From Pseudobutyrivibrio sp. OR37 (GTDB lineage Bacteria; Bacillota; Clostridia; Lachnospirales; Lachnospiraceae): DNA of 40,182 bases. The DNA lies in assembly GCF_900113655.1 (NCBI RefSeq), contig NZ_FOQF01000030.1, positions 1 through 40,182 on the forward strand, given 5' to 3'. Both the position numbers and the translations under genes were made by a program. Below are positions 1-40,182 of this stretch, one piece after another. Below the pieces are notes generated by a model. That model searched no databases, had not been told where the DNA came from, and saw only the letters and a program-made list of their open reading frames with translations. How positions within the stretch are numbered: position 1 is the first letter of the stretch; the number at the start of each line of letters is the position of its first letter.

Positions 1-1
1 T

Positions 2-202
2 TATAAAATTAGGACCGCGGTTGAGCGAGACATTAATCACATCAAAGAAAACCTTTGCCTTGCTGGACGCAGAACTCAAAACGAAAAAACTCTTCATGCT
101 GATCTGATACTTGCTGGAATAACTCAGCTTGTAACTGTCATTTTGGCTGATAAAATTAACCACCATGAATTTGTCCGTAGCCTGAAACCTTTAATCGCTT
201 AG
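2..202 (+). pseudogene. 3' end of a transposase gene (DDE type), 5' part outside window
   Basis: An open frame enters from the left edge and stops with TAG at 200-202, giving 66 residues. It contains RTAVERDINHIKENLC, then AGRRTQNEKT, and ends in FVRSLKPLIA. The ERxINHxK...AGRRT...RSLKPL pattern resembles the C-terminal end of DDE-domain transposases common in Clostridia; the ERxxNHxK glutamate would be the last catalytic acid (family knowledge, from memory). Whether the element is complete cannot be seen because the 5' part is outside. Just after the stop, GACTTA (203-208) and TAAGTC can pair as a small hairpin. The element probably ends within the next 250 bases, but no terminal inverted repeat can be assigned without the left end. 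The family assignment is moderately sure. Confidence 0.6.
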
Positions 203-456
203 GACTTACCAACTTCATAAGTCAGGCTTATTTAGTGCGCCTAAAATTATCTTTCAAAAGTAATTCCGCGCCTATGCGCGAAATATCCGATTTTATAATC
301 AAGATTGCGGACGAGCATCAGCGAGTTTCGCAATTACCTAAAAAACTTGTTAGTTTGAATAAACTTTATCAAATTAATTATAGGTTTTTATCAGAGATTT
401 GTCATGAAATTTCAGCATTTTGCTTAAATTTTCATTAAATTTTCATAAATGTAGGA
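203..456. other. Gene-free stretch between transposase remnant and deoC
   Basis: No convincing gene is present. A 67-codon open frame at 235-438 has no ribosome binding site and no recognisable features. Visible structures are the short palindrome CGCGCctatGCGCG near 267-280 and a direct repeat of TAAATTTTCAT near 424-447. No clear rho-independent terminator for deoC is seen on the minus strand. Confidence 0.6.
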
Positions 457-1134
457 TTAGTACTTTCCGTCGTTTGGTAATCCCTTAACAGCCTTAACAA
501 CGCGGCTTGTTCCAAGACGGCTAGCGCCAAGGTCGATGAACTTCTGTGCATCGTCAAGTGAAGCAATACCACCAGCAGCCTTGATAAGCTTGCCGTTTGT
601 CATGTGGTCAGCCATAAGCTTGATGTCTTCGAATGTAGCTCCGCCTGTAGAGAAGCCTGTTGATGTCTTGATATAATCTGCATCAGACTTTGAAACAACT
701 TCGCACATCTTGATCTTTTCTTCGTCTGTAAGTAAGCAGCACTCGATGATTACCTTAAGAAGCTTACCCTTGCAAGCAGCCTTGATTGCATTGATTTCAG
801 CAAGAACATCATCGTAACGTCCTTCCTTTACCCAACCAACGTTGATAACCATATCTACTTCCTCAGCACCGTTATCTACAGCATCTGATGCCATGAAGCA
901 CTTTGAAGCTGTTGTAGCATAACCGTTAGGGAAGCCGATTACTGTACAGATTGGAAGGTGTCCGCCCTGCTCCTTAACGTACTCAGCAGCCTGCTTTACA
1001 AAGCTAGCTGGAATACAAACTGAAGCAGTTTCGTACTTCATTCCGTCATCTACAATCCCCTTAATGTCATTCCATGTTGCGTCAACACCAAGTAATGTGT
1101 GATCGCACTTGCTTAAAATGTTCTTAATATCCAT
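457..1134 (-). CDS. deoC: Deoxyribose-phosphate aldolase
   Basis: A class I aldolase that cleaves 2-deoxyribose 5-phosphate to glyceraldehyde 3-phosphate and acetaldehyde in deoxynucleoside breakdown; cytosolic. At 225 residues it has the usual length for Firmicute DeoC. The Schiff-base lysine is in DYIKTSTGF (K156), the second active-site lysine in IKAAGGI (K185), and the catalytic aspartate in VDMVINVG (D94). The start ATG (1132-1134) is preceded by AGGAGG at 5-base spacing. It begins 9 bases after the valS stop, so it is probably cotranscribed with valS under the T-box leader. That pairing is unusual, because deoC normally sits with nucleoside phosphorylase or transport genes. Identification is secure. 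Confidence 0.97.
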
Positions 1135-1143
1135 AGTTTCCTC

Positions 1144-3792
1144 CTATTTCATAGAAGCAAGGCGTGCCTCAACCTGAGCCATCATTGCTTCATATTTTGC
1201 TAACTTCTCACGCTCTTCAGCAACCTTTGCTTCTGGTGCCTTGCTCATGAACTTTTCATTTGAAAGCATACCGCGTGATCTTGCAAGCTCTTTTTCAAGC
1301 TTTTCTTTTTCTTTTGTGAGACGCTCTTTTTCCTTCTCGAAGTCTACAAGGTCTTCAAGTGGAACGAAAAGTGTTGCGTCTGGTATAACCGCAGAAACAG
1401 CGTCATCTGAGATGCCAGCCTTATCTGCCTGGATGAATACTTCTGTTGCACCAGCAAGAGTCTTGAAGATTGGTGTAATCTCATCAAATGTTGCTCTTAC
1501 ATCTGCAGCATCAGCTACGATGTGGATAGCTGCCTTCTTTGAAGGTGGAACATCCATATCTGTACGAAGCTGTCTCATGCCACGGACTACGTCCTTAGCA
1601 CGCAGGGCCTTTGCTTCTTCAACTGGGAAGTTCATTGCCTCATCGTATTCAGGCCAAGCTGAAAGCATGATTGTTTCCTCTTCGCTCTGAAGTGTGCAGA
1701 AGATTTCTTCTGTGATGAATGGCATGAATGGGTGGAGCATCTTAAGGGCATTTGTAAGTGCAAACTTAGCTGTCCAAAGTGCTGCATTCTTGCTAGCTGT
1801 ATATTCCTCTGAGTACATTCTTGGCTTTACAATTTCGATGTACCAGTCACAGAACTCATCCCATATGAAATCATAAACCTTCTGAACTGCAATACCAAGC
1901 TCGTACTTATCCATGTTCTCAGTAACATCCTTTGCAAGGCTGTTTACCTTAGAGATAATCCACTTATCTTCTGTTGCAAGGTCTGCATCAGATGGCTTTG
2001 TAACCTCATTATCAGCAAGGTTCATCATGATGAAACGTGAAGCGTTCCATACCTTGTTTGCAAAGTTACGGCTGTTTTCAACACGCTCGTTGTAGAAACG
2101 CATATCGTTACCAGGTGCATTACCTGTGATAAGTGTAAGACGAAGTGCATCAGCGCCGTAGTTATCAATAATCTCAAGTGGATCGATACCATTTCCTAAC
2201 GACTTAGACATCTTACGTCCCTGTGAATCACGTACAAGGCCGTGGATGAGTACTGTGTGGAATGGCGACTTTCCTGTGTGAGCGTAGCCTGAGAATACCA
2301 TTCTGATTACCCAGAAGAAGATGATATCGTATCCAGTAACAAGTACGTCTGTTGGATAGAAATAATCAAGCTCCTCTGTGTTATTTGGCCAACCAAGTGT
2401 TGAGAATGGCCAAAGTGCTGATGAGAACCATGTATCAAGTGTATCCTCATCCTGCTTCATGTGAGTGTGTCCGCACTTAGGGCAAACTGTTGGAGCGTCT
2501 TCTGACTTAGCAACAACTGTCTCACCACACTTCTCGCAGTAGTATGCTGGGATTCTGTGTCCCCACCATAACTGACGTGAAATACACCAGTCACGGATGT
2601 TCTCAAGCCAGTGTAAATATGTCTTGTCGTAGTTCTTAGGAACGAACTGAAGCTCGCCTGTCTTGATAGCTTCGATAGCAGGCTTTGCAAGCTCTTCCAT
2701 TGCAACGAACCACTGTGGCTTAACCATAGGCTCTACAGTAGTCTTACATCTATCATGTGTTCCTACATTATGTGTATGCTCTTCAATCTTAACAAGAAGA
2801 CCCATCTCATCCATCTTCTGAACAATGAGCTTACGAGCCTCGTATCTATCCATACCCTCGAACTCGCCACCGTTTGCATTAATAGTAGCATCATCGTTAA
2901 GGATATTGATTACAGGAAGGTTATGTCTCTTACCTACCTCGAAATCGTTAGGGTCGTGTGCTGGAGTAATCTTAACAACACCAGTACCGAATTCCATATC
3001 AACATATTCATCAGCAACAACTGGAATCTCACGATTAACGAATGGAAGCATTACAGTCTTACCAATGATATCCTGGTATCTTTCATCCTTAGGGTTTACA
3101 GCGACAGCTGAATCACCAAGCATTGTCTCTGGACGTGTTGTTGCGAATGTTACGAATCGACCTGGCTCGCCTACGATTTCGTACTTCATGTGCCAGAAAT
3201 GTCCTGCCTGCTCCTCATGCTCTACCTCAGCATCTGAAATAGATGTCTGGCAAACTGGACACCAGTTGATGATACGGTTTCCCTTATAAATGTAGCCTTC
3301 GTTGAAAAGCTTAACGAATACTTCTTCTACAGCCTTTGAGCAGCCTTCATCCATTGTGAATCTTTCGCGCTCCCAGTCAGCAGATGAACCCATCTTCTTA
3401 AGCTGGTTGATGATACGTGTTCCGTACTCATCCTTCCACTCCCAGCACTTTTCAAGGAAGCCTTCACGTCCAAGGCTATCCTTTTCGATGCCCTGCTTCT
3501 TGAGGTGTTCGATAACCTTTACCTCTGTAGCGATAGCTGCATGGTCTGTACCTGGCTGCCAAAGAGCTGAGTAGCCCTGCATTCTCTTATATCTGATAAG
3601 GATATCCTGCATTGTATTATCTAGTGCATGTCCCATGTGAAGCTGACCTGTAATATTTGGAGGTGGCATCACAATAGTAAATGGCTTCTTGCTGCGGTCT
3701 ACCTCAGCATGGAAATAGCCATTCTCCTCCCACTTCTTATAGAGTCTGTCTTCAAGACCCTTAGGATCATAAGTCTTTGCTAATTCTTTCAT
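1144..3792 (-). CDS. valS: Valyl-tRNA synthetase
   Basis: Class I aminoacyl-tRNA synthetase that charges tRNA-Val, with editing of mischarged threonine. From the ATG at 3792 it is 882 residues, the normal family length. The HIGH motif is HMGH (52-55, after PPPNITGQL), KMSKS is at 527-531 (GRKMSKSLGN), and a C-terminal coiled-coil arm rich in K/E occupies roughly the last 65 residues. The open frame extends 38 codons upstream, but that extension translates the GC-rich insert. AAAGGA sits 7 bases before the ATG at 3792 and is too close to the ATG at 3798, so 3792 is preferred. The upstream T-box places it under uncharged tRNA-Val control. deoC follows 9 bases downstream. Confidence 0.97.
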   Translation of the reverse strand: MKELAKTYDPKGLEDRLYKKWEENGYFHAEVDRSKKPFTIVMPPPNITGQLHMGHALDNTMQDILIRYKRMQGYSALWQPGTDHAAIATEVKVIEHLKKQGIEKDSLGREGFLEKCWEWKDEYGTRIINQLKKMGSSADWERERFTMDEGCSKAVEEVFVKLFNEGYIYKGNRIINWCPVCQTSISDAEVEHEEQAGHFWHMKYEIVGEPGRFVTFATTRPETMLGDSAVAVNPKDERYQDIIGKTVMLPFVNREIPVVADEYVDMEFGTGVVKITPAHDPNDFEVGKRHNLPVINILNDDATINANGGEFEGMDRYEARKLIVQKMDEMGLLVKIEEHTHNVGTHDRCKTTVEPMVKPQWFVAMEELAKPAIEAIKTGELQFVPKNYDKTYLHWLENIRDWCISRQLWWGHRIPAYYCEKCGETVVAKSEDAPTVCPKCGHTHMKQDEDTLDTWFSSALWPFSTLGWPNNTEELDYFYPTDVLVTGYDIIFFWVIRMVFSGYAHTGKSPFHTVLIHGLVRDSQGRKMSKSLGNGIDPLEIIDNYGADALRLTLITGNAPGNDMRFYNERVENSRNFANKVWNASRFIMMNLADNEVTKPSDADLATEDKWIISKVNSLAKDVTENMDKYELGIAVQKVYDFIWDEFCDWYIEIVKPRMYSEEYTASKNAALWTAKFALTNALKMLHPFMPFITEEIFCTLQSEEETIMLSAWPEYDEAMNFPVEEAKALRAKDVVRGMRQLRTDMDVPPSKKAAIHIVADAADVRATFDEITPIFKTLAGATEVFIQADKAGISDDAVSAVIPDATLFVPLEDLVDFEKEKERLTKEKEKLEKELARSRGMLSNEKFMSKAPEAKVAEEREKLAKYEAMMAQVEARLASMK

Positions 3793-3811
3793 CCTCATTT
3801 CCTTTCTAGTT

Positions 3812-3957
3812 ACTACGGCGCGCCCTAGTTTTTCATGCTCCCGCAAGCCATCTCCCATTGGCCTGCAACAGAAACTCCCCGCCGGTGTGGGTCCCCTCTG
3901 TTGCAAGCCATGGGGCCCTCTTGCTCACGCTTGCCAAGATTAACAACGCGCCTTACT
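3812..3957 (-). repeat. GC-rich palindromic insert in the valS leader
   Basis: This 146-bp segment is far richer in G+C than its surroundings and lies between the T-box terminator and the valS ribosome binding site. Its ends are imperfect inverted repeats: ACTACGGCGCG (3812-3822) against CGCGCCTTACT (3947-3957), 9 of 11 matching when reverse-complemented. Inside, TGCAACAGA (3864-3872) pairs with TCTGTTGCA (3897-3905) around a 24-base loop. It looks like a small non-coding mobile repeat (REP/MITE-like). Only one full copy is in the window, so the class is inference. Confidence 0.5.
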
Positions 3958-3969
3958 TTTCGAAATAAT

Positions 3970-4237
3970 AAAAAAAGCCCCATGTGTCGGTAAATTCGAC
4001 ACACAGGGCGCCATATTCGATACGGTCGCGTTACCACCTGCATTTATATCTCATCTTATTCCTTACGGGAACGACTCGGATGGTTTGTACATCTGCATGG
4101 CTATCACCAGGATGCTTTGTTCACCATCTGCTCCGAAGCTACCTTCGTCAGCTCTGCTCCTAGGTCACCTTTCAGCCGGTGAGCAACCCTCTCTATAGGA
4201 CGACACTGATTACTCCTCTTCATCATCGCATTTAACT
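3970..4237 (-). promoter_or_regulatory. T-box riboswitch (tRNA-Val) with terminator, upstream of valS
   Basis: On the minus strand the leader contains the T-box sequence AGGTGGTAACGCG (about 4023-4035), a variant of the canonical AGGGTGGNACCGCG that pairs with the tRNA acceptor end. It is followed by a terminator, a GC-rich hairpin (CCCTGTGTGTCG pairing with CGACACATGGGG) and a T-run near 3970-4010. Upstream lies a long structured Stem I region with GAAGGTAGC, where GTA (4140-4142) is a fitting valine specifier codon; the specifier placement is my reading of the GAA-N-codon pattern. Uncharged tRNA-Val would stabilise the antiterminator and allow valS-deoC transcription. Confidence 0.93.
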
Positions 4238-4243
4238 TTTCTT

Positions 4244-4272
4244 ATAATAGAAAAATTCCTCCGGAATGTCAA
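4244..4272 (-). promoter_or_regulatory. Sigma-A promoter of valS-deoC
   Basis: On the minus strand TTGACA (4272-4267) is separated by exactly 17 bases from TATTAT (4249-4244). This is an almost consensus vegetative promoter, placing the transcript start near 4237 at the head of the T-box leader. Confidence 0.85.
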
Positions 4273-4363
4273 GGTCTCGCCAGCGTATCTAATGATACTT
4301 TCACAGCCTTAAGCTGGTCTTGCGGGAGCTTGCTATCACTGCATTTAGTGAAAATCTGTATTT

Positions 4364-4613
4364 GGTATATCCTGTGTGAATTTCTTTAAATATATACTTG
4401 ATTTCGCGGAAAATCAGCCTGTTTCCAGAAAAAAAGTATAAGGAAGCTACAAAAAATCAATTTCAAAGCCTTTTTTAGGGTGAATCAGACATTTTTATCT
4501 CTGTTTTGGTATATATAGAAGCATCTTCACACAATATATACCATTTTTGAAATCGGCCTACTTTTTTTGCTGATTTTTAGTATATATTTTTAAGTCTTCA
4601 CACAGCATATACT
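4364..4613. repeat. Three copies of a 35-bp intergenic repeat, one inverted
   Basis: Copies lie at 4364-4398 (minus orientation), 4508-4542 (plus) and 4579-4613 (plus). Each is 35 bp and follows the pattern RGTATATAT, about 9-10 variable bases, TTCACACA, two variable bases, ATATACY, with GTATATA/TATATAC arms able to fold into a hairpin. Copies 2 and 3 are 71 bp apart start-to-start and also share a GGCCT about 12 bases downstream. Copies 1 and 2 are 144 bp apart, close to twice that spacing. The flanking bases are AT-rich. The function is unknown; it could be a protein-binding array or a family of small palindromic elements. Confidence 0.75.
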
Positions 4614-4744
4614 TTTTTCTGAAAAGGCCTTATTTTTAGCCTATCTCCCATGAGTCCCAGCTGCGGGAGTAACTGGGCAAATTGCGTAACGTTATAAATC
4701 AACAGCTAAAATAAAATAAATTTATACTTGTAATTATTTTATCA

Positions 4745-4813
4745 GTGTGATATATTACCACACGAATCGTTTAAATCTTTTTTTGACATTCGTCAAGAAA
4801 TTCCATTTTTAAT
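4745..4813 (+). promoter_or_regulatory. Candidate promoter/operator region for the 4875 operon
   Basis: A perfect TTGACA lies at 4783-4788 and is itself part of the inverted repeat TTGACattcGTCAA (4783-4796). AT-rich -10 candidates follow (TTTAAT at 4808-4813, 19-base spacing), none perfect. Upstream, GTGTG (4745-4749) and CACAC (4759-4763) form another inverted repeat. The arrangement suggests a regulated promoter, but the -10 assignment is weak. Confidence 0.35.
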
Positions 4814-4874
4814 ATGTACTAAAGACTTGCAAGGGGAACGCAAATCTCTGGTAAAAAAAACATGAAAGGAGAAA

Positions 4875-5648
4875 TTGTATATAGACGAAGATAAACAAAT
4901 ACAAAAACTATTAACAACATTAAAAAAACTAAATAAAGTTTATAACTCTTTACCAGAGGGGCATATTTCCATCAGCCACGCAGGAGATAATTACAAGTGG
5001 TTTCATTCTACCGAAGGTGGCACTAAATATCTAAAGAAGTGCGAGGTGAAGCTTGCGAAAAAGCTTGCAATTAAGAAGTATCTGAAACTGAAGATTGCTG
5101 TTATTAAAGCTGAGATAAGAGATTTATCAAAGTCTCCTTCCATTACAAATAAATCGAGGGAGAAGCTGCATCAGCTTTTGTCAGACCCGGCATATCTAGA
5201 ATTATTATCAGACTTCCTGTCTCAAAATACATTAGAAGCTGCGTATTGGATGAAAGCAGATTACCCAAAGAATCAAAAGCATCCTGAATCACTTGTGCAT
5301 CCAACAGTTGGAGGAATTATGGTTAGATCGAAATCGGAATCCATGATTGCCATGGCTCTAGCTGAAAACAATATTCCATTTCGCTATGAAAATCTATTAA
5401 CAATAGGAAATATCACTATTGCACCTGATTTCACATTACTTCATCCGGTTACCAAAGAACTATATTATTGGGAGCATTTTGGGATGATTGATAATGAAAA
5501 TTATTATGAAAGCTTTGCTTCGAAAATCCAAACCTATGCAAAGGCAAATATTATTCTTGGAGATAATCTAATCGCTTCTTTCGAAACCTCGGAAAATCCC
5601 CTGAGCTATAACACTATAAACAACATTTTAAAACAGTATTTTTATTAA
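4875..5648 (+). CDS. PD-(D/E)XK nuclease-like protein, function unknown
   Basis: A 257-residue protein without signal peptide or membrane segment, so probably cytosolic. The C-terminal half has the layout of a PD-(D/E)XK fold: SKSE with E155, then APDF with D185 about 30 residues later, then YYWEH with E200-H201 where the family usually has E-x-K. I recall similar proteins, with SKSE...PDF...YYWEHFG, as common uncharacterised proteins in Lachnospiraceae. The N-terminal 120 residues are helical and Lys-rich. The only in-frame start is TTG at 4875, with AAGGAG just 3 bases upstream, unusually close and perhaps weak. It is the first gene of a four-gene set, 15 bases before the next. Nuclease activity is inference. 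Confidence 0.75.
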   Translation: MYIDEDKQIQKLLTTLKKLNKVYNSLPEGHISISHAGDNYKWFHSTEGGTKYLKKCEVKLAKKLAIKKYLKLKIAVIKAEIRDLSKSPSITNKSREKLHQLLSDPAYLELLSDFLSQNTLEAAYWMKADYPKNQKHPESLVHPTVGGIMVRSKSESMIAMALAENNIPFRYENLLTIGNITIAPDFTLLHPVTKELYYWEHFGMIDNENYYESFASKIQTYAKANIILGDNLIASFETSENPLSYNTINNILKQYFY

Positions 5649-5663
5649 AGGAGAACTATTTAT

Positions 5664-6797
5664 ATGAGAAATAAAAAGCGCCTGACACAGGAGGAGTCTA
5701 CCCTTTTGCAGGAAATTATTAGCACCTACAGATACCCTGACGGGACCTTGAATGGCATTGCAGTATTTATTTCAACCCTTGCTTTGGTGCTGCTTTTGAT
5801 ATTCGGGCATTTCACAATCAAAGGCATTAAAAATATTGCAGGGCTTAACAAGGTGTCTGCCTCGGAGCTGACATTGGCTGAGATTGAAGACTACATTACT
5901 GATTCCTATTTGGACGCGATTTCGGAATACACACATGGCAGCATGGATAAAGAAGCCGCCAGAAGAAAAATCCTGAAGCATCTGTCAGAGACAATTAATT
6001 CATCAGAGGCCTTCACTACCACACAAAAGGAGCAGCTGATGGAAGAAATTGCCAACTACATTTCAAATATGGATATTGATGTGTTGCTGACAGATTCTAC
6101 AGCTATCAAGGAAATCAATGTGAAGCTTGATAAATACATTCAGGAAAACGCTGCTTCTCTTGAGCTGCTTAAAGCTACCCTGGAGCAGGAAATCAAGAAC
6201 ACTAACGTATATACGGATGAGCAGATTGCTGTGCTTAGGGATTTGCTGGATAAGCTGACTGTCCTTGAGCTTTCACACTATAACAGGGTTAACCAGATGA
6301 TTGATGACGCAAATAGAAGGATTGATGCCTTGGATAAGAAAACTACTGATAGTATTAAAAAGCTAGATAAAAAGACTACAGACAACATAAATGAATTGGA
6401 TAAGAAAAGCACCGACAGCATCAATGAGCTAGACAAGAAAAGTACCGACAGCATCAATGATCTGGACAAGAAAAGTACCGACAGCATTAAAAGTCTGGAC
6501 GAGAAAAGCTCAAAAAATCTACAGCTTACAAAGGAGGCTTTGATTGAGCTTATCAACAATAACAAATCACTTACAGATGAGCAGTGCGCGCTGTTGCTTA
6601 AGCTGATTAATGATAACGCCAACTCTAACTCCGCCGAGCTTGAAAAGCTAAAGGAGCGAATTCAGTTTTTGGAGAAAAAATCGAAGGCATCTGATGCTCC
6701 TACGAAGCAGGAAAATGCTGATGGAACTGATTTTGATTTTGCCTATAAAAATGGAGTTTACGGATATTGGGTTGAGGATGTGTTCTATCCATTCTAG
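5664..6797 (+). CDS. Membrane-anchored coiled-coil protein with 11-residue tandem repeats
   Basis: 377 residues. A positively charged N-terminus (RNKKR) precedes one membrane helix at about 31-50, so the bulk probably faces outside. The remainder is mostly charged helix. Residues 223-277 are five consecutive 11-residue repeats of type LDKKSTDSINE followed by a degenerate sixth; 11-residue (hendecad) periodicity fits a right-handed or straight coiled coil. The C-terminus changes character to an aromatic motif, YKNGVYGYWVEDVFYPF, which looks like a small folded or binding module. AAAGGAG stands 10 bases before the ATG. It lies between the nuclease-like gene and two secreted-protein genes. I do not recognise the family; a surface stalk or sensor is one possibility. 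Confidence 0.8.
   Translation: MRNKKRLTQEESTLLQEIISTYRYPDGTLNGIAVFISTLALVLLLIFGHFTIKGIKNIAGLNKVSASELTLAEIEDYITDSYLDAISEYTHGSMDKEAARRKILKHLSETINSSEAFTTTQKEQLMEEIANYISNMDIDVLLTDSTAIKEINVKLDKYIQENAASLELLKATLEQEIKNTNVYTDEQIAVLRDLLDKLTVLELSHYNRVNQMIDDANRRIDALDKKTTDSIKKLDKKTTDNINELDKKSTDSINELDKKSTDSINDLDKKSTDSIKSLDEKSSKNLQLTKEALIELINNNKSLTDEQCALLLKLINDNANSNSAELEKLKERIQFLEKKSKASDAPTKQENADGTDFDFAYKNGVYGYWVEDVFYPF
6330..6527 (+). repeat. 33-bp tandem repeats inside the coiled-coil gene
   Basis: Five in-frame 33-bp units (6330-6362, 6363-6395, 6396-6428, 6429-6461, 6462-6494) and one decayed unit (6495-6527) encode the 11-residue repeats. Units 3 to 5 are nearly identical at DNA level (TGGAtAAGAAAAG then ACCGACAGCAT), showing recent duplication, whereas units 1 and 2 have diverged. 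Confidence 0.85.
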
Positions 6798-6827
6798 CCT
6801 AGATTATTTATGAAAGGACGTAATGAT

Positions 6828-7481
6828 ATGAAGATTAGGAAAGTAATTACTTTTATTGCAACTATGACTGCGCTGCTTTTGAACGCTTCTATGCCACAGG
6901 TTAAGGCGGCAGAGCTTGAGATGATAAATGAGCATACGGAGGAAGCTGAAAACGAAGCAGCCTGGGATGAGGCTTCCAAGGATGAAACAGTTGAAGCTGT
7001 GGACGCTGAAGCTGAACTAGAGGATGCTAAACCAGAGGATGCTGAAACAGAGAATGCTGAACCAACGGATTCTGAAACAGAGGACTCCGAATTAGAAACA
7101 GATGAAGAGAAAGCCGACCTAGACAGCGAAGATGAACTTGAAGAAAAGGAACTTGAACATGACGAGGAGGAAGATGAATTCACATTCTCCAGCCTAACCC
7201 TAACCACATACCAGATGGTAGGTTTATTTGATGATGATGGCAATTATTATGAAGACTATATCCTCATAGGCTCCACTGATGTGTGTGACGAGCAGACCTC
7301 TTGTCAGCAGCTATTAGATTCGGCACTGGAATGTAATGACAGCAAAAATGATATAGAAGAATATCTCAAAGAGCATATTTCACTTCCAGAGGAATGTCCC
7401 GAGACGTACAACATCGTCATTTATTTTGACATAAATGAAAACATTGAAGAAGCAAGAGCATATCAATCCCGCAATGATTAA
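6828..7481 (+). CDS. Small, highly acidic secreted protein of unknown function
   Basis: From the ATG at 6828 (GAAAGGA 9 bases upstream) the product has 217 residues; an upstream ATG at 6810 is less well placed. A signal peptide is evident: MKIRK, a hydrophobic stretch of about 16 residues, then MPQVKA at about 27. The mature N-terminal half is very rich in Glu/Asp/Ala with loose repeats such as EDAKPEDAETENAEP and is probably disordered. The C-terminal 90 residues look folded and have four cysteines (VCDEQTSC, LEC, EEC) that could form two disulfides. No lipobox or sortase motif is present. It lies 12 bases before the large secreted protein gene and likely works with it. The family is not recognised. 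Confidence 0.75.
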   Translation: MKIRKVITFIATMTALLLNASMPQVKAAELEMINEHTEEAENEAAWDEASKDETVEAVDAEAELEDAKPEDAETENAEPTDSETEDSELETDEEKADLDSEDELEEKELEHDEEEDEFTFSSLTLTTYQMVGLFDDDGNYYEDYILIGSTDVCDEQTSCQQLLDSALECNDSKNDIEEYLKEHISLPEECPETYNIVIYFDINENIEEARAYQSRND

Positions 7482-7493
7482 AAGGAAGTATAG

Positions 7494-10085
7494 ATGTTTA
7501 GAAAAATAAATTTAAAAGCAATACGAAAAAGGATACTTGCCGCCACGATTATTGTAGCAAGCGTCGTAGGCATACTGCAGCCTATCACTGTCACTGCTGC
7601 GGAAAGCGCTGTAACTACCACAGCTGCCGGCTTTAGTGAAAACTTTATTCCCACTAGAAGCTTCTACCCTAGCTATCTTTCCAAGAATGCATCGCAAAAA
7701 AGCACTACCGTAAAAAAAATCTGGGAGCGACTTTTTTATGAAGAATGGAAAAATCCTAACTGGTCGAAGGCCCAAAGCAAGGGCGGCTACTATGTGAATG
7801 AAACCACTGATTATCATTCCTTAGGAGAAGGTCCCAAAAGCTTTGAAGGGAAAAATTTTGCAAAGGATTCCAAGGATTTTGATGCCTTCCTAGGACAGTC
7901 ATTAATTTCGAATAAAGAATTTTTAGGAGAGCTTGTGGGGCTACCTGGTTACGCCCCAATAGAATCGAAGCTTCATCCCAATGAGACAACGAATATACAA
8001 AACCTTATGAAGAATATCGTATATACGAAGCTCACAAATCCTGAGACCTATCAGTATTTTGCCAAAGCCATGGCAGAGCTTACTGCGGATGGAGCCTACA
8101 TTGGTGTAAACACAGTAGATAAAGCAGGCCATGTGGTTAAAGGAAGTAATAACCTTTTAAAGGATGTAAGCTACAACGGCCAGCCCTTCGACATTTGGAT
8201 GCTATCCTGCCTGGCTTTCCTGTATGAAGGGGACGGTTCGGAAACCTATCTGAATGATGCGCAGGTGGCTTGGCTGAAATCTTATCAGCGATACCTATAT
8301 GATGATTATGTAGATAATGAGGCTAATTCGCTGGCAAAAAAATATCCTTCGATTTATGAATTGATTGCACGTAGTACTGATGCTTCCAACAATTATCGTG
8401 GATACGGCCAGGAATTTTTCAACTATGTTGTGGATAGCAAGCAAGGTGGTGGCGCCTGGCTTAATCAAAATACAAACATCAATGTAGCCAAGCTTGAACA
8501 GGTGGATAATCTGGCGGAAATGTTTAAATTTGCCATAGGCTGGTGCGGTGGATTTGAAAATGAAAACACCTGCCGCGACCACGCCAGCTGCATACATAAG
8601 ATGACTGATTATGATAGATTTGCCATGGCTCTAAAAAACAATACCACTGCCCTTTACTATATAAATGCAAACGAAACTGTCAGTGCAACCTTCGGAAAGT
8701 CTATCAACGACCAAAACGGATATCAATATCGATATATGGTAAAGCACACCAGACCTTTAGATAATACTAATCCAAACAGCCTAAACATCCCCATGAATAA
8801 TCTTATGATTTCAAAGGGAAACACAAGACAAACGGCTAAGTCATGGCATAGTTCTTTTCATGGTGAGGGTACTGGTGTTGCCGTGGCTTATGCACATCTT
8901 TTAACTACCCTGAATCTCAAGGATATTCTTCCAAGCGAAAGTAATCCAGATGGCGTGTCAAATCCACAATTCATCATCATAGGTATCTATGCTGAGGGTG
9001 AATACGCTTGTAAGATGACTAAGGACCCACCGACAAATGGAAATACGAATTCCCACTCTGTATCAAGAAAAAAAGATTTTAAGATAACATGTAGTGAAGG
9101 CATTGATCCTATAGGTGAGGTGAAGTTTAAAGATTATGAAACCCTAGGCGGTGTGCCAACCAAAAACAAGAAAAACGTAACCAAGTTCTATAAATTTGAT
9201 GTTTCAGGACTTACTGATGTTTCAATGCTAGAAGCAGCAAAAATTCAGATTTCAGTTGGAGCAAGTTCTAGCGCAGATGCAACAAACGCTTCAGGCTCAA
9301 GCTCGCCTGAAGGAGCCACATACTATACCTATGCACGAGTAGATGCCATGCCTACAGTTTTTGTAGAAAGCCCGATAAATGATTGCGACATCAATGAGCA
9401 TAGCTACAATGGAAGTATAAAATGGGGCGAGAACTACTCCACCGCTACCATCACCTATACTTGTAGAAAGGATAATACCTTAGATAAAAGTCATAACATG
9501 ATTTTGACCTCACCGGTAATAACCCACGACACAATTGATGGAATCACCACTCATAAAGCCACAGGTGCTTATGGAGAAACCTATAGGATGGTGGTCAACA
9601 AAGATAATCGAAAGCCGATGGAGCCAGCGAAGGTAATCCTGAATGATTCTAATGCTTCGAATTACAAGGATAATGATTACAGCGCCACCGTGATTAATCC
9701 AATGGGTTCAGGTCCAAATGATATTCACTATGGCTACACCCACGCCTCGGTCAAGCTTCACAACGGCAGCCTGCACAAGGGCCACATCCCATTAGGGGTT
9801 AAGAAGATAGAAATCTACTATACTGCCTCTGAGGTCCTGGAGGAATTGATTTTTTATGTAAAATCGGGGAATGGAAAAACAATTGGATATGCCTATGTTA
9901 CCTCCAATACTGGAAAGGTAACTATTAATCTATCAGATACTTCAGACAAAGCATTGACTGATAGCTATATTGATTTTGATGGAAGTGCTTACACCAAGCA
10001 TGAGCTTAATGATTATTGGTGGAACGGACAACCTGCACCATCATCTGCAAAGTTGTCCGTTGATAAAATTCTTATGTATTTTTAA
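7494..10085 (+). CDS. Large secreted protein of unknown function (863 aa)
   Basis: AAAGGAAG stands 5 bases before the ATG. Residues 1-36 form a signal peptide: KRIL, a hydrophobic core, then TVTAAES. The mature part has no membrane helix and no sortase motif, so it should be released or held by its partners. Residues about 60-480 are Trp/Tyr-rich and probably mostly helical, with a cysteine/histidine cluster C351...C360-RDH-ASC366-IH368. The C-terminal 350 residues look beta-rich, and the protein ends in KILMYF. I recognise no catalytic motif or known domain. It is the last gene of the operon; its stop overlaps the stop of the converging HAD gene and no terminator lies between. A surface-exposed or secreted role is inferred from the signal peptide only. 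Confidence 0.8.
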   Translation: MFRKINLKAIRKRILAATIIVASVVGILQPITVTAAESAVTTTAAGFSENFIPTRSFYPSYLSKNASQKSTTVKKIWERLFYEEWKNPNWSKAQSKGGYYVNETTDYHSLGEGPKSFEGKNFAKDSKDFDAFLGQSLISNKEFLGELVGLPGYAPIESKLHPNETTNIQNLMKNIVYTKLTNPETYQYFAKAMAELTADGAYIGVNTVDKAGHVVKGSNNLLKDVSYNGQPFDIWMLSCLAFLYEGDGSETYLNDAQVAWLKSYQRYLYDDYVDNEANSLAKKYPSIYELIARSTDASNNYRGYGQEFFNYVVDSKQGGGAWLNQNTNINVAKLEQVDNLAEMFKFAIGWCGGFENENTCRDHASCIHKMTDYDRFAMALKNNTTALYYINANETVSATFGKSINDQNGYQYRYMVKHTRPLDNTNPNSLNIPMNNLMISKGNTRQTAKSWHSSFHGEGTGVAVAYAHLLTTLNLKDILPSESNPDGVSNPQFIIIGIYAEGEYACKMTKDPPTNGNTNSHSVSRKKDFKITCSEGIDPIGEVKFKDYETLGGVPTKNKKNVTKFYKFDVSGLTDVSMLEAAKIQISVGASSSADATNASGSSSPEGATYYTYARVDAMPTVFVESPINDCDINEHSYNGSIKWGENYSTATITYTCRKDNTLDKSHNMILTSPVITHDTIDGITTHKATGAYGETYRMVVNKDNRKPMEPAKVILNDSNASNYKDNDYSATVINPMGSGPNDIHYGYTHASVKLHNGSLHKGHIPLGVKKIEIYYTASEVLEELIFYVKSGNGKTIGYAYVTSNTGKVTINLSDTSDKALTDSYIDFDGSAYTKHELNDYWWNGQPAPSSAKLSVDKILMYF

Positions 10086-10876
10086 ATCAAACCAAAATGC
10101 TTGAGGCCATTATAAATGCCATCCTCATCAAAGGCTGTGGTGACATAGTCTGCTGCAGCCTTTGCTCTGTCGGTGCCATTGCCCATGGCGATACCAACAT
10201 GTGCCGCCTCCAGCATATCAAGATCATTTTCACTATCTCCAAAGGCGTAGGTGTTGGCTGGGTCGATACCTACCAGCTCACAAGCCTTTAGCATGCCCGT
10301 AGCCTTGTTGTGTCCTGCTGGAACCAGCTCGCACACTTCATCGTTATGGGCTATTATTGAATAATGCTTTGAAAGACGTTCAAAACATTCTATTCTTTTA
10401 TCTGCCTCAACATCTGTGGCGCAGGACATTTTATTAATAACCCAATCACCATAATAATCGCCGCCGATTGTAACTAAATCTGAACCTAAATCACGGCGAA
10501 GTACATTGCCAAAATAATCATCATGGCCAAATTCGTCATCATCCATGTAGATTTTTTTAGGGCCTTCAAGGATTGGTCTAAAGCCATAATCTCTAATCAT
10601 TTCGATAGTCTTTTTGGCGAATTCCTTGTCGATGACCTTTTCGTATAAAACATCTCCATTGATTTCCACGTGGCAACCGCAGGAGCAAACAATTCCATCA
10701 AAGCCTAAGCTAAGCAAATCCTTGTCCTGTATAAAGGATCTGGCTCTTCCACTACAAATGAAAGCTAGATGACCATTTTCTCTAAGCTTTTTAATGCCCT
10801 CTCTACAACTATCTGGAATATATTTTTCGTAATTCCAAAGTGTACCATCTATGTCAAAAAATACTGCTGACTTCAT
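10082..10876 (-). CDS. Cof-type HAD-superfamily phosphatase
   Basis: 264 residues with all HAD motifs of the Cof/IIB subfamily: FFDIDGT near the N-terminus (nucleophile D8, acid D10), ICSGR (motif II), a lysine in HNKATG, and GDSENDLDML (motif III). Such enzymes dephosphorylate sugar phosphates or related small molecules in the cytosol; the substrate cannot be read from sequence. It starts 8 bases after the truncated glycosylphosphotransferase stop, so it is the last gene of the minus-strand glycosyltransferase unit. Its stop codon shares bases with the stop of the converging 863-residue gene. It may trim a sugar-phosphate precursor, but that is contextual inference. Confidence 0.93.
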   Translation of the reverse strand: MKSAVFFDIDGTLWNYEKYIPDSCREGIKKLRENGHLAFICSGRARSFIQDKDLLSLGFDGIVCSCGCHVEINGDVLYEKVIDKEFAKKTIEMIRDYGFRPILEGPKKIYMDDDEFGHDDYFGNVLRRDLGSDLVTIGGDYYGDWVINKMSCATDVEADKRIECFERLSKHYSIIAHNDEVCELVPAGHNKATGMLKACELVGIDPANTYAFGDSENDLDMLEAAHVGIAMGNGTDRAKAAADYVTTAFDEDGIYNGLKHFGLI

Positions 10877-10884
10877 AAAACAAA

Positions 10885-11748
10885 CTAATCCTTTTTTGTA
10901 ATCATTCTAAAGAATGCAGACTCTAATCGTTCTGCCCTGGTAACAAATGAAACCTGAGTGTCACGTATCGTAATTACGGAGTGACCACTGATTTCATCAA
11001 TCTCCTGCTCAACATAATTCATAGCGCTGTCCTGAAGACTGCGGTGCACTAGAATGTTGTGCTTTAAGAGTGTGTCGATTGTCTCTGTTTCCACTGTAGC
11101 ATCGCTAAGCTCCAGATATGCTTCATCCACCTTTTTATCAACCAAAAATTCTTCAAGTTTATCCAGGCCCACAACAGAATCAAAGTGGTCTACATAATCA
11201 TTATCAGCTTCCTTTGTCATTGCCACGCCTACGATTTCATAGTCGTTTTCGAAGGAACCTCTAAGAACTCTTTTGATTGTCTTTTGAGTTTGATTGCCAT
11301 CGCAAACAATAATCAACTTTGGACAAAGCTGTGAGTGGAAGCGACTGAAACGGATAAAGCATTTTAAAGCGCTGCGCCCGATAATTATAAACATATAGCA
11401 TACTGCAAAGGCTGCTGCATAAACACTTCGTGAGAAGTTTTGGGCAGTCTTGATAGTGTATAAAACTACGGTGAAGAAAGCCCATGTTACAAATACCTGA
11501 ACCAAAATGCTTTGACATTCCTTGAAGAAGCTTCTTTTGATTACACCTGAAAGATTCTTACTGATAAGCAAGATAACCAAATAAACCGCAACTAAAACCA
11601 CACCATAATCGAAGAACAATTCGCCATGGTGAACGGCGCTAAAATTGTAACGGAATCTAGTGACAAGCCAATATCCAAATATCAATGCTGCCAAATCTAA
11701 AACTATAAAATCCGCATGCTTCTTAATATAGAGTAAAGTTTTTTTCAT
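10885..11748 (-). CDS. Polyprenyl glycosylphosphotransferase paralogue lacking the catalytic domain
   Basis: 287 residues (ATG at 11748, GGAG 9 bases upstream; a TTG at 11751 is also possible). It begins with about four membrane helices, among them a DFIVLDLAALIFGYWL segment comparable to DFITLDTLAALLALAI in the full-length enzyme at 13659-15083. A soluble CoA-binding-3-like domain follows (KLIIVCDGN...YEIVGVA...VDEAYLEL). It stops at RAERLESAFFRMITKKD, where the full-length paralogue continues into its last membrane helix and catalytic sugar-1-phosphate transferase domain. It therefore cannot carry that chemistry. It may be a degraded gene or a regulatory/assembly subunit; the normal ribosome site and operon position favour expression. 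Confidence 0.85.
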   Translation of the reverse strand: MKKTLLYIKKHADFIVLDLAALIFGYWLVTRFRYNFSAVHHGELFFDYGVVLVAVYLVILLISKNLSGVIKRSFFKECQSILVQVFVTWAFFTVVLYTIKTAQNFSRSVYAAAFAVCYMFIIIGRSALKCFIRFSRFHSQLCPKLIIVCDGNQTQKTIKRVLRGSFENDYEIVGVAMTKEADNDYVDHFDSVVGLDKLEEFLVDKKVDEAYLELSDATVETETIDTLLKHNILVHRSLQDSAMNYVEQEIDEISGHSVITIRDTQVSFVTRAERLESAFFRMITKKD

Positions 11749-11767
11749 CAACCTAATCTCCTTAAGG

Positions 11768-12700
11768 TTATACCCACAGCCTGAACCAGCAATTGTGGTG
11801 TGCTCTGGTAAAATTGTATTTTTTGTAAAAGCTCATTCTTTTAAGCTTGGATTTTTCTCCGATTTTGGAAAATCTAATTAGGATGTTTTTCTTATCCTTT
11901 GGGATGAAATCTGCCTTGGCGATTTCTCCCGCAAAAGCTCTTGCCTCATTTACAAAAGCTTTTTTCTTTTCAAGAAGGCTGCCATTTTTTAAATCAGATA
12001 CATTTCGATTTCGTTTGTCGGAATCTGTTTCTGTGGTGGCGCCCATAGTATTATGCCCTGTCTGTCTGTAATATACAAGTGGTTCATCCAAAGCCAAGAC
12101 CTCGCCCGTGATGGCTGCAATATCAAGCACAAAAGCATCGTGCATTGGTATATTTTCAAGGTTCAGCTTTGGTAATGCAGCTACAACTAAATCCCTAAGT
12201 GCCCTGTTAAAGCACATGGTACATCCTGCTGCAGGATTATCAATTAAAATCTGTGTATAGGAGGTGTTACCTGGCTCTCTTCCGATGTATCGTATAAACG
12301 AATCAGAAAGAACCTGCAAACCTTCATCTACAACCCACATATCTGTAAATACACATTTAGGTGCTTCCGCTGGGCCTAATGTCTTAAGCGACTTTTCGAT
12401 TTTGGTAGATTCCCAAACATCGTCCTGGTCGCAGAAGAAATAAACATCGGCATCTACCTTACCAAGCATCCAAAGGAAATTAGCCTTGGCGCTGCCGCAA
12501 GGTTCGCCGAAAAGCAGCTCTAGCTTATCAGGATATTGGTCCCGATAATCATTTAAAATGGCCACAGTTTCATCTGTGGAGCCATCGTCATGAACTACTA
12601 TTCTAAAATCTGAAAATGTCTGTTTAAGCAAGCTATCAAGCTGCTGTTTTAAGTATTCCTGCCCATTATAGGTGGCAAGTAAAACTGCAATATTTTTCAT
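11768..12700 (-). CDS. Family 2 glycosyltransferase, rhamnosyltransferase-like
   Basis: 310 residues with a GT-A fold start: MKNIAVLLATYNGQEYL, the nucleotide-binding DDGST (38-42) and the metal-binding DQDD at 91-94. NPAAGCTMCFNR and PMHDAF match the rhamnosyltransferase-like GT2 subgroup as I recall it; dTDP-rhamnose is available from the rfb genes at the right end. It lacks membrane segments and should act at the cytoplasmic membrane face on a lipid-linked glycan. The start codon overlaps the previous gene's stop as TAATG, so translation is probably coupled; no clear ribosome site of its own is seen. Acceptor and linkage are unknown. Confidence 0.9.
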   Translation of the reverse strand: MKNIAVLLATYNGQEYLKQQLDSLLKQTFSDFRIVVHDDGSTDETVAILNDYRDQYPDKLELLFGEPCGSAKANFLWMLGKVDADVYFFCDQDDVWESTKIEKSLKTLGPAEAPKCVFTDMWVVDEGLQVLSDSFIRYIGREPGNTSYTQILIDNPAAGCTMCFNRALRDLVVAALPKLNLENIPMHDAFVLDIAAITGEVLALDEPLVYYRQTGHNTMGATTETDSDKRNRNVSDLKNGSLLEKKKAFVNEARAFAGEIAKADFIPKDKKNILIRFSKIGEKSKLKRMSFYKKYNFTRAHHNCWFRLWV

Positions 12701-13584
12701 TATCTGTTAAAACCGTAACCCGTCCCCGTGTATTTTTTAAACTTAAGATTATCAATAAATAAACCAAGATTTGCAAGTGAGCAAGTTATCTTTCCAAGTG
12801 TAGAGCTGGCTCTAAACTGATTCTTGTAGGTAATCATTTCGTGCAAGGTGAAAATATCCTCCTGTTTGAAATAATCACACTCAGCCAACAAATCCAGAAA
12901 ATCATAAACTGATGCATCAGTGATATTGGTATCCTTGGAAAGATTTGATTTGGTGTATCTGTGAGTATACAACGGCTGGTCCAAGTAATCAAATCTAACA
13001 CCTGCTGCAAGAAGAAGCAGCCATAGATAATAATCATCGGCGCCGTTTTTCTGAACCAGATGCTCCTGCCAAAATTCAGGCACAATATCCTTTTTGATGA
13101 GACACTGGCCTGGTGATATTATCTGAATACCGATTCTAAGGTAGGTAGCTAAATCGCTAATCAAAGATTTGTGATAATCGTTTCTGTACCATAAAAGCTT
13201 TGAGCCATCGGACTGCTCTAGCAGGGCATTGCATACAAGCACCTTAGAGCTTTTGGCAATGGCGGCTGATAGCATCTGCACCAATGCATTACCCTCAAGC
13301 ACATCGTCCTGGTCCAAAAACATTACATAATCTCCAGTGGCAACATTTAGACCAGTCACGCGGCTATAGTGTATGCCCTTATTTTCATCGTTGGTGACAA
13401 CCTTTATGAAACTGTTTTCTTCGGATGGAACCTGAAGCTTTTTCCATGGGCTATCATTAACCAGGATGACCTCCAGACTATGGCCTGCCTGCTTAAGCTC
13501 CAATTCGTTAGATAGCATACTATCAATAAATCCATCCATGTATTTATCCCCTTCATAAAATGGGGTTATAACTGTAATTTTCAT
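12700..13584 (-). CDS. Family 2 glycosyltransferase
   Basis: 294 residues from the ATG at 13584, chosen because AAGGAG lies 5 bases upstream; an ATG ten codons earlier has no such site. The GT-A domain shows ITVITPFYEGDKYM, VILVNDSPW in place of the usual DDGS, and the DxD-like MFLDQDDV. C-terminal helices follow without membrane segments. It is the first gene of the unit that continues into the rhamnosyltransferase-like gene, the truncated glycosylphosphotransferase and the HAD phosphatase. It starts only about 30 bases after a strong terminator and probably has its own promoter embedded there. Sugar specificity unknown. Confidence 0.9.
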   Translation of the reverse strand: MKITVITPFYEGDKYMDGFIDSMLSNELELKQAGHSLEVILVNDSPWKKLQVPSEENSFIKVVTNDENKGIHYSRVTGLNVATGDYVMFLDQDDVLEGNALVQMLSAAIAKSSKVLVCNALLEQSDGSKLLWYRNDYHKSLISDLATYLRIGIQIISPGQCLIKKDIVPEFWQEHLVQKNGADDYYLWLLLLAAGVRFDYLDQPLYTHRYTKSNLSKDTNITDASVYDFLDLLAECDYFKQEDIFTLHEMITYKNQFRASSTLGKITCSLANLGLFIDNLKFKKYTGTGYGFNR

Positions 13585-13610
13585 CTTATCTCCTTGAAAG
13601 GGCTTAATTA

Positions 13611-13650
13611 ACAAAAAGCCCCGTAAAGATTATTATAACCTTTACGGGGG
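13611..13650 (-). terminator. Rho-independent terminator of the UDPGP-glycosylphosphotransferase unit
   Basis: On the minus strand CCCCGTAAAG (13649-13640) pairs perfectly with CTTTACGGGG (13628-13619) around an 11-base loop. The 3' arm is followed by CTTTTTGTT. It directly follows the stop of the glycosylphosphotransferase gene. Confidence 0.9.
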
Positions 13651-13661
13651 TGATTTGTCTA
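13632..13661 (-). promoter_or_regulatory. Candidate promoter overlapping the terminator
   Basis: On the minus strand TAGACA (13661-13656) and a perfect TATAAT (13637-13632) are 18 bases apart. The -10 box is exactly in the terminator loop. A transcript from here would start near 13625, after most of the 5' arm, so it could not form the terminator and would run into the glycosyltransferase at 13584. Confidence 0.5.
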
Positions 13662-15083
13662 TTTAGAGCCAGCACCTTTAAATACTACTGCTACTGTTCT
13701 GAACAAAATATTGATATCCAACCCAAGGGACCAGTTTCTGATGTACTGAGTATCAAGGGCTACAACGTCCTCGAAATCAGTGATGTTGCTACGACCTGAA
13801 ACCTGCCACAAACCGGTAAGACCAGGTCGGCCTGCCAGACGTGCCTTGTGATGTAAATCGTATTGTTCGTATTCATTTTCTGTAGGTGGTCTGGTACCTA
13901 CCAGAGACATATCTCCAATTAAAACATTCCAGAACTGTGGCAATTCGTCGATAGAATATTTACGAATGAAATGACCTGCTGGGAAAATTCTAGGATCATT
14001 TTCCATCTTGAACATAAGACCATTCATTTCGTTTTGAGCCATCAATTCTTTCTTTCGCTCTTCTGCATCTACATACATGCTTCGGAACTTATAAAACTTA
14101 AACTTACGGCCATTCTTGCCCACACGTGTCTGTGAAAAGAACACAGGACCTGGTGCCTGAATCTTGATGATAGGTGCAAGGAATATGAATGCAATAGCAC
14201 AAAATACCAAGCCCACAAGACTGCCAAGAATATCAACTAAACGCTTTGCAAAGCTTTCGCGATTAGTAGCGATGTGCATACTAGTTGTCATGGTGATGTA
14301 ATCACCATAGTATTCAATAGCACGATTCTTAAGTAAGTGATCAGTGTGGATGAGTGAAATGTGAACTGTGCATCCCAAATCTGCAAGACGCTCAGCCAAA
14401 AGCTCCTCACTGTATCTATTTTTACCATCGATGAAAACCTCATCGACAACGTGTGTACGGATGTATTCAAAAACCGAATCACAATCACCAACTACTGGGA
14501 CGCCTTGTATCTTTTTACCTACCCAGTTTTTATCGATTACTGCACAACCAACTACCTTGTATTCCACGTAAGGATTGTTGGCAAGCTGTCCTAAGCAATG
14601 CTTAACTGTGCTTGAATCGGCTATAACAAGCATTGAAGATTTGTTAACATCCTCAAGCTTTCTATAGCGAATGATACGCTTGAACATGATTCTGAAGGCA
14701 AACATGATGAGAACCATCAGCGGTGCCCAGGTAAAAATCACTGCTCTTGAAATGTAGCTTGAATATCTGAACGCATATAGAAAAATAAGCAAGCCACACA
14801 AATTAACAAATGAATGAAGGGCTACTGCCCCTAATTCCTGATATTTATTACGATGTACAATACCTGTATATGGATCACGAAGTGAAGCATTTAAGATACT
14901 GATGAAAATAATCATCGTAAATAAGTTTGCATAGATGTATTTGTGTGGGAAATATGCATCTCCTATTATTACACTGTCATATCTAATGTAAATCGCAATT
15001 GCTAAAGCTAGTAATGCTGCCAATGTATCTAATGTTATAAAGTCCCAATGCTTCGCCCAAAATTTCTTTTTTCTTTTATACAT
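13659..15083 (-). CDS. Polyprenyl-phosphate sugar-1-phosphate transferase (initiating enzyme)
   Basis: 474 residues with full WbaP/CpsE-type architecture: about four N-terminal membrane helices, a soluble CoA-binding-3-like domain at roughly 150-255, one more membrane helix at about 285-308, then the bacterial sugar transferase domain. Motifs of the last domain are present: FFSQTRVGKNGRKFKFYKFRSM, SIDELPQFWNVLIGDMSLVG and GRPGLTGLWQVSGRS. It moves a hexose 1-phosphate from a UDP-sugar to undecaprenyl phosphate at the membrane, the first step of repeat-unit synthesis. It follows the UDPGP-family gene by 13 bases and is followed by a strong terminator. The sugar (glucose, galactose or other) cannot be decided. 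Confidence 0.95.
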   Translation of the reverse strand: MYKRKKKFWAKHWDFITLDTLAALLALAIAIYIRYDSVIIGDAYFPHKYIYANLFTMIIFISILNASLRDPYTGIVHRNKYQELGAVALHSFVNLCGLLIFLYAFRYSSYISRAVIFTWAPLMVLIMFAFRIMFKRIIRYRKLEDVNKSSMLVIADSSTVKHCLGQLANNPYVEYKVVGCAVIDKNWVGKKIQGVPVVGDCDSVFEYIRTHVVDEVFIDGKNRYSEELLAERLADLGCTVHISLIHTDHLLKNRAIEYYGDYITMTTSMHIATNRESFAKRLVDILGSLVGLVFCAIAFIFLAPIIKIQAPGPVFFSQTRVGKNGRKFKFYKFRSMYVDAEERKKELMAQNEMNGLMFKMENDPRIFPAGHFIRKYSIDELPQFWNVLIGDMSLVGTRPPTENEYEQYDLHHKARLAGRPGLTGLWQVSGRSNITDFEDVVALDTQYIRNWSLGLDINILFRTVAVVFKGAGSK

Positions 15084-15096
15084 TAGACCCCCTAGC

Positions 15097-16320
15097 TTAA
15101 AGCACTACACCATTTTTTTCCAATAACTCTCTTGCACTATCAACTGAATCTACACCGTGAAGATTCTTGATTGGTGCGAACTCATAATTTCTGTCTACCT
15201 CAAATGCTAAATTGTTATCCATCATGTGAATCATATCGAGAACAAGTAACTCGAACTTGTAGCCGTTAGGCTCTGTAGGAGATACTTTATTTCCGGCTGC
15301 ATCTACATAAGGAATCTTCTTTTCAACAATGTGAACTACCATGTTGTTATCTACGATTTCATCAAGCTTTTCAACTGAGAATAAGTAGTTAAGGATAACA
15401 CCATATTTGTATAGTAAGCTGCCATCAGCTGCCCTTGCTTCTGACATCTCCTTTGACATTTCGTAGTATTCTACGATGCCAGGCTTGCCATCCTCGAGGC
15501 AAAGAAGTCCCATCTTTTCAGCTGGCTCAACCTTACGTACGACCTTGGAACCTGAAACATAATTTCCAAGGATAGTTGCGCCTACGAATAATGGATCTGC
15601 GATACGCTGAAGAACATTATCAACAGCGAATACATTAAGCCACTTAACACCTCTAGCCTGGATGTCGCTCTTAAGGCCTGCCTTAAGTAAAGATGCATAC
15701 CAGCCACCGTTTCCGTTTGGTGATGTAGCAAGGCGTCCCTCTTCCTCAAGAAGAAGCTTGCCGTCATAATCAACAGCACATGCCATATCCTGAATAAAGA
15801 ATTTTACATATTCCGAATTGTATCCGAAATAATCATGTTCTGCGAAGAAATCTCTAGTAGCCTTATCGTTCTTTTCGCTTGTCATGATGTAGAGAGGTAC
15901 GAAAGCATCGGCTTTCTTAACAACCTCAAGAAGATTGTTGATAAGGCACTCGAAGATATATAAATCATGTGTCTGACCAACATTGTAGCAACCCTTTGGT
16001 AGATCAAAACCAAGACGTGTTCCCATTCCACCAGCAAGTAAGATAGCACCAACCTCACCCTTTTTGATTGCCTCAAGACCTGCTGCCTCGAACTCATCCT
16101 TTCTGGCTGCGATTTCTGAAAGCTCGATTGCAGGTGGTACTGCAAACTCTCCCCTAGCTGATGCAGAATCGTTACCGATAAGCTCGAAATCAGCCCAATT
16201 GATATTATCAATCTGAGCTAAAAATGATTCTTTCTGAGCTTCTGAAAGATTATCAAAGCCACGCATAACATGACCCTGTCCGCGACTTTCGAGAAGTTCA
16301 ATTGCTTGTTCTTTTGTCAT
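15097..16320 (-). CDS. UDPGP-family UTP:sugar-1-phosphate uridylyltransferase
   Basis: 407 residues from the ATG at 16320 (GGGAG 8 bases upstream; the frame opens ten codons earlier without a better site). The nucleotide-binding signature LAGGMGTRLGFDLPKG at 95-110 is that of the eukaryote-type UDPGP family (UDP-N-acetylhexosamine or UDP-glucose pyrophosphorylase), not the GalU family. It would make a UDP-sugar in the cytosol, fitting the next gene, which consumes one. Whether it uses GlcNAc-1-P, GalNAc-1-P or glucose-1-P cannot be told. It heads a two-gene unit. Confidence 0.92.
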   Translation of the reverse strand: MTKEQAIELLESRGQGHVMRGFDNLSEAQKESFLAQIDNINWADFELIGNDSASARGEFAVPPAIELSEIAARKDEFEAAGLEAIKKGEVGAILLAGGMGTRLGFDLPKGCYNVGQTHDLYIFECLINNLLEVVKKADAFVPLYIMTSEKNDKATRDFFAEHDYFGYNSEYVKFFIQDMACAVDYDGKLLLEEEGRLATSPNGNGGWYASLLKAGLKSDIQARGVKWLNVFAVDNVLQRIADPLFVGATILGNYVSGSKVVRKVEPAEKMGLLCLEDGKPGIVEYYEMSKEMSEARAADGSLLYKYGVILNYLFSVEKLDEIVDNNMVVHIVEKKIPYVDAAGNKVSPTEPNGYKFELLVLDMIHMMDNNLAFEVDRNYEFAPIKNLHGVDSVDSARELLEKNGVVL

Positions 16321-16376
16321 ATAACTTTCTCCCTTTCCGTTTAATCCCAAAAGTGGATTTCACGCATTTTTCACAG

Positions 16377-16404
16377 TGTATATAATATACAACAATTTTT
16401 GCAA
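16377..16404 (-). promoter_or_regulatory. Candidate promoter of the UDPGP gene
   Basis: On the minus strand TTGCAA (16404-16399) and TATACA (16382-16377) are 16 bases apart, about 57 bases before the ATG. Both boxes deviate from consensus, so this is a moderate candidate. Confidence 0.4.
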
Positions 16405-16454
16405 AAAATGTGCATAAAAATACTTAATTTTTTATATACTTTATCTGTATATAG

Positions 16455-17504
16455 TCACCCTTTAATCTTTGAGTATTTTTTACTAATTATATCCTTAATA
16501 ACAGGGGCGTATTTTACTACCACGGCACATAATAATACATCTAAAGAAAATCTTATAACCCACACAAAAATAAAGGTTATTATGCCATTCACCTTTTCTC
16601 CAATCACATACCATGGAACTGATATGTACTCAAATGAATGTACGCACAAAAAATACAAGGAATATCTTCCTAACGTTCTGATTTTATTAGAAATAGAACC
16701 AGTGAAAAAATGATTTAATAGCAAAAATATTTTCATAAAAACCACCGGCGCTACAATAAATAGTGACATTGAGAGTAGTAGCAATGGAAATCTCAAACCA
16801 GGAAGTAAAATAAAGCCAACCATAATGGCAATTAAAAATACCGTAAAGAGGATTTTAAAAGCCCTACTCCATTCTGAGGTAAATAATTTATGCTTTTTGC
16901 AATAGTAACCTATGTACAAATACATAAGTGCAAACATACCTCTGCCCACTCCAAAAACACTTATTTTAATATAGCTAAGGAAAACACCAACAATGCTAAT
17001 TAGCAATACTATAATAATATGCCACTTTTCTGGTGCATAGCTAAGGATGAAATCCAATATCATCCATCCCCAAAACAGTGCCAATAAATACCACATTGGC
17101 CCGCAAGAAAACAATTGCACACCCTTAATAACAATGGTATCTGAAAGACCTAAGACCAATCCTGCAAATACTTTTAAAGTTTCTACAACAGCCACTCTTT
17201 TAGAATGCCATACAAACCAACGTATTACTGCGTGCCCAATACATATAAAGAAAGCCGTTATTGCATAAGGTAACAGTATAAGCTTGGCTTGTTGTTCAAA
17301 TGCTTTCTTAACAGGCTTCTTTCTAAATCCATAACCGCTAGAGATGAACAAGGCGACCATAACTATACCTAATATCTGTAGGGCTGTTCCATCTCTTGAC
17401 ACACCTAAATCCTGAATGGTGTGCTCAAACACTACAAGCATCATTGTGACACCCTTTAAAAGGTCAAACATGCCTGCTGTGTTTTTAATTTGTATCTTTT
17501 CCAT
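16455..17504 (-). CDS. Acyltransferase-3 family membrane protein (copy A)
   Basis: 349 residues with about ten hydrophobic helices. The N-terminus KNTAGMFDLLKGVTMMLVVFEHT fits the acyltransferase-3 pattern in which a Lys/Arg in the first helix precedes a conserved His (H28). Such proteins move acyl groups (often acetyl or succinyl) onto sugars across the membrane. The second family-3 protein at 19123-20259 has nearly the same N-terminus, so the two are paralogues. This is the last gene of the unit, 24 bases after the acyl carrier protein gene. The donor may be the carrier protein rather than acyl-CoA, which is inference. Confidence 0.9.
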   Translation of the reverse strand: MEKIQIKNTAGMFDLLKGVTMMLVVFEHTIQDLGVSRDGTALQILGIVMVALFISSGYGFRKKPVKKAFEQQAKLILLPYAITAFFICIGHAVIRWFVWHSKRVAVVETLKVFAGLVLGLSDTIVIKGVQLFSCGPMWYLLALFWGWMILDFILSYAPEKWHIIIVLLISIVGVFLSYIKISVFGVGRGMFALMYLYIGYYCKKHKLFTSEWSRAFKILFTVFLIAIMVGFILLPGLRFPLLLLSMSLFIVAPVVFMKIFLLLNHFFTGSISNKIRTLGRYSLYFLCVHSFEYISVPWYVIGEKVNGIITFIFVWVIRFSLDVLLCAVVVKYAPVIKDIISKKYSKIKG

Positions 17505-17528
17505 AATTCAAAACCTTTATCTCCCCAA

Positions 17529-17747
17529 TTAAAGTACTTTTACAATATCTCCTACTGTCTCAATCTCAAGTGTCTGTTGTTCAGTTATTTTTACACCGAA
17601 TTTTCTAGAAACATTGTTCAAGATTGTCATTATCTCGAGTGACGATAAATCCAAATCATCAATTAAAGAACTATCTTCTTCGATTTCGTCTACAGGTATA
17701 TCTGCAACCTCTTCAATTATTTTTGCTACTTCATCAAATTTTTCCAT
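17529..17747 (-). CDS. Acyl carrier protein of the acylation cassette
   Basis: 72 residues from the ATG at 17747, which has a perfect AGGAGG 7 bases upstream; the longer open frame overlaps the ligase gene and is not needed. It is acidic and helical, typical of phosphopantetheine carriers. The attachment site is DDLDLSSLEIM, with S36 the likely phosphopantetheinylated serine; the usual DSL is here SSL. It lies directly behind an AMP-forming ligase that would load it and before a membrane acyltransferase. It is thus probably a dedicated carrier, not the fatty-acid-synthesis AcpP. Confidence 0.93.
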   Translation of the reverse strand: MEKFDEVAKIIEEVADIPVDEIEEDSSLIDDLDLSSLEIMTILNNVSRKFGVKITEQQTLEIETVGDIVKVL

Positions 17748-17751
17748 TTTT

Positions 17752-19122
17752 CTACCTCCTAATTTTTCCACTGGCTGTTTTTTCAAACTCTTTATTTTGA
17801 AACTCAACAACATGAATCTTTTTAAATATAGGCAACTCTTTATTTAAATCCGAAACATATTGTCGGATAGTTTCCTCATCGCTTTCTTTAGCAAACACTG
17901 CTGCAACTATTTTGTCCTCGCGTTCAAAAACCTTGCACTCTTTAATTAATTGATTTTTATACAAAAGATTCTCCAGCTCTTCAGGGCTAACATTTTCTCC
18001 CCCGGACAGAATGATAAGATTTTTCTTGCGCCCTGTGATATAAAGATATCCATCCTCATCAATATATCCCAAGTCTCCAGTATGAATCATTCCATCGATT
18101 ATCGTATTTGCGGTTTCCGATGGATTGTTGTAATATCCCTTCATACAATTCCAGCTTGAAACACAAATCTCATCATCTATTATTTTAATAACAGCATCAT
18201 TTGTTTTCTGTCCTACCGATACGACTTTATCGGCCACATTACTATTGTAGGTAACATCTCCAAATGTTTCTGTCATTCCATAAAATTGACAGTAATCTAT
18301 GCCATTTTCCAGAAAGAAATCAATGATTTCTCTATCCATTGGTGCGCCTGTTGTACCAACAGCTTTAACACCTCCAAGCTTTTCAACGCCACCTCTTTTA
18401 AGGCGCTTCTTCCACAGCTTCATTGTGGCAGGCGATACAAAGGCAAAATCTATTTTTATCTCCTGTAATTCATTTAGCATGTTTCCAACGTCTTCATTGA
18501 TGTAGGTCATACAGCCTCTATTACACCAGCTGAGCCAGCTGCACAAGCCTGCCGCATGATACAATGGAAATACCAGATATGTAGTTAACAAATCATCCTT
18601 GGTTTCATCACCTACAAATTCCTTTGGAAGAATGTTACGTTTTCTTCCGAAGAGATTTTTAAGAGTAAGCATTACTCCCTTGGGCTTGCCAGTAGTGCCT
18701 GATGTATAGATAATCATCGAAAGACGATTTTCGTCATCTAAATCAAAACTGTATTCCCCTTCCTTTTCATTCTTAAAGCTACAAAAATCTTTAAAGGATT
18801 CCTGACTAATCACATAGTCAATCTCTGCATCAACCAATATCTCTTCAATCACTTCATTTGACTCACGAACATTTATAGGAACTACTACAGCTTTTCCGAG
18901 AATAAGTGCTGCTAATAAAACAAGATATTCATAGCAATTATTTCCCTTTATCGCTACATGCTTGCCTTCAATATTTCCGTAACTTTTCTGCAAATTAGAA
19001 AGCGCTTCCACGATATTAGCGTAATACTGTGTATAAGTGATTTCATGTAAAATATCGTCCCTAAAATATCTGTATGCAATTCTTCCATGATATGATTTTA
19101 TATTCTCAAAAAAATCGTACAT
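17752..19122 (-). CDS. AMP-forming acyl/amino-acid ligase, carrier-loading type
   Basis: 456 residues of the ANL (adenylate-forming) superfamily. Core motifs are present: MIIYTSGTTGKPKGVMLT (about 136-153), FYGMTETFG (A5), IHTGDLGYIDEDGYLY (A7), GRKKNLIILSGGENVSPEE (A8) and the C-terminal KTASGKIRR with the catalytic lysine K453. It would activate a carboxylic or amino acid with ATP and load it onto the carrier protein whose ATG follows only 4 bases later. The length is short for acyl-CoA synthetases and near that of DltA-type enzymes. GGAG is 6 bases before the ATG, which directly abuts the stop of the preceding acyltransferase. The substrate cannot be read from sequence. Confidence 0.92.
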   Translation of the reverse strand: MYDFFENIKSYHGRIAYRYFRDDILHEITYTQYYANIVEALSNLQKSYGNIEGKHVAIKGNNCYEYLVLLAALILGKAVVVPINVRESNEVIEEILVDAEIDYVISQESFKDFCSFKNEKEGEYSFDLDDENRLSMIIYTSGTTGKPKGVMLTLKNLFGRKRNILPKEFVGDETKDDLLTTYLVFPLYHAAGLCSWLSWCNRGCMTYINEDVGNMLNELQEIKIDFAFVSPATMKLWKKRLKRGGVEKLGGVKAVGTTGAPMDREIIDFFLENGIDYCQFYGMTETFGDVTYNSNVADKVVSVGQKTNDAVIKIIDDEICVSSWNCMKGYYNNPSETANTIIDGMIHTGDLGYIDEDGYLYITGRKKNLIILSGGENVSPEELENLLYKNQLIKECKVFEREDKIVAAVFAKESDEETIRQYVSDLNKELPIFKKIHVVEFQNKEFEKTASGKIRR

Positions 19123-20259
19123 TTATTTCTCCGTTTTAGAATTAATAAATTCCACCACTTTATTTTTAATAGTCACAAAACCAAAGCAGATTATCAGATC
19201 TGTTGTGGCTCTAACTAAATACAGCAATATACATCCTACAGTTACATTACCAGTCCATTTGTCTGCGAAATAATAATATGGGAATCCCATCATCTCTATG
19301 GTATGAACACATAAAACATATATGGATAATCTACCTATTTTTCTGATAAATGATGTGATTACTCCTGAGAATCTATTAAGCTGCAAAAAAGCATAAATCA
19401 TAATTAGTCCCATGTAGCCATTTAAGAGAATGGTGATTATACCAAAGGGATACACATTATCTGCCATGCCATCCATATATCCGATGTAACGCATAAAGGC
19501 ATTTGGAAGAATAATCAAAAATAACAATGCCAGCTTTGCCTTTGTACCTAAGCCGCCTGTAAACCATTTTTTCTTTTTGGCATGATATCCAAGGCATATA
19601 TAGAATGCACAAACAGCTCCTTGGGAAATACACCATGGAACAGTATTTCCAAGGCTAAGCAACCAGCCCACAAAAGCTACACCGATTGATGCATACCATA
19701 AAAATTCATCTGGCACATAAGTAAGCAATATATTGAAAATAATTAATCCCCAAAATAATGAGAGTACAAACCATATGGGCCCGCATGAAAAAATCTTTAC
19801 ATCAAAGTAGTAGCTGGTCTTTGAAAGTCCTAGTAAAAATCCACCTGCGATTCTACAGGTTTCCTTTATAGAACCAGGCAGATAATGATACAGTGTATAG
19901 TGCGTACACAAATGAAGCATCGCCGTTAGCACAGCTGTTATGACATAAGGAATAAGCAGTGTGTTTGCCTGCTTTTTGATATTTTTACCTATACCCATCT
20001 TTCGCATTCCATAGCCACTAACGATAAAGAATGCGGGCATCAAAGAATGAGCAAAAATACTATAAATAGTTAACCCCAAATGTGGTAGTAGATGCATTTT
20101 TATCATTGCATCTAAATCAGCCTGATAGGTATTCTTAAAAATAAAGGAATTTGGAAACAGCGCGTATGTATGAACATATATAACCATCAGCATAGTTACG
20201 CCCTTTATAAGGTCAAACATCCCTGCTGTATTTTTTATTTTAAATGTCTTCTCATTCAT
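19123..20259 (-). CDS. Acyltransferase-3 family membrane protein (copy B)
   Basis: 378 residues from the ATG at 20259 (GGAG 6 bases upstream; an ATG at 20280 overlaps no better site). The N-terminus KNTAGMFDLIKGVTMLMVIYVHT matches copy A almost residue for residue, with the conserved His at 30. About ten membrane helices follow. Both copies share CGPIWFVL/CGPMWYLL-like and LCVH segments. It precedes the ligase gene without a gap, so acyl activation and transfer are genetically coupled. It probably acylates a sugar of the exopolysaccharide or its lipid-linked precursor; donor and acceptor are not known. Confidence 0.9.
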   Translation of the reverse strand: MNEKTFKIKNTAGMFDLIKGVTMLMVIYVHTYALFPNSFIFKNTYQADLDAMIKMHLLPHLGLTIYSIFAHSLMPAFFIVSGYGMRKMGIGKNIKKQANTLLIPYVITAVLTAMLHLCTHYTLYHYLPGSIKETCRIAGGFLLGLSKTSYYFDVKIFSCGPIWFVLSLFWGLIIFNILLTYVPDEFLWYASIGVAFVGWLLSLGNTVPWCISQGAVCAFYICLGYHAKKKKWFTGGLGTKAKLALLFLIILPNAFMRYIGYMDGMADNVYPFGIITILLNGYMGLIMIYAFLQLNRFSGVITSFIRKIGRLSIYVLCVHTIEMMGFPYYYFADKWTGNVTVGCILLYLVRATTDLIICFGFVTIKNKVVEFINSKTEK

Positions 20260-20280
20260 ATTATTCTCCGTAATTAACAT

Positions 20281-21219
20281 CTAGCGAAATATTAATTTAA
20301 ATACCGCTGGCGAAATCATAAACAATTCATATTTGAATTTCTGCCTTGTGGTAACTATTTCGCTATATTTATCCAGAACATTTCTCATTTTTGATTTGAT
20401 AGTATTATGATGATGTTCTTCCATCTTGAAGTAATAATCTGCCAGCTTGTACAAGGTATTTCTCAATGTAATTTTGGCAAATCCTATATCATTATTTTCA
20501 AGTGAAACATCAATCCTATCAGCAAATGCATCTATAGCATCTAAATGAGCTATGTTATATTCATTTTCTTTTCCTGTAATCCCTGAAGAATTCATTCTAT
20601 AAACATATTCTTCAAGTGGAACGTAAACCATTTTTTCGATACTGAAGATTAGCTTATTAATCATAAACTCATCCTCGTGAAGTCTGCCTTCTTCGAATCT
20701 GTTGTTGTCGAAAAGCTCTTTTTTATAGAGCTTGTTCCATGACACTACCATCAATGCATATTCTCTTGAAATCAGATTATCAAGCCACCGCCTGCATTCT
20801 GCTGCATCCAGGATGCGGTTTGATGTAATAGGTGACACAAGCACCGGCCATCTGGAGGTAACAACATCGCAAAAGGCCACCTCAGCACCAGTATCTTCAA
20901 TGGCATCTACCATGCATTTGACATAGTCTTCCTGAACAAAATCATCAGAATCCACAAAACAAATATATTCACCTGCTGCATGGTTTAAGCCAGTGTTTCT
21001 TGCGGCAGATAAGCCACCATTGGCCTGATGAATCACTTTTATTCTAGTATCCACCGTAGCCCATTTATCGCAAAGCATGGCGCTGCTATCAGTAGATCCA
21101 TCATCCACCAGTATTATCTCTATATTTGAATAGCTTTGTTTTATCAACGATTCTACGCAAACATCTATAAAGTTTTCCACATTAAAAACCGGTACAATAA
21201 CCGAAACCAACTTTTCCAT
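20281..21219 (-). CDS. Family 2 glycosyltransferase
   Basis: 312 residues with a canonical GT-A N-terminus: VSVIVPVFNVENFI, ILVDDGSTD, HQANGGLSAARNTGL and FVDSDDF as the metal-binding motif. A C-terminal helical part with RLHEDEF is typical of WcaA-like enzymes that extend cell-surface glycans on the cytoplasmic membrane face. It is the second gene of its unit, 5 bases after the GT32 gene and before the acylation cassette. Sugar specificity is unknown. Confidence 0.94.
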   Translation of the reverse strand: MEKLVSVIVPVFNVENFIDVCVESLIKQSYSNIEIILVDDGSTDSSAMLCDKWATVDTRIKVIHQANGGLSAARNTGLNHAAGEYICFVDSDDFVQEDYVKCMVDAIEDTGAEVAFCDVVTSRWPVLVSPITSNRILDAAECRRWLDNLISREYALMVVSWNKLYKKELFDNNRFEEGRLHEDEFMINKLIFSIEKMVYVPLEEYVYRMNSSGITGKENEYNIAHLDAIDAFADRIDVSLENNDIGFAKITLRNTLYKLADYYFKMEEHHHNTIKSKMRNVLDKYSEIVTTRQKFKYELFMISPAVFKLIFR

Positions 21220-21224
21220 ATAAT

Positions 21225-21992
21225 TTATCTAATAGTCCTTTTGATGCTATCCTTAAAATCCATTAAGCCCTTGAAGAGCTTCATACCTGATTTCTCACCG
21301 AAAGCTCTATTTAAACTACGCATAAGGACAATATATTTTGTACTCTTTTTATCGTGCCAGCTGGCATCAAAATGATGAATTGAATACGTATTATCTGTAA
21401 TATTAATCAGCCCTGTAGCCCAGCTCTTCGGGCAAAAATATTCTGTAGGAAAAATATCTATATCTGCAACCTTTTGTCTTTTGCCATCCTGCTTTAAGCC
21501 ATGCCTTAACAGCACCTTGGTGCATAACCTGGGGCTTTCAATATTTTGAAGCTTGCCATCTACCATTTCGTATGGCTCGTCCCCATCATAGCAGGCAAGC
21601 ATTTCCTTTAGGATAGGAAGATGTGGCATACAGCCAAAGCCCTGTCCATCATTGACCACCTGATCATTTTCAAATCCTTTGAAGGCCTTCAGCTCACAAA
21701 GTGGCGAAAGATCCTTTATCACTTCAACATCAGTATCCAAATAAATCCCACCGTGTTCATACATAATATCTAGCCTTGCGTAATCTGGAACAAAAGCCCA
21801 TTTTTTATCTGCATAAGCCTTCTCCATATAAGGGTGCTTGTGGATATCGTAATTAGTTTCATTCCACTCTTTTATTTCAAAATCCGGGCAGTACTTCTTC
21901 CAGCTTTCAATGCATTTTAAAACTGATTCAGGTTTTTGATTATTGCCAAACCAACAGTAATGTATGGTCTTTGGAATTAACAATTCGCTCAT
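21225..21992 (-). CDS. GT32-type glycosyltransferase (DXD motif)
   Basis: 255 residues. IPKTIHYCWFGNNQKP at the N-terminus, then WAFVPDYARLDIMYEHGG and YLDTDVEV, are hallmarks of the glycosyltransferase family with the DXD sugar-binding region (TcdA/TcdB and Och1-like, GT32), often called capsular polysaccharide synthesis proteins. D-x-D binds the metal and nucleotide sugar. AAGGAG stands 9-10 bases before the ATG. It is the first gene of the unit that carries the acylation cassette and diverges from the leaderless GT2 gene with only 52 bases between the start codons. The sugar transferred is unknown. Confidence 0.92.
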   Translation of the reverse strand: MSELLIPKTIHYCWFGNNQKPESVLKCIESWKKYCPDFEIKEWNETNYDIHKHPYMEKAYADKKWAFVPDYARLDIMYEHGGIYLDTDVEVIKDLSPLCELKAFKGFENDQVVNDGQGFGCMPHLPILKEMLACYDGDEPYEMVDGKLQNIESPRLCTKVLLRHGLKQDGKRQKVADIDIFPTEYFCPKSWATGLINITDNTYSIHHFDASWHDKKSTKYIVLMRSLNRAFGEKSGMKLFKGLMDFKDSIKRTIR

Positions 21993-22009
21993 TTATGTGA
22001 TCTCCTTAA

Positions 22010-22038
22010 TTGAAGTAGTTCTCTATTTAACATATAAT
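22010..22038 (+). promoter_or_regulatory. Promoter of the 22045 glycosyltransferase, predicting a leaderless mRNA
   Basis: TTGAAG (22010-22015) and a perfect TATAAT (22033-22038) are 17 bases apart. The expected start point, 7 bases after the -10 box, is the A of the ATG at 22045. No Shine-Dalgarno sequence lies before that ATG. Confidence 0.65.
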
Positions 22039-22044
22039 CAAAAT

Positions 22045-22980
22045 ATGAAAAAAACGATTACAACAATAATTCCATTTTTTAATAACGCAACCGCTCTTCC
22101 AAGAATGCTTGATAGTATATTTGCTGGCTCTGTAGTGCCAGACGAAATCATTCTTGTAGATGATGGTTCTACGGATAATTCAAAGCAAGTGGTTCAAGGC
22201 TACGCTGTAAATCATCCACAGATTAAATATATTTACAAGACCCACAGCGGTGTTTCTGCTACTAGAAACACTGGCTTGTCCCAGGCTTCCTGCAATCTGA
22301 TTAGCTTTCTTGACGCTGATGATTACATTGAGCCTGATATGTATGAGACAATGCTAGAGCTTTTCGATGATAACTGTGATTGTGTAGTTTGCGGATATTA
22401 CACTCATAAAAATAATGTGGTAACCGCTTACAACGGCTATCAAAAGTCCACATTAGACTCCAGTGAATTTATCAATGCAATGTTCACTTCCGATGATATC
22501 AGAGGCTTTTTATGCACCCGATTATTTAAAGCAGAATTGTTACAAGGCCGCCTGTTCAATACCGATATAAGTGTCTGTGAGGATTTGCTGTTTCAATTTA
22601 ATCTGTTCCTTGACCACAGCCTATCAATCAAATATATCAACAAGTCTTTTTATCATTATGTACAAAATGACAATTCTGCCACCGCTAGTCTAAACCTGAT
22701 AAAAGACGGCTCCTACATATATAAGCCTGCTTTTGATTTGATGCTAAGTATGGCAGATGATGCATATATTCCAGCCATCATCACAGCCTATAATGATACC
22801 CTTGAATACAGCATGTACACATTGCTTAAAAGCTACCGAAGCGGCTGCGACGTATTATCGCATATACGAATCATCCAAAGGCTCTTAAAGGAAATACCAT
22901 ATTCTAAGAAATCCTTACACAGGCTAGCGTACTGCTATTGTCCTGTTTTCTATAGCTTTACATTGCCCCATGAATTTTGA
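22045..22980 (+). CDS. Family 2 glycosyltransferase, probably leaderless
   Basis: 311 residues from the ATG at 22045; the open frame goes back to 21964, but those 27 codons overlap the divergent GT32 start and resemble no glycosyltransferase. The GT-A motifs are TTIIPFFNNATALPRML, ILVDDGSTDNS, SGVSATRNTGL and SFLDADDYI. It is the only plus-strand gene between 10085 and 34069. It stands alone between the GT32 unit and the converging Wzt-like gene, overlapping the latter's 3' end by 31 bases. Its own promoter points to separate control. Sugar and acceptor unknown. Confidence 0.92.
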   Translation: MKKTITTIIPFFNNATALPRMLDSIFAGSVVPDEIILVDDGSTDNSKQVVQGYAVNHPQIKYIYKTHSGVSATRNTGLSQASCNLISFLDADDYIEPDMYETMLELFDDNCDCVVCGYYTHKNNVVTAYNGYQKSTLDSSEFINAMFTSDDIRGFLCTRLFKAELLQGRLFNTDISVCEDLLFQFNLFLDHSLSIKYINKSFYHYVQNDNSATASLNLIKDGSYIYKPAFDLMLSMADDAYIPAIITAYNDTLEYSMYTLLKSYRSGCDVLSHIRIIQRLLKEIPYSKKSLHRLAYCYCPVFYSFTLPHEF

Positions 22981-24188
22981 CGCCATCTTAGGCGTCCTTC
23001 CTCATGAGGGCGATTTATATTAATTTCCAATCCGCTGACGCAATCCAAATCGATGCCATCATCATAAGGACTTAAGGCAAATAAAGTATAGAATGTCTTA
23101 TAGTTGCCATTCATTATCCTGGTTAAATCAACTGATACCTTAAAGCTTCCTGTATCATTAGCTTCCCCACCAGCAACATCATAAAATACCTGTGTTGCAA
23201 AAGGGCGGCCTACCTTTTCATCTATAAGCTCTACCCTGCAGCCAACTTTTGTGACTGGTTTATTGCATATATATTTGAAATTAATATCTAGCTTGTCTGA
23301 AACAACTTCATCATAGGAAGAAGACCCATATTCTGCCCATGTAAGTCTGATATCATCACGCTGCAACCAGCCTGGTCTGATATATTTTGCAAAATCGGCA
23401 GTTGTATTAGTCTTAACCTCAGATCCGTTGTAAAGCTTAATCGCCTCATCAACAGGACCATCAAAAGCAAGTTTGCCGTGGTTAAGCACTAAACATCTAT
23501 CACATAATGTGCTTACCGTATCCATATTGTGACTGACATAAAGCACTGTTCTTCCTTCGTTTTTGGCAATTTCTTTCATTTTATTCAAGCATTTGTGCTG
23601 AAACTTAACATCCCCAACTGCAAGGACCTCATCCATAATCATGATGTCTGCATCCAAATGAGCCGCCACTGAAAATGCAAGCTTTACATACATACCAGAT
23701 GAATATCTCTTGACTGGCGTATCTATAAAATCCTGACATTCAGAAAATTCTATAATGGAATCAATCTTTTTATCGATTTCCTGGCGTTTCATTCCAAGGA
23801 TAGAGCCATTTAGATAAATGTTTTCACGTCCTGTAAGCTCTGGATGAAAGCCTGTTCCAACCTCTAGCATGCTGGCCACTTTGCCATCGATACAAATGCG
23901 CCCCCTGGTAGGAGTAGTGATGCGAGATATAAGCTTGAGAAGCGTAGATTTGCCTGCCCCATTTGAGCCGATAATGCCCACACATTCTCCTTTTGATACC
24001 ACAAAAGACACATCATCTAATGCACTGAAATATCTATTGTGAAGCTTGGCTACATCTACTTCATTCATTTTTGACTTGTTCAAACGAAGCTTTAAGGCAT
24101 CCTTTAGGGTGTCGCCACTAACAGCGCCTAGCATGTAATCCTTGCCTACATTTTCAATTTTTAATACTAAGTCTTTGTTATCTGTCAT
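22950..24188 (-). CDS. ABC transporter ATPase for polysaccharide export, Wzt-like with C-terminal extension
   Basis: 412 residues. The ATPase domain has Walker A GSNGAGKST (74-82), signature YSSGMYVKLAFSVAAHL, Walker B IMIMDEVLAVGD and the switch histidine in YVSHNMD; GFHPELTGRENIYLNG is typical of TagH/Wzt polysaccharide exporters. A second domain of about 145 residues after position 265 is beta-rich and resembles the Wzt C-terminal domain, which in studied systems recognises the glycan's terminal modification. It pairs with the permease at 25114-25956, although a GT2 gene lies between them and overlaps this gene's start by 11 bases. It would power export of lipid-linked polysaccharide. Its 3' end is antisense to the converging glycosyltransferase. 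Confidence 0.94.
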   Translation of the reverse strand: MTDNKDLVLKIENVGKDYMLGAVSGDTLKDALKLRLNKSKMNEVDVAKLHNRYFSALDDVSFVVSKGECVGIIGSNGAGKSTLLKLISRITTPTRGRICIDGKVASMLEVGTGFHPELTGRENIYLNGSILGMKRQEIDKKIDSIIEFSECQDFIDTPVKRYSSGMYVKLAFSVAAHLDADIMIMDEVLAVGDVKFQHKCLNKMKEIAKNEGRTVLYVSHNMDTVSTLCDRCLVLNHGKLAFDGPVDEAIKLYNGSEVKTNTTADFAKYIRPGWLQRDDIRLTWAEYGSSSYDEVVSDKLDINFKYICNKPVTKVGCRVELIDEKVGRPFATQVFYDVAGGEANDTGSFKVSVDLTRIMNGNYKTFYTLFALSPYDDGIDLDCVSGLEININRPHEEGRLRWRQNSWGNVKL

Positions 24189-25092
24189 TGTTTTTATACC
24201 ATTTTCTATGATATTTAGTAGTGTTTTTCAATTCATTTAGCTGCTCAGCTATGCTATCAGCTGATGAATCCGACAAATTATATCTAATATGAAAATCTAT
24301 TAATAATTTATATACCTGCGAGAAATTTTTCTTCAAGGCTTTATTTAGCTTGCCATCGGTGTATAAAAATTCTGCAAGCTTGTAAATACGTGGCAGTATA
24401 GATTCTGGGGCTGCTGTCTCTATAAGTGAGCCTGGCCTGATTCGGTAATTATACAAAAGATTGCACAACACATAGATTTTTTCCACGTGCATCATGTACT
24501 GAATGGCAAAACACAAATCCTCCGCAAAAACCTCCACAGTATTTTGAAACAACAGTTTCTCTCTTTCTATAATGCTTCTTTTATAAATCATTCCCCAGGC
24601 TTCCCACCCTAGGCTATAATTTAAAAACTCTTCACTGATAAATTGATTTCTTTCTTTTTCCGAAGTAAATTTTATGAGATTGTTTTCAACAGCGTACAGC
24701 TTTTTGCTAGTCCTTTGTCCACGCAGGTCCACTCTGTTGTGATTATATGTGTATAAATCTGCATCTACTTTCGCCATGGCTTTATCAAGACACTCCAGCA
24801 AGTCCAATGAAACGAAATCATCACTATCCACAAATACTATCCAATCACCCTTTGCAACTAATAGACCTGTGTTTCTTGCAGCTGCAAGGCCTCCATTTTC
24901 CTGATTGATTATTTGATAGTTTCTTTTAGATTGCTTCATATAGCTTCTGCAAATGGTTTCTGATGAATCGGTGCTTCCATCATTCACAAGTATGATTTCG
25001 TAATCATCAAAGGTCTGGTTAACTATAGTATCCAAACATTTTTCAAGATATTCTTCCACGTTGTAAATAGGAACAATAATACTGAATTTCAT
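24178..25092 (-). CDS. Family 2 glycosyltransferase
   Basis: 304 residues with the GT-A set KFSIIVPIYNVEEYL, ILVNDGSTDSS, NQENGGLAAARNTGL and FVDSDDF. The C-terminal half is helical and has no membrane segments. It sits inside the exporter pair, between permease and ATPase genes, and overlaps the ATPase start by 11 bases. This implies coupled translation and a role in the same glycan. Linkage and sugar cannot be assigned. Confidence 0.93.
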   Translation of the reverse strand: MKFSIIVPIYNVEEYLEKCLDTIVNQTFDDYEIILVNDGSTDSSETICRSYMKQSKRNYQIINQENGGLAAARNTGLLVAKGDWIVFVDSDDFVSLDLLECLDKAMAKVDADLYTYNHNRVDLRGQRTSKKLYAVENNLIKFTSEKERNQFISEEFLNYSLGWEAWGMIYKRSIIEREKLLFQNTVEVFAEDLCFAIQYMMHVEKIYVLCNLLYNYRIRPGSLIETAAPESILPRIYKLAEFLYTDGKLNKALKKNFSQVYKLLIDFHIRYNLSDSSADSIAEQLNELKNTTKYHRKWYKNNDR

Positions 25093-25113
25093 TTAAATCT
25101 CCCTATATCTCTT

Positions 25114-25956
25114 CTATATAATATCTATAAAATTCTTTTCTGTTTGGTTGAAAGCTACTACAGCAACGGCGCCAGCGATTATCGTAAATACGATACTATA
25201 TAGTAATGCCATATAATTTATTTGCCCCGAAGCTATCACACAATACCTAAAAGCCTCCACTAAGGATGACATAGGATTTATATAAACAAAATTCCTAATA
25301 GCTTCTGGAAGCTGATTTGTAGTATACATAACAGGCGACAGGTACATAAGAACTGTAATCGCTATACCTGTTACATGCGTAAAATCACGATATTTGATGG
25401 TAAGACAGGAAACTATCATTCCAAGGGCCGCTCCAAGCACACCTGCAAGCAGTGCCAGTGGTAGAATTCCAATAATCCTAATCGAAATCATTTCCACATC
25501 ACCATTTAAATAAAAGGCCAACCATACGCAAAGTGTCACCAAAAATTTAATACCATTTCTAATCGCATTAAATAATATATTTGAAATAGGCATAATCAGC
25601 CTTGGGAAATAGACCTTTCCAAACAAATAGCTATTATCCATCAAAACCGAGGTATTGCTGGTAAAACAATTTGCAAAGAAATCCCAAACAACACTTCCTG
25701 CCATGTAAAATAAAAAGTATGGCGTACCATCTGTATCGAAATTTCCAACATATCCAAATACGAACGAAAAGATACCTGAATTGATTATGAGATTGAATAT
25801 CAGCCATAATGGCCCCAAAATAGTCTGCTTATACTGAACTTCGTAATTACGTTTTACTAAAGTCCACACAAGCTCTCGATATTTAATTATTTCTCTAACC
25901 GGGATACTAAAAAGTGGTGCCTTAGGCTCTATCACGGTTGACCATTCTTTTTCCAT
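25114..25956 (-). CDS. ABC-2 type polysaccharide export permease, Wzm-like
   Basis: 280 residues with about six membrane helices and the ABC-2 pattern seen in Wzm/TagG: LVWTLVKRNYEVQYKQTILGPLWLIF before the first helix, FPRLIMPIS in the middle, and YLSPVMYT...NPMSSLVEAFRY near the fifth. It forms the membrane pore partner of the Wzt-like ATPase at 22950-24188. AGGA stands 6 bases before the ATG, which comes 2 bases after the upstream glycosyltransferase stop. Together they indicate ABC-transporter-dependent export of at least one glycan made here. Confidence 0.94.
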   Translation of the reverse strand: MEKEWSTVIEPKAPLFSIPVREIIKYRELVWTLVKRNYEVQYKQTILGPLWLIFNLIINSGIFSFVFGYVGNFDTDGTPYFLFYMAGSVVWDFFANCFTSNTSVLMDNSYLFGKVYFPRLIMPISNILFNAIRNGIKFLVTLCVWLAFYLNGDVEMISIRIIGILPLALLAGVLGAALGMIVSCLTIKYRDFTHVTGIAITVLMYLSPVMYTTNQLPEAIRNFVYINPMSSLVEAFRYCVIASGQINYMALLYSIVFTIIAGAVAVVAFNQTEKNFIDII

Positions 25957-25958
25957 CG

Positions 25959-27104
25959 CTATTCCTCAATAAGCTTTTCTATTTCTTTTATTCTTTCTTG
26001 ATATGTAATGATAGATTTTCTTTCTATAATTTTATTCTTGTAATATTCATGAAGCTCTGGATTATCTAGTACTCTCTTCATTGCTTTGTAAATGGCTATA
26101 GCATTTATTGGCATAACAATTCCGTATTCACTATCTCCAAGTAGCTCTCTAACTCCTGAGCAATCAGTAAGAAGCATAGGAATGTCAAGTACGGCTGCTT
26201 CCTGACTCACCAATGAATACCCCTCGTACAATGATGAAGATATAAACCAATCTGCAATAGCCATGTACTTGTAGGAATTACTGCGGCCACCAATAAACTT
26301 TATGCTGCTCACTTTTGTTCTCGCCAAAGCATCATTGATTCGTCTGGTTTCCTCGCCCCATTTTTCGTGAGCACCTACCACAATCACCTCGAATTTGTAG
26401 CCTTCATCCTCTAGTGCTTTGCAGGCCTCAATCAAAAGAGTGTAGCCCTTTTGTTCGTTTAAACGCCCTACTGAAACAAACCTGACAGGCTGCTCTTCCT
26501 TTGGTAAATCTAATGAATCTATATCTACAACTGGCTCTTTGGCCATCTCTATTACATTTTCTACATTTATGGGATTGTATTTAACAATTAGATTGCCTGG
26601 ATCTCCAATTACATCACAAATACCCTTTTTGATATCCTGGGAAACGCAAACAATTCCTTTGTACTGTTGCATTGCTTCTACTTCACCCTGGGCGCTGCCA
26701 AATGCGCTCATGGTATAGTAATGGTTATTGTAATCTGTATGATTCCATGCATATTTAACAGGGATTTTGTACTTAAGAGCAGACCACATGGTGCCCCCAT
26801 CCTTCATGCATAGCATTACATCAAATCCCATTTTTTCGATTCTTCGAACGATAGTAGCCCCGTAGTATCTTCTGTTTAAAGAGCTTAATGCGTGAACAAA
26901 TATATTATTTTTATATTCCTTTGGAACACTCTCTGAAAGATACTTTACGTCCTTTGGATATACATCATAAAATCTGTCATCATATTTATATGACATTACT
27001 GTGATATCGTATTTCCCATGCCACGCCATCACCAGGTCGTACATAAGCTTTTCAACACCACCGCCAAAAACCAAATCATTCATCATAAGAATCTTTTTTT
27101 TCAT
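25959..27104 (-). CDS. Family 4 glycosyltransferase
   Basis: 381 residues with a GT-B fold. The N-terminal acceptor domain opens with ILMMNDLVFGGGVEKLM, where the Gly-rich loop is typical of GT4. The donor domain has VSVGRLNEQKGYTLLIEAC and the E-x7-E type motif in SSLYEGYSLVSQEA. It is soluble and likely peripheral at the membrane. It lies 9 bases after one GT2 gene and 2 bases before the export permease. No strong ribosome site is visible, so coupling to the upstream gene is likely. Donor sugar unknown. Confidence 0.94.
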   Translation of the reverse strand: MKKKILMMNDLVFGGGVEKLMYDLVMAWHGKYDITVMSYKYDDRFYDVYPKDVKYLSESVPKEYKNNIFVHALSSLNRRYYGATIVRRIEKMGFDVMLCMKDGGTMWSALKYKIPVKYAWNHTDYNNHYYTMSAFGSAQGEVEAMQQYKGIVCVSQDIKKGICDVIGDPGNLIVKYNPINVENVIEMAKEPVVDIDSLDLPKEEQPVRFVSVGRLNEQKGYTLLIEACKALEDEGYKFEVIVVGAHEKWGEETRRINDALARTKVSSIKFIGGRSNSYKYMAIADWFISSSLYEGYSLVSQEAAVLDIPMLLTDCSGVRELLGDSEYGIVMPINAIAIYKAMKRVLDNPELHEYYKNKIIERKSIITYQERIKEIEKLIEE

Positions 27105-27113
27105 AATCTATTT

Positions 27114-28166
27114 CTAGCCCTTCAAAATCTGATATATGCCTCTGAAGAAATAAAACACTTCAAAGACTCCTGTTCTTAAACACATATATCTCAATGTGCT
27201 AATTTTTTTTGCCTTATATATCTCTTTTAACATTCGCTGAAATTCCACACTTTGTATGTCATCTCTGAGAGTCTTTTTGGCAGCAGCAAATGTCTTTTCG
27301 TATCGATGCTCTTCGTACAATGCCGTCAGCCTACTAATCCAATCACTAATAAAAATGGCTTTGACAACAAGTGTATTATCAATCGTTACATTCTTTTGAT
27401 TTACTTCCCAATTAATAAACCTTCTGTATATAGCCTTAGTATCTTCCAAATCCATATTGTGATATGAAATAGAAAGGCTGTTGTTAGTCCGCTTCACATA
27501 ATGATATAGTGGCCTATTAATCATTCCGATATTTCCCAAATCAGCATCAAGGTAATCCAGATTAAACTTAAGATCCTCCCCAATGTGGATTTTCTCGTCA
27601 AAAAGAATATTGTTTTTTTTGATTAGTTCCAAATTGTAGCATTTGTTAGTGACGAAGTTGAATAGCTTAAGCCAAGCTAATGTCGCCGCCGAGCTGCGGG
27701 AAAGAATATAATTTTCACCTTCAATATATCCGTGAGCAACCTCTAAAATATACGTCTTATCGCCCACATATTTATTGTATTGATTGTCAAAAAACATTCC
27801 CGTACATATAAAAGCTACCTGCTTTTCCTGCCACTCATGCAATGCTTTTACATAGGATTCCACCAAATCTAATTCTGGTACATCATCTGCATCAAAAAAG
27901 ACTATATAATCCCCTGAAGCATTATGAATGCCTTTATTTCTTGTGGTGGAAACACCCTTATTAGGATGTCTAAATAGTTTGATTCGAGAATCCCTATTGG
28001 CAAAGGTCTGCAATATGGAAAAAGTACTGTCACTAGAACCATCATCCACTATCAGAATCTCAAGATTGGTGTAGGTCTGATTAATGGTAGCGTCAAGACA
28101 TTCAGATATAAAATTTTCAGAATCACAGGTAGGTATCACTACCGATATTTTTGGATTAGCATTCAT
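27114..28166 (-). CDS. Family 2 glycosyltransferase
   Basis: 350 residues. GT-A motifs are KISVVIPTCDSENFI, ILIVDDGSSDS, HPNKGVSTTRNKGI and VFFDADDV as the DXD-like site. The C-terminal 150 residues are helical with a basic, aromatic tail (FEVFYFFRGIYQILKG) that could touch the membrane. It starts 3 bases after the fused GT4-GT2 gene without a clear ribosome binding site, suggesting translational coupling. Sugar specificity is unknown. Confidence 0.93.
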   Translation of the reverse strand: MNANPKISVVIPTCDSENFISECLDATINQTYTNLEILIVDDGSSDSTFSILQTFANRDSRIKLFRHPNKGVSTTRNKGIHNASGDYIVFFDADDVPELDLVESYVKALHEWQEKQVAFICTGMFFDNQYNKYVGDKTYILEVAHGYIEGENYILSRSSAATLAWLKLFNFVTNKCYNLELIKKNNILFDEKIHIGEDLKFNLDYLDADLGNIGMINRPLYHYVKRTNNSLSISYHNMDLEDTKAIYRRFINWEVNQKNVTIDNTLVVKAIFISDWISRLTALYEEHRYEKTFAAAKKTLRDDIQSVEFQRMLKEIYKAKKISTLRYMCLRTGVFEVFYFFRGIYQILKG

Positions 28167-28169
28167 AAT

Positions 28170-30260
28170 TTAATATTTAATATAATTCCATAACCAAAGA
28201 GCTGTACGCTTTTTGCTTCCCTCAATCTTTGGGACCCCATCATCTAGCAAAAACTTATATTCCCGGTGTAGGTGCCTCCTTAAATCTTTATCTTTTGCAT
28301 TTCTGTAAACGTACTTAATATATTCCAAAATTACGATACGACTGTATTCCACCAGATTCTTCTCCCCTAAATCTGTGAAATAATCCATCCTATCTAGAAT
28401 TGCATCTAGATAATCCTTATATCTGTTTACAAGTCCCTCGGCCATTATTCCCTGGTCTCTTTGATAATATTTATAATAGGTATGAGGGACGTAGGTAACT
28501 ATCTTTGATTCATAAAGAAGCTTGTAGGTAGTAAATTCATCCTCATGTAGCTTGCCATAAGGGTATCTAACTCCTGTAAATAAATGCTTTTTATATAGCT
28601 TGTTCCAGGCAACAGTGCAAATATTATTAGTAGTCATCATTTGAACAACAGCCTCTGTTCCATCCCAAATGCCAGGTGCTGTGCTGGTAAATCTAACCTC
28701 TGACTCATCGCCGCTGAAATAGCCATCTGTCAAATGTGAAAAACCACAGGCAACTACATCTGCCTTTGTGCTATCAGCTACAGTAAGTAAGTGTTGTATT
28801 GTACTAGCTTCTATATAGTCATCCCCATCTACGAAAAAGATATACTCCCCCGATGCTATATCAATTCCTACATTTCTAGCTGAAGAAAGGCCTCTATTTT
28901 TTTGATGAAGTACCTTGACGCGAGAGTCTTTAGTACCATAGTCATCACATATCATTGAGCCTTCATCTGTAGAACCATCATCCACAAGGATTAGTTCTAT
29001 ATTGGTGTGAGTCTGAGCAAGTATGGAATCTATACAGCGTGGCAGAAAGGATGCCACATTGTATACTGGCACAATTATCGAAACCAGTTTTTCTTCCATA
29101 TTCGTATCTTTTAGGAAACTCATCAGGTTGTCATAGTATGTTTCTATGTTAAACTTGTCATTTTTATTTGCCAGATTTTGACATTTCCTGCAAAGGCTTT
29201 CTCGCATGGTAAAATCCGAAGCTACAGCATCCATGGCATGAGCCAAATTAGGTATAAAATCCTTATTTTTATCAACGATTATGGCCATGTCACCAACCAC
29301 TTCCGGAATAGCTCCTGAATTAGTAGTGATAAGTGGCAAGCCTTTTGCAATAGTCTCCAGAGCCACCAGCCCAAAAGGCTCCTCAGCGATAGTAGGCATA
29401 ACTACTGCATCATATTCACTATATTTTTCTGCAAGCTCGAAGGTAGCTATTCTTTTCTTACATTTAATAGTGCCCCTAGATTTTTTGGCAATCTTTAGCA
29501 CTTTTTTTTCGTATCTGGTGGGCTTTGCAGAAAAACCTATTATATCCAATGTGGCATCTGCGCTTACTTTATCAAATGCCTGTACCAGCTCTAGCACACC
29601 CTTTTCAGAGATGATTCTGCCTACATAGAGGAAACGGGTGGGGCTAGTATTCTTTAATGTCACAGGTGAGTATTTTGAAAAATCAATTCCGTTGTAAAGC
29701 AAGTAAACCACAGCCTTTGGAGCATATTTTAATATCTGTGATTTAATATAATTACTTACCGCTATGAATTGCACTCCATTTGCTGCAAGCTGTTTACAGT
29801 ACTGTGGACTACGGTATACATCTATATCATTATGCATGTGAAAGTAGATAGGAAAGCTGTGTCCATCATTTCTAATCTGCACTATTTCAAGGGCAGTAGA
29901 CATTTGATTTTCTACTATCACTGCGTCATATTCTTTCTCAATTTCTGCTAGCCTAGACTTAAATGCCCTAGCTATTTCCATGTCCAAGATTCTAAATCCG
30001 TTAGGAAAAAATCTACGATTAAATATATCTATAAAATTGTCAATTTTAGTATCAAAACTAGTTGGGAAAATCGATATTATATTAGTGTTTTTAAAGGAAA
30101 AATTTGAATAGGAAGTATTGGCGATTGAATACAAATCAATCGCCAACTCCTTAGAAGTTTCATTTGCATTTATTAAATGTGTAACCAATTCCTCAACAGC
30201 ACCACCATTTACCGCTGGTACTGGTAGGATACATGGTGTAATAATTGCTATATTTTTCAT
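28170..30260 (-). CDS. Bifunctional glycosyltransferase: GT4 fused to GT2
   Basis: 696 residues. Residues 1-385 form a complete GT-B enzyme: IAIITPCILPVPAVNGGAVEEL, LYVGRIISEKGVLELVQAF, and EEPFGLVALETIAKG with the conserved E-x7-E. Residues 388-696 form a complete GT-A enzyme starting MEEKLVSIIVPVYNVASFL, with LVDDGSTDEG, HQKNRGLSSARNVGI and FVDGDDY. The junction is only a few residues long, and Met388 looks like the former start of a free GT2 (compare MEKLVSVIVPVFNV at 21219). Two successive transfer steps are therefore linked in one protein. Internal initiation at Met388 is possible, but no strong ribosome site is seen there. Confidence 0.92.
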   Translation of the reverse strand: MKNIAIITPCILPVPAVNGGAVEELVTHLINANETSKELAIDLYSIANTSYSNFSFKNTNIISIFPTSFDTKIDNFIDIFNRRFFPNGFRILDMEIARAFKSRLAEIEKEYDAVIVENQMSTALEIVQIRNDGHSFPIYFHMHNDIDVYRSPQYCKQLAANGVQFIAVSNYIKSQILKYAPKAVVYLLYNGIDFSKYSPVTLKNTSPTRFLYVGRIISEKGVLELVQAFDKVSADATLDIIGFSAKPTRYEKKVLKIAKKSRGTIKCKKRIATFELAEKYSEYDAVVMPTIAEEPFGLVALETIAKGLPLITTNSGAIPEVVGDMAIIVDKNKDFIPNLAHAMDAVASDFTMRESLCRKCQNLANKNDKFNIETYYDNLMSFLKDTNMEEKLVSIIVPVYNVASFLPRCIDSILAQTHTNIELILVDDGSTDEGSMICDDYGTKDSRVKVLHQKNRGLSSARNVGIDIASGEYIFFVDGDDYIEASTIQHLLTVADSTKADVVACGFSHLTDGYFSGDESEVRFTSTAPGIWDGTEAVVQMMTTNNICTVAWNKLYKKHLFTGVRYPYGKLHEDEFTTYKLLYESKIVTYVPHTYYKYYQRDQGIMAEGLVNRYKDYLDAILDRMDYFTDLGEKNLVEYSRIVILEYIKYVYRNAKDKDLRRHLHREYKFLLDDGVPKIEGSKKRTALWLWNYIKY

Positions 30261-30267
30261 GACCCGC

Positions 30268-31398
30268 TTAAATAGCCTTGACCCCGCATTTATAAAGCTG
30301 AATTGTACGTTTTACAACGTCATCCCAATTGTATTTATTAAGAATAAAACTTGCTGCCTGTTCCTTGTATGTCTCTACTTTTGTTTCATCATCTAACAAT
30401 TCGATCAGTTTATTCTTGAGATCCTCAACGTCGCCCTTCTTAAATGTAATACCCTTGTCTTGAACTACTCCTGCTGTTTCGTTGATATCGCTTACCAAGC
30501 AGCAATTGCCATAGCTCATTGCCTCTAGTAATGAAATAGGCATTCCCTCTACATCACTAGGAAGCACATATAAATAAGCATTTGAATAAAGCTCATCCAA
30601 TACTTCACCCTGCTGAAAACCTAGAAGCATTATTCTGTCATCATCACGTGCTGCCTTTTTAATTTTAGCAACGTAGTCATTGCTGTGGCTAGTACCACCA
30701 ACAATAACCAGCTTTTTATCTGTACGAATCTGCTTATAAGCCTTGATGAGATAATGCAATCCCTTTTCTGGCACTATACGCGCCAGAAATAAAATGTAAT
30801 CATCTTTCTTCAAGCCAAATTTTTCAGTGATAACATTGGCTCCAAGCACATCTGGCTGTGAAACACCGTTAGGAATAAGGGTGGCCTCTCTTCCGTAGGT
30901 ATCCTTAAAATATTGTTTGTTACCTTCTGATAAAACTATGAGCTCATCTGCATATTTAGCTGCACATTTTTCTCCGAATTCAAGATATTTGGTGGCGAAA
31001 CCACCCCATTTAGCACGCTGGCTATCAATACCGTGAATGGTAGCAACTGTGTGAATCCTAAACAAATGTGGAAGCCAAAGCATTGCGCATGGGCCCGAAG
31101 CATGATAGTGAATTACATCGTAATGGCAAAACAATGCATGAATGGTAGCAAGCACTGAATATATCACCGCATTTAAGCTCTTTCTTTCTGAGGTAGGTAC
31201 GGTGATAATGTGAATGCCATTGTATTCTTTAACCTTTTTGACATCATTTTCAGCACCTGAAACATGATGCCCCGCCCTGTTATAAGCATATACTTCGTGG
31301 CCTTCAGAAACCATCTTAGTAGCGAGCTCTTCCACTACTATTTCGATGCCACCTTCTCGCGAAGGTATACGCTTATGACCTATCATAGCTATTTTCAT
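30268..31398 (-). CDS. Family 4 glycosyltransferase, DUF1972/rhamnosyltransferase-like
   Basis: 376 residues from the ATG at 31398, with GGGAG 6 bases upstream; the frame opens five codons earlier. The N-terminus IAMIGHKRIPSREGGIEIVV is the hallmark of the DUF1972-containing GT4 group, often annotated as a rhamnosyltransferase acting early in Firmicute polysaccharide assembly. The donor domain has LARIVPEKGLHYLI and EGMPISLLEAMSYG (E-x7-E). Its position right after the CpsC/CpsD/surface-protein genes and the presence of rfb genes suggest it adds the second sugar of the repeat unit; that is inference. Confidence 0.93.
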   Translation of the reverse strand: MKIAMIGHKRIPSREGGIEIVVEELATKMVSEGHEVYAYNRAGHHVSGAENDVKKVKEYNGIHIITVPTSERKSLNAVIYSVLATIHALFCHYDVIHYHASGPCAMLWLPHLFRIHTVATIHGIDSQRAKWGGFATKYLEFGEKCAAKYADELIVLSEGNKQYFKDTYGREATLIPNGVSQPDVLGANVITEKFGLKKDDYILFLARIVPEKGLHYLIKAYKQIRTDKKLVIVGGTSHSNDYVAKIKKAARDDDRIMLLGFQQGEVLDELYSNAYLYVLPSDVEGMPISLLEAMSYGNCCLVSDINETAGVVQDKGITFKKGDVEDLKNKLIELLDDETKVETYKEQAASFILNKYNWDDVVKRTIQLYKCGVKAI

Positions 31399-31426
31399 TT
31401 CTTTCTCCCTCAATATAAAAAACTAA

Positions 31427-32398
31427 TTAATGTTTCTTAATATAAATGAATGTAAGGCAAGCTGCACCAGCAAGAACTATTGCTGCAACTGCTTTTCCAG
31501 CCAATGAAAGCATTCTATTTCCAGTAGGAACAACCTCTTCCTCTGTCTCCTTGCTAACAAGGATTCTGTATGTACCAAGTGATGTACTTACCTCTTTGCC
31601 ATCTATATCTGTGTATTCAAGAGTTACTTTTATCTCCTGATCACCATCCTGAACGAATGTAACATAGAAATCTTTATTGTAGCTCTTACCAGCATATACT
31701 GTATCAAGCTTAATTGACTTACTGCTATTAGAAACATTTCCTTCGATAACAAGCTTAGCATCAGTAATGTTTACTTCACTGTTATTAGCATATCTAAAGC
31801 TGAGGAGTGATTTACCATTAACTATAGCATGTGACGATAAATCGATTGATTTAACACCAAGTGTAGTTCCGCCTGAAGCAGGAATTACGATTGTAGAAGA
31901 ATTTGCCATTTTGTTGTTCAATGTCATGTAATCAAACTGGCAAGTGATATCTACAGAATCTACTCTGAAGAAAGAGCTTACAGTAACAGGTACTGAAACT
32001 GTCTTGGTCTCACCTGCACCGATTGTACCTACATAAATCTGATTATCAGTACCATATACAGGATAAATCATTCCTGACGCACTGGACATTGTCATAATAA
32101 TGCTGGTTGCGCTAGAGCTGTTGCTAGTGTTGTGTAGATTAAAATTTACTGTAACATCCTTACCAGCCTCAAGCATTCCACCATCTATTGTGTAGCTTTC
32201 TACCTCTACTATAGCAACAAGAGAACCTTCTGCTGGTGTTGGTTTTTCTTCAGCTGATGCTTCTGAATCCTGTTCAGCCTGTGTTGCTGGCTCCTGGATT
32301 TCTGTTGCAAAAGATACAAATGATGCGTTAGCCCCTACTATAACCACTGCGAAGAGGCAAACAAAAAGTGACTTTAAAATTGAATTAATCTTTTTCAT
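31427..32398 (-). CDS. Membrane-anchored extracellular protein of the EPS locus
   Basis: 323 residues. A signal peptide covers about 1-31 (KKINSILKS, hydrophobic core, SFATE). An Ala/Glu/Pro-rich linker follows, then about 230 residues of beta-rich sequence in two similar halves, reminiscent of CARDB or immunoglobulin-like domains. One C-terminal membrane helix lies at about 300-317, ending in KKH. The bulk is outside and tethered at the C-terminus. No enzyme motif is visible. GGAGAGG precedes the ATG. It stands between the CpsD-like gene and the first glycosyltransferase, so it may help couple chain-length control to export or attachment; its function is unknown. Confidence 0.85.
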   Translation of the reverse strand: MKKINSILKSLFVCLFAVVIVGANASFVSFATEIQEPATQAEQDSEASAEEKPTPAEGSLVAIVEVESYTIDGGMLEAGKDVTVNFNLHNTSNSSSATSIIMTMSSASGMIYPVYGTDNQIYVGTIGAGETKTVSVPVTVSSFFRVDSVDITCQFDYMTLNNKMANSSTIVIPASGGTTLGVKSIDLSSHAIVNGKSLLSFRYANNSEVNITDAKLVIEGNVSNSSKSIKLDTVYAGKSYNKDFYVTFVQDGDQEIKVTLEYTDIDGKEVSTSLGTYRILVSKETEEEVVPTGNRMLSLAGKAVAAIVLAGAACLTFIYIKKH

Positions 32399-32409
32399 TA
32401 TCCTCTCCT

Positions 32410-33120
32410 CTACTTTGCCTTTTTATTGTTCTTTTTAACGTATTTTTCATTGCGGAAGTAATCATAATCCTCACGGTATGTAACATACTGCTCCATATCC
32501 ATTTTGTTAATGATTGTTCCAATCACATTGACATTAGCTTCTGCTAATGTATTAGCTGCTGCATAAAGGCCCTTTTTGCTGGTGCCATTGATAGCAGATA
32601 CAAGGATGGCTGCATCAACACTAACTGCCATAACCTTGGCATCCATAGCAGCATTTACTGCTGGCATATCATATATGATGAAATCGAATGATTCCGCAAG
32701 CTCTGCACGAGCATCATTCATCTTGCTAGAGCAAAGTAATCTGACAGGATTATCAATAAGCTCACCACATGGGATGTATGAAAGATTTTCAGTAGTAGTC
32801 TCTGTGATGATGTTATCAAGAGCAACTCTATCCATAAGATAATCTGAAAGGCCTTCAGATGTATTTTCGTTAAGTCTCTTGTAGCGATTTTTCTTTCTCA
32901 TATCACCATCGATAAGAACCGTCTTGTAGCCTGCCCCCGCAAAGGCTGCTGCTAGATTGATAGCTACTGTAGTAGTTCCATCACCTGTTTCACATCCGGT
33001 GATAACAAAGCTCTTATAACCATGCTGCTTTTTAAGAATATGAATATTCATAACAGCCTGATCAAATGCATCGTTAAGTATATAATTATCATTTCTGTAA
33101 ATATCTAATTTTTTCACCAC
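32410..33120 (-). CDS. CpsD/CapB-type tyrosine kinase with altered Walker A motif
   Basis: 236 residues, initiated at GTG (33118-33120; a second GTG follows) behind AGGAGAAG. The BY-kinase layout is clear: Walker A region GCETGDGTTT (42-51), Walker A' TVLIDGDMR (67-75), Walker B FIIYDMPA, and a C-terminal tyrosine cluster with Y212, Y215, Y219, Y221 and Y227. The Walker A lysine expected in GEGK(S/T)T is Thr49 here. In family members that lysine binds the ATP phosphates, so the protein may be a pseudokinase or use a compensating residue. It normally partners the CpsC-like protein 8 bases upstream to control polymer length and amount. Confidence 0.9.
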   Translation of the reverse strand: MVKKLDIYRNDNYILNDAFDQAVMNIHILKKQHGYKSFVITGCETGDGTTTVAINLAAAFAGAGYKTVLIDGDMRKKNRYKRLNENTSEGLSDYLMDRVALDNIITETTTENLSYIPCGELIDNPVRLLCSSKMNDARAELAESFDFIIYDMPAVNAAMDAKVMAVSVDAAILVSAINGTSKKGLYAAANTLAEANVNVIGTIINKMDMEQYVTYREDYDYFRNEKYVKKNNKKAK

Positions 33121-33128
33121 TTCTTCTC

Positions 33129-33842
33129 CTATTCTTTGTAATCTGGAATGATACCAAGTACAGGAATATTCTCCCTGATAGTTGCTTCGCGTACTGTACG
33201 TACCTTTCTATCAAAAATCTCACAAGCAACAACCACAAGGCAAGCTAATACGGCGCCTACTAAAGCAACAAAAAGTCTGTTCTTCCATGCTTCAAGCTGT
33301 GCGTCCCTTGTCTTTTCGTAAGAAACAGCTGAATCAAGTGTCTTAACTGCATCTGTGCTAAGGATACTCTCCATTTCAGTTGCGTATGATTCTGCCATAG
33401 CATCTGCAATCTCCATAGAAAGAGCAGCATCTGCAGTAGTTGCTGAAAAAGTAATGATTGTAGCCGAACTATTCATGAAATTAGTAGTAGTACTAGAAGC
33501 AGATTTTGTACCAGATGTGTATACAGCAACTGAATCCTGTACATCTTTAGCTGCTATATCACTACGTCCAACGATAAGAGCTGCTCTTTGGCATACTCTG
33601 TATGATTTTGCTACATCAAGATATGCATTCATGGCTGTAACCGCATTAGCCGCATCTGTAAAAGTGCCATCCGCCTGAGCATAAACTGTAGCGTTAGCTG
33701 TGTACATATCCTGCCCAATATCAAGTGTGAGGCCAATGCCTACTATAAAAAATAATGCTGCAAATAAAGCAATAAATTTTTTCTTTTTAACTAATGCTCT
33801 AAGGCATCTTCCCACATCAATTTCTAACTCATTTTTGTACAT
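33129..33842 (-). CDS. CpsC/Wzz-type chain-length regulator and kinase adaptor
   Basis: 237 residues with two membrane helices (about 23-42 and 188-207) flanking an extracellular loop, the usual Wzz/CpsC topology. The N-terminus NELEIDVGRCLRALVKKKKF matches the family. The short cytoplasmic tail after helix 2 has FDRKVRTVREATIRENIPVLGIIPDY, the segment that activates CpsD-type kinases. It is the first gene of the ten-gene minus-strand EPS unit, with GGAGAGG 8 bases before the ATG and a good promoter about 80 bases upstream. Confidence 0.94.
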   Translation of the reverse strand: MYKNELEIDVGRCLRALVKKKKFIALFAALFFIVGIGLTLDIGQDMYTANATVYAQADGTFTDAANAVTAMNAYLDVAKSYRVCQRAALIVGRSDIAAKDVQDSVAVYTSGTKSASSTTTNFMNSSATIITFSATTADAALSMEIADAMAESYATEMESILSTDAVKTLDSAVSYEKTRDAQLEAWKNRLFVALVGAVLACLVVVACEIFDRKVRTVREATIRENIPVLGIIPDYKE

Positions 33843-33890
33843 TTTTCTATCCTCTCCGTATAAAATTAGCGCACTATCGCAATCTTCTAG

Positions 33891-33919
33891 ATTATATCAT
33901 CAGAATTACAATATGTACA
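33891..33919 (-). promoter_or_regulatory. Promoter of the CpsC-to-Wzt operon
   Basis: On the minus strand TGTACA (33919-33914) and a perfect TATAAT (33896-33891) are 17 bases apart. Transcription would start near 33884, giving a leader of about 42 bases before the CpsC-like ATG. This single promoter may drive about 11 kb. Confidence 0.65.
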
Positions 33920-34016
33920 TTGATATTAGACCAAATAATTTTAATCAAAGTTTTTAGTTTTTTGTCTATTTTTACATAATTTTTACTAATGTGTATTTTA
34001 TCAATGCTATATAGCT

Positions 34017-34044
34017 TTGTTTTAGGCTTTTGTTCTGATATAAT
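34017..34044 (+). promoter_or_regulatory. Promoter of the Wzy-like gene
   Basis: TTGTTT (34017-34022) and a perfect TATAAT (34039-34044) are 16 bases apart, followed by AGGAGAG 5 bases before the ATG at 34069. It is divergent from the CpsC promoter; the region between the two has no further clear signal. Confidence 0.6.
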
Positions 34045-34068
34045 TCAAATGGATTTAGGAGAGTTTTT

Positions 34069-35457
34069 ATGTTAGGAACCATTATATTAATCACTTTTTC
34101 CGCAGCACTTTTAGCTGCTAATATCATTTGTTTTATAAAGAAAAAATATCTGTATCTGTTTGTTCCGTGTATGCTTTTTTTACCGGAATATTATGGTGTA
34201 GATTTAGGGAATGATTTCCCTATTTTCACTGTCGCCAGAATGATGTTTATAGTGTTTTACCTTTATGCATTTATTAACAGAAGGCGAAGCTTTACCTTAA
34301 AGGGGAGGAATATAAAATCTGTACCAAAGGAATTCTTGCTGATTGGCGGATATTTTGTATTTAGAATATTTTCTAATCTATATTATGCGGGCACCTATTC
34401 TCAGGCTGTAAAAACAATCTTTTTAATCATATTTGAACAGATGCTTTTTTTGATTGCTTTTTATATGCTAGCGCCTACCAAAGAAGAAATAGACAAGCTG
34501 TTTCTTGTAATTGTAAGAGTGGCAACTGTATTTTTTATAATAGGTATATTCGAAAGCGTTTCATTTGTTAGGCCTTTCGATTCACTGTATACTGTAAGCA
34601 GATCAGTAATCAACGAACACTATGTGCGATTAGGATTGCTTAGAGCCACCACCACCTTCGGTATGCCAGGACTATACGCAAATATGTGTGTGCTTGTTCT
34701 ACCTATAATTATTTATATTTATAATCTGTATCACAAGAAGAGATATTTAGTATCTGTATGGTTTTGCATACTTGCATTGATTCATACTGGTTCTAGAGCT
34801 GATTTCTTTTATTTACCTGTAATTTTTCTTGTATATATATTGGTTTTTATCAAGGATAAACAGCGCCTCATCCCATTTATCAAGCATACTGCTGTAATAT
34901 TACTCAGCCTATTGCTTTTCATCGGAATTACATGTGGCGGCAATCCGTATTTTAAATACTTCTATGTGGGCACTGGAAAATCTATACTTAACGAAGTAGG
35001 ATTTGATTTTGATTTGAATGAAGGGGCTCCTGAAGGGGTGAAGGGATATGGAGGAAATGACAAAGCTAATGGTGCTAACCAAGGCGGGGTTGGATCCAGA
35101 AAAGTACAGCTTTCCGGAATCACATACACTCTTAACACTTCTCCAATATTTGGTTTAGGTTCTGGTGCGTTAGAACGAAAAGAAGTGAAATATCGTGTTT
35201 ACGACAAATGGCTATCTCGACCTGCAATTGATGTAGGAATTGTAGAAGTGGTGGCCTATGAAGGGTTGCTTGGGTTAATAGGTATTTCCTTATTGCTGAT
35301 TGCACTGTTTATGCTGGCTAGAAACAATCTTACATATCTGATGCTCGGTTTAGTGTATCTACTGACTACATTAAATACTGTTAATATGTATTCATTCTTA
35401 TTACTTTTTGTTGCGATATTTATGATGGATTATAAAGAGAGAACCTCGCTTGGGTAA
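34069..35457 (+). CDS. O-antigen ligase/polymerase-like membrane protein (Wzy/WaaL type)
   Basis: 462 residues with roughly ten to twelve hydrophobic helices and a large loop at about 300-370, the architecture of Wzy polymerases and WaaL ligases. The loop contains a Gly/Asn-rich stretch (YGGNDKANGANQGGVGSRKVQ) before TYTLNTSPIFGLGSGAL, whose GLGSG resembles the end-of-loop motif of O-antigen ligase-domain proteins. It would join repeat units or attach glycan to an acceptor on the outer face of the membrane. It is transcribed alone, opposite to the EPS operon, and its last codons are part of a terminator hairpin. Confidence 0.85.
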   Translation: MLGTIILITFSAALLAANIICFIKKKYLYLFVPCMLFLPEYYGVDLGNDFPIFTVARMMFIVFYLYAFINRRRSFTLKGRNIKSVPKEFLLIGGYFVFRIFSNLYYAGTYSQAVKTIFLIIFEQMLFLIAFYMLAPTKEEIDKLFLVIVRVATVFFIIGIFESVSFVRPFDSLYTVSRSVINEHYVRLGLLRATTTFGMPGLYANMCVLVLPIIIYIYNLYHKKRYLVSVWFCILALIHTGSRADFFYLPVIFLVYILVFIKDKQRLIPFIKHTAVILLSLLLFIGITCGGNPYFKYFYVGTGKSILNEVGFDFDLNEGAPEGVKGYGGNDKANGANQGGVGSRKVQLSGITYTLNTSPIFGLGSGALERKEVKYRVYDKWLSRPAIDVGIVEVVAYEGLLGLIGISLLLIALFMLARNNLTYLMLGLVYLLTTLNTVNMYSFLLLFVAIFMMDYKERTSLG

Positions 35458-35476
35458 GCGAGGTTCTCTTATTTAT
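35438..35476. terminator. Strong hairpin terminator, probably bidirectional
   Basis: AGAGAACCTCGCTT (35438-35451) pairs perfectly with AAGCGAGGTTCTCT (35456-35469) around a 4-base loop, followed on the plus strand by TATTTAT. The minus strand has TCTTTATA on the other side, so it can also end ptuB transcription. The Wzy-like stop codon (35455-35457) lies inside the hairpin. Confidence 0.85.
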
Positions 35477-35477
35477 A

Positions 35478-36125
35478 CTATCGAATTCTATTTTCAAGAT
35501 ACCACAAAACTATTCCACAGTATTCCTTTAGATTGCCTTTATCATCTCTACTGAGATAATGCTGATATATTTTGCGCAAATCTCCATTAGACCATGTGCC
35601 ACTTTTCTTTCTTTTACACATTATTCTAATGAATTCATCATATACAGCCTTACGATTTTCCTTAAGGAAATATGTTTTTGAATTAAGATTTAATGTTTTG
35701 TTTAAATCTTTATTTATCTCTTCATTATCAGAATAAATCTCACCTGTCAAAGTATTATACTTTATCAACGAAATTAATGTAGCATCTCTTGGGTCTATTG
35801 TAAGTTTCTCACTTTTCCTGTTAGAATCACATGTTAATTCAGAAGATTTTGTATCTTTCTCATGTCCATAGCAACACCCGAGCATATTATTATAATTTAG
35901 CCGCTCATAATCTGTAAGCTTTTCTTCAGGTATCCAATGCTCTATCTTCATAGCATTTTCAGAAATTCTTTGCATACAATAAGCACATAAATTTCCCTGT
36001 TCATGCAGTAAAGACTTACGTATATCATCTTTACATTCTGTCTCTAATCCAGCATAAGAGGCACCAATTTTTTTCTTATATTCAGTAAGTGACTTCGGCT
36101 CTTGCCCCTTCTTTATATATATCAT
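35478..36125 (-). CDS. ptuB: HNH endonuclease, PtuB-like (Septu anti-phage system)
   Basis: 215 residues. The HNH core spans about 47-111: CAYC (C47, C50), KIEHW with E62-H63, NYNNMLGCC (N79/N80, C84) and C99, then KLTIDPRD. This is the arrangement of the PtuB/TIGR02646-type HNH nucleases found with Septu and some retron systems (family knowledge). It starts 6 bases after the ATPase stop, with GGAG 9 bases before the ATG inside the ATPase gene. In Septu, PtuB is the effector that cuts nucleic acid when the PtuA ATPase senses infection. No reverse transcriptase is next to it, so a retron is not indicated. Confidence 0.82.
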   Translation of the reverse strand: MIYIKKGQEPKSLTEYKKKIGASYAGLETECKDDIRKSLLHEQGNLCAYCMQRISENAMKIEHWIPEEKLTDYERLNYNNMLGCCYGHEKDTKSSELTCDSNRKSEKLTIDPRDATLISLIKYNTLTGEIYSDNEEINKDLNKTLNLNSKTYFLKENRKAVYDEFIRIMCKRKKSGTWSNGDLRKIYQHYLSRDDKGNLKEYCGIVLWYLENRIR

Positions 36126-36131
36126 AATAAA

Positions 36132-37400
36132 TTACTCCGTAAACATCTTTTCTAATTCAAGGCGCTCCCTACATTTAACAACCATTGGATGTTCATCCCC
36201 CAGTTCCCTTTTCAAAGCCATCAAATGTTCTTCTGCTTCATCTAGTAGCTGATTATCGATAGAACGATTAAAATCATTTACTATTCTGTCTACTGCACTA
36301 GGTAGTGACTGCGCTTTCTGATAATTTTCCAGTGTAGCATTCACATCTAAACCATACATTGAAGTACGATAATAATAATCTTCCTCATCAATATCTATGA
36401 TATTAACATTTTTTGCCGATGCAATGATAATAGGCGCATGTGTTGTTGCAATAAACTGAACATTTGGAAAGACATAACGAAGTGCTTCTATTACATTCCA
36501 TTGCCATCTTGGGTGAAGGTGCATATCTATTTCATCAATCAGAATAACTCCAGCAGTCTTTGTAATTTCAAATCCATAATCAGGGTTCAACACAGCCATA
36601 CGATATGCTATATCAAATACCATCCAGATAAGAGATTGATATCCTGCACTTAATTGATTAACAGGCAAAATATCATTACCAGCAGAGTACATTATTTCCT
36701 CTAGCTGATGATCATAGAATATCTCATAGTCCCCCCTAAGTACACCACTTTCCATGATACTCATGAACTCTGCTACGGCTTTTTTGGCAGCTTCATATTC
36801 AGCAATCTTTTTTTGCATCCTAAAACTAGCTAGTTCCATTTTGACACACCAGTTTTTTAACCTTTTTATATTAGATGCTTCACCAAGAGCATCTCTATAT
36901 CCCAGGCTTCTATCCTGCTTATTACCCTTAGTGATTTTTGTATCGTTCTTTTGAGACCACACACGAGCCGCAGCCTCATATACAATAATAGGTAATTCAC
37001 CGCCTTCTTTTGTGGATAATTCTTCTGCCAATTTTACTATTTGTCTAGGCTGTATTGTACTTCTAGATGCATTAACGCTATTTCTGGTTCTAATCCATTC
37101 AATTTTTTGATTATGAATTGTTGCATAACAAGTAACCTCGACAGGAGTATGTGTAAGCTTTATACACGAACCATCGCCTGCTCGCTGATACTCTGCACGT
37201 ATTTCATCAATAGAAAAATGTCTAGAATACACATTTGGAACTCCAGCAATAAAGCCTCCCAATCCTACAGATATCGCCTCTAGAATAGATGTCTTTCCCT
37301 TTCCATTCTCACCAATAACAAGATTAAAGCCAGGCTTAAAATCAAAATTTCTATATTCTATTCCTCTAAAATTTCTAATTTCAATACTATTTAGTATCAT
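36132..37400 (-). CDS. ptuA: AAA/ABC-type ATPase, PtuA-like (Septu anti-phage system)
   Basis: 422 residues from the ATG at 37400, with GTGGAG 6 bases upstream; an in-frame GTG at 37412 overlaps that site. It begins ILNSIEIRNFRGIEYRNF with Walker A GENGKGKT (30-37). The signature-like QLSAGYQSLIWM, Walker B GVILIDEIDMHLHP and the switch FIATTHAPIII follow, as in OLD/RecF-like ATPases. A coiled insertion lies between. Together with the HNH gene directly downstream this is the PtuA-PtuB pair of Septu. The ATPase is thought to hold and regulate the nuclease in a complex. The two genes form their own unit within the polysaccharide region. Confidence 0.83.
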   Translation of the reverse strand: MILNSIEIRNFRGIEYRNFDFKPGFNLVIGENGKGKTSILEAISVGLGGFIAGVPNVYSRHFSIDEIRAEYQRAGDGSCIKLTHTPVEVTCYATIHNQKIEWIRTRNSVNASRSTIQPRQIVKLAEELSTKEGGELPIIVYEAAARVWSQKNDTKITKGNKQDRSLGYRDALGEASNIKRLKNWCVKMELASFRMQKKIAEYEAAKKAVAEFMSIMESGVLRGDYEIFYDHQLEEIMYSAGNDILPVNQLSAGYQSLIWMVFDIAYRMAVLNPDYGFEITKTAGVILIDEIDMHLHPRWQWNVIEALRYVFPNVQFIATTHAPIIIASAKNVNIIDIDEEDYYYRTSMYGLDVNATLENYQKAQSLPSAVDRIVNDFNRSIDNQLLDEAEEHLMALKRELGDEHPMVVKCRERLELEKMFTE

Positions 37401-37437
37401 ACTGTTCTCCACTTAATAACGATAATGTACCAAATAA

Positions 37438-37466
37438 ATTATAGTAAATGTTGATATTTAGCGCAA
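37438..37466 (-). promoter_or_regulatory. Promoter of the Septu-like pair
   Basis: On the minus strand TTGCGC (37466-37461) and a perfect TATAAT (37443-37438) are 17 bases apart, about 38 bases before the PtuA ATG. The -35 box is weak. Confidence 0.55.
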
Positions 37467-37753
37467 GGAAAGAAGTACTTGGCACGCCCATATTCAATTT
37501 TAGTATCAAGCTTCCACCAATAATTATCTCGAAAGGTTGGTCCGCAAAGTCTTGCTAATATTGCAAATAATATGTATGAGTAGGATTTAATATTACAAAA
37601 CCTTTTTGCAAGCGCGTAATAATGCGATTCATCAGATTGAGAATATACATTTTGTCTTTTAATAATATTGATTTCAGCCAGAATAAAATCTCCCTTTTGT
37701 TTATTTCAAGGATATTATATTGGGTAACGCATGTGCAATCAAGATTCTCAATA
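37467..37753. other. Gene-free stretch upstream of the Septu-like pair
   Basis: No convincing gene. An 82-codon minus-strand frame (37555-37803) starts inside the rfbC terminator and has no family resemblance. ATTGAGAAT (37636-37644) and ATTCTCAAT (37744-37752) are perfect inverted repeats about 100 bases apart, which would allow a long-range hairpin in a transcript. I see no retron-type RNA pattern that I can support. Confidence 0.5.
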
Positions 37754-37802
37754 TAAAAATGCCCCCTTACTGAACTTTTCATTGTCCAGTAAAGAGGGGA
37801 CA
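37754..37802 (-). terminator. Rho-independent terminator after rfbC
   Basis: On the minus strand CCCCTCTTTACTGGAC pairs with GTTCAGTAAGGGGG around AATGAAAA, followed by CATTTTTATA. The hairpin lies about 30 bases after the rfbC stop and would end the rfbD-rfbA-rfbC transcript. Confidence 0.85.
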
Positions 37803-37829
37803 TATCATTCTAAATACTGTCTATTATAT

Positions 37830-38405
37830 TTATATTCCTTTTTCTTTACAGTAATCCTTGAAAGAAGCATTTACCTTATCCTTATCTGAAAGAATTAAAT
37901 CTGCCTCTGTCATTCCTTCTGGAATAGGCCACTGTACATTGATATCAGGGTCGTTAAACATAAGACCGCCCTCATCATTTGGATGATAGAAATCTGTTAC
38001 CTTGTAGCAGAATTCTGCATAATCAGAAACTACTAAAAAGCCATGTGCAAATCCCTTTGGAATCATGAACTGCTTCTTATTTTCTGCTGAAAGAAGGATT
38101 CCGTAGTGCTGACCAAATGTCTTAGAACCTTCACGTAAATCTACAGCTACGTCGTAAACCTCACCTGAGATTACACGGACAAGCTTATCCTGTGGGAAGT
38201 TCTTCTGGAAATGTAATCCACGAAGTACGCCCTTCTTTGAAGCTGACTGATTGTCCTGAACGAATTCGTAGTCAAGGCCTTCTGCCTTCATATCGTTTTC
38301 ATTATAAGTTTCCATGAAGTAACCTCTGTCGTCACCAAAAACCTTTGGAGTGATGACGCAAAGTCCTTCAATACCATTTACATTTTTCTCAACTGTAATT
38401 GCCAT
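37830..38405 (-). CDS. rfbC: dTDP-4-dehydrorhamnose 3,5-epimerase
   Basis: 191 residues, the normal length for RmlC. Typical segments are VFGDDRGYFMETYNEND, VQDNQSASKKGVLRGLHFQ with the active-site His, VISGEVYDVAVDLREGS and FMIPKGFAHGFLV. It inverts C3 and C5 of dTDP-4-keto-6-deoxyglucose, the third step of dTDP-L-rhamnose synthesis in the cytosol. It follows rfbA after a gap filled by a palindromic repeat and precedes a strong terminator. The product feeds rhamnosyltransferases of the EPS locus. Confidence 0.97.
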   Translation of the reverse strand: MAITVEKNVNGIEGLCVITPKVFGDDRGYFMETYNENDMKAEGLDYEFVQDNQSASKKGVLRGLHFQKNFPQDKLVRVISGEVYDVAVDLREGSKTFGQHYGILLSAENKKQFMIPKGFAHGFLVVSDYAEFCYKVTDFYHPNDEGGLMFNDPDINVQWPIPEGMTEADLILSDKDKVNASFKDYCKEKGI

Positions 38406-38431
38406 TTTAATTACTTCCTTACTTTAATTTT

Positions 38432-38534
38432 CCACCTCATCAGTCACCTGCGGTGACAGCTTGTCTCGCCTCCCGGCTCGGTCGTTGCTAAACAGGCTCC
38501 ACTGGAGCCTAGCAACCCTCAAGGGGAAGCCTTT
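38432..38534 (-). repeat. Palindromic intergenic repeat between rfbA and rfbC, with internal insert
   Basis: On the minus strand it reads AGGCTTCCCCTTGAGGG at the rfbA stop and, at the other end, AAGCTGTCACCGCAGGTGACTGATGAGGTGG. From memory, these two halves joined form a hairpin repeat widespread in clostridial genomes. Here they are split by about 53 bases that contain their own hairpin: GTTGCT-aggctcc-act-ggagcct-AGCAAC (38484-38516). The G+C content is much above the surroundings, and the repeat abuts the rfbA stop codon. It may affect rfbC readthrough. Confidence 0.6.
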
Positions 38535-39411
38535 ATAGTCCATTTGCTACGTCTACGAGATATTTGCCGTAGTCTGTTTTCATAAGTGGCTCGGCGAGCT
38601 TTAAAAGCTGCTCTTTGTCGATGAAGCCGCGCTTGTAGGCGATTTCCTCGATGCATGATACGTACATACCCTGGCGCTTCTGGAATGTGCTGACGAATTC
38701 GGCAGCTGCAAGAAGCATGTCGTGGTTTCCTGTATCAAGCCATGCAAATCCACGGCCAAGTGTTTCAACGTGAAGATTGCCCTTCTCTAAATATGCGTTG
38801 TTTACTGCTGTGATTTCAAGCTCACCACGCGCCGATGGCTTGATTGTCTTTGCGATTTCTACAACTGAATTGTCGTAGAAGTAAAGACCTGGAACAGCGT
38901 AATTGCTCTTTGGCTGAGCTGGCTTTTCTTCGATAGAAATAGCTACGCCGTTTTCATCGAATTCTACTACTCCGTACTCTCTTGGGTCACGTACATAGTA
39001 ACCGAAGATAGTAGCACCTGGCTCGCTCTCAGTGCGCTTTGCAGCTGAAAGAAGAACCTTTGAGAATGACTGGCCATAGAAAATGTTATCGCCAAGTACG
39101 AGTGCAACAGCATCATTTCCGATGAAATCTGCACCGATGATAAATGCCTCGGCAAGTCCGTTTGGAGCTTCCTGAACTGCATATTGAAGTTCCATTCCAA
39201 GCTGACTTCCGTCTCCTAAGAGCTCCTTGAAAACTGGAAGATCTCTTGGTGTAGAGATGATAAGAACCTCTCTAATACCTGCAAGCATCAATGTCGATAA
39301 TGGATAGTAAATCATTGGCTTGTCATAAATTGGCATAATTTGTTTTGAAATAGCTTTTGTAAGTGGATAAAGTCTGGTTCCAGAGCCACCCGCAAGAATA
39401 ATACCTTTCAT
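38533..39411 (-). CDS. rfbA: Glucose-1-phosphate thymidylyltransferase
   Basis: 292 residues, full RmlA length. [19 protein letters not shown] carries the nucleotidyl-transfer signature GGSGTRLxPxT. [30 protein letters not shown] and [15 protein letters not shown] are standard family segments. It makes dTDP-glucose from dTTP and glucose 1-phosphate, the first step of dTDP-rhamnose synthesis. It follows rfbD by 20 bases. A repeat element abuts its stop codon. Confidence 0.98.
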
Positions 39412-39431
39412 TTACATTTCTCCCATTCTAA

Positions 39432-40182
39432 CTATACTAAATACTCTTTTAATGCATCCTTCCAATCAGCCATCTTATAGCCGCTTGTTAAACGAAGCAT
39501 ATAGTTATCTAAAATGCTGTAGTGTGGTCTGTCGGCACTAGCAGGATTCATACGCTTGTACTCCTCACTAGTAACGTGGTTGACCTTTACATTAACGCCC
39601 TTAAGCTTAAAGATTTCCTCTGTGAAATCCGCCCAGTTTGTATCACCTTCACAGGTACCGTGGAAGATTCCATAGTTGTCTGTAGGCTCAAGATGATGAA
39701 TCATTCTAGCAAGTTCTGCTGCTGATGTAGGTGAACCAAGCTGGTCACATACTACTGAAAGCTCGTCATGTGTCTCTGCAAGACTAAGCATTGTCTTAAC
39801 AAAGTTCTTTCCATCGCCGTAAAGCCATGCTGTACGAACGATAAACCACTTATCAGCAAACTGCTGAACGAATTTTTCGCCTTCGTATTTTGTTTTGCCA
39901 TAAGCACTGATTGGTGCTGGCTGGTCAAATTCTGTGATAGGCTTTGTTGCATTGCCAGGGAAAACATAATCTGTGCTGACATGAACAAGCTTGGCACCAA
40001 CCTTTTTAGCCGCAATAGCCAGGTTTCTAGGGCCAAGTGCATTAAGCTTATATGCAAAATCCCAGTCCTTTTCACAACCATCTACGTTTGTAGCTGCTGC
40101 GCAGTTGATGATTACATCAGGCTTTTTATCCTGAACAAAATTTAGAACCTCGTCCAAATCCATAATGTTAAGAGGAGAAATC
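39432..40182 (-). CDS. rfbD: dTDP-4-dehydrorhamnose reductase, N-terminus outside the window
   Basis: The reading frame is open to the right edge (ISPLN precedes MDLDEVL), so the Met at 40163 is internal and the Rossmann-fold N-terminus lies beyond the window. Visible are PDVIINCAAATNVDGCE, VHVSTDYVFPG and the catalytic Y-x3-K in SAYGKTKYEGE, followed by RTAWLYG. The enzyme reduces dTDP-4-keto-L-rhamnose to dTDP-L-rhamnose with NAD(P)H. With rfbA and rfbC downstream it forms a rhamnose-precursor unit; rfbB is not seen and may lie further right or elsewhere. Confidence 0.96.
   Translation of the reverse strand, partial: ISPLNIMDLDEVLNFVQDKKPDVIINCAAATNVDGCEKDWDFAYKLNALGPRNLAIAAKKVGAKLVHVSTDYVFPGNATKPITEFDQPAPISAYGKTKYEGEKFVQQFADKWFIVRTAWLYGDGKNFVKTMLSLAETHDELSVVCDQLGSPTSAAELARMIHHLEPTDNYGIFHGTCEGDTNWADFTEEIFKLKGVNVKVNHVTSEEYKRMNPASADRPHYSILDNYMLRLTSGYKMADWKDALKEYLV

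Follow-up and report, generated by a model that had tools for sequence, protein, structure and literature searches.

Four adjacent genes of Pseudobutyrivibrio sp. OR37 encode an AMP-forming acid ligase, a dedicated acyl carrier protein (ACP) and two acyltransferase-3 (AT3) membrane proteins, and we consider it probable that the ligase charges the ACP and that the AT3 proteins take the acyl group from the ACP, not from CoA, to decorate exopolysaccharide. We likewise think it fairly probable that the cassette, found within a 40,182-nucleotide stretch of contig NZ_FOQF01000030.1 (the window), belongs to an ACP-dependent branch of the AT3/TmAT family, in which the RXXR contact with CoA has been given up and a dedicated, ligase-charged ACP serves as donor; judging from sequence, the ligase of this branch would be related to those of fatty-acid-amide pathways. 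AT3 proteins are a main bacterial route to surface-glycan acylation, and our search of the literature (open-licence PubMed Central articles) found no description of an ACP-fed AT3 system among the articles listed. If correct, the proposal would add a way, based on a carrier protein and independent of MBOAT/Dlt, of getting acyl groups through the membrane and onto glycans, by which glycan decoration is freed from the CoA pool and opened to acids without standing CoA esters; the RXXR-less proteins would also be natural variants in which to ask what residues an AT3 uses to recognise the nucleotide portion of CoA.

The cassette spans positions 16455-20259 and is read on the minus strand in the order AT3a (378 residues, stand-alone; 19123-20259), ligase (456 residues; 17752-19122), ACP (72 residues; 17529-17747) and AT3b (the second AT3, 349 residues; 16455-17504). 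Open reading frames and Pfam matches, all four of which exceed the curated cut-offs (PF01757, E = 2.8e-18 for AT3a and 1.1e-16 for AT3b; PF00501, AMP-binding, E = 9.1e-44 for the ligase; PF00550, PP-binding, E = 2.9e-12 for the ACP), confirm the gene set that a preliminary description of this DNA had proposed, as well as its spacing from abutting to 24 bases (gaps of 0, 4 and 24 bases in gene order, read from the sequence) and the paralogy of the two AT3 proteins (32% identity over 377 columns). Directly upstream of AT3a, 21 bases away, lies a family 2 glycosyltransferase gene (Pfam; 20281-21219, minus strand), which remains the neighbour of AT3a at three other loci (L113, L115 and L116). Downstream is a UDP-sugar pyrophosphorylase gene (PF01704; 15097-16350, minus strand), which probably starts at the ATG at 16320, 134 bases from AT3b (104 if the TTG at 16350 is used), and beyond it a sugar transferase gene (Pfam; 13659-15083); the window also holds an ABC ATPase gene (Pfam; 22950-24188) and a permease-like gene (25114-25956; 41% identical to a protein of locus L218 that matches ABC2_membrane). 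The pyrophosphorylase is a conserved marker, present in 29 of 29 genomes of the genus, and the cassette adjoins it in 4 of the 29 (2 of the 29 are not assessable, as the contig ends there); in the strain group of the window, the cassette lies in a strain-variable part of the surface-polysaccharide locus.

AT3a and AT3b score 66.5 and 61.2 bits against Acyl_transf_3 (PF01757; cut-off 31) and fall in one AT3 clade (SH-aLRT 100, in a tree made without the RXXR columns and without L191, L192 and C_L111_2492, which are fragments or contain masked letters). Both retain the TMH1 motif (K19-x10-H30 in AT3a and K17-x10-H28 in AT3b) and both have lost RXXR, with Q97 and T100 at the positions of the canonical Arg pair in AT3a. 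A basic residue at the first RXXR position occurs in 0 of 35 clade members versus 73 of 81 other AT3s, and we therefore file the former as a divergent AT3 clade and not as canonical acyl-CoA-type AT3s. Because it marks one clade, the loss is a single evolutionary event and not a repeated correlation; among related non-cassette AT3s, the second RXXR Arg is already missing in most rows. RXXR is linked to acyl-CoA binding in two articles (PMC9558356; PMC12423673). Lys in place of Arg in TMH1 was considered as a mark of ACP use and rejected, since it also occurs in 17 of the 81 other AT3s and a review gives the motif as R/K-x10-H (PMC9558356). Within the pair, AT3b is the fast-diverging partner: its counterparts in G302 and G304 are only 48-49% identical, against 72-96% for the five genes compared on its far side and 66-92% for the five compared beyond AT3a.

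The same gene order recurs in three Pseudobutyrivibrio records (ligase identity 76-88%), and the gene set is therefore beyond chance. An ACP and/or ligase lies within 1.5 kb of the clade AT3 in 22 of 22 cases in the genus and in 16 of 17 sampled from the family, compared with 0 of 8 non-clade AT3 matches of the same family search, which scored the best four or fewer candidates per genome. Thirteen cassette AT3s were the seeds of the AT3 search alignment (A3), and they account for 9 of the 22 genus and 7 of the 17 family clade matches; with seeds set aside, the linkage stands at 13 of 13 and 9 of 10. Across eight genomes, 30 AT3 loci were retrieved with flanks, and the 28 that are non-cassette loci have neither ACP nor ligase; these 30, together with 45 fetched by region, make up 75 of 89 AT3 places, the remaining 14 being ten cassette AT3s already included, a broken frame, a fragment, the second piece of one locus and a weak match. 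At E ≤ 1e-40 for the AT3 clade and E ≤ 1e-150 for the cassette ligase (the latter threshold chosen after seeing a gap from 4e-155 to 1e-92), both are present in the identical 15 of 29 genus genomes, including one (G318) in which the set is split yet complete (AT3-ACP on contig C18, ligase on C15), and at one locus (L220) an AT3 is fused to an AMP-binding ligase domain. The recurrence of the ligase-ACP-AT3 set elsewhere is one of the outcomes on which the preliminary description had staked its proposal beforehand. Counting against the linkage, some members stand apart from their partners: 7 of 26 cassette-type genus ligases have no nearby ACP or AT3 (one of them on a 4.9-kb contig), three further ones sit 3-5 kb from their ACP/AT3, the clade AT3 of L204/G053 has no visible ACP or ligase, and G009 and G1462 carry AT3-ACP with no recognised ligase in the stretch covered. 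The clade occurs in Pseudobutyrivibrio of the rumen and in some further genera of that family; among 391 genomes of the class and 398 of the phylum, for which the best five or fewer candidates per genome were scored, clade AT3s were found only in the genus of the window, and a plasmid search returned 26 records, all below 60% identity (28-31% in the ten matches listed).

These linkages bear on whether the AT3 proteins use acetyl-CoA or another acyl-CoA, with the ligase and ACP serving a separate step that merely shares the operon. AT3 donors shown so far are acyl-CoAs, a review names acyl-CoA rather than ACP as the donor (PMC9558356), and the clade keeps the other conserved AT3 positions (His in 35 of 35, TMH2 Gly in 34 of 35, the other being masked, and TMH6 Gly in 35 of 35), all of which would suit such an arrangement. 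We nevertheless regard it as unlikely, given the clade-specific association with ACP and ligase, the matching presence of clade and ligase across the 29 genomes, the AT3-ligase fusion and the loss of RXXR throughout the clade. The last three also strengthen the activate, load and transfer logic first suggested for the cassette. As for the AT3 pair being its membrane step, 12 of the 17 genus cassette loci have one intact AT3, so the scheme does not require two.

Turning to the enzymes that would supply the acyl group, the ligase has a P-loop, YGMTE and TGD motifs, a C-terminal Lys (TASGKIRR) and, in alignments, the A4 motif FPLYHAAG. It is 33% identical (E = 1e-71) to a ligase encoded beside an OaaC homologue, and 35 more distant relatives have an ACP at 32 loci, a condensation protein at 32 (detected with a profile built from 5 of the 35) and an AT3 at none; one of these condensation proteins, the neighbour of the 33% identical ligase, matches OaaC (PDB 12KH) at 7.6e-110. 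The cassette ligase has an SWLSW motif whose Trp residues are missing from the condensation-type ligases aligned with it, a hint of a different pocket. A pocket-based substrate call was dropped (structure model pLDDT 45.0, pTM 0.36). The ACP scores 47.1 bits against PF00550 (cut-off 20.8), has only 23-30% identity with the three further ACP matches in the genome, and has its predicted pantetheine-bearing Ser36 within LSSL, a residue found in every one of 10 aligned carriers; it reads LSS at the site where fatty-acid ACPs have their DSL motif, a point against the ACP-fed reading. The genome contains one PPTase match (PF01648). It also carries four MBOAT matches, all outside the cassette.

A ligase that makes acyl-CoA, or an ACP that passes its acyl group to CoA, would leave the AT3 proteins with their usual acyl-CoA donor. 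In NCBIfam the ligase scores best against CoA-ligase models, all below their cut-offs, and the genus ligases that lack a neighbouring ACP would also suit this route, which we consider quite improbable all the same: it leaves the RXXR loss without a reason, and an ACP stands beside most of the more distant relatives, and those of their kin that have been characterised load ACP.

Under the ACP-fed reading, we infer that the ligase would activate a free carboxylic acid with ATP and attach it directly to the pantetheine arm of the cassette ACP; the AT3 proteins would then dock acyl-ACP at the cytoplasmic side, and the acyl-pantetheine arm would be drawn into the AT3 transmembrane channel in place of acyl-CoA, where the channel His would serve to acylate hydroxyls on the exopolysaccharide (or on its lipid-linked repeat) at the outer face. 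Since most relatives manage with a single AT3, the likeliest role for a pair is to act at two acceptor sites. Amino acid, hydroxy acid and short fatty acid had been offered as substrates; we infer a fatty, short or hydroxy acid, an amino acid being unlikely and the least likely of these options because, where kin of the ligase have been characterised, they charge ACP with fatty acids.

It is possible, if improbable, that the ACP-to-AT3 chemistry holds and that acyl groups end up on a cell-wall polymer or glycolipid instead of the exopolysaccharide, a reading that overlaps ours except in the acceptor. A second genus cassette set adjoins an HD-domain protein, an ABC importer and a thiamine transporter; against this, genes for glycosyltransferases, sugar transferases or polysaccharide export surround the cassette in the window and at L113, L115, L116, L218, L221, L222, L224-L227, L098, L101 and L044. 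The polysaccharide-operon setting proposed for the cassette holds in the window, with its glycosyltransferase and surrounding sugar genes, whereas several other cassettes lie outside such operons.

Among known systems, the AT3/TmAT proteins (OafB, OatA, OpgC, HGSNAT) share with AT3a and AT3b the Pfam family and the R/K-x10-H motif, and the AT3a model was closest to HGSNAT in a second comparison (VIA-align) that followed a Foldseek search with no match at E ≤ 0.001; studied members use acyl-CoA, whereas the cassette clade lacks RXXR and is tied to an ACP and a ligase. The fatty-acid-amide (Oaa) pathway of Coprococcus eutactus (OaaA/OaaACP/OaaC) likewise pairs a related free-standing ligase with a small related ACP. 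In that pathway the ACP is charged by the ligase, and OaaC formed no product from oleoyl-CoA (PMC13142362). There, acyl-ACP goes to a condensation enzyme that forms a small amide, whereas Pfam finds no condensation enzyme among the four cassette genes, and AT3 membrane proteins occupy that place. DltABCD, which the cassette was first said to mirror, follows the same logic in that it combines a ligase with its own carrier and a transferase in the membrane, and Dlt-like esterification of an amino acid (for example, D-alanine), with AT3 replacing DltB, could be envisaged on that ground. We judge it very improbable: both membrane proteins match only PF01757 in Pfam at E ≤ 1 and not MBOAT (the DltB type), none of the 17 NCBIfam matches of the carrier at E ≤ 1 is a DltC model (which the library presumably includes), and the kin of the ligase are fatty-acid ligases. 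Amino-acid ligases as a rule have an amine-binding Asp at the A4-motif site, where A190 directly follows H189 in FPLYHAAG (in an alignment made without any DltA). The Dlt resemblance is one of logic and not of kinship. AlmEFG of Vibrio similarly combines a ligase, a dedicated carrier and an acyltransferase to modify a surface glycolipid, and would differ from the cassette in its glycine substrate and in the family of its transferase.

We found the four adjacent genes proposed in the preliminary description at 16455..20259, all on the minus strand, all over curated Pfam cut-offs and separated by 0, 4 and 24 bases in the window sequence: an acyltransferase-3 membrane protein (AT3a, 19123-20259, 378 amino acids), an AMP-forming ligase with all core motifs in alignments (17752-19122, 456 amino acids), a carrier protein (ACP, 17529-17747, 72 amino acids) and a second acyltransferase-3 protein (AT3b, 16455-17504, 349 amino acids; 32% identical to AT3a). 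Glycosyltransferases, an ABC ATPase, a sugar transferase and a UDP-sugar pyrophosphorylase (from Pfam) surround the cassette and therefore mark the region as a surface-polysaccharide locus, so that the operon placement claimed earlier holds for the window. The window corresponds to contig C56 in a genome of 3.56 Mb, its named relatives are Pseudobutyrivibrio, and its polysaccharide region also carries a Septu anti-phage defence pair, PtuA/PtuB (35478-37412, minus strand; PADLOC, 1.2e-161 for PtuA and 1.2e-72 for PtuB).

To assess linkage, 29 Pseudobutyrivibrio genomes were searched with an AT3 alignment, blind to neighbours (E ≤ 1e-40; 1.5 kb flanks inspected), yielding 22 AT3 places (17 loci), all 22 with an ACP and/or ligase within the flanks. 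With the same alignment, 397 Lachnospiraceae genomes (E ≤ 1e-22) yielded 25 places, 17 within the clade holding both window AT3s and 8 outside; such partners accompanied 16 of the 17 clade places (the exception being genome G053) versus none of the 8 others. Cassette AT3s had served to build this alignment, so its own seeds were among the matches; with these removed, linkage was 13/13 (genus) and 9/10 (family). AT3-clade and cassette-ligase genomes (ligase threshold E ≤ 1e-150, next match 1e-92) were the same 15 of the 29 in the genus, a match with a probability of 1.3e-8 if genomes were independent, which they are not. One genome (G318) carries the ligase alone on contig C15 and AT3 and ACP together on C18. 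Another (G092) encodes AT3 and AMP-binding domains in a single 1,191-residue protein (L220, 120-3695, minus strand), the middle part of which matches the ligase profile in pieces only and could represent a degenerate second copy of the ligase; a separate ACP-AT3-ligase set is also present in this genome (L219, L220). Together, gene linkage, this fusion and the loss of the CoA-binding-linked RXXR motif suggest that the AT3 step is most likely fed by acyl-ACP.

Among 35 loci of more distant ligase relatives, 32 held an ACP and 32 an NRPS condensation protein, and none held an AT3. One such condensation protein (in L042) matched PDB 12KH (7.6e-110), and its neighbouring ligase was 33% identical to the window ligase. 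PDB 12KH is OaaC, from the fatty-acid-amide pathway of Coprococcus eutactus, in which OaaA is described as activating oleic acid and then loading OaaACP, and OaaC as giving no product with oleoyl-CoA (PMC13142362). Because the ligase has its kin in an Oaa-type pathway where the ligase loads the ACP, predicted loading of the cassette ACP is well founded by kinship; the same kinship points to a carboxylic acid without an alpha-amine as the likely substrate, disfavouring the amino acid previously listed as a candidate. In an unrooted tree with long branches, cassette ligases of the distant sets fell apart from those of the genus, some nearest condensation-type ligases, so the AT3 clade may have recruited such ligases more than once. 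The window's own genome also holds a ligase-ACP-condensation trio of fatty-acid-amide type (L067, C52:57828-59309).

From family knowledge, the ligase would convert an acid and ATP to an acyl-adenylate and then to acyl-ACP; the acyl-pantetheine arm would then enter the channel of the AT3 on the cytoplasmic side, with transfer of the acyl group to polysaccharide, the most likely acceptor given the gene neighbourhood, on the outer side. The AT3 pair previously proposed as the membrane step stands in the window but does not generalize, with one intact AT3 in 12 of the 17 genus loci; because most loci carry one, AT3a and AT3b probably serve two acceptor sites.

Several observations count against ACP-fed decoration of polysaccharide. 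Within the genus, 7 of 26 cassette-type ligases stand alone, one of them on a contig of 4.9 kb, and for a further three the closest ACP and AT3 are 3-5 kb away. G299 has a ligase broken into two frames, and AT3-ACP pairs in G009 and G1462 had no recognised ligase within the stretch examined. Several genus cassettes adjoin an HD-domain protein, an ABC importer and a thiamine transporter rather than a polysaccharide operon, forming a second conserved AT3-ACP-ligase locus (L104, L105, L106, L109, L114 and L117). The carrier motif is LSSL, where DSL is common in ACPs, and the window's genome, rated 99.99% complete, has a single phosphopantetheinyl transferase match (PF01648; L229, C19:75054-75290, in a frame of ~220 amino acids), so one such enzyme may serve all its carriers.

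Conserved ligase-ACP-AT3 neighbourhoods, suggested earlier as a check, did recur in other genomes, in several layouts: AT3-ligase-ACP-AT3 as in the window (L005, L006, L007 and G312), AT3-AT3-ligase-ACP (G116), AT3-ACP-ligase (G153 and several other genus members) and AT3-ligase-ACP-ligase-ACP (G039). More distant sets occur in other family genera (G025, G092, G237, G183, G1486 and others), most adjoining flippase, glycosyltransferase or sugar-transferase genes. In three distant loci, genes resembling alpha/beta-hydrolases or esterases lie close to the AT3 (L225:1893-2732, L227:8459-9343 and L223:8348-9337), perhaps de-acylating or thioesterase partners, and one locus (L101:7560-7901, G319) has a 113-residue AT3 remnant between two ligases, with a full-length AT3 nearby. 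The pyrophosphorylase and sugar-transferase pair beside the window cassette is present in 29/29 genus genomes, and a cassette adjoins it in 4/29 (two of the 29 being unassessable where contigs end). Relative to the window, the four cassette genes of G312 are 63-72% identical and the two genes on either side 83-95%, and in G302 and G304 AT3b is 48-49% and AT3a 88-90% identical. These patterns of presence and identity indicate that, within the coat locus, the cassette is strain-specific and diversifying.

The open-licence PubMed Central literature searched yielded no description of an ACP-fed AT3. Identity with Dlt, which pairs an MBOAT transferase with a DltC carrier, was rejected: the four genes include no MBOAT, the carrier hits include no DltC model, and the ligase kin are of fatty-acid type. 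Elsewhere in the window's genome, MBOAT (PF03062) has four matches, on C26, C35 and C49 (L230-L233). Identity with the fatty-acid-amide pathway was likewise rejected, as the cassette has no condensation enzyme. Canonical AT3 proteins share their Pfam family with the cassette AT3s but carry the RXXR motif that the latter lack.
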